Of a DNA stretch of 64,000 bases, positions 1 to 64,000 are shown in pieces. Positions within the stretch are counted from its first letter, which is position 1; each line of letters starts with the position of its first letter. The stretch lies in the NCBI RefSeq assembly GCF_030816295.1, contig NZ_JAUSXV010000001.1:4127386-4191385 (forward strand), in the 5' to 3' direction. This DNA is from Microbacterium natoriense (GTDB taxonomy: Bacteria > Actinomycetota > Actinomycetes > Actinomycetales > Microbacteriaceae). The notes below the pieces were generated by a model. It had not been told where the DNA came from. It did not search any database and saw only the letters and a program-made list of their open reading frames with translations. The position numbers and the translations under genes were made by a program.

Positions 1-602
1 TCGACCGCGAAGTCCTGCAGCGCGTTCGAGCCCCACGGCGTCTCGATGAAGAACCAGCCGGCGGCGGCGTGCTTGGCCTCGGCTGTGAACTCCTGGGAGA
101 ACGTGCCCCACTCTCCCTGCGTGAAGGTGTGACCGTAGTCGGCGCACCCGTTGAAGTTCGTGGGGCAGAGCGTGAAGTTGAACTGCTGCGTCGCCGCGCC
201 GGTGCTGTACTTCAGCTTCCCGGTCATGCGGTACGTCGCGCCGACCTCGATCTTGCCGGAGACGTTCGCGAACGGGCCGGACTGCGTGTTCTGACGTGCG
301 GCCACCTGCAGCGAGTGTGCTCCGCTCGCCGCGTCGTCGCTCAGCGAGAGCGTGCCGCCCCGGGTGCTCGTCCATCCGGCCGAGTCGGACACGAAGCGGC
401 CGTCTGGCAGGAGGTTCCCCGGCACGGCCGGGGGCTCCGCCACGGCTGCAGTGCGGATGCTCCCGACCGGGTCGGCATACGCGGCACTGGCGCCGGCTGC
501 GGTGACCGACGACGCGATGAGCGCCGCGACTCCGAGCAGGGCTGCGGTACGGGATGCCGGTCGCCCCCGATGCCGGGGGACGCGTGTGTGTGGCGATGTC
601 AT
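1..602 (-). CDS. secreted protein with carbohydrate-binding module, N-terminal part only
   Basis: The frame is open from an ATG at 602 to the window edge, so only about 200 residues are visible. AAGGAG lies about six bases before the ATG. The N-terminus is basic, then a long hydrophobic run and Ala-rich cleavage region (ending near ASAAYADP), a Sec-type signal peptide. The following 150 residues (NLLPDGRFVSDSAGW, then SGPFANVSGKIEVGATY and GWFFIETPWGSNAL) look like a CBM4/9/22-type beta-sandwich, as found at the front of secreted xylanases and arabinanases. The catalytic part, if any, lies outside the window. Next to arabinan genes, a hemicellulase is the likeliest identity (inference). Confidence 0.7.
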   Translation of the reverse strand, partial: MTSPHTRVPRHRGRPASRTAALLGVAALIASSVTAAGASAAYADPVGSIRTAAVAEPPAVPGNLLPDGRFVSDSAGWTSTRGGTLSLSDDAASGAHSLQVAARQNTQSGPFANVSGKIEVGATYRMTGKLKYSTGAATQQFNFTLCPTNFNGCADYGHTFTQGEWGTFSQEFTAEAKHAAAGWFFIETPWGSNALQDFAV

Positions 603-885
603 GTGCTCACTCCTTGTTTCATGGGTCGCCGAGGGCGCGCTCGAGCAGCGGTATCGACGGATGCCGCTGAGCATGCCGCCTTCGGGCGACGTGATGTGTT
701 TCGTGTGCGACCTGAGACGCGGCCGGCGGTGGATCACCGCGGTCCTGTCGTCGGTCTCCTTGTGGGTCTGGGTGCGCGACCTGGCGTCGTCCGGCGTGCA
801 CGCGGGCACGCCGGACACCGCTGTCGAGCGTGAGAACCGTTCGGGTCGATCAGCCCCGGTTCAGATCAGGGACGACCTGGCCCAG

Positions 886-935
886 CGTTCCCGGGAATCA
901 CCGTTCCCGGGGTTTGGATATCGTTTTCGTAAACC
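886..935. promoter_or_regulatory. possible operator cluster
   Basis: CGTTCCCGGG occurs twice 16 bp apart (886-895, 902-911). It is followed at once by GGTTT-N15-AAACC (911-935). Placement about 285-335 bp before the secreted-protein start suggests control of that gene or of the divergent one. The binding protein is unknown. Confidence 0.3.
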
Positions 936-1039
936 GCATAGTGCACTCTCCTCCTTGAGGTACGAGGGAATCGGTGCGCGCGATGCGACCACCGAGATCG
1001 TGATCACGAGCTGCCGTCGCACGCCTACCGCCTGCCTGA

Positions 1040-1053
1040 TGTTACCGGGAACA
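1040..1053. promoter_or_regulatory. LacI-like palindrome
   Basis: TGTTACCGGGAACA is a 14-bp dyad with one mismatched pair and a central CCGG, resembling LacI-family operators. It lies 125 bp before the HD-protein start. Function is inferred from shape only. Confidence 0.3.
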
Positions 1054-1096
1054 ATTCGGTGAGTGCAAGAGGCTGCAAGAGGAGAAGGCACCTCGA

Positions 1097-1145
1097 ATCG
1101 CGTGAATGGCGGCATTCCGCCGGATCTTGTCACCATTCACGCGAT
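1097..1145. repeat. nested inverted repeat
   Basis: Perfect 13-bp arms (1097-1109 and 1133-1145) enclose a second hairpin, GGCGG-CATT-CCGCC (1108-1121). It ends 20 bp before the -10-like TACTCT (1166-1171) of the HD gene. In a divergent spacer it is badly placed as a terminator, so an operator or structured element is more likely. Confidence 0.5.
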
Positions 1146-1177
1146 CCGGGCGAGTGCCGGTTCATTACTCTGGCCCC

Positions 1178-1780
1178 ATGCGCATCTCCGACTTCGCCGT
1201 GCCCGACACCCCTGCGGCCCGGGGAGCCCGCGAGCTGATGGACGAATACCACTCCCCTGCGCTGCGCAACCACGTGGTGCGGTCCTGGTTGTGGGCCGAG
1301 GCGTTCGCGGTCGTCGAAGGACGCAGCGGCGTCGATCACGAGCTGCTCTATGCGGCGGCCCTGCTGCACGACATCGGGATCGTGCCTGCGTTCGACAACC
1401 ACGTGCTGGGCTATGAGGAGGCAGGCGGCCATGTCGGCGAGGCGATGGCCGCGGGTGCCGGGTGGCCGGCGGCGCGGCGCATCCGCATCAACGAGGTGAT
1501 CGTGAGGCACAACTGGCCCGAGGTCGACCCGGCGTTCGACCTCGAGGGCTACCTGCTGGAGACGGCCACCGGCCTCGACATCGCCGGGCGCCGAGATGCG
1601 GAGATCCCGCTCGACTTTCGCCGCGAGGTGCTCCACGCGCACCCGCGACTCACTCTCGCCGAGGAGTTCGGCGCCGGCGTGCGGGAGCAGGCGGCCCGCA
1701 AGCCGCACAGCCACGCCCGACGGCTGCTCGAGGGCGGGGTCGTCGACAAGCTGGCGGCGAACCCGCTCGAGCGGATCTGA
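1178..1780 (+). CDS. HD-domain phosphohydrolase-like protein
   Basis: 200-residue soluble protein of the HD superfamily (metal-dependent hydrolases). Seen: RNHVVRSWLWAEAFA (residues about 32-46), ALLHDIGIVPAF with the HD pair near residue 67, and a later VRHNW. The layout resembles the small cyanamide-hydratase-like HD proteins of actinobacteria and fungi, but no substrate can be named. I chose the ATG at 1178 over an upstream one at 1106 because TACTCT (1166-1171) ends six bases before it, a leaderless arrangement, and conserved sequence begins there. It converges on the alditol oxidase gene with a 12-bp gap. Confidence 0.75.
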   Translation: MRISDFAVPDTPAARGARELMDEYHSPALRNHVVRSWLWAEAFAVVEGRSGVDHELLYAAALLHDIGIVPAFDNHVLGYEEAGGHVGEAMAAGAGWPAARRIRINEVIVRHNWPEVDPAFDLEGYLLETATGLDIAGRRDAEIPLDFRREVLHAHPRLTLAEEFGAGVREQAARKPHSHARRLLEGGVVDKLAANPLERI

Positions 1781-1792
1781 GGATGGATGCGC

Positions 1793-3070
1793 TCAGAGAC
1801 CGAGGCGCTCCAGGTACTCGTTCACGAGGCGCCGCTCGGGGTCGTGCTTCGCGACGAGAGCCGCGAAGTCGTCCCATCGCGGGTAGCGCGAGCGCACCTC
1901 GGCGCCGTCGAGCGTGAACACCTTGCCCCAGTGCGGACGGGCGGATGCGGGCAGCGCGGCCTCGATGGTCGGCAGCAGCTCGCGCACCGCCGCCTCGTCG
2001 GGCTTCCACGTGAAGTGCAGGCCGACGGCATCCGTCCCGTAGGAAGAGCTCAGCCACAGATCGTCTGCGCACACCGTGCGGATCTCATTCACGAGCAGCA
2101 GCGGCGCGATGCGGTCGGCGAGCGAACGCACGGCCTCGATGGCGGCCACGGCATCGAGGCGCGGCACCAGGTACTCGCTCTGGATCTCGGCCCCGGCCGA
2201 CGGGGTGAACTCGAGCTTGAAGTGCGGCAGCCGTTGGAACCACGGGCCCGCGACGCCCTCCTGCTCGGTGCAGGCCTCGGGATCGACTCCGATGATGGGA
2301 TGCCGTTTGCCCTCGGCCGGCGCAGCGCCGAGAGACACGGCGAGCGCCTCGCGCGCTGCGCGTCGCTCCGCGGCATCCGCCCTCGTGGCGGGCACCCGCT
2401 GCTTGATCCAGATCTGGTCGGCGACGTCGGTCCGCTGCCAGGTCGAGAAGATGCTGACGCTGGTTCCGACGCCCGTGACGGCGCCGAGGTCACGGAGGAT
2501 CGCGTCCCACGACGGGTGCTCGAACACGTGCTGGGCGACCTGGTAGCTGGGCTCGACGTCGAGCGTCAGGTCGATCACCGCGCCGAGAGCGCCGAGCGCC
2601 ACGACCGCGCCGTCGAAGCCGTCGTCTCCCCGCGCGAGGGAGCGGACTTCGCCGGATGCCGTCATCACCGTCACCGCGCGGACCGCGCTCGCGAGCGAGC
2701 CGGTGGCGTCGCCGGAGCCGTGCGTTCCCGTGGCCACGGCACCTGCGACCGAGATGTGCGGGAGAGACGCGAGGTTCGCGAGCGCCAGCCCCTGCTCCTC
2801 GAGCACGGGGGCGATATCGCCGTAGCGGAGCCCGCCGGAGACGCGCACCGAGTCGCGAGCGGGCGAGATGTCGATCACCTGGGGCATCCGGTCGAGAGCG
2901 ATCAACGAGCCGGTCGTGTCGGCGATGTCGTTGAAGCAGTGCCGGGAGCCGAGCACGCGCACGGAGCCCCCCGCGGTGAGCAGCCCGCGGAGCTCGTCGA
3001 TCGACTCGGGATGCTCGATCGAGGAGGCCCGATAGAGGAGGTTGCCGGCCCAGTTGCGTTCGTCGCCCAT
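1793..3070 (-). CDS. aldO: alditol (xylitol) oxidase, FAD-dependent
   Basis: 425 residues, the usual length for Streptomyces AldO. The family oxidises terminal hydroxyls of alditols such as xylitol and sorbitol with O2, making the aldose and H2O2. Seen: NWAGN at the N-terminus; VRVLGSRHCFNDIA, whose His44 matches the FAD-linking histidine of AldO; SLPHISVAGAVATGTHGSG in the FAD domain; and C-terminal RPHWGKVF. The C-terminal half is of the arabinono-lactone-oxidase type. TACGCT lies six bases before the ATG, so the transcript is probably leaderless. A divergent lacI starts 55 bp away. An arabitol or xylitol role in pentose use is inferred. Confidence 0.88.
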   Translation of the reverse strand: MGDERNWAGNLLYRASSIEHPESIDELRGLLTAGGSVRVLGSRHCFNDIADTTGSLIALDRMPQVIDISPARDSVRVSGGLRYGDIAPVLEEQGLALANLASLPHISVAGAVATGTHGSGDATGSLASAVRAVTVMTASGEVRSLARGDDGFDGAVVALGALGAVIDLTLDVEPSYQVAQHVFEHPSWDAILRDLGAVTGVGTSVSIFSTWQRTDVADQIWIKQRVPATRADAAERRAAREALAVSLGAAPAEGKRHPIIGVDPEACTEQEGVAGPWFQRLPHFKLEFTPSAGAEIQSEYLVPRLDAVAAIEAVRSLADRIAPLLLVNEIRTVCADDLWLSSSYGTDAVGLHFTWKPDEAAVRELLPTIEAALPASARPHWGKVFTLDGAEVRSRYPRWDDFAALVAKHDPERRLVNEYLERLGL

Positions 3071-3125
3071 GGTGTCAGCGTACCCGCGGGGCCGTGCCTT
3101 CAGACGCGCGGGATAGTCTGACCCC

Positions 3126-4172
3126 ATGACAGCGCCGCCCGCTCCTCGAGCGACGATGAAAGACGTCGCGGCTCTGGCCGGAGTGTCACCGAAGACCGTC
3201 TCGAACGTCGTCACCGGCACGGTCGTGGTGCGCGCGGAGACCAGGGCGAGGGTCGAGGCGGCTATGGCCGAACTCGATTTCGTGCCGAATCTCAGCGCGC
3301 GCGGTCTGCGCAACGGCAGAAGCGGGATCATCGCCGTCGCGCTTCCCGACCTGGGCACGGCGTACTCGGCCCAGCTCGTGCACCGCATCGTCGCCGCCGC
3401 GCACGACCGCGGCCTCGCGGTGCAGGTGGAAGAGACCGCGACCGAACCCGAACGCGAGAAGGAGCTGCTCTCTCGCGCCCGCGCCCACCTGATCGACGGC
3501 CTGATCCTGAACCCGATCCGCCTCGAGGACAGCGTCGTGAAGTACGCGGACCGCCTGCCGCCGCTCGTCGTGATCGGCGAGGTCGAGCAGAACCGCGCCG
3601 ACCACGTGCGCATCGACAGCCGTGTGGCCGCATCCGAGGCGACCTGCCACGTGATCTCCCGCGGCGCGCGACGGATCGCCGTGATCGGAGCCGACGACGA
3701 CCCCGCGTTCGAGACCGCAACCAGCCGGATGCGCCTCGCGGGCGTGCACGATGCGCTGCGCGAGGCCGGCATCGCCCGCGATCGGCGGCTCGAGGTCAAC
3801 CTGCTGCCCTGGACGATGGCAGGCGGCGCGGAAGCTGCGCGCATGCTGCTGGCGCGCGAGGTCGACTTCGACGCGGTCGTCGCGTTCACCGACTCGATCG
3901 CCTTCGGTGCGATGCACACGCTGCACGACGCCGGCATCCGCGTTCCCGACGACGTGATCGTGACCGGCTTCGACGACGTCGAGCTCTCGGCATTCACCTC
4001 CCCGTCGCTGACGACCGTGGCCTTCGATCTGGGCGACTTCGCCGAGGCGGCGCTGGGCCTTCTCGAGTCGCGCATGGACGATCGCGTGTCGCCGCCGCGC
4101 GGGCTGATCCTGCCGCACCGGCTCATCGCGCGCGCGAGCACCTCGGCCTCGCCGGCCGGGTATCACCCCTGA
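3126..4172 (+). CDS. LacI-family repressor of arabinoside module A
   Basis: 348 residues. The helix-turn-helix is at about residues 11-31 (MKDVAALAGVSPKTVSNVVTG), followed by a hinge and a periplasmic-binding-like sugar-sensing domain ending in the usual GFDDVELSAFTSPSLTTV region. The start at 3126 is supported by TAGTCT six bases upstream (3114-3119), a leaderless layout; an internal Met at residue 11 is the alternative. It sits just before the ABC importer and GH51 genes, so it probably represses them until an arabinose-containing ligand binds. The palindrome at 4219-4234 is its likely target. Confidence 0.88.
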   Translation: MTAPPAPRATMKDVAALAGVSPKTVSNVVTGTVVVRAETRARVEAAMAELDFVPNLSARGLRNGRSGIIAVALPDLGTAYSAQLVHRIVAAAHDRGLAVQVEETATEPEREKELLSRARAHLIDGLILNPIRLEDSVVKYADRLPPLVVIGEVEQNRADHVRIDSRVAASEATCHVISRGARRIAVIGADDDPAFETATSRMRLAGVHDALREAGIARDRRLEVNLLPWTMAGGAEAARMLLAREVDFDAVVAFTDSIAFGAMHTLHDAGIRVPDDVIVTGFDDVELSAFTSPSLTTVAFDLGDFAEAALGLLESRMDDRVSPPRGLILPHRLIARASTSASPAGYHP

Positions 4173-4218
4173 CCGGCAGATCGTCGCGACGGGTATCGCT
4201 CTGACTCTTGCGCCGCCG

Positions 4219-4234
4219 ATTACCACGATGTAAT
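4219..4234. promoter_or_regulatory. putative LacI operator of module A
   Basis: ATTACCACGATGTAAT has perfect 5-bp arms around a six-base spacer with CG at the exact centre, the usual LacI-family shape. It lies 41 bp before the binding-protein start and 46 bp after the lacI stop codon. Confidence 0.55.
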
Positions 4235-4274
4235 GATGGGTGCGCCCCCGACGCAGTCACAAAGGAGTGACCCG

Positions 4275-5612
4275 ATGACACCCCCGCTCGATCTCTCGCG
4301 AAGGCAGTTCCTCACCGCCGCCTCGCTGACCGCGGCAGCAGCGCTGCTCGCGGGATGCGCGCCCGGTGCGACGCCCGGCGCCGGCCCGCAGACGCTCCAG
4401 TTCTGGCATCTGCTCTCCGGCGGCGACGGCGTGACCATGTCTCAGCTGCTGCAGAAGGTCAACGACGCGCAGGACGCCTTCCGCATCCGCCCCACCGTCC
4501 TCGCCTGGGGCACGCCGTATTACACCAAGCTCGCGATGGCCGGCGCAGGCGGGCGCGCTCCCGACGTCGCCATCATGCACGCCACCCGCACGGTCGGCTG
4601 GGCTCCGGGCGGGCTGCTCGACCCGTGGGACCTCGCCCGGCTCGAGGAACTGGGCATCGACGCCTCGACGTTCCCGAAGCCCATCTGGGAGAAGGGCTTC
4701 GTCGGCGAGCAGATGTTCAGCATCGCCCTCGACGCCCACCCGTTCGTGGCCATGTTCAACACCGACATCTGCGACGCCGCCGGCGTGCTCGACTCAGACG
4801 GCGCGCTGCAGGAGACGACCTCACCCGAGGAGTTCCTCGAGCAGCTCCGCGCGATCGGCGGCCAGGCGAGCGGACACGCGCTGTCGTACGGCTACCTGGG
4901 CGACGGCGCGCAGATGTGGCGCCTGTTCTACACGCTGTACTCACAGCACGGCTCGCCCATCGAGCTCCCCCCTGGCGGGAAGGCCGTGATCGACAAGGAC
5001 GTGGCGGTCGAGTCTCTGACGTTCATGCGCACGCTCCTCGACGGCGAGATCGCCGCGGCCCAGGCCGACTACGGCACGGCGGTCGCCGAGTTCTCGACAG
5101 GAAAGAGCGGGATGCTGTTCACCGGCGTCTGGGAGCTGCGCACCATGCAGAACGCGAAGCTCCCGTTCGACGCGACGATGATCCCGACCCTGTACGGGAC
5201 GCCCGCGGTGTACGCCGACTCGCACTCGTTCGTCCTGCCTCACCAGACCCACGCCGACAAGGCGAAGCGCGACCTGACCTATCAGTTCGTCGCCGACATG
5301 CTCAAGGGCTCGTTCGGCTGGGCCGAAGCCGGCCACATCCCCGCGTTCCTGCCCGTCACCGAGTCGCCGGAGTACGCGGATCTCGTGCCCCAGGCGCACT
5401 ACGCCGAGGCCGCGAAGCACGTCGTCTACGATCCGACCGCCTGGTTCACGGGCTCCGGCTCCAACTTCCAGGGCGAGTTCGGTGCTGCCGTGCAGAACGT
5501 GCTGCTCAAGGGCGACGACCCGGTCGCCGCGATCGATCGCTTCGAGGCGCGCGTGAACACGATGCTCTCACAACCGAACCCGGCTGACCCCGAAGGGACG
5601 TTCGGCTCATGA
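4275..5612 (+). CDS. sugar ABC transporter substrate-binding lipoprotein (module A)
   Basis: 445 residues. The N-terminus has a twin-arginine motif (SRRQFLTA, Arg9-Arg10) and a lipobox LAGC with Cys28, so it should be Tat-exported and lipid-anchored. The rest is an extracellular solute-binding family 1 protein (LQFWHLLSGGDG, PDVAIMHATRT, KSGMLFTGVWE). I chose the ATG at 4275 because AAAGGAGTGA lies just before it; the earlier ATG at 4233 sits inside the operator. It starts a four-gene operon with two permeases and GH51, so arabino-oligosaccharides are the likely cargo. Confidence 0.9.
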   Translation: MTPPLDLSRRQFLTAASLTAAAALLAGCAPGATPGAGPQTLQFWHLLSGGDGVTMSQLLQKVNDAQDAFRIRPTVLAWGTPYYTKLAMAGAGGRAPDVAIMHATRTVGWAPGGLLDPWDLARLEELGIDASTFPKPIWEKGFVGEQMFSIALDAHPFVAMFNTDICDAAGVLDSDGALQETTSPEEFLEQLRAIGGQASGHALSYGYLGDGAQMWRLFYTLYSQHGSPIELPPGGKAVIDKDVAVESLTFMRTLLDGEIAAAQADYGTAVAEFSTGKSGMLFTGVWELRTMQNAKLPFDATMIPTLYGTPAVYADSHSFVLPHQTHADKAKRDLTYQFVADMLKGSFGWAEAGHIPAFLPVTESPEYADLVPQAHYAEAAKHVVYDPTAWFTGSGSNFQGEFGAAVQNVLLKGDDPVAAIDRFEARVNTMLSQPNPADPEGTFGS

Positions 5613-6559
5613 TGACCGCAGCCACCGATTCGACCCGCACGATCGTGACGGGTTCCCGCACCGCCGCCCCCGCACGCCGTGCAGGCACGCGCAGCCGCGA
5701 GCAGCTCGTCAGCTGGGCGTTCCTCGCCCCGTTCCTCATCGCCTTCGCGCTCTTCCTGGTCTGGCCGATCATCCACGGCATCGTCCTCAGCTTCACCGAC
5801 GCCTCGCTCACGGGCGCCGGCGGCGGATTCGTCGGCTTCGCCAACTATGCCGAGGCGCTCAGCGACCCGGTCATGTGGCGTTCGCTGTGGAACACGATCT
5901 GGTTCACGCTGCTCTCCACCGTGCCGCTCGTCCTGATCGCCCTGCTGATGGCCGCGCTCGTCGACCGCGGCCTTCCTGGCCAGTGGCTGTGGCGGCTGTC
6001 GTTCTTCATGCCGTATCTGCTCGCCTCGACCGTGATCTCGCAGATCTGGGTCTGGATCTTCAACCCGCAGATCGGTGCGGCCAACAACATCCTGAAGGCG
6101 CTCGGCCTCGAGCCGCTCGCCTGGCTGCAGAATCCCGAGACCAACATGCTGTCGATCGTGATCGCCACGGTGTGGTGGACGGTCGGGTTCAACTTCCTGC
6201 TCTACCTGGCGGCGATGCAGAACATCCCGCCGCAGCAGTACGAGGCGGCGTCCCTCGACGGTGCGGGCGCCTGGCGCCAGTTCTGGTCGATCACGCTTCC
6301 CCAGCTGGGACCGGCGACCGTGCTCATCCTGCTGCTGCAGATCCTCGCCTCGCTGAAGCTGTTCGATCAGGCGTACCAGATGCTCGGCGGCGTCGCGAGC
6401 GACACCACCCGCTCGATCGTCCAGTACATCTACGAAGCCGGATTCGTCAGCTACCGGTTCGGCTACTCGGCCGCCATCTCTTACGTGTTCTTCGCCCTCA
6501 TCGTCATCGTGGGTGTCGCGCAGGCCCTGGTCACGCGCCGCCGGAAGGAGCAGCTGTGA
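5609..6559 (+). CDS. sugar ABC transporter permease, MalF type (module A)
   Basis: 316 residues with about six membrane segments after a 30-residue polar N-terminus. The cytoplasmic EAA loop that contacts the ATPase is visible as YEAASLDGAGAWRQFWSITLP. It overlaps the binding-protein stop by ATGA, which suggests translational coupling. It pairs with the next permease. No ATPase gene is in the module, as is usual for actinobacterial CUT1 systems that share one MsiK-like ATPase (family knowledge). Confidence 0.9.
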   Translation: MMTAATDSTRTIVTGSRTAAPARRAGTRSREQLVSWAFLAPFLIAFALFLVWPIIHGIVLSFTDASLTGAGGGFVGFANYAEALSDPVMWRSLWNTIWFTLLSTVPLVLIALLMAALVDRGLPGQWLWRLSFFMPYLLASTVISQIWVWIFNPQIGAANNILKALGLEPLAWLQNPETNMLSIVIATVWWTVGFNFLLYLAAMQNIPPQQYEAASLDGAGAWRQFWSITLPQLGPATVLILLLQILASLKLFDQAYQMLGGVASDTTRSIVQYIYEAGFVSYRFGYSAAISYVFFALIVIVGVAQALVTRRRKEQL

Positions 6560-7464
6560 TGTCCACCGCGACCCTCACCCCGACCGAGGCGGTCGTCACC
6601 GCCACGCCCCGGCGCCGCTCGCACCTCCCCGGCCAGAAGCCGTTCGCGCCCCTGCGCGTCGCGGCGTTCCTGGTGCTGCTGCTGCTCGCGATCGGCTGGC
6701 TGCTGCCGTTCCTCTGGGCGGTCGCGACCGCCTTCAAGACCGAGCCGGATGCCGCATCGGGCGATCCCTCGTGGATCGGCGCCTCAGGTCCCACGGTCGA
6801 CGCCTTCACGGCGATCCTTTCGCAGGGCAACGTCTACACCTGGGCGTTCAACAGCCTGTGGACGGCCGCGGCGGTGACCTTCATCACCCTGACGATCTCG
6901 GCCCTCGCGGCGTACGCGTTCTCGCGGCTCGACTTCGCGGGTCGCAAATGGCTGTTCGTCGTGATCCTCGCCTCGATCGTGGTGCCGCCGCAGGTGCTGA
7001 TCATCCCGCTCTTCTACCAGATGCTCGCCTTCAACATGATCGACACCTACTGGGGACTGATCCTGCCGCAGGTGGTGGCTCCGGCGATGGTGTTCATCCT
7101 GAAGCGGTTCTTCGACGCGATCCCGATCGAGCTCGAAGACGCGGCCCGCGTCGACGGCGCCAGCCGGCTGCGCATCTTCTGGTCGGTCGTGCTGCCGCTG
7201 TCGCGCCCGATCCTGGCATCCGTCGCGATCTTCGTGTTCATCGCCGCGTGGAACAACTTCCTCTGGCCGTTCCTCGTCATCAACGACACCACGCTGATGA
7301 CGCTGCCGGTCGGTCTGCAGACCGTCATCAGCGCATACGGCGTGCAGTACGCGCAGGTCATGGCGCAGGCGGTGCTCGCAGCCCTCCCCCTCATCGTCAT
7401 CTTCCTCATCTTCCAGAAGCAGATCGTCAAGGGCGTCGCGACCAGCGGCTTCGGCGGTCAGTGA
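6559..7464 (+). CDS. sugar ABC transporter permease, MalG type (module A)
   Basis: 301 residues. The ATG shares its A with the previous TGA stop, and a GTG lies one codon earlier; AAGGAG is about ten bases upstream. There are six predicted membrane helices, with LEDAARVDGASRLRIFWSVV as the EAA loop and the typical C-terminal FQKQIVKGVATSG. With the preceding MalF-type partner it forms the channel. Length is normal for the family. Confidence 0.9.
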   Translation: MSTATLTPTEAVVTATPRRRSHLPGQKPFAPLRVAAFLVLLLLAIGWLLPFLWAVATAFKTEPDAASGDPSWIGASGPTVDAFTAILSQGNVYTWAFNSLWTAAAVTFITLTISALAAYAFSRLDFAGRKWLFVVILASIVVPPQVLIIPLFYQMLAFNMIDTYWGLILPQVVAPAMVFILKRFFDAIPIELEDAARVDGASRLRIFWSVVLPLSRPILASVAIFVFIAAWNNFLWPFLVINDTTLMTLPVGLQTVISAYGVQYAQVMAQAVLAALPLIVIFLIFQKQIVKGVATSGFGGQ

Positions 7465-7500
7465 CCCCTACCCGGCTCGAAAGCCACAACCAGGAGAACC

Positions 7501-9024
7501 ATGGCCAACGCCCGCATCACCATCGACCGCGACTTCACGATCGCCGACGTCCCCCGACGACTGTTCGGGTCCTTCGTCGAGCACATGGGGCGCTGCGTCT
7601 ACACCGGCATCTACGAGCCGGGGCACCCGCAGGCCGATGAACGCGGGTTCCGGCGCGACGTGCTGGAACTGGTTCGGGAGATGGGTCCGACGGTCGTCCG
7701 CTACCCGGGCGGCAACTTCGTCTCCGGGTACCGATGGGAGGACGGCGTCGGCCCCGTCGCCGATCGCCCCGTGCGCATCGACGGCGCTTGGCACACCATC
7801 GAGACCAACGCCTTCGGCCTGCACGAGTTCGTGGACTGGGCCCGCGACGCCGAGGTCGAGATCATGGAGGCCATCAACCTCGGCACCCGCGGGGTCGAGG
7901 AGGCGCGGGCGCTCGTCGAGTACGCGAACCACCCCGGCGGCACCTACTGGTCGGACATGCGGCGCCGCAACGGCGCCGAGGACCCGTTCGACATCAAGCT
8001 CTGGTGCCTCGGCAACGAGCTCGACGGGCCGTGGCAGATCGGCCACAAGACCGCCGCCGAGTACGGCCGGCTCGCGCAGGAGACCGCGAAGGCGATGAAG
8101 CTCGTCGACGACTCGATCGAGCTCGTCGCTGTCGGCTCGTCGAACCGCGGCATGCCGACCTTCGGCACCTGGGAGCACACGGTTCTCACGCACGCCTACG
8201 ACGAGGTCGACTACATCTCGATGCACGCCTACTATCGCGAACTCGAGGGCGACGCCGAGTCGTTCCTCGCCGAGGCCGTCGAGATGGACGCCTTCATCGA
8301 CGGTGTGATCGCCACGATCGACGCTGTCAAGGCCGCAGGCAAGCACACGAAGCAGGTCAACATCTCCTTCGACGAGTGGAACGTGTGGGACTTCGACCGG
8401 TACAACAACGAAGAGGAAGCGGCGATCGCGGCAGCCGGATGGCGAGAGCATCCGCGCCTGATCGAAGACACCTACAACGTGACGGATGCCGTCGTGGTCG
8501 GCACTTTCCTGAACAGCCTGCTGCGCCACGGCGACCGCGTGCACATCGCGAACCAGGCGCAGCTCGTGAATGTGATCGCGCCGATCCGCTCGGAGCAGGG
8601 CGGACCCGCCTGGCGTCAGACGAGCTTCTGGCCCTTCGAGCGGATGGCGCGCCTCGCGCGCGGCCGCATCCTGCAGCTCGCGGTGTCGGCGTCGCAGATC
8701 GGCACGAAGCAGTACGGCGACGTGGACTCGGTCGACGCCGCCGCGACGTTCGACGAGGAGACGGGCCGCGTGGTGCTGTTCGTCGCGAACCGTTCGCTCG
8801 AGTCGGCGAACGACCTCACGGTCGACCTGCGCGGCTTCGGCGCCCTGCGCGTCGTGAACGCCGAGACGCTCACGATCCCCGACGGCGGCGACCGCTTCAC
8901 CGCCAACCTCGAGACCACGCCCGACTCCGTGCACATGGTGCCGCTCGCGGGCGCCGAGGTGGTCGACGGCGCCGTGCGGGCGACGCTCCCCGCGCTCTCG
9001 TGGTCGGTGATCGAACTCGCCTGA
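7501..9024 (+). CDS. abfA: alpha-L-arabinofuranosidase, GH51 (module A)
   Basis: 507 residues without a signal peptide, so cytoplasmic. GH51 enzymes remove alpha-L-arabinofuranosyl units from imported oligosaccharides. Seen: N-terminal FGSFVEHMGRCVYTGIYEP, RYPGGNFVSGYRWEDGVGP, acid/base Glu173 in CLGNELDGPWQ, nucleophile Glu292 in SFDEWNVWD, and a C-terminal beta domain. AGGAGAACC lies before the ATG. It closes the module A operon, 36 bp after the permease. It is closely similar to the minus-strand GH51 at 10119-11618, so the pair are probably paralogues. Confidence 0.95.
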   Translation: MANARITIDRDFTIADVPRRLFGSFVEHMGRCVYTGIYEPGHPQADERGFRRDVLELVREMGPTVVRYPGGNFVSGYRWEDGVGPVADRPVRIDGAWHTIETNAFGLHEFVDWARDAEVEIMEAINLGTRGVEEARALVEYANHPGGTYWSDMRRRNGAEDPFDIKLWCLGNELDGPWQIGHKTAAEYGRLAQETAKAMKLVDDSIELVAVGSSNRGMPTFGTWEHTVLTHAYDEVDYISMHAYYRELEGDAESFLAEAVEMDAFIDGVIATIDAVKAAGKHTKQVNISFDEWNVWDFDRYNNEEEAAIAAAGWREHPRLIEDTYNVTDAVVVGTFLNSLLRHGDRVHIANQAQLVNVIAPIRSEQGGPAWRQTSFWPFERMARLARGRILQLAVSASQIGTKQYGDVDSVDAAATFDEETGRVVLFVANRSLESANDLTVDLRGFGALRVVNAETLTIPDGGDRFTANLETTPDSVHMVPLAGAEVVDGAVRATLPALSWSVIELA

Positions 9025-9030
9025 GCTGGC

Positions 9031-9135
9031 GCGCGCTGCCGGACACGAATGTCGGCTCAGATCACGGATGTCGGTCGAGAATCCGGGTTTCCACTGACAT
9101 CTGTATTCTCGGCCGATATTTGTGCGGCAGCGCGC
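9031..9135. terminator. imperfect long palindrome between convergent genes
   Basis: Outer arms GCGCGCTGCCG (9031-9041) and CGGCAGCGCGC (9125-9135) are perfect. The inside contains ATGTCGG-type units in both orientations, so the whole 105 bp can fold imperfectly. It fills the space between the convergent GH51 and GH43 genes and likely ends transcription from both sides. No U-run is present. Confidence 0.5.
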
Positions 9136-10122
9136 TCAGCGACCGTCGACCGTCGGCCAGCCGTCGGTCCAGGTGATCGGCAGCAGGCCGAGGGTCGGGA
9201 TGCCGTCGGCATCCGCGTCGTAGAAGTGGAAGGCGAGCCGGTCGCCCGACACCGACTGGCCGCCCGGGCCGACGCGTGAGCCCTCGGACGTGAGCACGAC
9301 AGTGCCCCCGTCGTCGAGCAGCGCCCCGCCGTCGGCATCGAGATAGGGACCGGCCACGTCCTTCGAGCGCCCGACGATGATCTCGTAGGTGCTGTCGACG
9401 CCCTTGCAGCAGAAGCCGCGCGAGGCGAACAGGTAGAACCAACCGTCGTGCGCGACGATGTACGGCGCCTCGATCGCGTTCTCGACCAGCCCCCGGTCGG
9501 CGATGAGGATCGGCTCGCCGTCTGAGGCGCGCAACCCGCTCGGCCACTCCAGTTCGACCATCTGCAGGCCTGAGAAGAACGACCCGAACGACATCCACGG
9601 CACGCCCTCGGCATCCTCGACGATCCCCGGATCGATCGCGTTGAAGTCCTCGCCCTCCGAGGAGATCACCTCGCCCCGATCGACCCATTCGTATGCGGGG
9701 TCGTCGGGGTCGAGCGTCGTGTTGGTCGCGAGCGCGATCACCGAGCGGTTGCTGCCGAAGGTGGATGCCGAGTAGTAGAGGTACCAGGTGCCGCCGTGCT
9801 CGTAGAGCTCGGGCGCCCACAGGTTGTCGACTCCGGGCACGGCCGCAGGCAGCCACTCGGGCTTCGTCTTCCAGACCTCGCCGACGTACTCCCAGCTCGC
9901 CCCGTCGTCCGAGCGGCGGATCTGGATGTTCCCGTCGCCGATCTGACCGTTGCCCGTCGAGTAGATGTAGTCGCCGTCGTCGGTGTGCACGTACGCCGGG
10001 TCGTGCACGAACACGTCACCAGACAACGATGGCGCGACCGGGGCGCCCGAGCATCCGAGGAGCGCCGCCGCCGCTGTGACGATCACAGCGGCGGCGACAG
10101 GACGGGAGAAGCGACGGATCAC
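9136..10122 (-). CDS. extracellular arabinan endo-1,5-alpha-L-arabinosidase, GH43 lipoprotein
   Basis: 328 residues from a GTG that overlaps the upstream GH51 stop (GTGA). Residues 1-24 form a lipoprotein signal with lipobox LLGC (Cys24), so it is anchored outside. The GH43 five-bladed propeller residues are present: Asp41 (VHDPAYV), Asp164 (NAIDPGIV) and Glu218 (NAIEAPYIV). GH43 enzymes of this type cut the arabinan backbone, which fits the flanking arabinofuranosidases and importers. It is the last gene of the module B operon. Confidence 0.88.
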   Translation of the reverse strand: MIRRFSRPVAAAVIVTAAAALLGCSGAPVAPSLSGDVFVHDPAYVHTDDGDYIYSTGNGQIGDGNIQIRRSDDGASWEYVGEVWKTKPEWLPAAVPGVDNLWAPELYEHGGTWYLYYSASTFGSNRSVIALATNTTLDPDDPAYEWVDRGEVISSEGEDFNAIDPGIVEDAEGVPWMSFGSFFSGLQMVELEWPSGLRASDGEPILIADRGLVENAIEAPYIVAHDGWFYLFASRGFCCKGVDSTYEIIVGRSKDVAGPYLDADGGALLDDGGTVVLTSEGSRVGPGGQSVSGDRLAFHFYDADADGIPTLGLLPITWTDGWPTVDGR

Positions 10123-11618
10123 GAGAGCGCGAGCGCCGACCAGGAGACGGGCGGGAGCGTGACGGTGAGCACACCGTCGGCCAGCACAGCACCGTCGAGC
10201 TGCTTCAGCCCGACGCGATTCTGGTCGGCGAGCGTGTTCTTCGCGTAGACGTCGTCGTCCCACAGCGTGACCGCCTCGTCGATGCTCGAGGCGCCGAGCT
10301 CGGTCACGGCGATCTGCACCTCGATCGACTCGGTCTGGCTGCGGTTCACGAGGAACACGGCCGAGTTCACGCCGTCGGTCGTGACGACCGAGTCGACCAG
10401 CGGCGCGTCGCCGTAGACGGCGGTCGAGTAGGTGCCGACGTCGATGCGCGGCTTCACGATCTCGCCCTTCGCGAGACGCGAGGTCACCGAGAACGGGAAG
10501 AAGGTGGTCTGACGCCACGCGGCGCCGCCCGGCTCCGTCATGATCGGGGCGATCACGTTCACGAGCTGCGCGAGAGAGGCCGACGCGACGCGGTCGTGGT
10601 TCTTCAGCAGCGTGATGAGCAGGTTGCCCAGCACCACGGCATCCGCCACCGAGTAGACGTCCTCGAGCTGTCGAGGGGCGACGCGCCATTCGTCGTTGAC
10701 CTCGTCGGAGGCCTGGTGCTCGTCGAGGTACCAGATGTTCCATTCGTCGAAGGAGAGCTTGATCTTCTTCTTCGACTTGAGCTTGTTGCCGACGTGGTCG
10801 GCCGTCGCCACGACGGTCTCGATGAAGTACTGCATGTCGAGCGAGGAGGCGAGGTACGAGGCGAGGTCGCCGCCGCGCTCCTGGTAGTAGGCGTGGCAGG
10901 AGATGAAGTCGACGTGCTCGTAGGCCTGCTCGAGGACCGTGCGCTCCCAGTCGCCGAAGGTCGGCATCGACGAGCTCGACGACCCGCACACCACGAGCTC
11001 GAGGTTCTTGTCGGCGGTCTTCATGGCCTGTGCCGTGCGGGCGGCGATCTTGCCGTAGTCCTCGGCCGTCATGTAGCCGGTCTGCCATGGCCCGTCCATC
11101 TCGTTGCCGAGGCACCACATCGTGATGCCGTGCGGTTCGACGGTGCCGTTCGCGATGCGCTGGTCGCTGAGCGCGGTGCCCGAGGGGTGGTTGCAGTACT
11201 CGAGCAGGTCGAGGGCCGCCTCGATGCCGCGCGTGCCGAGGTTCACGGCCATCATCAGCTCGGAGCCGGTGAGCTTCAGCCAGCGGGAGAACTCGTCGAC
11301 GCCGACCTGGTTCGTCTCGATCGAGTGCCAGGCCAGGTCGCGGCGGACGGGCCGCTGATCGCGGGGTCCGACCGAGTCCTCCCAGCGGAAGCCCGAGACG
11401 AAGTTGCCGCCGGGGTAGCGGATCGTGGTCGAGCCCAGCTCGCGCACGAGGTCGACGACGTCGAGACGGAAGCCGTCTTCGTTCGCCGTGGGGTGGCCGG
11501 GTTCGTAGATGCCGTCATAGACGCAGCGGCCGAGGTGCTCGACGAACGAGCCGAAGATGCGCCGATCGATGGGAGCGACGACCGCCTCGCGGTCGATGGA
11601 GATGCGTGCCTGGGTCAC
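10119..11618 (-). CDS. abfA: alpha-L-arabinofuranosidase, GH51 (module B)
   Basis: 499 residues, cytoplasmic, with a GTG start preceded by GAAGGA. It carries the same landmarks as the module A enzyme: FGSFVEHLGRCVYDGIYEP, acid/base Glu173 (CLGNEMDGPWQ), nucleophile Glu292 (SFDEWNIWYLDE). It lies between DUF624 and the GH43 lipoprotein and would release arabinose from oligosaccharides brought in by the module B importer. Two GH51 paralogues in one locus suggest different chain lengths or linkages, but the sequence does not say which. Confidence 0.95.
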   Translation of the reverse strand: MTQARISIDREAVVAPIDRRIFGSFVEHLGRCVYDGIYEPGHPTANEDGFRLDVVDLVRELGSTTIRYPGGNFVSGFRWEDSVGPRDQRPVRRDLAWHSIETNQVGVDEFSRWLKLTGSELMMAVNLGTRGIEAALDLLEYCNHPSGTALSDQRIANGTVEPHGITMWCLGNEMDGPWQTGYMTAEDYGKIAARTAQAMKTADKNLELVVCGSSSSSMPTFGDWERTVLEQAYEHVDFISCHAYYQERGGDLASYLASSLDMQYFIETVVATADHVGNKLKSKKKIKLSFDEWNIWYLDEHQASDEVNDEWRVAPRQLEDVYSVADAVVLGNLLITLLKNHDRVASASLAQLVNVIAPIMTEPGGAAWRQTTFFPFSVTSRLAKGEIVKPRIDVGTYSTAVYGDAPLVDSVVTTDGVNSAVFLVNRSQTESIEVQIAVTELGASSIDEAVTLWDDDVYAKNTLADQNRVGLKQLDGAVLADGVLTVTLPPVSWSALALS

Positions 11619-11651
11619 GGGGTTTTCCTTCTCTGAGTGGTGCTGAGGTCT

Positions 11652-12296
11652 TCAGGCCGCGATGCGTGCGGCCGGATGCTGAGGATCGATCTTCGCCAGC
11701 CGGTGGTCGATCAGACGCACCGAGACGGCAAGAGGGAGCGACGCGCCCACGAGCGGGATCACGACGGGGAAGATCGCGGCGATGATGCCGAAAGCGCCGA
11801 GGGCGACCAGCACGCCGATCGCCGTCATCGGCGAGCTCAACGGCACCGCCACCGCGTAACGCAGCAGCGCGAGCGGGGTGTCGCGATAGTGCACGAGTAG
11901 CGCGACGGTCACGATCGCGGTGAGCACGACGAGCGACGCGACGACCGTCGCGAGCGCGGTGAGGGCGGCGGATGCCGGCCCCGACAGCGCCGGCAGCACG
12001 AGGAAGTCGGCGCACAGCAGCACGGCAGCGGCCAGGAACGGGATGCCGGTCAGGTTCGCCCGCCGGAACGATTCCCGGTACGCGCGGACGAACCCGCGCA
12101 CCGTGCCCTCGTCGCTGCTCCCCCGCAGGAGGACGGTGGCGGACGCGACGGCTGCGGGCATGACGCCGCACACGACGAGGCCGACGATCACGCCGCCCGC
12201 GAAGAGCAGATTCACGAGGACCAGTGTCCACACAGCCTGCAGCATCTGCATGACCCGGCCAGTCCAGCCCAGGCCCACCTGCGCTTCGGCGCTCAC
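11652..12296 (-). CDS. DUF624 (YesL-like) membrane protein
   Basis: 214 residues with five to six hydrophobic segments (for example TLVLVNLLFAGGVIVGLVV and FLAAAVLLCADFLVLPAL). YesL-like DUF624 proteins often sit inside sugar ABC operons of Gram-positive bacteria; their job is unknown. The GTG start overlaps the stop of the upstream GH43 gene (GTGA), so it is translated as part of module B. The sequence RANLTGIPFLAA after the second helix is typical of the family as I recall it. Confidence 0.75.
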   Translation of the reverse strand: MSAEAQVGLGWTGRVMQMLQAVWTLVLVNLLFAGGVIVGLVVCGVMPAAVASATVLLRGSSDEGTVRGFVRAYRESFRRANLTGIPFLAAAVLLCADFLVLPALSGPASAALTALATVVASLVVLTAIVTVALLVHYRDTPLALLRYAVAVPLSSPMTAIGVLVALGAFGIIAAIFPVVIPLVGASLPLAVSVRLIDHRLAKIDPQHPAARIAA

Positions 12297-13609
12297 GACG
12301 CGACCGCCTTCGAGCCGCTCCAGACGACGCCCTGCTCGTCGATGCCGCTGAATGCGAGGACGGGCCGCCCCGCCACCGGATCCCACGCGCCGAACACCAC
12401 CGCGTCGAGGGTGACGATGTCGTGCGCACCAGGAGGCGTTTCGTCTCGGTCGCTGACGCTCCCTCGCTCAACGACCAGTCGCGCTGCCAACGGCTCGCCG
12501 TCCGTCACCACATCCGAGACCAGGCGCACGCGCTCGGCGTCGATCATGGTCGACACCTCGGGCGCGAAGCGCACGGCATCCCATTCGCCACAGGCCGGCT
12601 CAGCCGCGACGAGCCGTTCGGTGCCGACACCGGCGAAGGGATGCGGTGACACGACCGGCCAACCCGATGCCGTCCAGTGCACACGGCGTACCTGAGCCTC
12701 ATGCTGGGTCGGCGCTTCGGCGAACCTCACGTGGTGCACCATGAACGTCGCGTCGCCGTCGTGGAAGATCGAGTTGTGACCCGGCGCGATGAGGCCGGTG
12801 CCACCAGGGAACCGCAGCCCGCCGAGGATCTTGGTGCCCGAAGCCAGGGCGTCGGCATCCGGTGACACCGTCAGCTCGCGTCCCTGGTGGTCGAGGTACG
12901 GGCCGGTGATGTCGTCGGACACCCCGACCCTCACGTTGTAGGTGTCGACGAGCGAGTCGTACGAGACGAACAGGACGTACCGGCCGTCGCGCTCGACGAC
13001 GTACGCGCCCTCGATCGCACCGTCGACGCTCTGCGGACGCCGGGCGATCAGGGTCCCTGGTTCGTCGCGCACGCGCAGTCCCGTCGACGCCGACAGTTCG
13101 ACGGCGTGGATCCCACCGAAGAACGAGCCGTAGATCATCCATGGCGAACCCGCGCGATCGAACACGATCGCGGCGTCGATCGCGTTGAACGAATCTCGTT
13201 CGTGCTGCGTGGCGATCACGATGCCCTCGTCGGTCCAGGGGCCGGCGAGATCGGATGCGCTGGCGAGTCCGATCGCCGAGGTGCGAGACCCGAAGGTGGA
13301 CGCGGAGTAGTACATGTGCCAGCGGCTGGTGCCGTCGGCGGTGGGCCAGCGGACCACCTCGGGCGCCCAGAGACCCGCGGCGCCGGACCATTCGGCGGCA
13401 GGACGCGGGACGCCGCCGAGAGCGGTGCCCCGGTAGGTCCAGGTCACGAGGTCGGGAGAGGTGCGCACGTGCGCGCCGACCGGGATCTGCTCGGCGCCGG
13501 CCACCGCATCCGTCGAGAACATGTACCAGAGGCCGTCGTCGCCGCGCACGACCGTGGGGTCGTGCGCGTGCCGCGCCCCCCAGCCGCTCGTGTCGATGTC
13601 GGTCGTCAT
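12293..13609 (-). CDS. intracellular GH43 arabinosidase/arabinanase
   Basis: 438 residues with no signal peptide. The GH43 catalytic residues are visible: Asp17 (HAHDPTVV), Asp145 (NAIDAAIV) and Glu200 (DGAIEGAYVV). A C-terminal region (about residues 320-438) follows the propeller and may be an accessory beta domain. It resembles endo-1,5-arabinanases but, being cytoplasmic, would trim imported arabino-oligosaccharides. It starts just three bases after the permease gene, so it belongs to module B. Confidence 0.85.
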   Translation of the reverse strand: MTTDIDTSGWGARHAHDPTVVRGDDGLWYMFSTDAVAGAEQIPVGAHVRTSPDLVTWTYRGTALGGVPRPAAEWSGAAGLWAPEVVRWPTADGTSRWHMYYSASTFGSRTSAIGLASASDLAGPWTDEGIVIATQHERDSFNAIDAAIVFDRAGSPWMIYGSFFGGIHAVELSASTGLRVRDEPGTLIARRPQSVDGAIEGAYVVERDGRYVLFVSYDSLVDTYNVRVGVSDDITGPYLDHQGRELTVSPDADALASGTKILGGLRFPGGTGLIAPGHNSIFHDGDATFMVHHVRFAEAPTQHEAQVRRVHWTASGWPVVSPHPFAGVGTERLVAAEPACGEWDAVRFAPEVSTMIDAERVRLVSDVVTDGEPLAARLVVERGSVSDRDETPPGAHDIVTLDAVVFGAWDPVAGRPVLAFSGIDEQGVVWSGSKAVAS

Positions 13610-13611
13610 GA

Positions 13612-14523
13612 TCAGCCCTTCGCTCCGGTCAGCGCGACCGACTCGATGATCTGCTTCTGGAAGACCACGAACACCACCAGCACCGGCACCAGGGCGATGA
13701 ACGACGCCGCCATGATCAGCGGATAGTCGGTCTGGCTGGCGTAGGTCGCGTTGAAGCTGGCGATCACGAGCTGCAGGGTCTGACGCTCGGGGGTGTTCAG
13801 GTAGATGATCGGGGCGAGGTAGTCGTTCCACACCGCCATGAACCACAGGATGAACTGCGCGGCGACCGCCGGTCGGATCGCCGGGAAGATCAGCGTGAAG
13901 AAGATCCGCAGGTACCCGGCTCCGTCGAGCTTGGCCGCCTCGATGATCGAGTCGGGGACCGAATCGAGGTACTGCCGGAGGAAGAAGATCATCACGATGT
14001 TCCCGAAGAGCCCCGGCAGGATCAGCGGCCACAGCGTGTCGACGAGGCCGGCATCCGCGAACATCTTGAACTGCGGGATCATGATCGTCGGGAACGGGAT
14101 CATGATCGCCGCCAGCAGCGACAGGAACACGACGTTCTTGAACGGCAGGCGCATCTTCGCGAAGGCGAATGCGGCGATGGCCGAGCTGATGGTGCCGACC
14201 ACGGTGACGCTGACCGAGACGATGAGGCTGTTGACGATGCCGCTCGCGAGCGGACCCGCCGACCACACCCTGATGTAGTTCTCCCACTGCACCGGATCGG
14301 GGATCCACTGCGGAGGCAGTGCGAACACCGCTTCCTTGGTCTTGAGCGAGGTGCTGAAGGTCCACACCAACGGCGCGATCATGATGATGCCGCCGAGCGA
14401 CAGCACCGCGAACACGATCGCGTTGACGATCCGGTACTGCGAGGTGCGTGTGCGCCCGGTGGCCGCGGCGCGCTTCGCGCGCGGAACCGTGAGCGCGACG
14501 GTCTCTGATTCGTTCTGGAACAT
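13612..14523 (-). CDS. sugar ABC transporter permease, MalG type (module B)
   Basis: 303 residues with six predicted membrane helices and the EAA loop IIEAAKLDGAGYLRIFFTLI. The C-terminus FQKQIIESVALTGAKG is typical. It follows the MalF-type permease by eight bases and precedes the GH43 gene by two. It is distinct in sequence from the module A permeases, so this is a separate importer rather than a recent copy. Confidence 0.9.
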   Translation of the reverse strand: MFQNESETVALTVPRAKRAAATGRTRTSQYRIVNAIVFAVLSLGGIIMIAPLVWTFSTSLKTKEAVFALPPQWIPDPVQWENYIRVWSAGPLASGIVNSLIVSVSVTVVGTISSAIAAFAFAKMRLPFKNVVFLSLLAAIMIPFPTIMIPQFKMFADAGLVDTLWPLILPGLFGNIVMIFFLRQYLDSVPDSIIEAAKLDGAGYLRIFFTLIFPAIRPAVAAQFILWFMAVWNDYLAPIIYLNTPERQTLQLVIASFNATYASQTDYPLIMAASFIALVPVLVVFVVFQKQIIESVALTGAKG

Positions 14524-14531
14524 GATGGGCC

Positions 14532-15431
14532 TCAGTCGATCGAGAACTGGAAGCGGCGGTTGATCTGGAACTGGATGGCCGTGATCACGAAGACCAGCAG
14601 CCCCAGCACGACCGACATCGCGGTGGCGTAGCCCATCTGCAGGTAGTTGAACGCCTTCTGCCAGATGTACCAGACGATGGATGCCGTGGAGAACTCGGGC
14701 CCGCCGGTGGGGGTCATGATGTTGATCTCGATGAAGATCTGCGCGCCGCCGATGATGCTCGTGACGACGAGGAAGAAGGTCACCGGGCTGAGCATCGGGA
14801 TGGTGATGTGACGGAACTGCTGCACCGCGTTCGCGCCGTCGATCGCCGCGGCCTCGTAGAGGTGCCGCGGCACCGACTGGAGGGCGGCCAGGTACAGCAG
14901 CATCGAGAAGCCGATGCCCTTCCAGACCGCCATGATGACGATCGCCGGCTTCGCGGTCTCGGCGTTCTGCAGCCAGTTCGGACCGTCGATGCCGAACATC
15001 GCGAGCACCTGGTTGATGAGTCCGAAGTCGCCGTTGTACGCCCACTGCCAGAGGATCGCGACCGCCGCCAGCGAGGAGATCACCGGAACGTAGTACACCG
15101 TGCGGAAGAAGGTGGTGCCGCGCATCTTGCGGTTGAGGGCGAGGGCGAGCAGAAGAGACAGGACCAGGCCGATCGGGATGCCGATCATCATGAAGACGGT
15201 GTTGCCCATCGCCTTCCAGAAGTAGGGATCGGCGAACATCTCGGTGTAGTTGTCGAGACCGTTGAAGACCGGATCGCTCAGCCCGTTCCACTTGGTGAAC
15301 GAGGCGTAGAACGAGAACAACAGGGGGTAGGCGGTGAAGATCAGGAAGCCGAGTACGGGGATCGCGATGAACGCGGCGGCCACGAGATGCTCGCGGCGGT
15401 GCAGTCGGGAGCGCCGGAGGGTCGTCGACAT
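14532..15431 (-). CDS. sugar ABC transporter permease, MalF type (module B)
   Basis: 299 residues. The ATG at 15431 is preferred because AGAAGAGG lies five bases upstream; a GTG two codons earlier falls within that spacing. It has six membrane helices and the EAA loop YEAAAIDGANAVQQFRHITIP. It works with the following MalG-type permease and the binding protein encoded upstream. A strong hairpin separates it from the binding-protein gene. Confidence 0.9.
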   Translation of the reverse strand: MSTTLRRSRLHRREHLVAAAFIAIPVLGFLIFTAYPLLFSFYASFTKWNGLSDPVFNGLDNYTEMFADPYFWKAMGNTVFMMIGIPIGLVLSLLLALALNRKMRGTTFFRTVYYVPVISSLAAVAILWQWAYNGDFGLINQVLAMFGIDGPNWLQNAETAKPAIVIMAVWKGIGFSMLLYLAALQSVPRHLYEAAAIDGANAVQQFRHITIPMLSPVTFFLVVTSIIGGAQIFIEINIMTPTGGPEFSTASIVWYIWQKAFNYLQMGYATAMSVVLGLLVFVITAIQFQINRRFQFSID

Positions 15432-15496
15432 GGTCACCTCTTCTCAGGAAGCAGGGGTTCTTGTGCAGAACGCGGTGGGGTGAGGGATGCTGATGC

Positions 15497-15526
15497 CCGG
15501 GAGCCGCGTTCGCACGCGGCTCCCGG
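15497..15526 (-). terminator. intercistronic hairpin after binding-protein gene
   Basis: Perfect 13-bp arms (15497-15509 and 15514-15526) with a four-base loop lie six bases after the binding-protein stop. There is no U-run. In many sugar ABC operons such a structure protects or partly terminates the message so that binding protein outnumbers permeases. Confidence 0.65.
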
Positions 15527-15531
15527 AGCGA

Positions 15532-16854
15532 TCAGCCGATGCCGGCGTCGGCGTTGGCCTTGTCCAAGAGCTCCTGCATGCGCGGCTGCACCTCGGCGAG
15601 GTAGTCGGCGGCGGACTGCTTGCCGTCGAGGACGGGCTGGATGTTCTTGAACAGCTCGTCGTACCACTCGGCGGAGTAGGTGGTGTTCGCCGGGAGCGGG
15701 CGACCGTAGTCGTTCGCGATGTCGAGGAACTCCTGCTTGTTCGCGGGCGGGAGCGTCGAGGCGGTCACCCAGGAGTCGGCCATGTCCTTCAGGTTCGGGA
15801 TCTGCACGCCGGCGTCCACGAGCGACTGCTGCGCGGTCTCGTCGGTCGAGAGGTAGATCGCGAGCTTGGTGGCGAGGTCGGCGTTCTTCGAGGATTCCGA
15901 GACGGCGATGCCGAGGGTGCCGGTCCAGGTCGCGGTCTCACCCGTGGCGCCGACCGGATAGGGGATCAGATCCCAGTCGAAGTCGAGCTTCTCGTAGGTG
16001 GGCACGTCCCACGGGCCGACGGGGAAGAAGCCGATCTCGCCCTGCATCCACCGCTGGTACGTGTCGAGCGTCTGCGCGTCGGAGGTCGACGGGGTGACCT
16101 TGGCGACGTTCGACATGTCGGCGAAGAACTGCAGAGCCTCGGCGAACTCGGGGGTGTCGACCGTGACCTTCGTGTGGTCCTCGTTCAGCCAGTCGCCGCC
16201 GTTGGACCAGACGAACGACTGCAGGTTCCACTGGACGTTGAGCCCGGTGCCCCACTGGTCGAGCGTGCCGTCGCCGTTCGTGTCCTTCGTGAGCTGCGTC
16301 GCGACGTCGAGGAACTCGTCCCACGTGTAGGGCTTGTCGGCGTCGGGCAGCGGGATGCCGGCGGCCTCGAACATGGACTTGTTGTAGCCGAACGAGAAGG
16401 GACCGATGTCCTTGGGCATCGCGTAGATGTCGCCCTGGCCCATGATCTTGCCGTCGAAGCGGTAGCTGTCGATGCCGTAGGCCCAGATGTTGTCGAGGTC
16501 GGCGGAGGCCTCGACCTCCTTGGTGATGTCTTTGATGATGCCGGACTTGACGTAGGCCTGCACGCTGCCCGGGTCGACGTAGAACACGTCCGGGATCTGC
16601 TTTCCGGTGATCGCCGCCTTGAGCTTGGTGCTGTACTCGTCGGCCGTCGTCATGATGATCTTCACCTTGACGTCGTTGTCCTTCTCGAACTGCGTGATCG
16701 CCGCGGCGTACGCCTCCTTCTCCGCGTCGTTGCCGCGGAACATGAAGGTGATCTCGTCGGAGCCGGAGCTGCCTGCGCCTCCGGCGGAGCATCCGGTGAT
16801 GGTTGCCGTGGCGAGCGCGATGGCACCCGCAGCGGCCAGGATCCGTGACTTCAT
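15532..16854 (-). CDS. sugar ABC transporter substrate-binding lipoprotein (module B)
   Basis: 440 residues with a Sec lipoprotein signal: basic MKSR, hydrophobic stretch, then ATITGCSAGG with the lipid-bearing Cys at about residue 22. The mature part is an extracellular solute-binding family 1 protein (ITFMFRGNDAEKEAYAAAI, PDVFYVDPGSVQAYV, EIGFFPVGPWDVPTY). It is first in the module B operon and directly downstream of a strong promoter and perfect operator, so it should be the most highly induced gene. Arabinan fragments are the likely ligand. Confidence 0.9.
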   Translation of the reverse strand: MKSRILAAAGAIALATATITGCSAGGAGSSGSDEITFMFRGNDAEKEAYAAAITQFEKDNDVKVKIIMTTADEYSTKLKAAITGKQIPDVFYVDPGSVQAYVKSGIIKDITKEVEASADLDNIWAYGIDSYRFDGKIMGQGDIYAMPKDIGPFSFGYNKSMFEAAGIPLPDADKPYTWDEFLDVATQLTKDTNGDGTLDQWGTGLNVQWNLQSFVWSNGGDWLNEDHTKVTVDTPEFAEALQFFADMSNVAKVTPSTSDAQTLDTYQRWMQGEIGFFPVGPWDVPTYEKLDFDWDLIPYPVGATGETATWTGTLGIAVSESSKNADLATKLAIYLSTDETAQQSLVDAGVQIPNLKDMADSWVTASTLPPANKQEFLDIANDYGRPLPANTTYSAEWYDELFKNIQPVLDGKQSAADYLAEVQPRMQELLDKANADAGIG

Positions 16855-16940
16855 TGTGCTGTGTTTCCTCTCGGGAGCGGACTTCGATGTCGGTCGCGCC
16901 GGTGATGAGCAGATACGTGTCGGGGCGACTATCACTCGTT

Positions 16941-17000
16941 CTACAACGTTGTAGTAAACGTTGTAGAAGTTATTGTCGTCGGAACCCGGCCCGGTGTCAA
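16941..17000 (-). promoter_or_regulatory. module B promoter with perfect LacI operator
   Basis: Reading the minus strand, -35 TTGACA (17000-16995) and -10 GACAAT (16977-16972) are 17 bp apart. Just downstream lies a half-operator GTTGTAG (16960-16966), then the perfect 14-bp palindrome CTACAACGTTGTAG (16941-16954) with central CG. A repressor here would block transcription start of the binding-protein operon. The same motif recurs before the lacI gene. Confidence 0.75.
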
Positions 17001-17108
17001 CACGAATTCTCAGCGCACATCATCGCGAACGCACTTGGTCCCGCGAGACCAGGAACGCACGGCGTCAGAGTCGACCCGCTTCGCGAGTCGACCGCCGCCG
17101 GTGCCGCC

Positions 17109-18119
17109 TCAGCTCGCGGGCGCCGACTCGCGCTGCAGGATGCGGTAGTCGGCCAAGAGCGTGCGGGGCGGAGCATCCGCGTCGCCCGCGATCCGCGCGA
17201 GAAGCGTCGAGACCGCAGTGCGGGCGATCCACTCGCGCCCCGGATCGACCGTCGTCAGGCTGGGGATCGAGTACTCCGCCTCGTCGAGACCGTCGAAGCC
17301 GAGGACGGCGACGTCATCGGGCACCCGGCGCCCCGATTCCTGCAGCACGCGCATCGCCCCCAGGGCGAGCGTGTCGTTGAGGCCGAAGACCGCGTCGAAC
17401 TCGGCGCCTGCGGCGAGCAGCTCGCGCATGGATCGCGCACCGTTCGCGCGGTGCCAGAGGGTCGTGTAGCCGATGATGCTGTCGTCGTAGGCGATGCCCG
17501 CGGCGTCGAGGGCTTCGCGGTACCCCTGGAGTCGCAGGGCCGCCGAGCCGATGAGCTCGCCTTCGTGCGCCCCGACCACGGCGATCCGTCGGCGCCCCTG
17601 CGCGATCAGGTACTCGGTCGCGGCCCGAGCGGCCTCGACGTTGCGCATGGTCACATGATCGGTCGGCCCGTCGAAGATGCGCTCGCCGAGCAGCACCATC
17701 GGGAAGTTCACGTCGAGGGCCGCCGCGTCGTCCTGCCCCATGCCCAGCGGGCTGAAGATGAGGCCGTCGGTGAGCTTGAGCCGCGGGCTGCGCAGCAGCT
17801 CGAGCTCTCGCGTCCGGTCGGCGCCCGTCTGCTCGACGAGCACGACGACTCCGGCAGCCTCGGCCTCGCGGATCACCTCTGCGGCCAGTTCGGCGAAGTA
17901 GGCGAGGCTGAGGTCGGGCACGGCGAGAGCGATCGCGCCGGTACGGCCCGATCGGAGGTTTCGCGCGGTGAGGTTGGGGGTGTACCCGAGCTGCGCGATC
18001 GCAGCCTCGACCTTCTCGCGCGTGGCGGGCCTGATGTGCGGGTAGTCGTTGATGACGTTCGACACCGTCTTGATCGACACCCCGGCCAGCCCCGCGACGT
18101 CATGCAGCGTCACCGCCAT
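17109..18119 (-). CDS. LacI-family repressor of arabinan module B
   Basis: 336 residues. The helix-turn-helix covers VTLHDVAGLAGVSIKTVSNVI at the N-terminus, followed by the sugar-binding domain (ALAVPDLSLAYFAELAAEVI, and GFDGLDEAEYSIPSLTTV near the end). The ATG at 18119 follows AAGGGGG by five bases; upstream in-frame starts at 18125 and 18134 are possible but less well spaced. CTACAACGTTGCAG lies 27 bp before the start, so it probably represses itself as well as module B. Confidence 0.9.
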   Translation of the reverse strand: MAVTLHDVAGLAGVSIKTVSNVINDYPHIRPATREKVEAAIAQLGYTPNLTARNLRSGRTGAIALAVPDLSLAYFAELAAEVIREAEAAGVVVLVEQTGADRTRELELLRSPRLKLTDGLIFSPLGMGQDDAAALDVNFPMVLLGERIFDGPTDHVTMRNVEAARAATEYLIAQGRRRIAVVGAHEGELIGSAALRLQGYREALDAAGIAYDDSIIGYTTLWHRANGARSMRELLAAGAEFDAVFGLNDTLALGAMRVLQESGRRVPDDVAVLGFDGLDEAEYSIPSLTTVDPGREWIARTAVSTLLARIAGDADAPPRTLLADYRILQRESAPAS

Positions 18120-18145
18120 GCGCACCCCCTTCACTCGCGCTCACT

Positions 18146-18159
18146 CTACAACGTTGCAG
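18146..18159. promoter_or_regulatory. LacI autoregulatory operator
   Basis: CTACAACGTTGCAG differs at one base from the perfect operator at 16941-16954. It sits just upstream of the lacI start. Matching sites at both promoters are direct sequence evidence for one repressor. Confidence 0.7.
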
Positions 18160-18185
18160 GTCGCCGAACCGTCGAGAAGAACGCT

Positions 18186-18223
18186 GCGGGTCCGCGCCGT
18201 TCCGAGGAACGTCGCGGACCCGC
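18186..18223 (-). terminator. terminator-like hairpin
   Basis: GCGGGTCCGCG (18186-18196) pairs perfectly with 18213-18223, and an inner GTTCC-GA-GGAAC extends the stem. It begins five bases after the stop of the proline-rich membrane-protein gene. It lacks a U-run, as many actinobacterial terminators do. Confidence 0.65.
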
Positions 18224-18228
18224 GGCCG

Positions 18229-19668
18229 TCACTCCCAGACGACGGAGGGCGTCTCGGCGGAGAAGTCGACCTTCGGGGTCAGCACCTCGCCGCCGAAGAG
18301 GACTTCGAACGGCTCGGTCGACGAGCCGTTCGAGGCCTGGAGCGTGATGTCAGCACTCCAGTAGTCGTACGTCGTCACGATCGCGCGCTCGCTCACGTAG
18401 GCCTCGAGGTTGTCGAGCTTCGACTGGTTCTCGGCGTCGATCGTGCGGGTGACCGTGCCGTCGACGGGCGTGTAGCCGTCCTGGCTCATGGTGCTCGTGT
18501 TCATGCCGCACGGGGTGTCGAGCGTCTTCATCGCGAGGCACTCGGCGAACGAGGCCTTGACCAGCTCGCGGAACGACGTGGTGCCCGCCTCGCTCAGGAT
18601 CGGCTTCACTTCATAGAGCGCTTCGGTGTCGTCGTCGGAGGCGACCACGAGGGTGCTCTCGCCTTCGATCGCGAACTGCTCGGGACCGACCGCGAGCTGG
18701 TAGGTGCCGGGGAAGACGTACACGCTGTCGGTCGGCGCCTCGGCGCCGTTCACCGTCAGGCCGAGCCCCTCGAATCCGTACAGGCCCGAGAACGACACGA
18801 GACCGTCGACGATCGTGAGCTCGGTGCCGTCATACGACGGGTTCACGTCGAACGTGCGGTCGACCTTGGTGTCGCCGATGGTGAAGGTGACTGCGACCTG
18901 GGTGTCGCCGTACTCCCCCTCGGATTCCTTGCCGACCTTGATCTTGTCGATCTTGCCGAGCTTCAACGACTCCTTGAGGACGTCGGCGGTCAGAAGATCG
19001 TCGCCTCCGTAGTTCTCGACGTAGGTGACCGCCTTCTCGGCGTCGCCGTCGGCGAGCGCCGTCAGGTACTGCTCGACGTACTCGGACGCCGAGGGCTTGG
19101 CCGGCCGCGTCACGATCGGGACGATCACGGCGGCCGCGATCGCGAGGACCACCACTGCTCCACCGCCGATCAGGCCGAACAGCAGCCCCTTCGACATCGG
19201 CTTCTTCGGTGCGGGCGCGAAGCCGGCAGCCGGGTAGGCCCCGGGGTAAGGGGCGTTCGGGTCGCCGGGAGCTGCAGCGCCCGGGTAGGCGGCAGGGCCT
19301 CCGGGCGGGTAGGCGTTGGGGTCGCCCTGCGGAGCGGCGGGATACGACGCGTGGGGGTCGGATGCCGCGGCATACGGCTCCGTCGGCGCTGCAGGGTAGG
19401 CCTGCGGGCCGCCCTGGCCGGGAACCGCGTAGGGATCCGGCGCTGCGGTGGGAGCAGCCCCCGGGTAGGCCGCCGGCGCCCCCGGGTACGCGTTCGGATC
19501 GAACGACGGCGGCTGCACGGGCTCGGGCTGGTACGGCGGCTGCGCGGGCTCCGGCTGATACGGTGCAGGCGGCTGCGCGGGCTCGGGCTGGTACGGCGGC
19601 GTGGGCGGTGCCGGCGGTTGTGTCGGCTCGGGCTGGGACGGCTGCGGGTTCTCCGGCGTTTCGGTCAT
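18229..19668 (-). CDS. proline-rich single-pass membrane protein with extracellular domain
   Basis: 479 residues. Residues 1 to about 150 are disordered and Pro/Tyr/Ala-rich (repeats such as QPEPAQPP and AYPGA). A basic stretch (KKPMSKG) and one membrane helix (LLFGLIGGGAVVVLAIAAAVIVPIV) follow. The remaining 290 residues would lie outside and begin with a DUF4878-like segment (ASEYVEQYLTALADGDAEKAV). No enzyme motif is visible. The topology is that of actinobacterial envelope proteins whose Pro-rich tail is cytoplasmic. GGAGAG precedes the ATG. Function unknown. Confidence 0.75.
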   Translation of the reverse strand: MTETPENPQPSQPEPTQPPAPPTPPYQPEPAQPPAPYQPEPAQPPYQPEPVQPPSFDPNAYPGAPAAYPGAAPTAAPDPYAVPGQGGPQAYPAAPTEPYAAASDPHASYPAAPQGDPNAYPPGGPAAYPGAAAPGDPNAPYPGAYPAAGFAPAPKKPMSKGLLFGLIGGGAVVVLAIAAAVIVPIVTRPAKPSASEYVEQYLTALADGDAEKAVTYVENYGGDDLLTADVLKESLKLGKIDKIKVGKESEGEYGDTQVAVTFTIGDTKVDRTFDVNPSYDGTELTIVDGLVSFSGLYGFEGLGLTVNGAEAPTDSVYVFPGTYQLAVGPEQFAIEGESTLVVASDDDTEALYEVKPILSEAGTTSFRELVKASFAECLAMKTLDTPCGMNTSTMSQDGYTPVDGTVTRTIDAENQSKLDNLEAYVSERAIVTTYDYWSADITLQASNGSSTEPFEVLFGGEVLTPKVDFSAETPSVVWE

Positions 19669-19805
19669 GGCTGCTCTCCGTAGACGCCGTCGACCACGGC
19701 ATCCGCTCTGCTCTTCGTCACCTGGAAGAGGTGACCCCCTCCCCCGGCCGCGGTGCGTGCGACGGGGAACTCCTTCAGGGTACCGTCAGCCAGGGCAAGG
19801 ATCGG

Positions 19806-19843
19806 GTCCTTCGTCATGGGGAGTTCTGCCCATGACGAAGGAC
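19806..19843. terminator. perfect 15-bp hairpin after prpC
   Basis: Arms 19806-19820 and 19829-19843 are exactly complementary, with an eight-base loop. It begins 15 bases after the prpC stop. There is no U-run. It is the best terminator candidate for the prp operon. Confidence 0.7.
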
Positions 19844-19857
19844 CGTCACGGCCGAGC

Positions 19858-20991
19858 TCAGCGTGCGATATGCCGCTCGTCGACGCCGTCGTAGTGCGAG
19901 AGCGGACGGATGAGCGCGTTCGCTCCGGCCTGCTCGATCACGTGCGCCGTCCACCCGGTGACGCGTGCGGCGACGAACAGCGGCGTGAAGGTGAGGGTGT
20001 CGAAGCCGATGAGGTTGTACGCCGGCCCCGACGGGTAGTCGAGGTTCGGGTAGATCCCCTTGCGGGCGACGAACTCCGACTCGAGGGCGTCGTACAGCTC
20101 CGCCACGTCGTGCCGTCCGTAGTGCTCGACGAGGGTGTCGAGCGCAGCCTTCATGGTGGGCACGCGCGAGTCTCCGCGCTTGTACACGCGGTGCCCGAAG
20201 CCCATGATCTTGCGCTTCTCGGCGAGCGCCGTGTCGAGCCAGGACTTCACGTTCGAGGCGTCGCCGATCTCGTCGAAGATGTGCAGCACGGCCTCGTTCG
20301 CGCCCCCGTGCAGAGGACCCTTGAGCGCGCCGATCGCGCCCACGACGGCCGAGTACAGGTCGCTGAGCGTCGAGGTGATCACGCGCGCGGTGAACGTCGA
20401 GGCGTTGAAGGAGTGCTCGGCATACAGGATCATCGAGCGGTTGAACGCGTCGACCACGACCGCGTCGGGTTCGGCGCCGAAGGTCATCCAGAGGAAGTTC
20501 GCCGAGTAGTCCAGGTCGTCCCGCGGCGCGATGGGCTCCTCGCCGCGACGGCGGCGCTGTCCGTAGGCGACGATCGCGGGCAGCGCCGCGAACAGGCGGA
20601 TGCTGCGCTCGAGGTTCTCGGCGGGGCTCCCGCCTGCGTTCAGCACCGAGCCGCCGGCATTCGGATCGGAGGCGCCGATCGCACTGACCGCCGTGCGCAC
20701 CTCGTCCATCGGGTGGGCGCTCACCGGGATGAGATCGATCACGGCCTTCACCTCGTCGGCGAGCGCACGGTGAGCACGTTCCGTCGCACGCAGCTCGGCG
20801 AGCTGCTCGGCATCCGGCAGCTCACCGTTCCAGAGCAGGTACGCGACGGCCTCGAACGGCTGGGTCGCGGCGAGCTCCTGCACGGGGTACCCCCGGTACA
20901 GCAGGCTGTTGGTCTCGGGGTTGACCTTCGAGATCGCGGTCGTGTCGACGACGACTCCGGCGAGGCCCTTCTTGATGTCCGGCTCGGTCAT
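19858..20991 (-). CDS. prpC: 2-methylcitrate synthase
   Basis: 377 residues, the usual length for PrpC. It condenses propionyl-CoA with oxaloacetate, the entry step of the methylcitrate cycle. Seen citrate-synthase landmarks: GYPVQELA near the N-terminus, LHGGANEAVL, the active-site His in IMGFGHRVYK, and a late NLDYPSGPAYNLIG with the catalytic Asp. It starts three bases after prpB ends. Pairing with prpB and prpD argues for methylcitrate rather than citrate synthase. A citrate side activity is common in the family. Confidence 0.93.
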   Translation of the reverse strand: MTEPDIKKGLAGVVVDTTAISKVNPETNSLLYRGYPVQELAATQPFEAVAYLLWNGELPDAEQLAELRATERAHRALADEVKAVIDLIPVSAHPMDEVRTAVSAIGASDPNAGGSVLNAGGSPAENLERSIRLFAALPAIVAYGQRRRRGEEPIAPRDDLDYSANFLWMTFGAEPDAVVVDAFNRSMILYAEHSFNASTFTARVITSTLSDLYSAVVGAIGALKGPLHGGANEAVLHIFDEIGDASNVKSWLDTALAEKRKIMGFGHRVYKRGDSRVPTMKAALDTLVEHYGRHDVAELYDALESEFVARKGIYPNLDYPSGPAYNLIGFDTLTFTPLFVAARVTGWTAHVIEQAGANALIRPLSHYDGVDERHIAR

Positions 20992-20993
20992 GG

Positions 20994-21908
20994 TCACTCC
21001 TTCGTGGTGTCCCGCTCGACGCGGAAGTTGAAGACGCCCGAGTCGAAGTGGTTGTACGACTCGTAGTCGATCAGATCGTAGAGATCGGCCCGGTGCTGCA
21101 TCTCGCCGAGCTTCGAGGTCAGATGCCCCTCGTCGTTCAGCGTATCCAGTGCACGGCCGGCCGACCCCATCGCGATGCGCAGCAGCGAAACCGGCCAGAT
21201 GACCATGCTCACACCGGCATCCCGCAACTGGTCGACAGGGAACAGCTCGCTCTTGCCGAACTCGGTCATGTTCGCGAGGATCGGGACGTCCACGGCGTTC
21301 GCCATCGCCTCGAACTCCGCGAGCGTGCGCATCGCCTCGGGGAAGATCGCGTCGGCCCCGGCGTCCACCAGCGCCTTCGCGCGGTCGATCGCGGCCTCCA
21401 ACCCGTCGATGGCACGGATGTCGGTGCGCGCCATGATGAGGAAGTTCTCGTCCCGTCGGGCGTCGGCGGCGGCGCGGATGCGCTTGATCGCCGTGTTCTC
21501 GTCGACGACGCTCTTGCCGTCGAGGTGACCGCAGCGCTTGGGATTGATCTGGTCCTCGATGTGCGTGCCGGCGAGCCCGGCATCCTCGAGCTCCTGGATC
21601 GTGCGGGCGACGTTCATCGGTTCGCCGAAACCGGTGTCGGCGTCGACGATCGCGGGGAGGTCGGTCATGCGGGCGATCTGCTTCGCCCGGCCGGCCACCT
21701 CGGTGAGGGTCGTGAGCCCGATGTCGGGGAGTCCGAGGTCGGCGGCGAGCACCGCGCCCGAGATATAGACGCCGTCGAAGCCCTTCTCCTCGATCAGCCG
21801 CGCGCTGAGCGGGTTGAAGGCGCCGGGCAGGCGCAGCAGCTCGCCGCTCGCGAGACGCTCGCGGAACAGCCGCCGTTTCTCGGCCGGAGTGACCGTGGAG
21901 TAGAGCAT
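20994..21908 (-). CDS. prpB: 2-methylisocitrate lyase
   Basis: 304 residues. It splits 2-methylisocitrate into pyruvate and succinate. The signature PKRCGH, which separates methylisocitrate lyases from isocitrate lyases (KKCGH), is present, with IVDADTGFG and the EDQ motif before it. The ATG overlaps the prpD stop by one base, so translation is probably coupled. It is the middle gene between prpD and prpC. Confidence 0.93.
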   Translation of the reverse strand: MLYSTVTPAEKRRLFRERLASGELLRLPGAFNPLSARLIEEKGFDGVYISGAVLAADLGLPDIGLTTLTEVAGRAKQIARMTDLPAIVDADTGFGEPMNVARTIQELEDAGLAGTHIEDQINPKRCGHLDGKSVVDENTAIKRIRAAADARRDENFLIMARTDIRAIDGLEAAIDRAKALVDAGADAIFPEAMRTLAEFEAMANAVDVPILANMTEFGKSELFPVDQLRDAGVSMVIWPVSLLRIAMGSAGRALDTLNDEGHLTSKLGEMQHRADLYDLIDYESYNHFDSGVFNFRVERDTTKE

Positions 21909-23434
21909 CAGAAGAGCCCCTTCGGGGCATCCGCGGCCTCGAGCAGGCCGGGCCGCGCGATGATCGAGAGCTCGCCGACCTCGGCGGCGGTGAGTTCGGG
22001 CAGCCGCTGCACGAGCTCGAGGAACCGCTCGATCTCGGCGGGCTCGAGCACGGGTTCTGCGAGCAGGCGGAACTTCGCGATGTAGTTCTCACGGGCGAAC
22101 GGACGGGCTCCCAGCGGATGCGCGTCGGCCACCGCGATCTCGTCGACCACGGTCGTGCCGTCGGTCAGACGGAACTCGACGCGACCGCCGAAGGCCTTCA
22201 CGTCGGGATCCTCGGAGTGGTAGCGGCGCGTCCACTCGGGATCCTCGGCGGTGGTGATCTTGTGCCACAGCTGGACCGTGTCCGGTCGAGCAGCGCGTTC
22301 GGGAGCATAGGAGTCGACGTGGTGCCAGCCGCCGTCCTGCAGTGCCACCGCGAAGATGTACGGGATCGAGTGATCGAGGGTCTCACGCGACGCGGTGGGG
22401 TCGTATTTCTGCGGGTCGTTCGCCCCTGAGCCGATCACGTAGTGCGTGTGATGGCTGGTGTGCAGCACGATCGACTCGATGTTCGCGGGGTCGCGCAGCG
22501 CCGGGTTCTCGGTGCCGAGCTTGCGGGCGAGATCGATCCACGCCTGCGCCTGGTACTCGGCCGAGTGCTCCTTCGTGTACGAGTCGAGGATCGCGCGCTT
22601 CGCCTCGCCGACGGCAGGCAGCGGCACCTCGTATGCGGCGTCATTGCCGTCGAGCATCCAGGCGATCACGCCGTCCTCGCCTTCGTAGATCGGCGAGGGA
22701 CTGGTCTGCCCGCGCATCGCGCGATCGACGGCTTCGACGGCCATCTTTCCCGCGAATGCCGGCGCGTGCGCCTTCCATGTGGAGATCTCGCCCTTGCGGC
22801 TCTGACGGGTGGCGGTCGTGGTGTGCAGCGCCTGGCCGACGGCCTGGTAGATCGTCTCGACGTCGAGGTCGAGCAGCGTGCCGATGCCAGCTGCAGCCGA
22901 GGGCCCGAGATGCGCGACGTGGTCGATCTTGTGCTTGTGCAGGCAGATGGCGCGCACGAGGTCCATCTGGATCTCGTAGCCGGTCGCGATGCCGCGCACG
23001 AGTGCCCGACCGTCCTTGCCAGCATGCTGGGCCACAGCGAGGATCGGCGGGATGTTGTCTCCGGGGTGCGAGTACTCCGCCGCGAGGAAGGTGTCGTGGT
23101 AGTCGAGCTCGCGCACCGCCACGCCGTTCGCCCACGCCGCCCATTCTGGACTCGTGCGGTGGTCGAGGGCTGCGCCGAACAGGTTCGCACCCTGGCCGCC
23201 GGTGGACACCGGGTGGCTGAACGCCTGTGCGCGCGCCGCGTTGATCGGGGCGCGGGTGAGGGATGCCGCGGCCACCGAGGCGTTGTCGATGATGCGGTTG
23301 ATGATCATGTCGACGACGGCCGGCTCGACCTCGACGGCGTCGACCGCGACCTCGGCGATCTTCCAGGCGAGCTGGCCTTCACGGGCCAGATTCTCGTCGC
23401 TGCGGTGGACCCGGACGTGGTGGGTGACGGTCAT
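21908..23434 (-). CDS. prpD: 2-methylcitrate dehydratase
   Basis: 508 residues of the MmgE/PrpD family, which dehydrates 2-methylcitrate. Seen: [41 protein letters not shown] near residues 75-115, the [11 protein letters not shown] motif, and [31 protein letters not shown] precedes the ATG, which overlaps the upstream gntR stop (ATGA). No separate AcnD/PrpF is present, so this is the iron-sulfur-independent PrpD type. Confidence 0.92.
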
Positions 23435-24090
23435 TTCTGTCCTTCGTTCAGGGTTTCGAGGATGCCGGTGAGCGCGTTGTGCAGGTGCACGTGCGTGGCA
23501 TGGGCGGCCAGCTCGCCGTCGCGATCGGCGAGGGCTTGGGCGATCGTGCGGTGCTCGGCGGCGGATGCTTCGAGCCGGGCGGGCTTGTCGCGAGCCATGC
23601 GCCGCACTCTCACGAGGTGCGTGCGCACGGTGCGCAGGGCCGAGGCGATGTAGTCGTTGGCCACCGCCGCATCGAGGGCCGCGTCGAAACGGGCGATCAG
23701 GGCGTAGTAGGCGTCTCGCCCCTCGACGGCCGTGAGATCGACGTGTGCGAATTCTTCGGCGAGGTTCCGGAACAGCGCGGCGTCGCCTCGGGCCGCGGCC
23801 AGCCGGGCCGAGGTCTCCTCGAGCGCGCGGCGGATCTCGAACAGCGCGCGGATGTCTTCGGCATCAAGGTCCGCCACGACCGTGACCCGGGGCGACTGCT
23901 GCACGACGAGGCCGTCGGCAGCGAGGCGGCGCAGCGCCTCGCGCATGGGCGTCCGGCTGACCCCGAGCCGCGCGGCCTGTTCAACCTCGCCCAGCACGAA
24001 GCCTGCGGGGAGCAATCCCGATTGGATGCCGTCCAGCAGATCCGCGTAGGCGCGATCGCTCGCGCTGATGCGATCGGCGGCGAGGGTCAT
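23431..24090 (-). CDS. GntR-family (FadR/FCD) regulator of the prp operon
   Basis: 219 residues. An N-terminal winged helix ([36 protein letters not shown]) is followed by an all-helical FCD ligand domain ([21 protein letters not shown]). I chose the ATG at 24090 because the upstream codons lie in the operator region. It is the first gene of the operon and overlaps prpD, so it is probably autoregulated. The inducer may be a methylcitrate-cycle intermediate (inference from context). Confidence 0.85.
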
Positions 24091-24098
24091 TTGATCAG

Positions 24099-24158
24099 TG
24101 TATACATAAACAAACACTGTGCGGCTCGAAAGCCCCGCTCGCGTTCCTCCCCGTATAC
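24099..24158. promoter_or_regulatory. paired GTATACAT sites before the prp operon
   Basis: TGTATACAT (24099-24107, containing the palindrome TGTATACA) and CGTATACAT (24152-24160) share GTATACAT about 53 bp apart, roughly five helical turns. They lie in the only promoter-sized gap before gntR, so they are candidate GntR sites. Confidence 0.45.
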
Positions 24159-24180
24159 ATTCGAGTCGAGGCGGGGCACG

Positions 24181-25023
24181 TCATTCACGCCTCAGATACG
24201 AGTTCCACTTCACCAGGAACGCGGAGATGATCACCCCTCCGGCCGGCACCACTTCTTCGACGGCGGGCTGCGGGTCACCCAGGGCGGCGAGGTCGACGAG
24301 CGCCGCCGTTCGCAGGGCGACGATTCGCTCCTGCTCCTGCGCACTCAGCTTCTCCAGCGTCTCCGCCTGCAGGCGCGCGGCGATGGCATCCACCTCCGGC
24401 CGCATCCTGTCGACCGCGACATTGATCGCCGTGTCGATCTCCTCGCGCTCCGCCGGACGGAGCGCGCGCACCAGCAGCGCGAGTATGAGTCCGGCGATTC
24501 CGATCGCACCCGCGCCGAACACGAGCGGCGCAACCGGCATCGCAGGGCGCGTCAGCTGGAACGCTGCGGCCACCGCTAGCGTGACAGCGATCCCGATCTG
24601 CATCCGCACCATTCCCCAGTTCAGCGGACGCCACCCGACCGCGATCAGCACGATGAGGTCGCCCAGCCCCGAGATCGTCGCCAGAACGAAGAGGATTCCT
24701 TCCGTCTCGTACGGATCCGACCTCAGACCGGCGGCGAGCGCCGCAGAGAACGCTCCGCTCAGCACCGCGGCGAACAGCACGAAGGTCGACCATCCGCCGT
24801 GGGGGTTCCTCGCCCCGTACTCCCTGCGCAGCCGACGGCGGCACTCGCGCCACGCCTCGTCGGCCGCGTCACGCGCCTGATCCCAGAGATCGAGTGCGAC
24901 GTCCCGCTGCCCGGCGACGTCGAAGGCCACCCGCTCGACGTCCTTCGCATCGAAGTGCTTCGCCGCGACAGGAAGGCGCGACCGCACGACGACGACCTGC
25001 TTCTCGAAGTCGTCATCTGCCAC
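24181..25023 (-). CDS. unknown four-helix membrane protein
   Basis: 280 residues from a GTG at 25023; the start is uncertain because no clear ribosome site is seen. A charged N-terminal third (VERVAFDVAGQRDVALDLWDQARDAADEAW) precedes four hydrophobic segments between about residues 95 and 205. A C-terminal helical, charged tail ends in a further hydrophobic patch (VVPAGGVIISAFLV). I recognise no family. It runs toward the prp operon but is separated from it by the putative operator pair, so is probably independent. Confidence 0.6.
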   Translation of the reverse strand: MADDDFEKQVVVVRSRLPVAAKHFDAKDVERVAFDVAGQRDVALDLWDQARDAADEAWRECRRRLRREYGARNPHGGWSTFVLFAAVLSGAFSAALAAGLRSDPYETEGILFVLATISGLGDLIVLIAVGWRPLNWGMVRMQIGIAVTLAVAAAFQLTRPAMPVAPLVFGAGAIGIAGLILALLVRALRPAEREEIDTAINVAVDRMRPEVDAIAARLQAETLEKLSAQEQERIVALRTAALVDLAALGDPQPAVEEVVPAGGVIISAFLVKWNSYLRRE

Positions 25024-25090
25024 GGACTCAGGGTAGCCACCCGCACCGGGAGCCGACGGACGTGAGAATGCCCGACGAAGGCGAGCGTCG

Positions 25091-26095
25091 TCAGCGGTCG
25101 ACAGGCCCACTCCGCTCGACGGGCACCGCTTCGACGACGAGCGAGGGTGCACCGGCATCCGCTTCGCCGAGCTTCACGACGACGACTCCCGCGAGCACGA
25201 GCGCGCCTCCGATCGCCTGCACGGGTCCGGGGATCTGACCCAGCATCAGAGCGCTGAACACCATCGCGGCGACCACCTCGGAGAGGGCGACGAACGACGA
25301 CAGGCGGGAGCCGAGCATCCGCGTCGACGCGATGCCGAGGATGTATGCGAGCGCCGTCGCGATCAGCCCCATCGCGAGCACCGGCACGAACCACGGCACG
25401 CTCCCGACGCTGTACTCGACGTCGGCGGTGGTCCACTCGAACGGGAGCACCCCGATCAGTGCGGCGATCGCGAGGCCCACCGCTCCGATCAGCAGGCCGA
25501 GGCCCGCGAGCGCGATCGGCGGCAGCCCGGTGTCGGCTCTGCCCGAGAGCACGAAGTAGGTCGCCGCCCCGATCATCGCACCGAGCGCGAACAGGATGCC
25601 GCCCAGATTCACCTGCGCGCCGGTGAGGATGTCGAGCATCAGCACGAGACCTACGAAGGCGACGGCCGCGCCGAGCAGGCTGCGCCTGGTCGGCTTCTCG
25701 CCGCGCCGGATCCACAGCCAGAGCACGACGGCGATGGGGGCGGTGTACTCGATGAGCAGGGCGATGCCTACGTCCATGACGGCGACCGCCTGGAAGTAGC
25801 AGAGCTGCGCGAGCGTCACCGCGAGCACTCCGTAGACGAGGACCATGACGGCGTTGCGGCGCACGATCCGCCACTTTCCCCGCAGCGCGAGAAGGGTCGG
25901 CACGAGGAGCACGAGCGCCGCCACCCACATCCGCACCGTGACAGCCGCGCCGGGGCTCCAGCCTGCATCGATGAGCCCGCGGGCGAAGACGCCCGACATG
26001 CCGAACGACACGGCCGCGCCGAGCGCCACCAGCATCCCGCGGCTGACGCCCGGGCGCGACGCGATTCGAATGCTGTCATCGGCAAGTGTGGTCAT
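25091..26095 (-). CDS. EamA/DMT-family transporter
   Basis: 334 residues with ten predicted membrane segments in two EamA repeats (first near residues 20-150, second near 170-310; LLGAAVAFVGLVLMLDILTG links them). Such proteins export small metabolites such as amino acids. It diverges from a CGNR regulator gene 39 bp away, a pairing that suggests local control. The last 25 residues are polar. The cargo cannot be inferred. Confidence 0.85.
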   Translation of the reverse strand: MTTLADDSIRIASRPGVSRGMLVALGAAVSFGMSGVFARGLIDAGWSPGAAVTVRMWVAALVLLVPTLLALRGKWRIVRRNAVMVLVYGVLAVTLAQLCYFQAVAVMDVGIALLIEYTAPIAVVLWLWIRRGEKPTRRSLLGAAVAFVGLVLMLDILTGAQVNLGGILFALGAMIGAATYFVLSGRADTGLPPIALAGLGLLIGAVGLAIAALIGVLPFEWTTADVEYSVGSVPWFVPVLAMGLIATALAYILGIASTRMLGSRLSSFVALSEVVAAMVFSALMLGQIPGPVQAIGGALVLAGVVVVKLGEADAGAPSLVVEAVPVERSGPVDR

Positions 26096-26134
26096 GACAT
26101 GTGACGCTACGCGTATGCGATGTAAGATGTCAAC

Positions 26135-26668
26135 ATGATCTTCACCAATGACACGGAAGACGCGCTCCGCTCGGCCGTCTGGCTGGTGAACACCGCGGAA
26201 GCGCCGGACACGCTGACGGACGCCGCAGACGAGGCCGAATTCCTCGAGGAGTTCCCGTTCACCGGGCGCGTGGATCGGGATGCCGTCGAGCTCGACGCGC
26301 TGCGCCGCATCCGCTCGCAACTGCGTGCCATGCTCATCGCGCCGCGCGACGAGATGGCCAAGGCCGTCAACGAGGCCCTCGCGTCGGTGACGCTGACGCC
26401 GCGGTTGACCAGGCACGGCGACATGGACTGGCACCTGCACGCGGTCGCCGACGACCGCCCTCTCTCCGAGCGCGTGCTGATCGAGACGGCCATGGCCCTC
26501 GTCGACGTCATCCGCACCGACGAGGGCTCACGCATCTCCGTGTGCGACGACGACTCCTGCGAGGCCCTCGCCCTCGACCTCTCACGCAATCGCTCGAAGC
26601 GCTACTGCTCGACGACCTGCGCCAACCGCAACGCCGTCGCCGCCTACAGGGCGCGGCGTGCCTCCTGA
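26135..26668 (+). CDS. CGNR zinc-finger (ABATE-type) regulator
   Basis: 177 residues. The C-terminal zinc finger is complete: CDDDSCEALALDLSRNRSKRYC, then STTCANRNAVAAYRAR, where the CxNR-like ending is the family signature. The N-terminal 120 residues match the stress-induced ABATE-type ligand region in length and helical character. TAAGAT lies six bases before the ATG, a leaderless start. It likely controls the divergent EamA exporter. Such proteins are thought to be transcription factors; the ligand is unknown. Confidence 0.85.
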   Translation: MIFTNDTEDALRSAVWLVNTAEAPDTLTDAADEAEFLEEFPFTGRVDRDAVELDALRRIRSQLRAMLIAPRDEMAKAVNEALASVTLTPRLTRHGDMDWHLHAVADDRPLSERVLIETAMALVDVIRTDEGSRISVCDDDSCEALALDLSRNRSKRYCSTTCANRNAVAAYRARRAS

Positions 26669-26849
26669 TCGATCCCCCGCCGCCTCCAGGTCGATCCTCC
26701 CGCGCCACCGCGTTCCCGACGCGCCGCCCCCGAATATGCGCGAACAACGTGGTGGCACGTCGACATCGTGGTGGCGGGGCATCATCGCACCACCCGGGGC
26801 ACTCTTCACACTCTTCACAAACTTCTGAAATCGGCGTAGCGTGCCGTGC

Positions 26850-27755
26850 ATGGACACAGTGATCCGCACGAGCGATCTCACCAAGCACTACGGCCGCGTG
26901 CACGCTCTCGACGGCCTCGATCTCTCCGTCACAGCGGGTCAGGTGCACGGCTTCCTCGGCCCGAACGGCGCCGGAAAGACGACCACGATCCGCATCCTCC
27001 TCGGTCTCGCACGCAAGACCTCGGGCGACGTCGAGGTGCTCGGGCGAGACCCCTGGAGGGACGCGACCGACCTGCACCGCCGCATCGCCTATGTTCCGGG
27101 TGACGTCAGCGTCTGGCCCAACCTCTCCGGCGGAGAGGCGATCGACCTGCTGTCGCGCCTGCGCGGGGCATCGACGAAGAGCGCCGACTACCGGGCGAGC
27201 CGCGCACGGCTCGAGGCGGCGTTCCAGTTCGATCCGCGCAAGAAGGGCAGAGCCTATTCGAAGGGCAACCGGCAGAAGGTCGCCCTCATCGCCGCGTTCG
27301 CGGTGCCGGCCGACCTCTACATCCTCGACGAGCCGACCAGCGGGCTCGATCCGCTGATGGAGGTGGTGTTCCGACAGGAGATCGCACGGGTGAAGGATGC
27401 CGGCGCCACGGTGCTGCTTTCGAGCCACATCCTGTCGGAGGTCGAGCTGCTGTGCGACCGGGTCTCGATCATCCGTGCCGGCCGCGTCGTCGAGTCCGGC
27501 ACGCTGCCGGAACTGCGACACCTCACCCGCACCGAGGTGTCGTTCGCAGCAGCCGACGTCTCGGCCACCGACGGGATCGCTGCGGCCCATGATCCGACGT
27601 TCACCGAGGGGCGCGCGCGGTTCACGGTCGACAGCGACGCCATGGCATCCGTCCTCCCGATCCTCGCCCAGCGCCAGGTGACCGGCTTGCGCATCGAGCC
27701 GCCCTCTCTCGAGGAGCTGTTCCTGCGCCACTACGGCGACGAGAGCGCATCATGA
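26850..27755 (+). CDS. ABC-2 type exporter, ATP-binding protein
   Basis: 301 residues. Walker A GPNGAGKTT, the signature YSKGNRQKVALI (a divergent form of LSGGQ), Walker B LYILDEPTSGLD and the switch His in LLSSHILSEVELL are all visible. A C-terminal extension is as in DrrA-like drug exporters. The start may be the ATG at 26850, preceded by TAGCGT seven bases away, or the GTG at 26841. It overlaps the permease by ATGA. It probably energises efflux of a drug or lipid-like molecule. Confidence 0.9.
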   Translation: MDTVIRTSDLTKHYGRVHALDGLDLSVTAGQVHGFLGPNGAGKTTTIRILLGLARKTSGDVEVLGRDPWRDATDLHRRIAYVPGDVSVWPNLSGGEAIDLLSRLRGASTKSADYRASRARLEAAFQFDPRKKGRAYSKGNRQKVALIAAFAVPADLYILDEPTSGLDPLMEVVFRQEIARVKDAGATVLLSSHILSEVELLCDRVSIIRAGRVVESGTLPELRHLTRTEVSFAAADVSATDGIAAAHDPTFTEGRARFTVDSDAMASVLPILAQRQVTGLRIEPPSLEELFLRHYGDESAS

Positions 27756-29362
27756 TCCCCCTGCTCCGCCAGCGTCTGCGCCGCGACTGGCTGCAGCTCT
27801 CGCTGTGGGTCATCGGCGCCGTGCTGCTCGCCTACGCGGGCTACGCCGGCGTCACGCAGTCGTACAGCACGGTCGCCGACCGTCAGGAGGTGCTCGCGGC
27901 GGTCGCCGCGAACCCGGTGATCCTGATGTTTCGGGGGCTGCCCTCCGGCACCTCCGTCGGCGCGTTCCTCGCATTCGAAGATCTGCCCTGGCTCGCGATG
28001 CTCGCAGCTCTCATGAGCACGTTCCTCGCTGTGCGGCACACGCGCGGCGACGAGGAGGCCGGGCGCAGCGAACTCGTCGCGGCCACACCCGCCTCGCGCA
28101 CGCTGCCGCTGCTCGCCACGATCGTGCACGGACTCGCGGCCAACGTCGTGCTGGGCCTGCTCATCGGCCTGTCGCTGATCGGCGCGGGGATGGACGCCGC
28201 GGGCTCGCTGCTGCTGGGAGCTGCGGCAGCCGCCACGGGCGTCTCGTTCCTCGGCGTCGGTCTCGTCGCGGCGCAGCTCATGCGCACGTCGCGGGGTGCG
28301 AACGCGCTCACCGTCTGGCTGCTGGTGGCGACGTTCCTGATCCGGGGCATGGGCAATCTCGCCGGCACGCCGAGCGACGACCTGAGCCGCATCGACAGCG
28401 CGTGGCCGGTCTGGCTGTCGCCGTTCGGCTGGGCCGAGCAGATCCGCCCCTTCGACGAGAACTCGCCGTGGCCGCTGGTCCTCGGGTTCGCGTTCGGGAT
28501 CGTGCTCGCGGTGACCGCCACCGTGCTGCAGTCGGCTCGCGACCTGGGCGCGAGCTTCATCGCCGAGCGGGGCGGCCGGGCGAGCGCACGCGCCGCGCTC
28601 GCCTCTCCGCACGCTCTCGTCTGGCGGCTGGCGTGGGGGTCCCTCCTGGGCTGGGTCATCGGCGGTGTGCTCACGGGGTTCCTCGCCACGACCCTCGGCG
28701 GCATTGCAGGGCAGGTGGCCGGGGAGAACCCTGCCGTCGCGCAGATCCTCGAGAAGATCGCCCGCGCCGGCGACCTCGACGAGGCGATGATCACGGTCTT
28801 CTTCACGATGCTCGGGGTGCTCGCGGCCTGCGCCGGCGTGCAGACGATCATCCGCGCGCGCCAGGAGGAAGCGCACGGCACCGCCGAGCCGGTGCTCGCG
28901 GCCGCGGTCGGCCGCGTTCGCTGGCTCGCGGACTACGCGATCGTCGCGACGATCGGGGTAGCTCTGGTCGTGGCCGCGGCGATGGTCGCGGCATACGTCG
29001 GCCTGGCGGCCAACGGCGCCCCCGCCGACCTGTTCCGAGTCGTCACGGTCACCGGGCTCGGGCAGTTCATCGCGGCATCCGTCTTCACCGCCCTCACCGC
29101 ACTCGTGTTCGTCCTCGCGCCGCGCGCGACGCTCGGGGCGGGGTGGACGCTGGTCGGCGTGGCAGCGGTCCTGGGCATGTTCGGACCGCTCATGGGCATG
29201 CCCGAGTGGCTCACGAGCATCTCGCCGATCGCGGTGACACCCGTGGTGTCGCACGGCGACGTGGACCTGCGGGGACTCTGGTGGCTCGTGTTCGCCGTCG
29301 TGGTCGCCGGTGCCGGAGCGCTCACGCTCATGCGCCGTCGGGAACTCGCGTCAGACGGCTAA
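27752..29362 (+). CDS. ABC-2 type exporter permease (polyketide-antibiotic exporter-like)
   Basis: 536 residues with about twelve membrane segments in two halves. It resembles the large single-chain permeases annotated as polyketide antibiotic exporters in actinobacteria (EEAGRSELVAATPASR after helix two and RQEEAHGTAEPVLAAAVGR in the second half are the paired cytoplasmic loops). It is coupled to the ATPase gene by an ATGA overlap and followed 18 bp later by a MarR-like regulator. Confidence 0.87.
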   Translation: MIPLLRQRLRRDWLQLSLWVIGAVLLAYAGYAGVTQSYSTVADRQEVLAAVAANPVILMFRGLPSGTSVGAFLAFEDLPWLAMLAALMSTFLAVRHTRGDEEAGRSELVAATPASRTLPLLATIVHGLAANVVLGLLIGLSLIGAGMDAAGSLLLGAAAAATGVSFLGVGLVAAQLMRTSRGANALTVWLLVATFLIRGMGNLAGTPSDDLSRIDSAWPVWLSPFGWAEQIRPFDENSPWPLVLGFAFGIVLAVTATVLQSARDLGASFIAERGGRASARAALASPHALVWRLAWGSLLGWVIGGVLTGFLATTLGGIAGQVAGENPAVAQILEKIARAGDLDEAMITVFFTMLGVLAACAGVQTIIRARQEEAHGTAEPVLAAAVGRVRWLADYAIVATIGVALVVAAAMVAAYVGLAANGAPADLFRVVTVTGLGQFIAASVFTALTALVFVLAPRATLGAGWTLVGVAAVLGMFGPLMGMPEWLTSISPIAVTPVVSHGDVDLRGLWWLVFAVVVAGAGALTLMRRRELASDG

Positions 29363-29380
29363 TCTGGGGCTGAGGAGCGC

Positions 29381-29845
29381 ATGGAACACCGAGGAACCGA
29401 AGCCGCAGAGCAGGCCGCCGCGATGATCACGGCGGCCGGCATGCCGAGGATGCCCGCGCGCGTGCTGATGGCGCTGGTCGCCGCCCCCGCCGGCGGATAC
29501 ACGGCGGCCGAGCTCGCCGAGCGCCTCGAGGTGAGCCCCGCCGCGGTGTCGGGCGCGGTTCGCTACCTGCAGGACGCGCATTTCGCACGGCGTCTGCCCA
29601 GCGCCGGCCATCGCCGGGACCGCTACGACCTGGTCGCCGACTCGTTCCACTCCGTCGTGATCGGCAACCTGCCGGTGTACACCCGCATGGCCGACTACGT
29701 CGAGAAGATCGCAGCGGAGACCGGCGAAGAGCCGGCCGCCGCCGAGCGCGCCGCCCAGATGGCGGGCTTCCTGCGGTTCATGGCCGAGCGGATGCCGCAG
29801 CTCGTCGACGAGTGGATCGCTCAGCGCGACGCGAACCCCGCGTAG
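29381..29845 (+). CDS. MarR/GbsR-like winged-helix regulator
   Basis: 154 residues. The winged helix is visible as MPRMPARVLMALVAAPAGGYTAAELAERLEVSPAAVSGAVRYLQDAHF, with a wing rich in Arg (RRLPSAGHRRDRYDLV). A helical C-terminal region would form the dimer. GAGGAG lies six bases before the ATG. It directly follows the exporter genes, so it most likely controls them in response to the exported compound. Confidence 0.82.
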   Translation: MEHRGTEAAEQAAAMITAAGMPRMPARVLMALVAAPAGGYTAAELAERLEVSPAAVSGAVRYLQDAHFARRLPSAGHRRDRYDLVADSFHSVVIGNLPVYTRMADYVEKIAAETGEEPAAAERAAQMAGFLRFMAERMPQLVDEWIAQRDANPA

Positions 29846-29859
29846 GGCGGGGCGCCAGG

Positions 29860-30222
29860 TCAGCCCCCGACCACGCCCTCGAACAGCCCGATGTGATTGC
29901 CGTCGGGGTCGACGATCACCGCCCACCAGCTGCTCTCGGTGATCTGCTGCTTGCCCTGGGCGACGCTCGCACCGGCGTCCTGCGCGCGAGCGATCGTCTC
30001 GTCGATCGAGTCGACCTCGACGTACGACCGCGGCTCGACGAACCCCTCACCGCGGGGCGCGAGGCCGCCGCCCGAGATGCCGTTGGGAGCCTGCCACATC
30101 GGGTAGCCCTCGAAGCCCGGCATCTCGGCGATCTGCCAGCCGAACAGGCTCGAGTAGAACTCGGTCGCCGCTTTCATGTCGCTCACCGGGATGTCGATGT
30201 GCGTGATGTCTCCGTGCGCCAT
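29860..30222 (-). CDS. VOC-family (glyoxalase-like) protein
   Basis: 120 residues, one vicinal-oxygen-chelate unit with two beta-alpha-beta-beta-beta halves: HIDIPVSDMKAATEFYSSLFGW at the start and AVIVDPDGNHIGLFEG at the end. The metal-site residues of true glyoxalases are only partly present (His8, Glu114), so function could be binding or catalysis. AAAGGGG precedes the ATG. It converges on the MarR-like gene, 14 bp away, and is probably monocistronic. Confidence 0.82.
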   Translation of the reverse strand: MAHGDITHIDIPVSDMKAATEFYSSLFGWQIAEMPGFEGYPMWQAPNGISGGGLAPRGEGFVEPRSYVEVDSIDETIARAQDAGASVAQGKQQITESSWWAVIVDPDGNHIGLFEGVVGG

Positions 30223-30303
30223 GGTGGCCCCTTTCGCCGTTCTCGTCGTCGTGCGGACGCGGCCAGTCTTCTCGCCCGACCAGGCGACTTCAAGGGGTTG
30301 TGC

Positions 30304-30723
30304 TCACACTCCGGAACGCCCGACGACGCCCTTGCGCAGCAGTGCGTTTCCGTACGCACGGGTCTCCCCGGTTCGCACCATCAGATAGGCGCCCCTGGCG
30401 ACGTCGTAGTACGCGAAGCGCTCCACGAATCGCGTGGTGCCGGCATCCGTCCCGGCTGCGGCCATGAGCTGGTGCTGCACGTCGAGCACCTCGCCATCAG
30501 CAGAGGTCATGAGGTCGATGCCGGGCACATCATCGAGGGGCAGCACCGTGCGGATGGCGGCGACGACATCGGGCGTGGTGGTGCCGGGCAGGTCGACGAC
30601 CCGCTCCCCCAGCGCCCACGCCGGGAAGTGCGCGTCGGCGATCACGACCGCGTCGGAGTGTCCCATCCGGTCGAGGTGCAGCAGCAGTTCACCGGTGAGC
30701 AGCGGGTCGATTCCTTCGAGCAT
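30304..30723 (-). CDS. fucU: L-fucose mutarotase (RbsD/FucU family)
   Basis: 139 residues, typical for FucU. It interconverts the alpha and beta anomers of fucose. Seen: LTGELLLHLDRMGHSDAVVIADAHFPA, whose His in RMGHSD matches the conserved catalytic position, and the C-terminal RAYGNALLRKGVV. It is last in a three-gene minus-strand operon with fucose dehydrogenase and fuconate dehydratase, which favours fucose over ribose as substrate. The ATG lies 14 bases after the dehydrogenase stop. Confidence 0.88.
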   Translation of the reverse strand: MLEGIDPLLTGELLLHLDRMGHSDAVVIADAHFPAWALGERVVDLPGTTTPDVVAAIRTVLPLDDVPGIDLMTSADGEVLDVQHQLMAAAGTDAGTTRFVERFAYYDVARGAYLMVRTGETRAYGNALLRKGVVGRSGV

Positions 30724-30737
30724 GAGCGTTCCGTTCG

Positions 30738-31706
30738 TCAGGAGATGAAGCCCTCGGCGGCGAGGGCCTGCCAGAGGGCTGCCGGGATGTCGAGGGCGGC
30801 GTACTCCGCGTTCTGTCTCAGCTGCGCGGGGCGGCTGCCGCCGACGACCACCGAGTGCACCAGGTCGGACTGCAGCGGGAACTGCAGCGCCGCGGCAGGC
30901 AGCGGCACGTCGTGATCGGCGCAGATCGCGGCGATCCGGACGAGGCGCTCCCACAGCTCCTGCGGGAGCTGCCCGTACTCGTACCGGCCGTCGCGGTGCG
31001 GGGTGCTCTGGGCGAGAAGCCCCGAGTTGAACACAGACGCGGCGACGATCCCCGTGCCGTTCTCGCGGCAGGCCGGCAGAACGTCGGCTGCGGCAGGCTG
31101 CTCGAGCAGCGTGTAACGTCCGGCGACCATGATGAGGTCGAGGTCGGCCGCCCGGACGGCGGTGGCGAGAGCATCCGACACCATCGATCCGATGCCGATC
31201 CGACCGACCTCCCCGTCCGCGCGCAGCTGCTCGAGAGCGGGCAGCGCCTCGGCGAGCGCGAGGTCGAGGTCGAGGTTGTGGCGTTCGGGATCGTGCAGGT
31301 ACAGCAGGTCGATCCGGTCGATGCCGAGCCGCTCGCGCGACTCGTCGAGGGACGAGCGGATGCCGCCTGCTGAGAAGTCCCAGACCCGCTGCAGGTCGTC
31401 GAGCACGTGGAAGTCGTTCGCGGTGTCGAGCCCTCCCCGCTCATGGTCGGGGTTCGGACGCAGGAGGCGGCCGACCTTCGTGGAGAGGAAGTACTCCTCC
31501 CGCGGCTTGGTCGCGAGGAACGCGCCCAGCCGGCGCTCGGACAGGCCGAGGCCATAGTGCGGTGCCGTGTCGTAGTGGCGGATGCCGGCATCCCACGCCG
31601 CATCGAGCACCTCCCAGGCCTCGTCATCCGTGAGCGGACGGAAGAGGTTGCCGAGGTTGGCCGCGCCGTAACCGAGGCGGGGCACGCCGCGATCAGACGA
31701 AGACAT
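30738..31706 (-). CDS. L-fucose dehydrogenase (aldo/keto reductase)
   Basis: 322 residues of the D-threo-aldose 1-dehydrogenase branch of the aldo/keto reductases. It would oxidise L-fucose to L-fucono-1,5-lactone with NAD(P). The catalytic tetrad is visible: Asp46 in [10 protein letters not shown], the Tyr five residues later, Lys in LSTKVGRLL and His in LLYLHDPE. It overlaps the dehydratase gene by 14 bases. The neighbouring mutarotase and fuconate dehydratase support the substrate. Confidence 0.87.
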
Positions 31707-32982
31707 GCTGCCCCTTCCACGTGTACTCGGCGATGCTGTCCGCCTTCATCTCCATGCCGCTTCCCGAGGCGGACGGCGGCATGTACGAGCCGCCGCGGAT
31801 CGCGGTCGGGGTGACGAAGTGCTCGTGCAGGTGATCCACGTACTCGATCATGCGCCCCTCGCGGCTGCCGCTCACCGCGACGAAATCGAACATCGACAGG
31901 TGCTGCACAGCCTCGCAGAGTCCGACCCCGCCCGCGTGCGGGCACACCGGCACCCCGAATTTCGCGGCGAGCAGCAGGTTGGCAATGTTCTCGTTGACGC
32001 CGGCCACGCGCACGGCGTCGATCTGCATCACCTCGATCGCGTTCGCCTGCAGCAGTTGCTTGAAGATCATCCTGTTCTGCGCGTGCTCTCCGGTGGCCAC
32101 CCGGATCGGAGCGACGCCGCGCGCGATCTCCGCATGCCCGAGGATGTCATCGGGACTCGTGGGCTCTTCGACCCAGGCGGGGCGGAACTCGGCGAGCGCG
32201 TTCACCCACTCGATCGCCTCGGCGACCTCCCAACGCTGGTTCGCGTCGATCGCGATCGGGAAGTCGGGTCCGCATACCTCGCGGGCCTTGCGGAAGCGCC
32301 GGATGTCGTCGTGCAGGTCGGCGCCGACCTTGAGCTTGATCTGGGTGAAGCCCGCGGCCATCGCCTCGCGCGCGAGGCGCTCCAGCTTCTCATCGGAGTA
32401 GCCGAGCCACCCCGGGCTGGTGGTGTACCCGGGATAACCGGTGGCGAACAGCTGCTGCTCTCGCTCCGCCCGTCCTGGCACGGCGTCGCGCAGGATGGCG
32501 AGGGCGTCATCGCGCGTGAGCGCGTTGCCGAGATAGCGGAAGTCGACGAGACCGACGATCTCCTCGGGCGTCATACGAGCCAGCAGCTGCCAGAGCGGGA
32601 GCCCCGCGCGCTTGGCCTTGATGTCCCACAGCGCGTTGATGACGGCGCCGATGGCCATGTGCATGACGCCCTTCTCCGGGCCCAACCAGCGCAGCTGCGA
32701 GTCGCGGATGAGCTCGCGGAACGTGCCGCCCATGTCGTCGAGCAGCGGCTCGATCTCACGCCCGACGAGGTGGCCGGCCAGAGCGTCGATCGCCGCGACC
32801 TGCACGTCGTTCCCACGTCCGATCGTGAAGACGAAGGCGTGACCGGCGTCGTCGACGTCGGTCCTGACGACCGCGTAGGCCGCCGAGTAGTCGGGGTCGG
32901 GGTTCATGGCGTCGGAGCCGTCGAGGCTCAGCGATGTCGGGAAGCGGATGTCGGTGGTGTCGAGGGCGACGATGCGGCTCAC
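31693..32982 (-). CDS. fucD: L-fuconate dehydratase
   Basis: 429 residues of the enolase superfamily, close to Xanthomonas FucD and human ENOSF1. It removes water from L-fuconate to give 2-keto-3-deoxy-L-fuconate. Seen: the KxK base pair Lys216/Lys218 (IKLKVG), metal ligands Asp246 (AIDANQRW), Glu273 region ([10 protein letters not shown]) and Glu299 (ATGEHAQNR), and His349 in [12 protein letters not shown]. The GTG start has GAGAGGAA before it. It heads the minus-strand fuc operon from the shared promoter at 33021-33054. Confidence 0.94.
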
Positions 32983-33020
32983 GGGATTCCTCTCAGAGTC
33001 GGCTTTCCTGCACCGACCTC

Positions 33021-33054
33021 TTGGAGCATAAACATCGGATGTCTATACTGTCAA
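33021..33054. promoter_or_regulatory. overlapping divergent fuc promoters with shared operator
   Basis: Plus strand: -35 TTGGAG (33021-33026), -10 TATACT (33044-33049), 17-bp spacer. Minus strand: -35 TTGACA (33054-33049), -10 TATGCT (33030-33025), 18-bp spacer. The perfect dyad ACATC-G-GATGT (33032-33042) sits in both spacers, so one bound repressor would silence both operons. A matching site lies before the gntR gene at 45336. Confidence 0.75.
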
Positions 33055-33125
33055 CGAACCCGGCCCACACGGTGACGAATCGACCGTCTCTGTCGTGCGA
33101 GCCCCCGGAATCCTCGAGGAGAGTC

Positions 33126-33986
33126 ATGAAGTTCGCACGATTGGGAGAACCAGGGGCCGAGATCCCCGTACTCGTCGAGGGAGATCGTCACCTCGACCTG
33201 CGGCCGGTGACATCCGACCTCCACGGCGATTTCCTCGCATCCGATTTCCGCTCCCGCGTCGCCGCGGCTCGCGCGGCTGACGAGCTCCCCGAGGTGGCGG
33301 ACGCCGCGGCGATGCGCATCGGCGCTCCGATCGCACGCCCGAGCGCGGTGATCTGCATCGGGCAGAACTACGCCGCTCACGCCCGCGAGTCGGGGGCGGA
33401 ACCGCCCACAGTGCCGATCTTGTTCCTGAAGACTCCCAACACGGTCGTCGGCCCGAACGACGCCGTGACGATCCCGCGCGGCAGCGAGAAGACCGACTGG
33501 GAGGTCGAGCTCGGCATCGTGATCGGCGCTCGCGCGGCGTACCTCGATTCGCCGTCGGAGGCCGACGCACACATCGCGGGATACGTCGTCGCCAACGACG
33601 TGTCCGAACGCTCCTTCCAGATGGAGGTCTCTGGCGGGCAGTGGTCCAAGGGCAAGATCGCGCCGGGCTTCAACCCGACCGGCCCGTGGCTCGTCACCCC
33701 CGATGACGTCGACGCCGCCGATCTGCGCCTGCGCAGCTGGGTCAACGGCGAGCCCCGCCAGGACTCGAACACGAACGACATGATCTTCGACGTGCGCGAG
33801 ATCGTGCACCATCTGTCGCAGTACGTGACCCTCGAGCCCGGCGACCTCATCCTCACCGGCACTCCGCAGGGCGTCGCCTTCGGCGGGAAGTTCCCGTACC
33901 TGACGGCCGGAGACGTCGTCGACATCGAGATCGAAGGACTCGGCCATCAGCGGCAGGAGTTCGTGGCGTGGAAGGAGCAGCAGTGA
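33126..33986 (+). CDS. 2,4-diketo-3-deoxy-L-fuconate hydrolase (FAH family)
   Basis: 286 residues of the fumarylacetoacetate hydrolase family. In this pathway the enzyme splits 2,4-diketo-3-deoxy-L-fuconate into pyruvate and L-lactate. Seen: ICIGQNYAAHARESGA, metal ligands in DWEVELGIVIG (two Glu) and VANDVSERSFQ (Asp), and GDLILTGTPQGVAFG. GAGGAGAG precedes the ATG. It is first in a two-gene operon with the short-chain dehydrogenase. The same chemistry serves L-rhamnose pathways; fucU and fucD next door favour fucose. Confidence 0.87.
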   Translation: MKFARLGEPGAEIPVLVEGDRHLDLRPVTSDLHGDFLASDFRSRVAAARAADELPEVADAAAMRIGAPIARPSAVICIGQNYAAHARESGAEPPTVPILFLKTPNTVVGPNDAVTIPRGSEKTDWEVELGIVIGARAAYLDSPSEADAHIAGYVVANDVSERSFQMEVSGGQWSKGKIAPGFNPTGPWLVTPDDVDAADLRLRSWVNGEPRQDSNTNDMIFDVREIVHHLSQYVTLEPGDLILTGTPQGVAFGGKFPYLTAGDVVDIEIEGLGHQRQEFVAWKEQQ

Positions 33987-34735
33987 GCGCAGGACTCGAC
34001 GGGCTCGTCGCGATCGTCACCGGTGGAGCATCCGGCATCGGCGCCGCCATCGCGCGTCGCCTGCAAGCCGACGGTGCGCGGATCGCGGTTCTCGACCGCG
34101 ACATCTCGGGGGCGGATGCCAGGTTCGCAGCGTTCACCGCCGACGTCTCGGACCGCGCCTCGGTCGACGCCGCGGTCGCGGCCGTCGCCGAGCGGTTCGG
34201 ACGCATCGACATCGTCGTGAACAACGCCGGCGTCGGCGCGCAGGGCGACATCTCCGCGAACGACGACGACGAGTGGGCGCGCGTGCTGTCGATCAATGTC
34301 ACCGGCATCGCGCGGGTGACCTCCGCAGCGCTCCCCTGGCTGCGGCGGTCACCCGCGGCATCCGTCTGCAACACGGCGTCCATCGCGTCGACCACCGGCC
34401 TCCCCCAGCGCGCGCTGTACTCGGCGTCGAAGGGCGCGGTCTCGGCCCTGACGCGCGCGATGGCGACCGACCACTTGCGCGAAGGCATCCGGGTGAACGC
34501 GGTCAACCCCGGCACCGCAGACACTCCCTGGGTCGGACGCCTGCTGGATGCAGCATCCGACCCCGCAGCCGAGCGCGCCGCCCTCGAGGCCCGGCAGCCG
34601 CACGGGCGTCTGGTCAGCCCCGACGAGGTCGCCGCCGCTGTGGCCTACCTCGTCTCCCCTGCCGCAGGTTCCACGACCGGAACCTTCATCGAGGTCGACG
34701 GCGGTATGGCGCAGCTGCGTCTGCGCCCCGAGTAG
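33983..34735 (+). CDS. 2-keto-3-deoxy-L-fuconate dehydrogenase (SDR)
   Basis: 250 residues from a GTG that overlaps the hydrolase stop (GTGA). It is a classical short-chain dehydrogenase: TGGASGIGAAIA for NAD binding, NNAG, and the catalytic Tyr-x-x-x-Lys in YSASKGAV. It would oxidise the C4 hydroxyl of 2-keto-3-deoxy-L-fuconate before hydrolysis. Its position after the diketo-acid hydrolase supports this role. Confidence 0.86.
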   Translation: MSAGLDGLVAIVTGGASGIGAAIARRLQADGARIAVLDRDISGADARFAAFTADVSDRASVDAAVAAVAERFGRIDIVVNNAGVGAQGDISANDDDEWARVLSINVTGIARVTSAALPWLRRSPAASVCNTASIASTTGLPQRALYSASKGAVSALTRAMATDHLREGIRVNAVNPGTADTPWVGRLLDAASDPAAERAALEARQPHGRLVSPDEVAAAVAYLVSPAAGSTTGTFIEVDGGMAQLRLRPE

Positions 34736-34758
34736 CCGGCTTCGGTTCCGCGGGCTCG

Positions 34759-34781
34759 CTCCCGTCGCGAAACATCCCGGT
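34759..34781 (+). repeat. single arm of an intergenic palindromic repeat
   Basis: 23 bp beginning CTCCCGTCGCGAAA and ending ATCCCGGT. It matches the first arm of the hairpin at 44375-44397 at 22 of 23 positions. Here no second arm follows. Both copies lie just after a stop codon. Confidence 0.6.
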
Positions 34782-34824
34782 CGGCCGCTCCGCGTCGCTC
34801 GCGCCGGCCCGCTTCCGCTTCCGC

Positions 34825-34967
34825 TTCCGGTCGCAGTTGTTGCCGTCAGCGCGCTCGGACTCGGTGTTCCGGGTGCAGTTCGTGCCGCTCGATCGGCGGC
34901 GGAGCGACACCAACTGCGCCCGGAGTAAGGCATACGGCTGCCGCAGCGACACCAACTGCGCCCGGAA
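34825..34967. repeat. REP-like array, left of the nuclease gene
   Basis: Four copies of a roughly 22-bp unit with core GCAGTTNNTGYCG: two on the plus strand (34825-34846, 34867-34889) and two inverted (34903-34924, 34945-34967). The order plus-plus-minus-minus lets the array fold as a two-tier hairpin. It ends about 60 bp before the nuclease start. The same family recurs at 36027-36168 and 50575-50630. Confidence 0.75.
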
Positions 34968-35028
34968 CGACGCCCCCAGCCTGTGGATAACTTCCGCGAA
35001 CATCCACGTGTGATGCGACGGTTGAGCC

Positions 35029-35997
35029 ATGGGAAATCCACGCCCCCTGCCCGCGGAGCTCGGAAGACGCTTCAGCGTGCAAGATGCGCTGCGCGCCGGA
35101 GCGAGCAGCGGGCGCCTTCGGCGCTCGGATCTCGAGACCCCCTTTCGCGGCGTGCGCTCCACAACGGTCGCAGCGGATCTCAGCGCACTCGATCCGTTCG
35201 AGAGGCAGGCCGCCGCGAGGCGGATCCGTGCGAGAAGGTATGTTCCGCGTCTGCGAGATGACCAGTTCCTCAGTCATGAGAGCGCGGTCGCCCTGTACGG
35301 AGGCCCGCTCCCGCTCGTCATAGACCGAACTGGTCCCGTCGATGGCATGGAGCTCCCCGTGCACGTCGCCACTCTCGGCCGCGGCACACTCGTCCGGGCC
35401 AACGGCGTAGCAGCGCATCGGGCGAATCCGCTGAACACCCGTATCGCGAATCGCGACGGCATCCGCCTCGCCTCGACAGCCACCGCGTGGGCGCAACTCG
35501 GAGCCTGGAGCGTGCTCGATCTTGTCGCGCTCGGCGACTTCTTCTGCCGTGTCTGGCGATCAGGGCCGGGTCGACGTGACGTCGGCAGACGTCCTCTCGC
35601 CACGGTCGACGAGTTGAGAGCCGCGATCTCTGCGGGGCGACGCACGGGAATCGCTCGTCTGCGCGAGGCTGTGGAACTGATCCGTGAAGACTCCTGGTCC
35701 CCGCGCGAATCGATGATCCGTTTCCACCTCATCGCCGCTGGTCTTCCGGAGCCCTCGCTAAACCACGACGTCTACGACTCGAACGGACGCTTCCTCGGCT
35801 GCGTCGATCTGGCCTACCCCGAGCAGAAGATCGCGATCGAGTACCAGAGCGTCCTCCACCACTCCCGCTATGCCGCGGATGTCGAACGCATCGCCGCCCT
35901 CCGCGCCGCGGGCTGGGTCGTCATCGAGATCACGAGCGACCTCTTCGCCAGGCCCGACGTCATGATCGACCGCGTCCGCCGGGCGCTTCGCGCCTGA
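35029..35997 (+). CDS. AbiEi-like / DUF559 (Vsr-like) endonuclease-domain protein
   Basis: 322 residues. The C-terminal 100 residues look like a DUF559/Vsr-type PD-(D/E)xK fold: Glu227 (SPRESMIR), Asp260 (GCVDLAYP), Glu271-x-Gln273 (IAIEYQ), then HHSRYAADVERIAALRAAGWVVIEIT. The N-terminal part (SHESAVALYGGPLP, VHVATLGRG) resembles AbiEi antitoxin-type regulators. No AbiEii toxin gene is nearby. It stands alone between two REP-like arrays. Such proteins are common in Microbacteriaceae (recollection); the role is unknown. No good ribosome site is visible at the ATG. Confidence 0.78.
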   Translation: MGNPRPLPAELGRRFSVQDALRAGASSGRLRRSDLETPFRGVRSTTVAADLSALDPFERQAAARRIRARRYVPRLRDDQFLSHESAVALYGGPLPLVIDRTGPVDGMELPVHVATLGRGTLVRANGVAAHRANPLNTRIANRDGIRLASTATAWAQLGAWSVLDLVALGDFFCRVWRSGPGRRDVGRRPLATVDELRAAISAGRRTGIARLREAVELIREDSWSPRESMIRFHLIAAGLPEPSLNHDVYDSNGRFLGCVDLAYPEQKIAIEYQSVLHHSRYAADVERIAALRAAGWVVIEITSDLFARPDVMIDRVRRALRA

Positions 35998-36026
35998 ACC
36001 GGAAGCAGCGCTCCCCCGTTGCCGCG

Positions 36027-36168
36027 TTCCGGTCGCAGTTGCTGCCGCCGCTCGTTCTTTCGGTCCGTTCCGGTCGCAGTTGCTGCCGCGTAACGACGCA
36101 TCCGACGGCATCAACTGCGACCGGAGTGTGGCGAGCGGATGCTGCGGCGGCATGAACTGCGACCGGAA
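36027..36168. repeat. REP-like array, right of the nuclease gene
   Basis: Four copies of the same unit (core GTCGCAGTTNNTGCCG): plus at 36027-36048 and 36068-36089, inverted at 36106-36125 and 36148-36168. It mirrors the left array in order and spacing and begins 30 bp after the nuclease stop. Copies here are closer to each other than to the left array, which suggests local duplication or conversion. Confidence 0.75.
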
Positions 36169-36204
36169 CGGCTTTGTGGGAACCCCGACGCGGGACCGAC
36201 CCGA

Positions 36205-37067
36205 TCAGCCCTTCAGACCCGAGTGGGCCAGGCCCTCGACGAACTGCCGCTGGGCCACGATGAACACGATGAGCATCGGCACTACCGTCATGGTCGCGGC
36301 CGCGAGCTGCGTGTTCCACATCTGCCCGCCGTAGGCGTCGGTGTAGCGGGTGAGCGCCTGGGGCAGGGTGAACAGCTCGGGCGAGGTCAGATACACGGTC
36401 GGCTCGAGATACAGGTTCCACGACGCGAGGAACGTGAGGATCGCGACGGCCGACAGCGCGGGCTTGGACAGCGGCAGGCAGATCCGCCACCAGATCGCGG
36501 GCCTGCCGAGTCCGTCGATGCGCGCCGCCTCCTCCAGCTCGACGGGCAGCGACAGGAAGAACTGCCGCATGATGAACGTCGCGAGCACGCACGGCGCCGC
36601 GAGCGCGGTGACGAGGATCAGCGGCCAGTGGGTGTTGATCATCCCCCACTGCTTGAACATCTGGAACAGCGGCACGATGGTCACCTCGCCGGGGACGAGC
36701 AGCCCCACGAGCACCACGAGGAACACAGCGCGTTCGCCCCGCGGAAGCGGATGCGGGCGAAGGCGTAGCCGGCCAGGCTCGACACGATCATGACGATCGC
36801 CGTGACGATGACCGCGATGTACACGCTGTTGAAGTACTGCCTCGCGAAGGGCTGGAACGCGAACGCCTCGGCGTAGGCCGCGAACGTCGGGTTCTCGGCC
36901 AACAGGGCGGGCGGCGAGCGGAAGATCTCGGCCAGCGGCTTGAACGACGACGTGATCATCCAGATGGTCGGCACCGCGAACGGCACGGCGAGCAGGATCA
37001 GGGACGCGATCAGGATCGCCTGGCGGATGCGGTGGCTCCCCGTCATCCGTCTGCTCTCAGTCTTCAT
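36205..37067 (-). pseudogene. frameshifted sugar ABC permease, MalG type
   Basis: The N-terminal half (about 113 residues, MKTESRRM to RFRGANAL) is read from 37067, and the C-terminal half (FLVVLVGLLVPGEV to LAHSGLKG) continues in another frame to 36205. Around 36724-36727 a doubled TG dinucleotide (CACA on the plus strand) breaks the frame. Removing two bases restores a normal protein of about 287 residues with the EAA loop LEEAARIDGLGRPAIWWRI intact. Otherwise the reading ends soon after the shift. It may be a recent mutation or a sequencing error. It is the second permease of the LacI-FAD-ABC operon. Confidence 0.8.
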
Positions 37068-38004
37068 AGAACACCCACTTCCGTCGCAGCTGCCACTGCA
37101 GCAGCGTGAGCAGCATCACGAACGTCAGCAGCATGAGCGCGAGTGTCGATCCGTAGCCGATGTCGTTGAACTCGAACGCCTGCTGGAACACGTAGTAGAC
37201 GAGCACAGTGGTCGAGAGTCCCGGGCCCCCTCCGGTCAGCACGGCCACGTTCGCGAAGGCCTGGAGCGCCCCGACGATCGTGATCACGGCAGTGAGCATG
37301 AGCGTGGGAGAGATCAGCGGCAGCGTGATGCGGAAGAAGATGCGCCCTGAGCCCGCGCCGTCGATGCGCGCCGCCTCGTAGAGCTCGGACGGTACGCCCT
37401 GGAGAGCTGCGAGGAAGAGCACCATGTTCACGCCGACGCTTCGGATGACCTGCGTGACGATCACCGAGATCATCGCGGTGTCGCCCGACAGCAGCCAGTT
37501 GGGTCCGTCGATGCCGAACACCGCGAGCAGCGCGTTGATGCCGCCGTTGTCCTGCAGGAGGAATCCCCACACGAGCGTCCAGGCCACGACCGAGACGACG
37601 ACCGGCGAGAAGAACACCGTGCGGAAGAACGTCACCCCGCGGAACCGCCGGTTCAGCAGCACCGCGAGGCCGAGACCCAGCGCGATGTTCAGCACGACGA
37701 TGCCGATCGAGAAGATCGCGGTCGCGCCCAGCACCGCAGGAAGCTGCGGGTCGCTGAAGAGCGCGGCGTAGTTGTCGCCGCCGACGAAGGTGAGCTCGCC
37801 TCGGAAGATGTTCCACTCGTTCAGGCTGTACCAGATGCCCAGTCCGACGGGCACAAGCACGAAGAGCACGACCCCGACGAGCTGGGGCGCGATGAAGAGG
37901 TAGCCCGTGAGCTGGTCGCGCCGCCTCGTCGTCCAGAACGGGCGGTGCGGGTCCCGGGGCGCCTGCGCGCCCCGGGACTCGACGACGGTCTCGACAGCGG
38001 TCAC
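37057..38004 (-). CDS. sugar ABC transporter permease, MalF type
   Basis: 315 residues from a GTG overlapping the binding-protein stop (GTGA). There are six membrane helices and the EAA loop YEAARIDGAGSGRIFFRITLP. It is intact, unlike its MalG-type partner, whose start it overlaps by 11 bases. Without that partner the importer would not work. It belongs to an operon led by lacI and the FAD oxidoreductase; the cargo is unknown. Confidence 0.88.
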   Translation of the reverse strand: MTAVETVVESRGAQAPRDPHRPFWTTRRRDQLTGYLFIAPQLVGVVLFVLVPVGLGIWYSLNEWNIFRGELTFVGGDNYAALFSDPQLPAVLGATAIFSIGIVVLNIALGLGLAVLLNRRFRGVTFFRTVFFSPVVVSVVAWTLVWGFLLQDNGGINALLAVFGIDGPNWLLSGDTAMISVIVTQVIRSVGVNMVLFLAALQGVPSELYEAARIDGAGSGRIFFRITLPLISPTLMLTAVITIVGALQAFANVAVLTGGGPGLSTTVLVYYVFQQAFEFNDIGYGSTLALMLLTFVMLLTLLQWQLRRKWVFYED

Positions 38005-39275
38005 TTCGACAACAGCGGCGTGAGCGCGTCGCAGGTCGCGCCGAGCACGGCCTTCACATCGGCATCCGCCGTCCACATGGCGTCGAGGGCGGTCTTGCCC
38101 GCCGCCTTGATCTCGGCGGGGCCGGTGTGGTTCGGGAGGGTCACCGCGTCGGGCAGCTGGTCGACCACGACGGTCTGCAGCTGATCGGCGGAGAGCGTCG
38201 GGTTGTTCTCGGCGAGCTTCTCGCCCGTGAGCAGGGATTCGCGGGGCGGCGGGAAGTACTGCGCGAGCTTCTCGGCGTTCTCGGGGTCGGTGAGGAAGGC
38301 GAGGAAGTCCGTCGCCTCCTGCACGTGAGAGCTCGAGGAGAGCACGCCCACCCCTGCCTGCCCGATCACCGAGTAGTCGCCCTCCGGGCCGCTCGGCAAC
38401 GGGACGACGTCGTAGGCGAACGACCCGTCGAGCAGCGCCGCACGCGAGACCTGCGCCACGGTGAACGCGGCGTCCCCCGCGAAGAAGTCGGCCGTCGTGC
38501 CCGGACCGGGCATGGACTGGTCGGCGAAGGCGGCGTCATGCAGGAACGTGAACGCGTCGACCATCTCGGGGCTGTCCATCGTGCAGGTCTTGCCGTCGGC
38601 GCTCCAGGCGCTCGCGCCCCAGCCTGCCCACACCGTGGCGAGCTGGCCCCAGTTCGCGTAGTCGAAGTCGCGGATCACGAACCCGGCCTTGCCCGTGGTC
38701 TGGTGCACGGCGGCTCCCAGTTCGCTGACCTCGTCCCACGTGACCTCGTCGTCGAGAGCGACGCCGGCCTGCGCCAAGAGGTCTTTGTTGACGTAGAGAG
38801 CGAAGGGCGAGTTCGAGAACGGGTAGGCGTACAGCTCGTCATCGGCGCTGAACTCTGCAGTGACGCTGCCGAGCAGGTCGTCGTAGCCCCAGCCCTTCGT
38901 GCCCTTCAGCGCGTCGGTCAGCGGAACGAGCGCGTCGGCGTCGATGAGGTCGCGCGACAGGTCGCCCATCCACGCCAGATCGGGTGCGTTGCCGCCCGCG
39001 ATCTGCGTGGTCAGCGTGGTGTTGTAGTCGGCGAACGGGAGGGACTCGTAGGTGATCTCCCCGATCTCGGGGTGGTCGGCCTTGTACGCGTCGGCGATCT
39101 CGTCGAACAGCGCGAGCTGATCCTCGTTCGAGGTCCACACCGACATGCGCAGATCGACGCTGCCCGGTGCGGCCGTGGTCTCGACGGGTTCAGGAGCGGA
39201 TGCTGCGCACCCCGCCAGCGCCAGGCCCATCGCGGCGACCGCAGCCGCCGCACCCAGCTTCTTTGCTGATGTCAT
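38001..39275 (-). CDS. sugar ABC transporter substrate-binding lipoprotein
   Basis: 424 residues. The signal peptide ends in a lipobox LAGC (Cys23). The mature protein is an extracellular solute-binding family 1 member (LRMSVWTSNEDQLALFDEIADAY, PDLAWMGDLSRDLIDADALVPL, DAAFTVAQVSRAAL). It follows the FAD oxidoreductase gene by 13 bases. A sugar or uronide released by the divergent secreted glycosidase is the likely ligand (inference). Confidence 0.88.
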   Translation of the reverse strand: MTSAKKLGAAAAVAAMGLALAGCAASAPEPVETTAAPGSVDLRMSVWTSNEDQLALFDEIADAYKADHPEIGEITYESLPFADYNTTLTTQIAGGNAPDLAWMGDLSRDLIDADALVPLTDALKGTKGWGYDDLLGSVTAEFSADDELYAYPFSNSPFALYVNKDLLAQAGVALDDEVTWDEVSELGAAVHQTTGKAGFVIRDFDYANWGQLATVWAGWGASAWSADGKTCTMDSPEMVDAFTFLHDAAFADQSMPGPGTTADFFAGDAAFTVAQVSRAALLDGSFAYDVVPLPSGPEGDYSVIGQAGVGVLSSSSHVQEATDFLAFLTDPENAEKLAQYFPPPRESLLTGEKLAENNPTLSADQLQTVVVDQLPDAVTLPNHTGPAEIKAAGKTALDAMWTADADVKAVLGATCDALTPLLSK

Positions 39276-39288
39276 GCTCTTCTCTTCT

Positions 39289-40887
39289 CTAGTAGCCGAT
39301 GATCTCGGGCCAGTGGATCTCGATGCCCGCCTCGACGAGCCGGGACTGGAATGCGGCGACGAGCGCGTCGTCGCCGACGACCTGGGCGGGTTCGAGCGAG
39401 CGTTCGGCGCAGAACGCCGCGAGCTCGCCGACCGATTCGCCGATGTTCCACTCGACGGGGTGCAGCCGGTAGGCGCCGTTCGTGATGTGGGTCGTGCCGA
39501 TGTTCTTCGCGGCGGGGAGCAGGTTGCGCATCCGCACGGGGACCAGCGCGCCGAGTGGGATCTCGAACGGCGCGCATTCGACGTCGATGTAGTTGTCGCC
39601 GCCGGTGGAGGGGTGGATGTCGATGCGGTACATGCCCACGCCGACGGTGTCGTCGAACATCGCCGGTCCGCCGTGTCCGCGCAGCTGCACCGAGATGTCC
39701 TGTTCGACGATCGTGCGCCGGGCGACGATGCGACGGGACTCGCGGATGTACGGAGCCTGCGCGAAGCCGTCTTCGGTCCCTGCGACGTCCGGCCGCAGCC
39801 GAAGACCCGGGAACCCGGTACCGCCATCGGGGCGCGGCGCCTCGGTCTGCAACCAGTACACGTAGGACCGCGCGAGCTCCTTGGCCCCGACGAGGTGCGC
39901 CTCGGCATCCGGATCGTCGATGATCGAGCCGTCGAGGTAGTCGAGCATCGGCCAGTTGGCCACCACCACATCGCTGTCGAGGAAACCCGCGCGGAAGTTC
40001 TCCCTCGCGAGGATGCGTCGGAACTCCCACAGGTCGCGGTCGCCGGCGTCCGTGCGCTGGTCCGACGCTCCGCGCTCGACGATCGGCGGATTCACGTGCA
40101 TGGTGCGGACGACGGGTTCCAGCGTCCGAGGATCCGGCGCGGTGAACGAGAGCAGGGGGGCGCCCCAGAACTCCGGCTGCATCCGTCGGAAGCGCTCGTA
40201 CTCGGCGGGGCGCTCGATCGTGTGGTCGGCGCCCTCCTCGTGATCGAACGCGAAGCACCACGTGACCGCCTGTACGTTGCGCGGGTCGGCCGTCTCTGCC
40301 GCGCTGGGCTCTCCCGTGTCGGTGCGTGATTCGGCGCCGAGCACGTACTCGGTGCCGGTGAGCGGCAGGAGGTCGCCGGTCTCGGTGGCATCGAGGACGA
40401 AGGATGCCGCGATCTCGCGCCGCACGCCGTCGTGATCCACGGTCACGGAGGTGACGACGTCGCCGTCGACCGACGCCGCGACCGGGATCGCAGGCTGCAG
40501 CACGGTGAGGCGGCCGCTCGCCCGATGCGGGGCGAGCATGGCGTCGATCACGGCGACCGCGACGCGCGGTTCGTGGCAGAGCCGGCTGACCCGGCCGAGG
40601 CCGGGGTTGAGGTGACGCTCGGATCGGGCGCCCTCGGTGAGCGGGTAGTGCTCGCGGTAGTAGTCGCGGATGCCGTCGCGCAGAGCGCGGTACGAGGCCG
40701 TGACGCCGAACTGCTCGACCCAGTACGACTCATCGGGAGGGACGATCTGCGAGGTGAGCTGGCCACCCAGCCAGGCGTATTGCTCGGTGAGCACGACCCG
40801 CTGTCCGCGGCGGAGTGCGGCGAGCGCGGCGGCCACGCCGCCGAGGCCTCCGCCGACGATCAGGACGTCGGTCTCGACACGGCTCAC
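39289..40887 (-). CDS. FAD-dependent oxidoreductase (FAD_oxidored family)
   Basis: 532 residues. The N-terminal dinucleotide-binding motif is ETDVLIVGGGLGGVAAALAALRRG, followed by YAWLGGQLTSQ. A GTTHITNGAYRLHPVEWNIGES motif near the C-terminus is typical of the PF12831-type family found beside polysaccharide-use genes. The GTG start overlaps the lacI stop (GTGA). Its substrate is unknown; oxidation of a released sugar or a modified residue is possible. No signal peptide is seen, so it acts in the cytoplasm. Confidence 0.8.
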   Translation of the reverse strand: MSRVETDVLIVGGGLGGVAAALAALRRGQRVVLTEQYAWLGGQLTSQIVPPDESYWVEQFGVTASYRALRDGIRDYYREHYPLTEGARSERHLNPGLGRVSRLCHEPRVAVAVIDAMLAPHRASGRLTVLQPAIPVAASVDGDVVTSVTVDHDGVRREIAASFVLDATETGDLLPLTGTEYVLGAESRTDTGEPSAAETADPRNVQAVTWCFAFDHEEGADHTIERPAEYERFRRMQPEFWGAPLLSFTAPDPRTLEPVVRTMHVNPPIVERGASDQRTDAGDRDLWEFRRILARENFRAGFLDSDVVVANWPMLDYLDGSIIDDPDAEAHLVGAKELARSYVYWLQTEAPRPDGGTGFPGLRLRPDVAGTEDGFAQAPYIRESRRIVARRTIVEQDISVQLRGHGGPAMFDDTVGVGMYRIDIHPSTGGDNYIDVECAPFEIPLGALVPVRMRNLLPAAKNIGTTHITNGAYRLHPVEWNIGESVGELAAFCAERSLEPAQVVGDDALVAAFQSRLVEAGIEIHWPEIIGY

Positions 40888-41921
40888 CGGCGCACCTCGA
40901 GAAGGGTCGCGCCGTCGACGATGTCTCCGGTCAGCAGCACCTGCTTCTGAAGATCGGCGTGCTCTGCGGGGTCGGCGAGCACGATGTCCTGCAGAAGGGA
41001 CAGCGCCTTCGAGGCCACGGCTTCTCGGCGCAGGTCGAATCCGCTGAGCGGTGCGGATCCGATCGAGTGCCCCGCGACATCCGCCAGGGCGACGTAGCTG
41101 AAACGGATCTGCGGTGCGGCGCTCTCGAGCGCCGCTGCCGCGGCCTCTGCGAGGAAGGAGTCCTCAGCGATCACGGCCGTGACGTCTGCGTCGACAACTC
41201 GACGGGCGATCGCCGCGGCATCGAGCCCGCTGACGTCGACGGAGGTGACGGCGATGCGCAATCCCGACGCGGCCTGGGCGATTCCGGAGCGGCGGTCGGC
41301 TGCAGCGGGGGCGATCGTACCGTGATGCAGGTAGACGGCGCGCTCGTGCCCGAGCTCGTCGAGCCGGCGGATGATCCGGCCGGTGAGGGACAGGTAGTCG
41401 ATTCCCACGTAGGGCACGTCGGGTTCGTCCCGACGTCCGATCGCGACGAAGGGGAAGTCCTCGGCGACCAGCCGCGCGAGCTCCGCACTGTTCATCTGCT
41501 GTCCGAGGAGGAGGCAGCCGTCGGCCAGACGGAACCGCGTGTTCTTGTGGAAGAGGCTCCGCGACCCGTCGACGAGAGGAGAGGCGGTGAAGAACAGCAG
41601 ATCGCAGCTCAGCCGCTCGGCCGCGCGCTCGATGCCGTTGAGGAGAGGCCCGTAGAAGTCCATGCTCTCGGCGGAGAGCGCCGGCTCGTACGTGAAGATG
41701 CCCAGGATCTTGTTGTCGAGCCCGGCGAGCCGGCGAGCGGCCGGATCGGCGACGTACGTGGTCTGCTCGATCGCGCGCATCACGCGCGCTCTCGTCGCCT
41801 CGGGGATGCGGACGTTGGAGTAGTCCCTGTCGTTCAGCACCATCGACACGGTCGCCTGGCTCACGCCGGCGATCTTCGCGATCTCGCGCTGGGTGACTCG
41901 CCCGTTCTTGTTCGTCGTCAT
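40884..41921 (-). CDS. LacI-family repressor
   Basis: 345 residues. The helix-turn-helix is VTQREIAKIAGVSQATVSMVLND near residues 9-31, with the hinge (DPAARRLAGLDNKILGIFTYEP) and sugar-binding domain after it. AGGAGAGG lies three bases before the ATG. It leads a five-gene minus-strand operon (FAD oxidoreductase, binding protein, two permeases) and faces a divergent secreted glycosidase; dyads before both promoters suggest it represses both. Confidence 0.88.
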   Translation of the reverse strand: MTTNKNGRVTQREIAKIAGVSQATVSMVLNDRDYSNVRIPEATRARVMRAIEQTTYVADPAARRLAGLDNKILGIFTYEPALSAESMDFYGPLLNGIERAAERLSCDLLFFTASPLVDGSRSLFHKNTRFRLADGCLLLGQQMNSAELARLVAEDFPFVAIGRRDEPDVPYVGIDYLSLTGRIIRRLDELGHERAVYLHHGTIAPAAADRRSGIAQAASGLRIAVTSVDVSGLDAAAIARRVVDADVTAVIAEDSFLAEAAAAALESAAPQIRFSYVALADVAGHSIGSAPLSGFDLRREAVASKALSLLQDIVLADPAEHADLQKQVLLTGDIVDGATLLEVRR

Positions 41922-41930
41922 CGACCTCTC

Positions 41931-42046
41931 CTGATAGTTCGGATTATCAGAATCCGAACTTGACGATAACAGACCACACCGGATCCTTGTCAAACACTTG
42001 TGAAGGAAATCCACCTCGGTGCATAGTGCTGTGATAATCCCTATCA
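41931..42046. promoter_or_regulatory. divergent LacI-controlled promoters with two dyads
   Basis: Minus promoter: -35 TTGACA (41993-41988), -10 TTATCG (41969-41964), 18-bp spacer; then the dyad TTCGGATT-N5-AATCCGAA (41938-41958), flanked by CTGATA-N8-TATCAG (41931-41950). Plus promoter: -35 TTGTGA (41998-42003), -10 CATAGT (42022-42027); then TGATA-N5-TATCA (42032-42046) at the expected transcript start. The octamer GATAATCC is present at both sites. Confidence 0.6.
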
Positions 42047-42062
42047 TCATGGAAGGACGATG

Positions 42063-44366
42063 ATGTCCCCTGATCCCCTGCACCTCAACCTGTCCCGCCG
42101 CCATTTCCTCGGCGCCGGCATCCTCGCGGGAGCACTGATCGTGCTGCCGCCGAGCGTCGTGAGCGCGGCCGCCGCCGCCGGCGACGTCACGCTCACCGCC
42201 GACGGCATCCGCGTGGTGGCCTCTGTCGGCGGTCGCATCGCCGTCTACTCCGGCGCCGGAGTTCTGCTCATGGCAGGCTCCCGCTTCCAGACCAAAGACA
42301 CCGTGTACGGCATCCAGACGTCCACGGGCGGCACCCCATCGTTGACCAGCGCCGACGGGCAGCCTGCCATCCGCATGGAGTACACCATGCCCGCATCCGC
42401 CGGCGGAGTCGTCGTCTCTGCACTCATCCGCGTGCAGACCGCTCAGGTCCACCTGGAATGGACCGTGTCGGGCTCGGCGACGCTCAATCCTGCCGGGTTC
42501 ATGTTCAGCCGCGCCCTGACCGCACCCACCGCTCCCGACGAGTACATCCCCACGTCGGAGTGGCAGCGGGACGGCGCAGGCGGAATCCCCTACGAGGTGC
42601 CGACCGGTGTCGTCTACCGCTCGTCCTGGGCATCCGGACACGGTCTGCTCCTCCTTGACTCCAGCCGCAAGGCGTGGACGACCGCGACCTGGGTGCACGC
42701 CCCGGGAACTCAGGTGGATGCGACGACGGCGGCCACCTCGGCGAGCCTGATCCTCACCGAGGCGCGGCCGGCGTCAGGAGCCGCCATCGGACGCGGAGAC
42801 GGCATGGCGGTCGAGCTCTCGACGACCCGCCCCTACAACGTGTGGGATGCAGCCGGCGATGCCGCAGCGACCGTGACCGTCACGAATGCACGGAGCAGCG
42901 ACGAGGTCTTCGCCCTCTCCTGGTGGGCGCGCACCGACCAGGGCGCGGTCGTGTCCTCCGGGACGACCTCGCTCACGGTCGCCGCGTTGTCAGCCGCCGA
43001 CGCGACGATCTCGGTGCCGCTCGAGGCGCAGGGAATGGTGCTGCTCGAAGCCACGGCGACGGCCGCATCGGGCGACACCGCGTTCGCGCGAACGACGCTG
43101 GCAGCGCTCACCCCCTTCGCCTACTCAGCCGGGTCGTCGAGCATGTTCGGCATCGCGAACTACCCGTGGCTGCTGAACGCCGGCGAACAGGCGACTCTGG
43201 ATCTCTGGCAGAAGGTGGGCATCCAGTGGGTGCGGATCGCCTACGACGGCGGCCCCGGCCTGCCCCCGTCGTCGTACGACGCCCGCGGAATGGACCACAA
43301 CCTCGAGCTCCAGCCCGACATCACGGCGACGGATGCTGCGCTGGTCGCGTGGGCCGAGGCCAGCTGCACCACGGCGAGCGCCGCCGGAGCCTCGTGGTTC
43401 GAAGTGGGCAACGAGCTCAATCGCCCCTTCAACACGGGCGACGCCGCACCAGGGTACGTCGAGCGCGTGCTCAAGCCGGTCCACGCGGCGCGGGCGGCGC
43501 AGGGCGGCGCTTTCCAGCTCATGAACAACGGACTCGCCGGCATGGACCGCCCATGGATCGAGGCCTTCCACGCGGCGGGCGGCTGGGACCTCGTCGACGG
43601 CATCGCGTTCCACCCGGGTCGCGGCAACTTCACACCCGATTTCATCCCCGATGGCGAGGGCGGGGAATGGGGCACGGGCGCCACGGGCGCCTACTGGAAC
43701 TTCCTCGGCGGACTCCGTCAGCTCAAAGAGCTGATGGTGGAGTACGGCGAGAAGGAGATCTGGCTCACGGAGGCCTATGCGTGCACGCGGCCGAATGCGT
43801 GGTGGAACGACACCTACCGGCATGCCGCCGAGAACGTGCTGCTGTCGCTCGCGCTCGCCAAGGCAGAGGGCGTGCGCGCGGTGTGCTGGTACCAGTTCTT
43901 CGACTCGTACACGATCAGCCCCATGGGGGCGAGCCCCGACGATGTCGAGTACCACTTCGGGCTCGTGAACCGCGATCTCGGGCCCAAGCCGTCACTGCTC
44001 GCATACGCGACGGCCGCCCGCGCTCTCGACCAGGCGACGTTCGTCCGCTGGGTGCACCTCGACGACGGCACGACGCACGGCTTGCTCTTCTCCACGCCGG
44101 ACGGCCCGCTCGCCGTGCTGTGGAACCGTGCAGACGGCTACATCCTGAACACGGACGGCACGCGGACCGACTGGCGCTTCCCCGCACCCGAGATGTGGCA
44201 GGATCCGTGGCCGACCAAGACGCAGGTCTCGCTCCCGGCCGCGTCACTCGTGACGGAGACGGATGCCTTCGGCCGCACGAGACAGATCGCCTGCGCGGGA
44301 GGACAGGCGCAGCTCACGCTCGACGGCGCTCCGCGCCTCTACCGCGGCCTGCTTCTCGACGACTGA
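42063..44366 (+). CDS. secreted (Tat) glycoside hydrolase of unassigned family
   Basis: 767 residues. The N-terminus has a twin-arginine motif (LSRRHFLGAGI) and an Ala-rich cleavage site near VVSAAAAAG. Residues to about 350 are beta-rich (immunoglobulin/CBM-like). A (beta/alpha)8 domain follows, from SSSMFGIANYPWLL. Two clan-A style glutamates are visible: about Glu451 in WFEVGNELN (acid/base) and about Glu570 in EIWLTEAYA (nucleophile). A C-terminal beta domain ends the protein. GGAAGG is six bases before this ATG; the ATG three bases upstream is possible. It resembles GH39/GH5-like enzymes, but I cannot place it in a family. Confidence 0.75.
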   Translation: MSPDPLHLNLSRRHFLGAGILAGALIVLPPSVVSAAAAAGDVTLTADGIRVVASVGGRIAVYSGAGVLLMAGSRFQTKDTVYGIQTSTGGTPSLTSADGQPAIRMEYTMPASAGGVVVSALIRVQTAQVHLEWTVSGSATLNPAGFMFSRALTAPTAPDEYIPTSEWQRDGAGGIPYEVPTGVVYRSSWASGHGLLLLDSSRKAWTTATWVHAPGTQVDATTAATSASLILTEARPASGAAIGRGDGMAVELSTTRPYNVWDAAGDAAATVTVTNARSSDEVFALSWWARTDQGAVVSSGTTSLTVAALSAADATISVPLEAQGMVLLEATATAASGDTAFARTTLAALTPFAYSAGSSSMFGIANYPWLLNAGEQATLDLWQKVGIQWVRIAYDGGPGLPPSSYDARGMDHNLELQPDITATDAALVAWAEASCTTASAAGASWFEVGNELNRPFNTGDAAPGYVERVLKPVHAARAAQGGAFQLMNNGLAGMDRPWIEAFHAAGGWDLVDGIAFHPGRGNFTPDFIPDGEGGEWGTGATGAYWNFLGGLRQLKELMVEYGEKEIWLTEAYACTRPNAWWNDTYRHAAENVLLSLALAKAEGVRAVCWYQFFDSYTISPMGASPDDVEYHFGLVNRDLGPKPSLLAYATAARALDQATFVRWVHLDDGTTHGLLFSTPDGPLAVLWNRADGYILNTDGTRTDWRFPAPEMWQDPWPTKTQVSLPAASLVTETDAFGRTRQIACAGGQAQLTLDGAPRLYRGLLLDD

Positions 44367-44374
44367 CGGCTCCG

Positions 44375-44433
44375 CTCCCGTCGCGAAAGATCCCGGTATC
44401 GCGCCACACAACCGGGATCTTCTGCGACGGGAG
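44375..44433. terminator. 23-bp-arm hairpin between convergent genes
   Basis: Arms 44375-44397 and 44411-44433 pair at all but two positions, with a 13-base loop. It lies between the convergent glycosidase and lactonase genes and should end transcription from both. No U-run is present. The first arm is repeated at 34759-34781. Confidence 0.65.
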
Positions 44434-44456
44434 GACGCCGCCGGCAGGCGGGTGTG

Positions 44457-45317
44457 TCAGCGGATGCCGTAGAAGGCGAGCGGCGTCGACCAGAACAGTC
44501 CGTCAGACGAGACTCCGCGCGACTGCGCCCACGAGTCGACGAACCGGAACCAGCGGGCACGACCGCCCGGCTGGTACGCGGTGTCGAACGACGAGACCGG
44601 CCAGTCGCTCCCCCACATCAGCCGCTCGGGACCGAACGCCTCGAGAGCGGCGTCGAGGAACGGAGTCAGCTGCGCCTCGGCCCAGCGCCCTCCGGCCTCT
44701 GCCGGCAGCCCCGACAGCTTCGCATGCACGAGGGGCCGTGCCGCGAGCTCGTGCACGTCTCGCAGCCATTCCGCCGAGGGGCGCAGCGGCGCAGCATCCG
44801 TCCCGACCCGAGGCTTGCCCAGATGATCCAGCACGACCCGCAGCTCGGGCACGGCGTCGGCGAGCGCCGTGACATCGGAGATCCCCTCCGCTCGCACGCA
44901 GGCGTCGAACGTCCATCCGCGCGCGGCGACCAGCTTCGCCCCGTCGACGAATGCCGGCGAAGAGGCGGTTCCGTGCGGCTCGTCCTGCAGCAGGTGCCGC
45001 ACGCCGATGACGCGCTCGTGCGCGGCGAGGCGCTCCAGATGCTCTGCCGTCGCCGCACCGGAGTCCAGCCGAGCGCCCGCCGTGATCGCGACGACGCCCG
45101 CGGCATCCGCGACGCTCTCGACCCACGCCACCTCGTCGAGGAACGCACGCTCGACCGTCCCGGCCTGCACGAAGACCGACACCTCCTCGGTGACGCCGGG
45201 CAGCTGCTCCTCGAAGAGCTCGTCTTCGGCGAAGCGGGCGGCCATCGGGCCCTCCAGCCAGTCGTACTCGAGCGTCCACGGATCCCACAGGTGCAGATGA
45301 CTGTCGACAACGCGCAT
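44457..45317 (-). CDS. L-fuconolactonase (amidohydrolase family)
   Basis: 286 residues of the amidohydrolase 2 family (COG3618), which holds fuconolactonases and related sugar lactonases. Seen: metal-binding VVDSHLHLWDP at the start, VRHLLQDEP, VHAKLSGL and MWGSDWPVSSF near the end. It would hydrolyse L-fucono-lactone to L-fuconate, the one step missing from the fuc genes at 30-35 kb. The start at 45317 is preferred because the motif begins there. A divergent gntR shares its promoter region. Confidence 0.85.
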   Translation of the reverse strand: MRVVDSHLHLWDPWTLEYDWLEGPMAARFAEDELFEEQLPGVTEEVSVFVQAGTVERAFLDEVAWVESVADAAGVVAITAGARLDSGAATAEHLERLAAHERVIGVRHLLQDEPHGTASSPAFVDGAKLVAARGWTFDACVRAEGISDVTALADAVPELRVVLDHLGKPRVGTDAAPLRPSAEWLRDVHELAARPLVHAKLSGLPAEAGGRWAEAQLTPFLDAALEAFGPERLMWGSDWPVSSFDTAYQPGGRARWFRFVDSWAQSRGVSSDGLFWSTPLAFYGIR

Positions 45318-45335
45318 GCTCCCATCTTGCCTCAG

Positions 45336-45346
45336 ACATCCGATCA
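45336..45346. promoter_or_regulatory. fuc-type GntR operator
   Basis: ACATC-C-GATCA matches ACATC-N-GATGT at 33032-33042 in one full half and three bases of the other. It lies between the divergent lactonase and gntR genes, 19 bases from each start codon. Confidence 0.55.
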
Positions 45347-45364
45347 ATGTGCGAGGATGACGCC

Positions 45365-46042
45365 ATGGCAGTGACAGATGAGGCGATCGAGAAGATCAAG
45401 GCGATGATCGTGTCGGGCGAGCTCGGCCCCGGCGACCGCCTGCCCCCCGAGAAAGAGCTGTCCGAGCGCCTCGGCCTGAGTCGCAACTCCATGCGCGAAG
45501 CCGTGAAGGCGCTCGAAGTCATCCGAGTTCTCGATGTGCGCCGCGGCGACGGCACCTACGTCACCAGCCTCGAGCCGCACCTGCTGCTCGAGGCCATCGC
45601 GTTCGTCGTCGACATGCACGACGACGACTCGATGCTCGAGATCTTCGCGGTCAGGCGGATGCTGGAGTCCCAGGCCACGGGTCTCGCGGCCACGCTCGGC
45701 ACCGACGACGAGATCGCCGAGCTCGTACAGGAGGTCGACGGGGTGGATGCCTCGGTCGGCATCGAAGAACTCGTGGAGCACGACATCCGCTTCCACCGCG
45801 AGATCGTGGGGATGGCGCGCAACGCCTACCTCTCGAGCCTGATCGAGCACCTCAGCAGCCAGACGGTCCGCGCGCGCGTCTGGCGCGGACTCACCGAAGG
45901 CGGCGCGGTCGAGCGCACCCTCTCGGAGCATCGCGCGATCGCCGACGCGATCGCGCAGCACGACGCCGCGCTCGCGACCTCGCTCACGACCGCGCACATC
46001 GCCGGAGTCGAACGCTGGCTGCGGCAGGCCGCGTCAGCCTGA
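45365..46042 (+). CDS. GntR-family (FadR/FCD) regulator, likely of L-fucose genes
   Basis: 225 residues. The winged helix is [46 protein letters not shown]; the FCD domain follows ([43 protein letters not shown]). Divergent to the fuconolactonase gene, and an operator motif before it also sits in the shared fuc promoter at 33032. It probably represses all fuc genes and is relieved by a pathway intermediate (inference). Confidence 0.85.
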
Positions 46043-46064
46043 CCCGCCGAGTACCCTCGAGATC

Positions 46065-47123
46065 ATGACCTCCTGGACCAGCACCGCGATCGCCCTGCTG
46101 GAGGCCGATGCCAACCGCAGCGCCGACACGCACCTGCATCTGTTCCCGCTGCCTGCGCAGTGGGGCATCGACCTGTACCTGAAAGACGAGTCGGTGCATC
46201 CGACCGGCTCCCTCAAGCACCGCCTCGCGCGCTCGCTGATCCTCTACGGTCTGGTCAACGGACGCATCACCGAGGACTCAGTGCTCGTGGAGTCGTCGAG
46301 CGGCTCGACCGCCGTGTCAGAAGCGTATTTCGCGCGGATGCTGGGACTGACGTTCATCACCGTGGTGCCTCGCTCGACCAGCCAGGAGAAGATCGACCTC
46401 ATCGAGTTCTACGGCGGCCGCTGCCATTTCGTCGACCGCGCGGAGGACATCTCCCCCGAGGCCAGGCGACTCGCGAGCGACTGCCGCGGCCACTACCTCG
46501 ATCAGTTCACGTTCGCCGAGCGCGCGACCGACTGGCGTGGCAACAACAACATCGCCGAGAGCGTGTTCAGCCAGCTGTCGCAGGAGCGGCATCCGATCCC
46601 CCGCTGGATCGTCGTCGGGGCGGGCACCGGCGGCACCAGTGCGACCTTCGGCCGGTACGTCAAGTACCGCAGGCACGAGACGCAGGTCGCGGTCGTCGAC
46701 CCCGAGGGCTCGGCGTTCTACGACGGCTGGGCCGGCACGACGGACGCTCCGGCGGGACGCCCGAGTCGCATCGAGGGCATCGGCCGCCCGCGCGTCGAGC
46801 CCTCGTTCGTGCCGAGCGTGATCGACGAGATGCTGCGCATCCCGGATGCCGGCTCGATCGCCGCGATCCGGCTGTTGAAGGAGCGCACGCTGCACTGGGC
46901 GGGCGGTTCCACCGGCACGAATCTGTACGGCGCGTTCCAGCTGATCGCGCGCATGCGGGCGGCGGGCGAGACAGGAAGCGTCGTCACGCTGATCTGCGAC
47001 AGCGGCGTCCGCTACGCCGGCACCTACTACTCCGACGAGTGGGTCGCCGAGCAGGGGTGGGATCTCGCGCCGCACCGCGCCCGGCTCGAGCGGTTCCTCG
47101 AGACCGGCGACTGGGTGGAGTGA
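46065..47123 (+). CDS. cds1: PLP-dependent cysteine desulfhydrase/synthase-like protein
   Basis: 352 residues of the fold-type II PLP family. The Schiff-base Lys is in [15 protein letters not shown] (about residue 51), the phosphate loop in [15 protein letters not shown] and [15 protein letters not shown]. It resembles mycobacterial Cds1, an L-cysteine desulfhydrase, more than CysK, with a C-terminal TYYSDEW motif. TACCCT lies seven bases before the ATG, a leaderless start. A cysteine synthase activity cannot be excluded. It is followed by an ACT-domain gene 23 bp later. Confidence 0.78.
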
Positions 47124-47146
47124 GTCGGCGGGGCTACGCTGTGGCC

Positions 47147-47653
47147 ATGACAACTCTGATCCTCACCGTCGCGGGTGCAGACCGTCCGGGCCTCGTCGCC
47201 GCCGTCGCCGATGTCGTCGACGCGCACGGCGGCAACTGGGAGAACAGCAGCCTGGCTGAGCTCGCCGGCACCTTCGCCGGCGTCATCGAGGTCTCGGTCG
47301 CGGCCGACCGGGCGACCGAACTCGAACAGGCGCTGCACGCGCTCGAGGGGCTGCTCACGGTGGCGGTGCACACCGGATCGGATGACGTGGCATCCGATGA
47401 CCGTCTGCTCGGGATCCAGGTGCTCGGCAACGACCGCCCCGGCATCGTGCGCGAGATCTCCGGGGTGCTGAACGCCCATGCGCTGAGCATCGAGGAGCTG
47501 GCGACCGAGACCCGCGACGCCGCGATGGCGGGCGGGCGCCTGTTCGAAGCATCCGTGACCGCGAAGGTGCCGGCATCCGTCGACCTCGAGACCCTGCAGG
47601 CCGACCTCGAGCGCCTGGCCAGCGAGATCCAGGTCGACATCACGGTCGACTGA
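47147..47653 (+). CDS. double ACT-domain protein (GcvR-like)
   Basis: 168 residues with two ACT units: LTVAGADRPGLVAAVADVVDAHGGNWENSSL (residues about 6-36) and GIQVLGNDRPGIVREISGVLNAHALSIEELAT (about 88-119). ACT domains bind amino acids. The layout matches GcvR, the glycine cleavage regulator of proteobacteria, but no DNA-binding part or gcv genes are here. TACGCT lies six bases before the ATG. It may sense cysteine or glycine linked to the preceding enzyme. Confidence 0.82.
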   Translation: MTTLILTVAGADRPGLVAAVADVVDAHGGNWENSSLAELAGTFAGVIEVSVAADRATELEQALHALEGLLTVAVHTGSDDVASDDRLLGIQVLGNDRPGIVREISGVLNAHALSIEELATETRDAAMAGGRLFEASVTAKVPASVDLETLQADLERLASEIQVDITVD

Positions 47654-47665
47654 GTCGCAAATACC

Positions 47666-47745
47666 TCGAGACCCCCACTTACCGCCGAGACCCCCACCTG
47701 CTGACGTCAGCAGGTGGGGGTCTCGGCGATAGATGGGGGTCTCGG
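47666..47745. terminator. 80-bp near-perfect palindrome between convergent genes
   Basis: Two 40-bp arms (47666-47705 and 47706-47745) meet with no loop at GTCAGCAG-type sequence and match at about 36 of 40 positions. Each arm carries the unit CGAGACCCCCA twice. It lies between the convergent ACT and aldo/keto reductase genes, so it could end both transcripts. The repeated unit suggests a mobile or recombining element. Confidence 0.65.
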
Positions 47746-47759
47746 TGCGAGGATCCGCG

Positions 47760-48773
47760 TCAGACCAGTCGAGCCTTCGGCGACACCGAGTACGTGTCCT
47801 CGGGGTCGCGGTTCGGCACGTCGCCGAGAGCGGTGTCGATCGCGGCCATCGTGTCGGCATCGAGCTTCACGCCCGATGCCTTGACCGTGTCGGCGAGCTG
47901 CTCGGGGCGCGATGCTCCGACGAGGGCCGCGGCAACGTTCGGGTTCTGCAGCACCCAGGCGATCGCGAGCTGCGGCATCGTGAGGCCCGCTTCGGCCGCG
48001 ATCGGCTTGAGCCGCTGCACGGCCTCGAGGATCTCGTCGCGCAGGAAGCCCTTGATGAAGTCGGCACCGGAGTGCGGGTCTGTCGCGCGCGACCCATCGG
48101 GCACCGGCTGACCGGGCAGGTACTTGCCGCTCAGCACGCCCTGCGCCATGGGCGACCACACGATCTGCGAGATGCCGAGCTCCTCGGATGCCGGCACGAC
48201 CTTGCCCTCGATCACGCGGTGCAGCATCGAGTACTGCGGCTGGTTCGAGATGAGCTGCACACCCAGCTGCTTCGCGAGGGCGTGGCCATCTCGCAGCTGC
48301 TCCGCGGTCCACTCCGAGACGCCGATGTACAGCGCCTTGCCCTGGCGGACAACGTCGGCGAAGGCCTGGAAGGTCTCCTCCAGCGGGGTCTCGTAGTCGA
48401 AGCGATGCGCCTGGTACAGATCGACATAGTCGGTGCCGAGTCGCGTGAGGGAACCGTTGATCGACTCGAGGATGTGCTTGCGCGAGAGACCGGTGTCGTT
48501 CGGCCCCTTCGGACCGGTCGGGAAGTAGACCTTCGTGAAGATCTCCAGGCCCTCGCGGCGCTGGCCCTTCAGCGCGTCCCCGAGCACGACCTCGGCGGCC
48601 GTGTTGGCGTAGGTGTCTGCGGTGTCGAAGGTGGTGATGCCGGCATCCAGAGCGGCGTGCACCGTCTTGACCGCCGCGTCGTCGCCGACCTGCGAGGCGT
48701 GCGTGACCCAGTTGCCGTAGGTGATCTCAGAGACCTTGAGACCGCTGTTGCCGAGATAGCGATAGTTGACCAT
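47760..48773 (-). CDS. aldo/keto reductase (Kv-beta/YghZ-like)
   Basis: 337 residues with the (beta/alpha)8 aldo/keto reductase fold. Seen: FDTADTYANTAAEVVLGDAL with the catalytic Asp and Tyr, IFTKVYFP with the Lys, and YQAHRFDYETP with the His. The sequence type (RYLGNSGLKVSEITYG at the start) is of the voltage-gated K-channel beta-subunit-like branch. It reduces aldehydes or ketones with NADPH. TAGCGT lies six bases before the ATG. Real substrate unknown. Confidence 0.86.
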   Translation of the reverse strand: MVNYRYLGNSGLKVSEITYGNWVTHASQVGDDAAVKTVHAALDAGITTFDTADTYANTAAEVVLGDALKGQRREGLEIFTKVYFPTGPKGPNDTGLSRKHILESINGSLTRLGTDYVDLYQAHRFDYETPLEETFQAFADVVRQGKALYIGVSEWTAEQLRDGHALAKQLGVQLISNQPQYSMLHRVIEGKVVPASEELGISQIVWSPMAQGVLSGKYLPGQPVPDGSRATDPHSGADFIKGFLRDEILEAVQRLKPIAAEAGLTMPQLAIAWVLQNPNVAAALVGASRPEQLADTVKASGVKLDADTMAAIDTALGDVPNRDPEDTYSVSPKARLV

Positions 48774-48818
48774 GATTCCACGCTACCGGCCGTCAAAGCC
48801 CCCGGGGTCGGTCACGAC

Positions 48819-50297
48819 TCACAAGGTCGCCCGATACTCCCGCCATGCATCCCCCAGCCGGGCGATCGCCTCGGTCAGCACTTCGTCAGGGGCCGTGAAC
48901 GGGATGCGGATGTGATCGTCGGGGGCGACGGATGCTGCGAACGCAGCCGAGCCCGCGACCGAGACGCCGTGAGTTGCCGCAACCCTCGCGAGCGCTGCCG
49001 CCGAGCCGATCGGCAGCTGCGCCCACAGCGACAGGCCTCCCCGCGGGGGCACGGTCGTCCAGTCGGGCAGGTGCTCCGCCATCAGCGACTGCAGCAGTCG
49101 AAGCCGCGCGTGGTGCACGCGGCTGTTCTGCCGGCGCAGTTCGTCGGCGTGCGCGAGCAGATCCATCGCGAGCAGCTGGGCGGGAACGCTCGTGGACTGA
49201 TCGGCGAGCTGGCGTGCACCGCGCAGCCGCCGCACCAGCACGGGGTCGGCGCGCAGCCAGCCGATGCGGAGCCCCGCCCACGCCCACTTCGACACCGACT
49301 CGACGACGATCACGGGAGCGTCGGGCCGCTCCGCTGCGAGAGACGGCGGCACGACCCCGTCGAACGAGATCCCGGCGACGACGCGGTCTTCGATCACCGG
49401 CACCCCGTATTGCGCGGCGAGCTCCGCGACGCGATGCCGCGCCTGAGCGGGAAGACGGGTTCCGGTCGGGTTCTGGTGATGCGGGTTGAGAGCGACGAGG
49501 GCGGGTCGCAGCCTGGCCATCGCGATCTCGAGCGCGTCGACGTCGAGCCCGTCGGCGGTCATCGGTATGCCGTGCACGACGCCGCCGCGCAGGCCGACCG
49601 AGTCGGTGACACCCGGCCAGGTGATCTCTTCCGCGAGCACGACGTCGCCGGGCGCCACCAGGGCGTTGATGACGAGGCTGATCGCCTGCTGCGCGCCGTG
49701 CGTGACGAGGATCTGCTCGGGCGTGGTCGGCGTGCCCTCGGCGCGGAACAGCTCGGCGATCTGCTCGCGCAGGGCGGCGAGGCCGGCGGGATCGGTCTCC
49801 GGGAGCAACGCGAGATCGAGCCTGGGGGTGTGCGCGGTGATCAGCTGCACCGCGAGGTCGGGTATCTGCGGCACCGTGCGCAACAGGTCGATCGCGTTCG
49901 GCAGCGCGGAGAACAGTGCCTCGCCGCGTCCTGGTCGCTGCATCGGAACGGCGGATGCCGCAGCCCCGGCGACCCGGGTACCGCTGCCCTGGCGGCGCTC
50001 GACGAGGCCATCGTCGGCGAGATCGGAATAGGCGGCGACCACCGTGCCCCGCGAAACCGACGTCACCGCGGCGAGCGCGCGCTCGGCGGGCAGCCGGTCT
50101 CCTGGGCGCAGCTCACCCCCGGCGATCAGCGCGCCGACGGCCTGCGACAGGCGCGAGGCCAGCGTGCCGTCGCCCTGCGTCCAGCGGCCGAGGCGTGCGG
50201 CGAGGCGCTCGACCGAGACGTCGCCGGCGTGCACGAGTGGTCCATCTGCCGATCGCTGATCCACCCGGCGTGAATTGGCCCTGTCCGTGATGCCCAT
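48819..50297 (-). CDS. MocR/PdxR-type regulator (GntR domain fused to aminotransferase domain)
   Basis: 492 residues. The N-terminal wHTH is LRPGDRLPAERALAAVTSVSRGTVVAAYSDLADDGLV (about residues 60-100). A fold-type I aminotransferase domain follows (NPHHQNPTGTRLP; the PLP-binding Lys in VVESVSKWAWAGLRIGW). Such proteins regulate B6 or amino-acid genes using PLP as cofactor. I chose the ATG at 50297; an upstream start at 50378 would overlap the divergent gene. Its target may be the divergent small gene at 50317. Confidence 0.85.
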   Translation of the reverse strand: MGITDRANSRRVDQRSADGPLVHAGDVSVERLAARLGRWTQGDGTLASRLSQAVGALIAGGELRPGDRLPAERALAAVTSVSRGTVVAAYSDLADDGLVERRQGSGTRVAGAAASAVPMQRPGRGEALFSALPNAIDLLRTVPQIPDLAVQLITAHTPRLDLALLPETDPAGLAALREQIAELFRAEGTPTTPEQILVTHGAQQAISLVINALVAPGDVVLAEEITWPGVTDSVGLRGGVVHGIPMTADGLDVDALEIAMARLRPALVALNPHHQNPTGTRLPAQARHRVAELAAQYGVPVIEDRVVAGISFDGVVPPSLAAERPDAPVIVVESVSKWAWAGLRIGWLRADPVLVRRLRGARQLADQSTSVPAQLLAMDLLAHADELRRQNSRVHHARLRLLQSLMAEHLPDWTTVPPRGGLSLWAQLPIGSAAALARVAATHGVSVAGSAAFAASVAPDDHIRIPFTAPDEVLTEAIARLGDAWREYRATL

Positions 50298-50316
50298 GAA
50301 GCTCGATTCTGGACCA

Positions 50317-50661
50317 ATGAGCATCCCCATCGCCACAGAAGCGTCGGTTCTTGCGCCAATCAACCCCGATTGGACCATCGCCGAGCTCGTCGAATGGCTC
50401 GCCGACGACTCCCGTCAGCACGACGTGGCGTTGCAGCATCCGCTCGCGCTGATCGAGCGAGCCGTCACCGGCGAGACGTGGATCCGCACGCCGTCGACCG
50501 TGGCACTCGTGCGCTCGCTGACCTCCGCCGCACGCACGCACGGTGCCGTCGTGATCGCCGACCTGACGCCGTTCGAGTCGCAGTTCGTGCCGCTCGGAGG
50601 CACGTCAAGCGGCACGAATCGCGACCGGAAGGAGCGGATGCCCGAGCCTCAGGTCGCCTGA
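50317..50661 (+). CDS. small unknown protein, tail built from REP-like DNA
   Basis: 114 residues. I recognise no family. The body (TIAELVEWLADDSRQHDVALQHPLALIERAVTGETWIRTPSTVALVRSL) looks like a genuine small soluble protein with a hydrophobic core. The last 25 residues (FESQFVPLGGTSSGTNRDRKE) are encoded by the inverted REP-like pair at 50575-50630. GATTCT lies six bases before this ATG. It faces the MocR gene 20 bp away and overlaps the DUF4407 gene by 13 bp at its end. Confidence 0.5.
   Translation: MSIPIATEASVLAPINPDWTIAELVEWLADDSRQHDVALQHPLALIERAVTGETWIRTPSTVALVRSLTSAARTHGAVVIADLTPFESQFVPLGGTSSGTNRDRKERMPEPQVA
50575..50630. repeat. REP-like inverted pair within a gene end
   Basis: GTCGCAGTTCGTGCCGCT (50577-50594) on the plus strand and an inverted copy at 50608-50630 form a hairpin. 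They are of the same family as the arrays at 34825-34967 and 36027-36168. The pair lies inside the 3-prime end of the small gene. Confidence 0.7.
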
Positions 50662-52232
50662 GCGGGAGCGGGAGGGGAAGCGGGAGCGGGTGGGGGAACG
50701 GGAGCCGGTGCGGGAACGGACGTCTCGGCCGGAGCGGCTTCCGCCAGGGACGAGTCCACGGCCTGCGACTGGGCCGACACGATGTCGGCGCGGTCGCGGA
50801 ACCCCTCTGCCGTGACCTTGTCGAGAGCGACCTGCTTGCGGATCGCCGCGGCCTTCTCGTACAGCGTGGGCTCGCCGTACGAGGTGAGCACCTTCACGAG
50901 CACGGGCAGCAGCTCGATCATGAAGAACAGCGCGGCGATCAGCCAGTGCGCCCACAGGATCGTCGGCTCCTTCTCGCTGAGCCGGTTGAGCCCGCTGATC
51001 TGGCTGAGCAGACCGGTCGCACCCGCGTTGCCCTGGGCGACGGCATCCGCTCTCGCGTTGTACGCGGCGAGCGCCGCGTCGTAGGTCTTCTGCGCCGCGG
51101 GCAGCTGCGACTGGGCCTCCGTGCGGTTCTGCTTCTCGGACGTCGCCGTGTTCTCCTTGGCCGAGCTGCCAGCGGCCGCGAGCTCCTCGTTGGCGGTGCG
51201 CAGCTGTGCCGCGAGCGCGTCGTAGGTCTGCTGAGCCTCGGCGAGCTGAGCCTGAGCGGCGTCCGAGCTCGCGCCCTCGCCGTTCACTCCGGTGCAGCCG
51301 GGCACGGTGCCAGCGCCCTCACCTGTGAGCTCGCACTGGTAGAGCACCCTGGCCTGGTCGATCACGGCTTGCTGCGCGGTCATCTTCGCGGTGAGGTCGT
51401 CGACGGTCGACTGCGCGGCGGCCTCGCTCGCCGACGAAGAGTCGGTGCCGGCGACGATGCCGGTCGCGGCCTGGTTCTGGAGTTCGGCGAGATGCGCGGA
51501 CGCCGCATCCAGCGCCTTCTTCTCGGGGCCCGTCTCGAGAGCGTCCTGATCGGACTGCGCCTGCGTGATGTTCGTGGACGCGACCTCTCGGGCGATGTCG
51601 TTGTGGAAGATCTGCAGCACGAGCGGCTCTGCCACCACGAAGCCGATGATCGCAGCCATGATCACGCGCGGGATCGCGAGCCCGATCAGCCGCCAGATGT
51701 TCTTCGTCGACGCCATGGTCGAGGTGAGGAAGCGATCGAGGTTGAAGATGATCAGCGCCCACACGATCGCGAGCGGCACAGCCAGCCAGATCAGGGCGCC
51801 CACGCCGGTCGTCAACGCGAACAGCATCGAGATCGCCGAGACCAGCGCGGTGCCTGCGAGCACGAAGAACATCTGGACGAAACGCGGGGTCTCGCCGGGA
51901 ACGCGGTCGAGGATCTCGCCCTCGGCGCCGCCGAGGATCGCGAGGGTGCGCAGGCGAGATCCGGGGACGCGCGGCTTCTTGTCGCGCTTCGGACGTGGCG
52001 TCCGCTCCTTCTTCTCTCGGATGGTGGATGCCGGAGCCGGCTCCGCTTCGAGAGGGTCGATGACCTCGATGGGGTGCGTCGCGGTGTCTGCTGCAGACTC
52101 GCTGCCGGACGGCTCGAACGCCCGCAGGAAGTCGAGGTCGTCGTCGGTCACAGAGCCCTGAGGGGCGTCGGTGTCGAACGAGATCCGCCCCTGGGAATCC
52201 ATCCGGCCGGGGCGATGCGCGGAATAGGCCAT
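50649..52232 (-). CDS. DUF4407 membrane protein
   Basis: 527 residues. A charged N-terminal third is followed by four membrane helices (for example FVQMFFVLAGTALVSAISMLFAL and VIMAAIIGFVVAEPLVLQIF), typical for DUF4407. A long Ala/Gln/Glu-rich coiled-coil region then spans about residues 220-400, and a last helix (HWLIAALFFMIELLPVLVKVL) precedes a Pro/Ala-rich tail. TACCCT lies six bases before the ATG. The family's function is unknown. It is a possible envelope or mechanosensing scaffold only by shape. Confidence 0.8.
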   Translation of the reverse strand: MAYSAHRPGRMDSQGRISFDTDAPQGSVTDDDLDFLRAFEPSGSESAADTATHPIEVIDPLEAEPAPASTIREKKERTPRPKRDKKPRVPGSRLRTLAILGGAEGEILDRVPGETPRFVQMFFVLAGTALVSAISMLFALTTGVGALIWLAVPLAIVWALIIFNLDRFLTSTMASTKNIWRLIGLAIPRVIMAAIIGFVVAEPLVLQIFHNDIAREVASTNITQAQSDQDALETGPEKKALDAASAHLAELQNQAATGIVAGTDSSSASEAAAQSTVDDLTAKMTAQQAVIDQARVLYQCELTGEGAGTVPGCTGVNGEGASSDAAQAQLAEAQQTYDALAAQLRTANEELAAAGSSAKENTATSEKQNRTEAQSQLPAAQKTYDAALAAYNARADAVAQGNAGATGLLSQISGLNRLSEKEPTILWAHWLIAALFFMIELLPVLVKVLTSYGEPTLYEKAAAIRKQVALDKVTAEGFRDRADIVSAQSQAVDSSLAEAAPAETSVPAPAPVPPPAPASPPAPAQAT

Positions 52233-52336
52233 CCTTCGAGGGTAGGGAACCACGCCTGTGCATCCCCCGGACGATCCCTGCGAGGCATTCACAGGTTCGG
52301 GGTGCGCGTTCGCATCCGCGATGCCAGTCTTGACCC

Positions 52337-52819
52337 ATGAAGACCCTGCTGCTCGCCCGCCACGCGAAGTCGGACTGGGATGTGTTCGGCGCCGCCGATC
52401 ATGACCGGACCCTGAACTCCCGCGGTCGTCGCGACGCGCCAGCGATGGCGCGGCGACTCATCGACGACGGCCTCCGCGTGGACCGCATCGTCTCGAGCAG
52501 CGCCGCCCGCGCGCGCAGCACGGCCGATGACTATGCCGCCGCATTCGGACTCGCCGTGGTCGAAGAGCCCCTGCTCTACGAAGCATCCTCTCGCTCTATC
52601 CTCGCGATCGCGGCGGCGTTGCCAGACGAGAGCGAGGTCGCGATGCTCGTCGGCCACAACCCAGGGATGAGCGACGCGGTGGGCGAGCTGACCGGCGCCT
52701 TCGAAGGCCTGCCGACCTGCGCCGTCGCCGAGTGCGCGGTCGACGTCGGTTCCTGGGCCGAGCTCATCGAAGGCACCGGCCGCCTGCTGCGCGTGCGCAC
52801 GCCCCGCGACGACGAGTAG
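52337..52819 (+). CDS. sixA: SixA-type phosphohistidine phosphatase (histidine phosphatase family)
   Basis: 160 residues. The catalytic RH(G/A) motif is LLLARHAKSDWD near residue 8, with VDRIVSSSAARARSTADDY and the second His in VGHNPGMSD. SixA removes phosphate from histidine of phosphorelay or PTS proteins; in actinobacteria the target is mostly unknown. CAGTCT lies six bases before the ATG, a leaderless start. Confidence 0.87.
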   Translation: MKTLLLARHAKSDWDVFGAADHDRTLNSRGRRDAPAMARRLIDDGLRVDRIVSSSAARARSTADDYAAAFGLAVVEEPLLYEASSRSILAIAAALPDESEVAMLVGHNPGMSDAVGELTGAFEGLPTCAVAECAVDVGSWAELIEGTGRLLRVRTPRDDE

Positions 52820-52865
52820 CGCTGCCCGACTCCGACATCGCGAGGACCGGTGACGCGCGGCGGAT

Positions 52866-52932
52866 TCGACGAGTGCACGGCATCTCGCCGAGAGCACGGC
52901 TCACCGCCGCCGACCGCCCGTGCACTCGTCGA
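52866..52932. terminator. 15-bp inverted repeat between convergent genes
   Basis: TCGACGAGTGCACGG (52866-52880) and its exact complement (52918-52932) flank a 37-base loop that itself contains GAGCACGG-type copies of the arm. It lies between the convergent sixA and tetR genes and could terminate both. Confidence 0.5.
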
Positions 52933-52970
52933 CAGCACGGGAACTCGATGCCGGACGAGATCGCTCGAGG

Positions 52971-53546
52971 TCAGCCTGGCAGCATCCGCCGGATGCTCGC
53001 GTCGTATGCGGCGAGCGCGGCCTCCAGAGGGAAATGCCCGGCCGCGCACAGTGTCGCGAGGCCATGCATGAGCCCCCAGACCCCGAGGAAGTCCTCCGCG
53101 TCGGCGAGACCTGCGGCGGCGGATGCGGCGCCCAGGAGGTTCTCGAGGTCGACGATGAGCGGCGCCATGACCTCACTCGGATCCCCCGGGATGCAGACCG
53201 TGGGGTCGTAGATCACGTCGAAGCTGTTCGGGCGCTCGACCGCGAAGCGCAGATACGCCGCCCCGCCTGCGATCAGAGCGCTGACGGGGTCGACGTCGGC
53301 CGTGGCCGTGCGCACCTCGGAGACGAGGTCGGCCATGCTCCGCTCGGCGAGAACCTTGAGCAGCCCGCGCCGGTCGGCGAAGTGATGATAGGGCGCGTTG
53401 TGGCTGACATCGGCAGCGCGAGCCACTTCGCGCAGGCTGATCTCGTGAGCCGGCTTCTCCGCGAGCAACTGCATCGCGGCGGTCTCCAGCGCGTGCGCGA
53501 GGTCGCCGTGATGGTAGCCGGCGCGAGAACTTGACACGAGCAACAT
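52971..53546 (-). CDS. TetR-family regulator
   Basis: 191 residues. The helix-turn-helix is GYHHGDLAHALETAAMQLLAEKPAHEISLREVARAADVSHNAPYHHF (about residues 10-55), of the TetR/AcrR group with a WHG-type C-terminal domain (DFLGVWGLMHGLATL). The ATG at 53546 has GGAG close before it. It diverges from a quinone-reductase-like gene, and a 53-bp dyad fills the shared promoter, so it probably represses both. Confidence 0.87.
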   Translation of the reverse strand: MLLVSSSRAGYHHGDLAHALETAAMQLLAEKPAHEISLREVARAADVSHNAPYHHFADRRGLLKVLAERSMADLVSEVRTATADVDPVSALIAGGAAYLRFAVERPNSFDVIYDPTVCIPGDPSEVMAPLIVDLENLLGAASAAAGLADAEDFLGVWGLMHGLATLCAAGHFPLEAALAAYDASIRRMLPG

Positions 53547-53599
53547 TGTCTCCTATCTTGACAGTGTCCAGCAAGTTGACACTGTCCAGATAGGAGACA
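53547..53599. promoter_or_regulatory. 53-bp dyad operator between tetR and the reductase
   Basis: Arms 53547-53568 and 53578-53599 (22 bp each) match at 21 of 22 positions around a nine-base spacer. Each arm carries TTGACA or a close form and an AGGAG ribosome site, so the two genes have mirror-image control regions. A TetR dimer pair is the likely binder. Confidence 0.7.
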
Positions 53600-53601
53600 T
53601 C

Positions 53602-54240
53602 ATGGCATCCGCACTCGTCATCGACGGCCACCCCGATGCACGTTCCCTCACCGCCGAGCTCGCTCGTCGCTATGCCGAGGCTCATGGCGACGCCCGTGTG
53701 CTCGCGCTGCGCGACCTCGAGTTCGATCCCTCGCTGCGCTTCGGCTATCGCGAGCGCATGACGCTCGAACCCGACCTCGTCGATGCGAAGAGCGCTCTTC
53801 ACGAGGCGGCGACGGTCGTCGTCTTCACACCGCTGTGGTGGGGATCGGTGCCTGCGATCCTCAAGGGATTCTTCGACCGCGCTCTGCTGCCACAGCAGGA
53901 GTACCGCTATACGAAGCTCGGATTGCCCGAGGGGCTGCTGCACGCCCGCAACGGCCGGTTGTTCCTGCTCGCGGACACCCCGTGGTTCCTCGCGCCGTTC
54001 ACCGGCCTGCCCGCGCAGACCCATGTCGCCCGAGGGACGCTGAAGTTCTGCGGCGTCCGCTCCGTGCGCACGCATCGGATGCTGGGCGTCAAAGACGCGG
54101 CTCCCGAGCGGGTATCGGCATGGCTGGATCGAGCCGCGGCCCTGGGCGCACGCGACGGCATCCGCGACGCAGCACGAGACGGGGGCCACCGGGGCGCGTC
54201 CGTCATCACGCAGGAGTTCGTGGGGTCCACGGCCTCCTGA
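53602..54240 (+). CDS. NAD(P)H quinone reductase-like flavodoxin-fold protein
   Basis: 212 residues of the NQO/KefF/MdaB flavodoxin-like family. Seen: ALVIDGHPDARSLTAELA for the FMN/FAD loop, FTPLWWGSVPAILKGFFDRALLP, and FCGVRSVRTHRMLG. It reduces quinones or related electrophiles with NAD(P)H. AGGAG lies five bases before the ATG. The divergent tetR suggests induction by a quinone- or drug-like compound. Confidence 0.86.
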   Translation: MASALVIDGHPDARSLTAELARRYAEAHGDARVLALRDLEFDPSLRFGYRERMTLEPDLVDAKSALHEAATVVVFTPLWWGSVPAILKGFFDRALLPQQEYRYTKLGLPEGLLHARNGRLFLLADTPWFLAPFTGLPAQTHVARGTLKFCGVRSVRTHRMLGVKDAAPERVSAWLDRAAALGARDGIRDAARDGGHRGASVITQEFVGSTAS

Positions 54241-54274
54241 AATCGAACCGGGGCAGCTCTCGAGCCGCGGCGCC

Positions 54275-55552
54275 TCAGGCCATCGCGGCCGAGGCCGCCT
54301 CGTCCTCGGTCGTCGCCACGAGCTGACCGCAGGCGCCGTCGATCTCCTTGCCGCGGGTGTCGCGGAGCGTCGTCGGGATGCCGGCGTCGTTGAGACGGCG
54401 CACGAACTCGTTCTGCACATCCTTGTCGGACGACGTCCAGATCGAGCCGGGCGTCGGGTTCAGCGGGATCGGGTTCACGTGCACCCAGCCGCGACCGCGG
54501 GCGTTGAGCTTCTCGGCCAGAAGATCCGCACGCCAGGCGTGATCGTTCATGTCCTTGATGAGCGCGTACTCGATCGAGACGCGGCGGCCGGTCTTGGCGT
54601 AGTAGCCGTAGGCTGCGTCGAGCGCCTCGTCGACCTTCCAGCGGGAGTTCACCGGGATGAGCTCGTCGCGCAGGTGGTCGTCGGGAGCGTGCAGCGAGAG
54701 CGCGAACGTCACCGGGATGCCCTCGTCGGCGAGCTTGTTGATCGCGGGCACGAGGCCGACGGTCGAGACGGTGATGCCGCGGGCGCTCATGCCGAGGCCG
54801 TCCGGCTGCGCGGCGACCATGACGCGCACGGCGTCCATCACCCGCTTGTAGTTCGCGAGCGGCTCACCCATGCCCATGAAGACGATGTTGCTCACGCGCT
54901 CCATGCTGTGATCATCGGCCTTCTTGCCGCCGAGGCCGCCCTCGGCGATCAGCCGGTTCGCCCGGACGATCTGCTCGACGATCTCTGCGGTCGACATGTT
55001 GCGCGTGAGTCCGGCCTGGCCCGTCGCGCAGAACGGGCAGTTCATGCCGCAGCCGGCCTGGCTCGACACGCACAGCGTGATGCGGCCGGGGTAGCGCATG
55101 AGCACCGACTCGACGAGGGCGCCGTCATGCAGCCGCCACAGGAACTTGATGGTGTCGCCACGGTCGGTCTCGAGGCGGCGCACCTCGGTGAGCAGCGAGG
55201 GGAGCATTCCTCCGACGAGGTCGTCGCGGATGCCGGCGGGCAGATCGGTCATGTCGGCCGGGTCGGACGTGTAGTGCGTGAAGTAGTGCGTCGACAGCTG
55301 CTTCGCACGATATCCAGGCAGCCCCAGTTCTTTGACCTTCTCGATGCGCTCGGCGGGGGTGAGGTCGGCGAGGTGCACGGGCGGTTTGCCGCGCTTGGGG
55401 CTTGCGAACTGCAGCAGCGGACGCCCTTCGGCATCCTTCTGCTGGGTCCAGCCCTCTGTCTGGGGCCGCACCTGGGTGCCGGTCGCGCGGACCTTTCCCT
55501 GCGCGGGCGCTGTCGCGGGGCGCGTCTCGCGCGCGCGGGGATTCTCGGTCAT
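54275..55552 (-). CDS. rlmN: 23S rRNA (adenine-C2)-methyltransferase RlmN
   Basis: 425 residues. It is a radical SAM enzyme that methylates A2503 of 23S rRNA (and A37 of some tRNAs). The iron-sulfur motif CGMNCPFC is present after SSQAG, with [14 protein letters not shown], and the C-terminal Cys in DGACGQL. An N-terminal extension of about 40 residues rich in Arg and Pro is found in actinobacteria. GGAGGG is directly before the ATG. It converges on the quinone reductase gene. Confidence 0.93.
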
Positions 55553-55624
55553 ACCCTCCAGGGTACGCGGTGACGGATGGGAAGCGCCTGGGCCGAAGGG
55601 AGCCGCCTGCCTAGACTGAGCACC

Positions 55625-56158
55625 ATGGAGCTCGTGCTGCTGGTCGGAATCGCCATCGTGGTCGTCGTCGGCCTCGTCATCCTCGTCGCCGCGCTGCGCA
55701 GCATGCGGCCGAAGGAGCCCGAGGCGCAGGTGTACACGCCATCGCCGACGATGGCACGGACGGCCGCGGCGACCTCGCTCGCGAGCCCGGCATCCGGCCT
55801 CACGCCATCGGTGATCGCCGAGATCGACCGGCTCGTCGCAGCCGGCCAGAAGATCCAGGCCATCAAGCTGCTCCGCCAGCGCACGGGCGTCGGCCTGAAG
55901 GACGCGAAGGACCGCATCGACCACTGGTCGATCAGCACGACCGCGCCGCACCTCGCGGCCGTCTCGCACGCCTCGGCGGTCGCGACCTCGATCACACCCC
56001 AGCCCGGCTCCCCGCGTGGCAGCGTCCCCGTATCCGTCGCTGCCGAGATCGATCGACTGATCACTGCGAACCAGGCCATCCATGCGATCAAGCTGTTCCG
56101 CGAGCACACGGGCGTGGGACTCGCCGAGTCGAAGCGCGCGATCGATCACTGGCGGTGA
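55625..56158 (+). CDS. membrane protein with two ribosomal L7/L12 C-terminal-like units
   Basis: 177 residues. One N-terminal membrane helix ([22 protein letters not shown]) is followed by two copies of an L7/L12-CTD-like unit, [33 protein letters not shown] and [33 protein letters not shown]. The VGLxxAKxxxD ending is the hallmark. L7/L12-like domains bind partner proteins. TAGACT lies seven bases before the ATG. Partner unknown. Confidence 0.8.
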
Positions 56159-56230
56159 GCTCGGCGCAGCCCATCCTCCGCGCTCGTAAGAGACGATCCG
56201 ATTCTCAGGAAGATTTGGTATACCAGAAGG

Positions 56231-56911
56231 ATGGGAATCCGACGGATGCTGCTCGCCCCTGCCATCGCGACGACGGTTCTGCTCGCGACGAGCGCGTGCA
56301 CAGCATCCAGCCCGTCATCCGAGGAGGCATCCGTGTCGAGCGCCACACATGACCTGCTCGCCGCGACCACGGTCGATGCGGCCCGGGCCGCGCTCGACGC
56401 AGGGGCCGACATCGAGGCCCGCGGCGACGGCGGCATGACCGCGCTGATCGCCGCGACAAAGAGAGACGACGTCGAGATCGCCCGGCTGCTCGTGGATGCG
56501 GGTGCGGACGTGAACGCGAAGGATGACATCCAGGACTCGGCTTTCCTCTATGCCGGCGCGCGCGGACACGACGAGATCCTTCTCCTGACGCTCGAGAACG
56601 GCGCCGATCCGACCAGCACGAATCGCTTCGGGGGGACCGCCCTGATTCCGGCGTCCGAACGTGGACTGCTCAGCACCGTGCGGATCCTGCTCGACGCCGG
56701 AGTCGATCCCGACCACGTCAACGACCTGGGATGGACCGCTCTGCACGAGGCGATCGTGCTCGGCGACGGCTCGCAGGACTATGTCGACGTCGTCCGAGCG
56801 CTGATCGACGGCGGCGCCGACATCGGGATCGCCGACGGCGACGGCGTGCTGCCGCGCGATCTCGCTCTCGCACGCGGGTACGACACGATCGTCGCCGAGC
56901 TCGACCGATGA
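56231..56911 (+). CDS. ankyrin-repeat lipoprotein
   Basis: 226 residues. The signal peptide ends in a lipobox ATSAC (about Cys23), so it is exported and lipid-anchored. Residues 38-220 hold about five ankyrin repeats ([33 protein letters not shown] and similar). AGAAGG is directly before the ATG. It overlaps the TauE/SafE gene by ATGA, an unusual pairing; a role with that transporter is possible but not shown. Confidence 0.83.
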
Positions 56912-57657
56912 TCGATCTCAGCGTCTGGGCCTGGATCGCACTGGGTCTCGCCGCCGCGATCACCGGCCTGTCGAAGGCCGCCGTGCCCGGCGGCGCGACG
57001 CTCGCCGTCGTGCTGTTCGCCGCCGTGCTTCCCGCTCGCACCTCGACCGCAGCCATGCTGCTGCTGTTCATCGTGGGCGACGTCTTCGCGCTGATCGCCT
57101 ACCGCCGGCATGCGCATTGGCCGACGCTGCTCCGCCTCGCTCCCGCCGTGATCGCCGGGCTGCTCGCCGGGTTCGTGTTCCTCGCTCTCGCCGACGACGG
57201 CATCGTTCGGCGCGCAGTCGGAGTGATCCTGCTGATGATGATCGCGATCACGCTGTGGCGACGGTGGAGACAGGACAGAGCGGATGCTCCGCCACCGGTC
57301 CACGGCGGCATCGTGCTGTCGTCGACCTATGGCGCACTCGGCGGATTCACCACGATGGTCGCGAACGCGGGTGGGCCCGTCATGGCGATGTACTTCCTGG
57401 CGACTCGCGCGCAGGTGCAGGTGTTCCTCGGCACCTCCGCCTGGTTCTTCGCGATCGTGAACCTCGTGAAGGTGCCGTTCCTTGCGGGCCTCGGGCTGTT
57501 CACGCCTCACGTGCTGCTGATGGACCTGGCCCTCGCACCGCTCGTGGTCGCTGGTGCTCTCGTCGGCCTCCGCATCGCGAAGCGCATTCCGCAGCAGCTG
57601 TTCGATCGACTCGTGATCGTGCTCACCGTGGTCGGGGCGGCGTACCTGCTGTTCTGA
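56908..57657 (+). CDS. TauE/SafE-family anion exporter-like membrane protein
   Basis: 249 residues with seven to eight membrane segments in two halves, each with a family motif: GLAAAITGLSKAAVPGGATLA near the N-terminus and GALGGFTTMVANAGGPVMAMYFL in the middle. The family moves sulfite, sulfoacetate and other small anions. The start overlaps the ankyrin gene stop (ATGA), so co-translation is likely. It converges on hutG. Confidence 0.88.
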   Translation: MIDLSVWAWIALGLAAAITGLSKAAVPGGATLAVVLFAAVLPARTSTAAMLLLFIVGDVFALIAYRRHAHWPTLLRLAPAVIAGLLAGFVFLALADDGIVRRAVGVILLMMIAITLWRRWRQDRADAPPPVHGGIVLSSTYGALGGFTTMVANAGGPVMAMYFLATRAQVQVFLGTSAWFFAIVNLVKVPFLAGLGLFTPHVLLMDLALAPLVVAGALVGLRIAKRIPQQLFDRLVIVLTVVGAAYLLF

Positions 57658-57664
57658 GAGCGCG

Positions 57665-58591
57665 TCAGCGCCCGGCCGAGCCCGCGAGCAGTTCCAAGAC
57701 GCAAAGAGCCGCCAGCCGCACCGTGCGTCCGTCGTCCGCATCGACCGTGGCGTCGACCTCCGCGAGGTCGGCGCTGACGAGCCGATCATCTCCGGCGAGA
57801 GCACGCACCAGGGCACGCAGCTCCCACGCGGCGAGCCCGCCGGGAACGCTCGCGGGGCACCCGGGGGCGACCGAACGGTCGGCGGCGTCGACGTCAATGT
57901 CGAGATGGATACGGGCGCGTGCGCCGGCCCCGGCGATCTCGAGCGCTTCGGCACTGATCTCGTCGATGCCGCGGCGACGCAGCTCGTCGAGCGTGATCAC
58001 GCGGATGCCCCAGTCCGCCGCACGCCGCGCGTACGCTGCGGAGTTCGCGAAGTCGGCGATGCCGATCTGCACGATGCGCGCCGGATCGATGCGCTCGGCA
58101 TCCGGGGCGTCTTCGACCAGGCGCCGCACGGGAGAGCCGTTCGACACCCCGTCGCGCAGGTCGAAGTGCGCGTCGATCGTGATGAGGCCGGTGGCTCGCG
58201 CTCCGCGAGCTACCGGATAGGTCAGCGAGTTGTCGCCGCCGAGCGCGACGACGAGGCGTGCGGCATCCGTCAGCTCGGCCACCCGTGCGACCGTCTCGGC
58301 GATGCCTGCATCGCCATCGGGCTCGACGATGTCACCGGCGTCGACGATGCGCAGCGCCTCGTTCAGGTCGAGGACGGGCGGGCCCATCAGGGTCGCGCTG
58401 TAGCGCTGCAGAGCCTCCCGGACGGCGGCTGGAGTGGCATGGGCGCCCGTGGGCGACAGCGAGGTGCGCCATGTCGGAACTCCGAGGAGGACGGCATCCG
58501 CTTTCTCCCCGTCGAACGCGGGCCAGGCCCCGGCCCGCGGCCAGAGCTCGTCGTGAGCCAGCGGCGCATGCACGCCTTTGTTCAGTGCCAT
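57665..58591 (-). CDS. hutG: formimidoylglutamase (arginase family)
   Basis: 308 residues of the ureohydrolase superfamily. It splits N-formimidoyl-L-glutamate into glutamate and formamide. Mn-site motifs are visible: LGGDNSLTYP (residues 118-126), ITIDAHFDLRDG (138-148) and RIHLDIDVDAADRSVAPG. Asn121 stands where most arginases have a His ligand. GGAGAA precedes the ATG. It is the last gene of the hut operon; context distinguishes it from agmatinase. Confidence 0.88.
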   Translation of the reverse strand: MALNKGVHAPLAHDELWPRAGAWPAFDGEKADAVLLGVPTWRTSLSPTGAHATPAAVREALQRYSATLMGPPVLDLNEALRIVDAGDIVEPDGDAGIAETVARVAELTDAARLVVALGGDNSLTYPVARGARATGLITIDAHFDLRDGVSNGSPVRRLVEDAPDAERIDPARIVQIGIADFANSAAYARRAADWGIRVITLDELRRRGIDEISAEALEIAGAGARARIHLDIDVDAADRSVAPGCPASVPGGLAAWELRALVRALAGDDRLVSADLAEVDATVDADDGRTVRLAALCVLELLAGSAGR

Positions 58592-58612
58592 GATTCTCCG
58601 TTCCGGCGCAGG

Positions 58613-59758
58613 TCAGGCGACCTGCACGCCGTCCTTCCACACGCGTTCGACCAGCGGCACCCCCGGCCGATAGGCCAGGTGGATCCGCGTCGGCGCCTTC
58701 AGCAGCACGAGGTCGGCACGGCGCCCCGGCGCGATCACGCCGATGTCGTCGCGTCGCAGTGCGCGGGCCCCGCCGGCGGTCGCGGCCCAGATGGCCTCGG
58801 CGGGGGTCATGCCCATGTCGCGCACCGCGACCGCGATGCAGAACGCCATCGAGCTGGTGAAGCTCGACCCCGGATTGGTGTCGCAGGCGAGCGCCACGGT
58901 GACCCCGGCATCGATGAGCCGGCGCGCGTCGGGGTACGGCTGGCGGGTGGAGAACTCCACGCCGGGGAGCAGCGTGAGAACCGTGTCGGATCCGGCGAGC
59001 GCCTCGATGTCGGCATCCGTGAGATAGGTCCCGTGGTCGATGGATGCCGCCCCCAGCTCGACGGCGAGCAGAACGCCCGCGCCAGGACCGAGCTGGCTGG
59101 CGTGCACGCGGGGCACGAGCCCGCGGGCTGTGCCGGCCTCGAGCACGCGGAGCGACTGCTCGACCGTGAACGCTCCCGTCTCGCAGAACACATCGATCCA
59201 TTTCGCGTGCGGGGCGCACGCCTCGAGCATCGATCCGATGACGAGGTCGACATAGCCGTCGGGGTCGTCGACGTACTCGACGGGCACCACGTGCGCACCG
59301 AGGAAGGTGACCTCGGGCGTCACCTCGGCCGCGAGGCGCACCAGGCGCTCCTCGGTCTCGACATCGAGGCCGTAGCCGCTCTTGATCTCGACGGTGGTCG
59401 TGCCCTGCGCGTGCATCTCGTCGATGAAACCGCGCAGCCGGGCGCGCAGTTCGTCGTCGGTCGCGGCGCGGGTGGCGGCGACGGTCGAGCGGATGCCGCC
59501 CGCCGCATACTTCTGGCCGGCCATCCGGGCCTCGAACTCGGCTGCGCGATCGCCGCCGAACACGAGATGGCTGTGGCTGTCGACGAAGCCGGGGATCACT
59601 GCCCGACCGTCGGCGTCGACGATCGCGTCGGCGTCCGGTGCCTCATCGGCTCCGCCGACCCAGGAGATCAGCCCTTCTTCGAGGAGCACAGCGGCGTCGC
59701 GCAGCACCGGCCCCTCGTTCGTCGTCAGTTCGCCGATGTTCGTGATGAGTGTGCGCAT
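58613..59758 (-). CDS. hutI: imidazolonepropionase
   Basis: 381 residues of the amidohydrolase family. It opens the imidazolone ring of 4-imidazolone-5-propionate to give formimidoylglutamate. Seen: [18 protein letters not shown] for the metal site, [22 protein letters not shown], and [13 protein letters not shown] near the C-terminus. GAGGAGGC lies before the ATG. It follows hutU after a strong hairpin and precedes hutG by 21 bases. Confidence 0.93.
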
Positions 59759-59786
59759 GCTGCCTCCTCGACCTCGCCGGGATGTC

Positions 59787-59840
59787 GCGTCCCGCTCTGC
59801 TCCTCATAATCCCCCGACCAGAGGAGGCAGAGCGGGACGC
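59787..59840 (-). terminator. long hairpin between hutU and hutI
   Basis: Arms 59787-59805 and 59821-59840 pair over 19 bases with one bulge; the loop is 15 bases. It starts ten bases after the hutU stop, on the minus strand, inside the hut operon. No U-run follows. It may partly terminate or stabilise the hutHU part of the message. Confidence 0.6.
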
Positions 59841-59849
59841 AGTCCGGTG

Positions 59850-61519
<1,670 letters not shown>

Positions 61520-61523
<4 letters not shown>

Positions 61524-63076
61524 GATGTGTGCTCCTTTGCGATGCGTGCGACGGCGCCGGACTGCACGAGCGCGGTCACGGCCTCCATGTCGGGAGAGAG
61601 GAAACGGTCGGGGCCGGGGCCGCCGGCGACGGTGCGGACGAGATCGCGGACGGCCCCCGTGGCGGGTCCGGCCTGCAGCGGTGCGCGCAGGTCGAGCGCG
61701 CGGGCGCCGGTGAGGATCTCGATCGCGAGGACGCGGCCGAGGCCGTCGATGGCCCTGCGCAGCTTGCGTCCGGCGGCCCAGCCCATCGAGACGTGATCCT
61801 CCTGCATGGCCGACGAAGGAATTGAATCGACGGATGCCGGAACCGCGAGGCGCTTGAGCTCGGAGACGATGCCGGCGGCGGCGTACTGCGCGATCATGAG
61901 ACCGGAGTCCACGCCGACCTCGTGCGCGAGGAAGGGCGGCAGTCCGTGGTTGCGCGCCGGGTCGAGGGCACGGTCGGTGCGGCGCTCGGAGACCGACGCG
62001 ACGTCGGCGACGGAGATCGCGAGGAAGTCGAGGACCGCGGCCACGGGGGCGCCGTGGAAGTTGCCGTTGGACTCGATGCGACCGTCGAGCGTGATGACAG
62101 GGTTGTCGATCACGCTGGCGAGTTCACGACCCGCGATCGTCGCGGCGTACCCGGCGGTGTCGCGGGCGGTGCCGTGAACCTGCGGGGTACAGCGCAGCGA
62201 GTAGGCGTCCTGCACCCGGCCGTCCTCGGGGCCCTTGTGGCTGTGCACGATGGGAGAGTCGCCGAGGAAGGAGCGCAGGTTCGCAGCCGACTCGGCCTGC
62301 CCCACCTGCGGACGCAACGCCATCAGGTCGGCGGCGAACACGGCGTCGGTGCCGAGCTGCGACTCGATCGACATCGCGGCGGCGATGTCGGCCGTGAGCA
62401 GCAGCTCCTCGAGATCGTGCAGCGCCAGCACGAGCATGCCCAACATCCCATCGGTGCCGTTGATGAGTGCGAGGCCCTCCTTCTCGACGAGGGTGAGGGG
62501 CTCGATGCCGACTGCGGCGAGGGCATCGGATGCCGGGATCACCTCGCTACTGGGTTCCTGAGCCTGTCGAAGGACGCGCACGTCGCCCTCTCCCATGGTG
62601 GCGAGCGCGATGTGCGCGAGAGGGGCCAGGTCGCCAGAACAGCCGAGGGAACCGTACTCGCGGACGATCGGCGTGATGCCGGCGTTCAGCAGCGCGGCGT
62701 AGGTCTCCACGACGATCGGCCGCACGCCGGTGCGGCCCGAAGCCAGGGTCTGCAGGCGCAGCAGCTGGAGCCCGCGCACGACCTCGCGCTCGACCTCGAC
62801 GCCAGTACCCGCTGCGTGCGAACGGATCAGGCTGGCCTGCAGCTGACGCCGGCGATCGGGGGCGATGAAGGTGGTGGCGAGGGCGCCGAATCCGGTGGAT
62901 ACGCCGTAGTGCGGGTTCGGGTCGGCGGCGAGACCGTCGATGACGCTGCGAGTGGCGGCAACGCGATCGAGCGCCTCGGGGGCGATGGCGACGGGAGCGC
63001 CGTGGCGCACGACGGCGACGACATCAGCGGCGCTCAGGGGTGCGGCGCCGACCAGGACTGCGGGCAGATCTCTCAT
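61520..63076 (-). CDS. hutH: histidine ammonia-lyase
   Basis: 518 residues. It removes ammonia from histidine to give urocanate. The active-site cofactor MIO would form from Cys146-Ser147-Gly148 ([15 protein letters not shown]), in place of the more common Ala-Ser-Gly. Tyr57 ([11 protein letters not shown]) matches the catalytic Tyr. A foreign segment, [10 protein letters not shown] (about residues 169-178), interrupts a loop after MGEGDV and comes from the repeat at 62553-62576. It heads the hut operon and faces an iclR gene. Confidence 0.93.
62553..62576 (+). repeat. dispersed 24-bp repeat inside hutH
   Basis: The unit CCTGAGCCTGTCGAAGGACG and flanks lie within hutH and encode VLRQAQEP on the minus strand, in a surface loop region. 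It keeps the frame. The inverted partner lies in hutU, about 1.04 kb away. Confidence 0.7.
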
Positions 63077-63128
63077 ATCTCGATTCCACACCTTCACAGT
63101 CGCGGTGAGGAGGGGATCATGGCATCCT

Positions 63129-63148
63129 TTGTCTGTGATCCCAGACAA
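63129..63148. promoter_or_regulatory. IclR operator candidate
   Basis: TTGTCTG-N6-CAGACAA has perfect 7-bp arms. It overlaps the GTG start of the iclR gene (63135), so bound protein would block its own expression. hutH starts 53 bp to the left. Confidence 0.5.
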
Positions 63149-63908
63149 CACGGATGCCTCCGCCTCCCAGGTGCCGGCAGCGGAGAACACCCTGCGGATC
63201 CTGCGCTACCTGGCAGGACGGCCGGCTCCGGTGGCGGCCTCAGCGATCGCCAGGGAACTGGGCCTTCCCCGGTCGACGGTCTATCACCTGTTGACCACGC
63301 TCGCCGCTCACGGATTCGTCCTGCATCTGCGGGAGGAGCGTCGATGGGGTCTCGGCACGTCGGCGTTCGAGCTCGCCGGAGGTTACGCCAGGCAGCAACC
63401 GCTCGCCCGGGTGGGGCGGCCTCTCGTCGCCGCGTTGTCCGACAGGCTCGGCGAGAGCGCGCATCTGGCCGTGATGAGCGGCGGAGACGTCCTGTACATC
63501 GTCGAAGAGCGTGCGCCCCGGCGGCCCGCACTGATCACCGACGTCGGGGTGCGGCTGCCGGCGCATCTCACCGCGTCCGGTCGCGCCATGCTCGCCTCGC
63601 TTCCTCGCGAGCAGGTCAGAGCGCTCTATCCCCATGCATCGGCGTTCCCAGATCGCACGGGTCTCGGCCCGCGGAAACCCGCTGAGCTGCGAGAGCTGCT
63701 CCGCGAGGTCCGTGCCCGCGGCTACGCCACGGAGGACAGCGAGGTCGCCGACGGCCTGCGCAGCGTCGGAGTCGCCGTGCACGATCACACCGGCTGGCCG
63801 ATCGCCGCGGTCGCGGTGACGTGGGCTGGCGGAGATCTCGACGAGGCGGGGCTGGCGGATGCCGTGAGCGCCACGGCATCGACTCTCGAGTCACGGCTGA
63901 AGCGCTGA
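63135..63908 (+). CDS. IclR-family regulator of histidine utilisation
   Basis: 257 residues from a GTG at 63135. The winged helix is AENTLRILRYLAGRPAPVAASAIARELGLPRSTVYHLLTTLAAHGFV, followed by the IclR effector domain (SAHLAVMSGGDVLYIVEERAP, LPAHLTASGRAMLASL, GYATEDSEVADGLRSVGVAVHDH). The alternative starts farther upstream lie in the hutH frame. Divergent placement to hutH suggests it controls the hut operon, probably responding to urocanate or histidine (inference). Confidence 0.87.
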   Translation: MIPDNTDASASQVPAAENTLRILRYLAGRPAPVAASAIARELGLPRSTVYHLLTTLAAHGFVLHLREERRWGLGTSAFELAGGYARQQPLARVGRPLVAALSDRLGESAHLAVMSGGDVLYIVEERAPRRPALITDVGVRLPAHLTASGRAMLASLPREQVRALYPHASAFPDRTGLGPRKPAELRELLREVRARGYATEDSEVADGLRSVGVAVHDHTGWPIAAVAVTWAGGDLDEAGLADAVSATASTLESRLKR

Positions 63909-63962
63909 GAAGCGTCGCTAGTCCGTAGCTGCGCTGCGCCCGTGCGTGAACGGCCCTTAACG

Positions 63963-63998
63963 CAAGAAAGACCACCCAGCGTTGGGTGGTCTTTCTTG
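63963..63998 (+). terminator. strong intrinsic terminator
   Basis: A perfect 16-bp stem (63963-63978 and 63983-63998) with a GCGT loop and T-rich 3-prime side (TCTTTCTTGTT). The complementary A-rich side means it can act in both directions. It lies 55 bases after the iclR stop, and sequence continues past the window. Confidence 0.85.
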
Positions 63999-64000
63999 TT

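What the first reader, a model, noticed from the sequence alone, without database searches (positions are those of the whole stretch)
34825..36168. REP-like plus-plus-minus-minus arrays on both sides of a lone DUF559/AbiEi-like nuclease gene
Eight copies of a 20-23 bp unit (core GCAGTTNNTGYCG) bracket one gene. Left and right arrays have the same order (two direct, two inverted) and similar length (about 143 and 142 bp). REP elements flanking a RAYT transposase gene look like this, but here the enclosed gene has an AbiEi-like N-terminus and a Vsr/DUF559 PD-(D/E)xK C-terminus. The nuclease might nick or mobilise the repeats, or the unit might be a mobile cassette.
Basis: partly seen in the sequence, partly recalled or inferred. 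Interest (0 to 1): 0.75.

Follow-up and report, generated by a model that had tools for sequence, protein, structure and literature searches.

The report
Nuclease gene bracketed by private repeats
A common but unexplained bacterial nuclease gene sits between copies of its own short inverted repeat, whose sequence differs from species to species and is scattered through the genome, which looks like a gene-plus-repeat system that evolved separately from the known REP/RAYT one.

Summary
Eight ~21-nt units bracket a 322-aa gene; inner units form inverted pairs exactly 59 bp long, and 14 further places in the chromosome carry them. Homologues in Microbacterium and other genera are bracketed the same way, each by its own motif: shared left/right repeat (score >=18) at 72 of 91 Microbacterium loci (6 of 244 shifted windows, 0 of 182 cross-locus pairs) and 37 of 51 other-genus loci (0 of 156, 0 of 102); 1 of 104 other genes. 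The model (pLDDT 95) is an AbiEi-like DNA-binding part plus a Vsr/I-Bth0305I-like nuclease. Where no gene for a repeat family was found, 0 of 10 resolved sites keep an intact copy, against 7 of 9 in a species with it; three sites carry different families in different species. Arms conserve sequence more than pairing. No Y1 (RAYT-type) transposase was found in this genome. Best reading: a repeat-associated nuclease system, partly like REPIN-RAYT but with an unrelated enzyme and duplex half-sites. Binding, cleavage and copying are inferred; no new insertion was caught.

The parts
34825..34845 (+). left array, unit 1
34867..34887 (+). left array, unit 2 (left arm of the inner 59-bp inverted pair)
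34905..34925 (-). left array, unit 3 (right arm of the inner 59-bp pair)
34947..34967 (-). left array, unit 4
35029..35997 (+). gene for the 322-aa AbiEi-like / DUF559 (Vsr-like) protein
35029..35685 (+). AbiEi-like DNA-binding part (residues 1-219)
35692..35994 (+). Vsr / EDxHD-like nuclease domain (residues 222-322)
36027..36047 (+). right array, unit 1
36068..36088 (+). right array, unit 2 (left arm of the inner 59-bp pair)
36106..36126 (-). right array, unit 3 (right arm of the inner 59-bp pair)
36148..36168 (-). right array, unit 4
50572..50630 (.). dispersed +- copy of the same repeat, 59 bp, elsewhere in the window

Best explanation
A repeat-associated nuclease system. SHOWN: members of the gene family are bracketed on both sides by an inverted repeat private to their lineage; the same repeat is scattered elsewhere in several of these genomes; arms keep their sequence and the pair its 59-bp length while the centre drifts; in one three-species comparison intact copies are missing from the species in which no cognate gene was found. 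INFERRED: one protein binds each ~21-bp arm as duplex DNA through its AbiEi-like part; two proteins face each other on the 59-bp pair and their Vsr/EDxHD nuclease domains nick or cut the unspecific centre; repair from another copy maintains, spreads or overwrites repeats. The upstream array probably also autoregulates the gene, as AbiEi operators do. The gene itself is largely inherited with its chromosomal neighbours.
For: Private flanking motif: 72/91 Microbacterium and 37/51 other-genus loci at score >=18, shifted windows 6/244 and 0/156, cross-locus 0/182 and 0/102; 1/104 other genes, that one being the neighbour between two hairpins of a second cassette. Dispersed copies: 14 further places in the own genome; GGTATGAG..CTCATACC occurs in 3 of 50 genomes: two whose homologue is flanked by exactly that motif (L052, L057) and one flanked by CGTATGAG (L059). 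Gene-repeat coupling: at G228 C-type sites, intact C-type in 7/9 resolved sites of G066 (gene present) and 0/10 of G005 (none found), Fisher 0.0007. C-type pair length departs from the usual in 10/38 listed copies of genomes with no C-flanked homologue in hand and 0/37 listed copies of G074, G228 and G066 (capped list; Fisher 0.001). Duplex half-sites: partner arms no more alike than shuffled partners in G036, G021 and own outer pairs, yet spacing is 59 in 15/15 own and 16/16 G228 copies measured. Fold: AbiEi-like plus I-Bth0305I/Vsr-like. Published geometry: the AbiEi relative Rv2827c has 23-bp repeats 13 bp apart, 59 bp in all (PMC7319586 passages); I-Bth0305I dimerises on nearly 60 bp (PMC3943268 passages). 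E227, H277, D284 invariant and D260 >=90% in 62 sequences. Y1 transposase in 1 of 33 genomes, not the own one.
Confidence: 0.55

Rival explanations
1. Regulator only: an AbiEi-type repressor with an idle or unrelated nuclease domain; the arrays are its operators, at its own gene and at a regulon of dispersed genes.
For: AbiEi and Rv2827c bind paired 23-bp inverted repeats and autoregulate; the left array ends 61 bp before the start codon; some dispersed copies lie upstream of genes (my reading of the sequences).
Against: Does not explain an array downstream of the gene as well, copies just after stop codons, lack of intact copies where no gene was found, exchange of families at one site, or invariant nuclease residues.
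Confidence: 0.2
2. Mobile cassette or composite transposon: the arrays are the ends of a unit that moves gene and arrays together, solo arrays being MITE-like relics.
For: A second cassette with three copies of its own hairpin is present in G166 and absent at the aligned place in G000; 3 of 20 gene-less loci beside the same upstream gene hold a solo hairpin of a type seen at other loci; extra copies lie within 3 kb of the gene at 9 of 42 loci with matched arms, two of them near-identical loci; 5 of 14 non-flanking copies in G036 lie within about 35 kb of the gene.
Against: The G166 difference replaces a block with an 83%-identical neighbour gene, not a clean insertion; no target duplication seen; the gene keeps its upstream neighbour in 16 genomes of other species; 2 plasmid and 1 phage records with partial hits only.
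Confidence: 0.12
3. Host hairpins: terminators or other structural elements that lie beside this gene by accident of intergenic position.
For: Several copies lie just after stop codons (crude gene calls); single-stranded folding is strong.
Against: Motif shared by the two flanks of one gene but by 0 of 284 cross-locus pairs; 1 of 104 other genes shows it; arms are mostly not kept complementary; some copies sit upstream of genes (my reading).
Confidence: 0.05
4. True REP/REPIN-RAYT system whose transposase lies elsewhere in the genome.
For: Same layout: private repeats on both sides of one gene and scattered copies.
Against: No Y1 transposase found in the own genome nor in 32 of 33 genus genomes, while the same search rings in E. 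coli; enzyme unrelated; no GT(A/G)G head in the unit.
Confidence: 0.02

Closest known systems
REP / REPIN with RAYT (TnpA-REP)
   Same: One gene flanked on both sides by private inverted repeats, scattered extragenic copies made of two inverted units around a variable spacer, repeats diverging together with the protein (passages of PMC2817692 and PMC8049555)
   Different: Enzyme is AbiEi plus Vsr-like, not an HUH Y1 transposase; no GT(A/G)G head; arms conserve sequence more than pairing; fixed 59-bp geometry; Y1 gene in 1 of 33 genomes only
I-Bth0305I, EDxHD homing endonucleases, and Vsr
   Different: Free-standing gene, with an AbiEi-like recognition part instead of NUMOD-type parts; many repeat copies flank and surround the gene
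AbiEi / Rv2827c antitoxins of type IV toxin-antitoxin systems
   Same: Likely fold of residues 2-219; Rv2827c operators are pairs of 23-bp inverted repeats with 13-bp gap, 59 bp in all, two pairs in tandem
   Different: Fused to a nuclease; no nucleotidyltransferase toxin gene among the four neighbours checked (SDR, FAA hydrolase, two ABC permeases); repeats on both sides and genome-wide
DUF559 / MTES_1575 proteins
   Same: 36 and 19 of 62 aligned family members match these Pfam families
   Different: Named only as domains of unknown function or putative nucleases; none of the 14 held papers naming DUF559 mentions dispersed repeats in title or abstract start as listed

Membership tests
REP/REPIN-RAYT | gene between the repeats encodes a Y1 (HUH) transposase | tested here: not met
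   Protein is AbiEi/Vsr-like; PF01797 not found in the own genome nor in 32 of 33 genomes
REP/REPIN-RAYT | private inverted repeats on both sides of the gene | tested here: met
REP/REPIN-RAYT | GT(A/G)G head on each repeat | tested here: not met
   Own units begin (T/C)TC with no GTAG or GTGG head; head as described in PMC2817692 passages
REP/REPIN-RAYT | palindromic pairing preserved by compensating change | tested here: not met
   Partner arms not above shuffled partners in G036, G021 (inner columns only) and own outer pairs; own inner pairs slightly above, 0.023
REP/REPIN-RAYT | dispersed extragenic copies | tested here: met
   14 further places in own genome; other genomes
EDxHD (Vsr-like) homing endonuclease | catalytic-domain fold | tested here: met
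EDxHD (Vsr-like) homing endonuclease | catalytic residues in the order E, D, H, D | tested here: inconclusive
   E227, H277, D284 invariant and D260 >=90% in 62 sequences; motif order recalled, active sites not superposed
EDxHD (Vsr-like) homing endonuclease | cuts a cognate site and copies its gene there | not testable with these tools
   needs biochemistry and crosses
AbiEi antitoxin | AbiEi fold | tested here: inconclusive
AbiEi antitoxin | adjacent AbiEii-type nucleotidyltransferase toxin gene | tested here: not met
   Four neighbours checked: SDR, FAA hydrolase, two ABC permeases
AbiEi antitoxin | binds paired inverted repeats | not testable with these tools
   Only the geometry (59 bp) agrees with Rv2827c operators
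Insertion sequence / MITE | target-site duplication and clean empty sites | tested here: inconclusive
   No empty site in the same-species strain (11 of 12 filled, 1 unresolved); between species, sites without an intact copy are remnants, unmatched sequence or another family

The most novel reading that the evidence does not exclude
A new, order-wide class of genome-resident element in Actinobacteria: AbiEi-Vsr fusion nucleases that recognise a private 59-bp duplex inverted repeat, cut its centre and use repair to keep, multiply and overwrite repeats, so that rival lineages take over the same intergenic sites. It would be a second origin of the REPIN-RAYT way of life with unrelated chemistry, and it would give a role to one of the commonest unexplained nuclease families of these bacteria.
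Probability: 0.4. Interest if true: 0.93.

Novelty: new variant of a known kind. Interest (0 to 1): 0.82.

Why it matters
Homologues of this protein were found in 227 of 247 Microbacterium genomes and in 262 of 396 genomes of the order, 71 of 107 genera; where a source names them it is mostly 'hypothetical' or 'DUF559 domain-containing' protein. A role for them would touch many genomes. A gene-repeat partnership unrelated to RAYT would show that such partnerships arise more than once. The many natural protein-motif pairs (43 distinct 8-nt cores among 72 loci) are ready-made material for learning how an AbiEi-type part reads DNA.

Tried and rejected
Clean cassette loss between strains: rejected for the one case found; the difference spans a replaced block, and the G166 gene contains a run of N in the assembly. 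Recent movement within the species: no support, 11 of 12 sites filled in both strains and one unresolved because its halves lie on different contigs of G166. RAYT: no Y1 gene found. Residue-base covariation: mutual information gave suggestive pairs (residues 131, 120, 138, 40), but sister pairs gave no single pair beyond permutation (smallest p reached in 15.5% of permutations), and the tenth-best p, below all 200 permutations, is confounded by pair distance. An outer TC in all 72 registered motifs is not evidence, because registration was made on TC; 83 of 92 loci gave a four-arm consensus, and of these nine on a hand-made list and two others without register were left out. The gene context of 12 dispersed sites by crude ORF calls was noisy, three sites even scoring as inside ORFs. 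An early control included shifted windows that overlapped the true flanks; it was replaced. Defence families: only weak hits. Plasmids and phages: 2 and 1 partial hits. Foldseek's own PDB ranking was never obtained; only the VIA second look was.

Literature: the listings of searches showed me no paper linking DUF559 or AbiEi-Vsr proteins with dispersed repeats; of PMC12306157, PMC8049555, PMC2817692, PMC3943268, PMC7319586 and PMC9403480 I saw passages only. The I-Bth0305I paper is not held. Subscription papers and preprints were not searched, so this is no proof of absence from print.

Odds left as they were.

Full report
What is there. Two arrays, 34825-34967 and 36027-36168, each with four ~21-nt units in the order ++--, bracket a 322-aa gene at 35029-35997. 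The inner pair of units is an inverted repeat exactly 59 bp long, with a 17-nt centre of no fixed sequence; it is 59 bp in 15 of 15 inner pairs measured in this genome, of 16 places known. Beyond the two arrays, 14 further places in the 4.19-Mb chromosome carry the same units as ++--, ++-, +-- or +- groups, one of them in this window at 50572-50630. Linkers and centres are not conserved between places. The pattern hits 56 times (51 in the 16 groups, 5 single), the reversed control 11 times.

It is a family-wide arrangement. Homologues were found in 227 of 247 Microbacterium genomes at E <=1e-10 and in 262 of 396 genomes of the order, 71 of 107 genera. I took loci from the best-scoring rows of these capped lists and scored the best ungapped match, in either orientation, between the 300 bp left and the 300 bp right of each homologue. 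At score >=18: 72 of 91 Microbacterium loci, against 6 of 244 windows shifted along the same loci and 0 of 182 left/right pairs from different loci; 37 of 51 loci of other genera against 0 of 156 and 0 of 102. Dropped beforehand for contig edges: L037, L054, L056, L207 and L224; L035 was left out as the contig of L040. L038 and L083 are the same locus, and some other pairs are near-identical, so the loci are not fully independent. The repeat is thus shared by the two sides of one gene but not between loci. Among 104 genes called in the window and six 20-kb stretches only one reached 18, and it is the neighbour lying between two hairpins of a second cassette. 19 of 91 and 14 of 51 loci did not reach the threshold, and the two paralogues in the own genome show no matched arrays.

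Each lineage has its own motif. Among 72 Microbacterium loci that could be put in register there are 43 distinct 8-nt cores; C at position 8 is common (64 of 72). Motif distance rises with protein distance (Mantel r 0.51, p 0.001), which shared ancestry alone can also give. Cores include CGGTCGCA, CCGTGGCA, GAATCGCG, GAGGAGCG and GGTATGAG.

Scattered copies. In 50 genomes, CCGGTCGCA..TGCGACCGG (A) occurred in 20, CGAATCGCG..CGCGATTCG (C) in 22 and GGTATGAG..CTCATACC in 3; the reversed controls gave 0 for A and C and one hit in each of two genomes for the third. The third fits well: two of the three genomes have a homologue flanked by exactly that motif, the third (G014) one flanked by CGTATGAG. 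A and C are not so clean: 10 of the 20 and 15 of the 22 genomes with hits had no homologue of that flank motif in my set, in which only one or two homologues per genome were read. A more sensitive search of 12 genomes found no full-length homologue in G002, G040 and G242 and only one, with another motif, in G083. Repeats thus also occur without a cognate gene.

What happens without the gene. Of the 18 C-type copies listed for G228, two flank its gene; I took the other 16 and looked at the same places in two relatives. In G066, which has a C-type gene, nine places were resolved: seven hold a C-type copy and two hold an A-type array. In G005, where no C-type gene was found (9 of 10 candidates scored), ten were resolved: none holds an intact C-type copy, two hold A-type hairpins, three or four hold fragments of an arm, the rest nothing recognisable. 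One place in each relative had over 700 bp between the flanks and was left out; six in G066 and five in G005 were not resolved. Fisher 0.0007; the places are not fully independent. At three places (L335, L339, L343) the species differ in which family sits there. Among listed C-type copies, pair length departs from the usual in 10 of 38 copies of genomes with no C-flanked homologue in hand (4 of 13 in G040) and in 0 of 37 of G074, G228 and G066 (capped list; Fisher 0.001); a few of the odd ones may be unrelated. At the orthologous place beside the upstream SDR gene, 20 genomes without the gene there were read: 6 have a hairpin, 3 of them of a type seen at other loci.

Movement. Of 12 own-genome places tested, 11 are filled in the same-species strain G166, with the expected units; the twelfth is split between contigs. 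G166 has a second cassette, with three copies of its own hairpin, at a place where G000 has none; but the difference is a block that includes a neighbour gene only 83% identical, so it looks like replacement by recombination. Extra copies lie within 3 kb of the gene at 9 of 42 loci with matched arms, two of these loci being near-identical, and in G036 5 of 14 non-flanking copies lie within about 35 kb of the gene (binomial 2e-5, chosen after seeing the data). I caught no new insertion.

Hairpin or duplex. If the folded hairpin were the recognised form, the two arms of one copy should match each other better than arms of different copies. They do not in G036, in G021 (inner columns only, the outer 8 nt being fixed by the search) or in the outer pairs of the own genome (fractions 0.21, 0.52 and 0.44); own inner pairs are slightly better (0.023). 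Length is fixed while the centre varies. This favours two duplex half-sites read by a protein pair.

Mechanism. Most likely, one AbiEi-like part binds each arm, two proteins meet on the 59-bp pair, and their nuclease domains act on the centre. Repair would then keep, copy or overwrite the repeats. Every step after the association is inferred. The regulator-only rival is the strongest alternative; the downstream array, the lack of intact copies where no gene was found and the conserved nuclease residues speak against it.

Known kinds. It works partly like REPIN-RAYT but is no member: the enzyme, the head sequence and preserved pairing were tested and not met. It is not filed as an AbiEi antitoxin, since no toxin gene is among the four neighbours checked. 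The listings of eight searches showed no paper that links these proteins to repeats, within the limits of the held library.

Noticed in passing
L016 right flank (G000 about 1.70 Mb), joined query 1895-1940: A roughly 45-bp piece next to one array matches more than 25 further places in G166: a second, unrelated dispersed repeat.
   Followed up: no
G000:C1:2335432-2336375 (L182): A paralogue of the nuclease gene split into two reading frames, without matched arrays.
   Followed up: partly
G000:C1:3948903-3949820 (L002): A 36%-identical paralogue with only a weak hairpin upstream and no matched arrays.
   Followed up: partly
G166:C8:65257-67511 (L180): A second nuclease cassette with three near-perfect copies of its own hairpin, the third one gene further on; these are the only three exact hits of the A pattern in that genome.
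   Followed up: partly
window 55037-55049: A lone exact match to the repeat core with no partner within the 121 bases read around it; probably chance or coding sequence.
   Followed up: partly
G040 C-type copies: Pair lengths 54, 56, 60 and 70 instead of 55 in a genome without the gene, as if the spacing rule had been relaxed.
   Followed up: partly
L335, L339, L343: The same intergenic place carries a different repeat family in different species, with flanking linkers changed too.
   Followed up: partly
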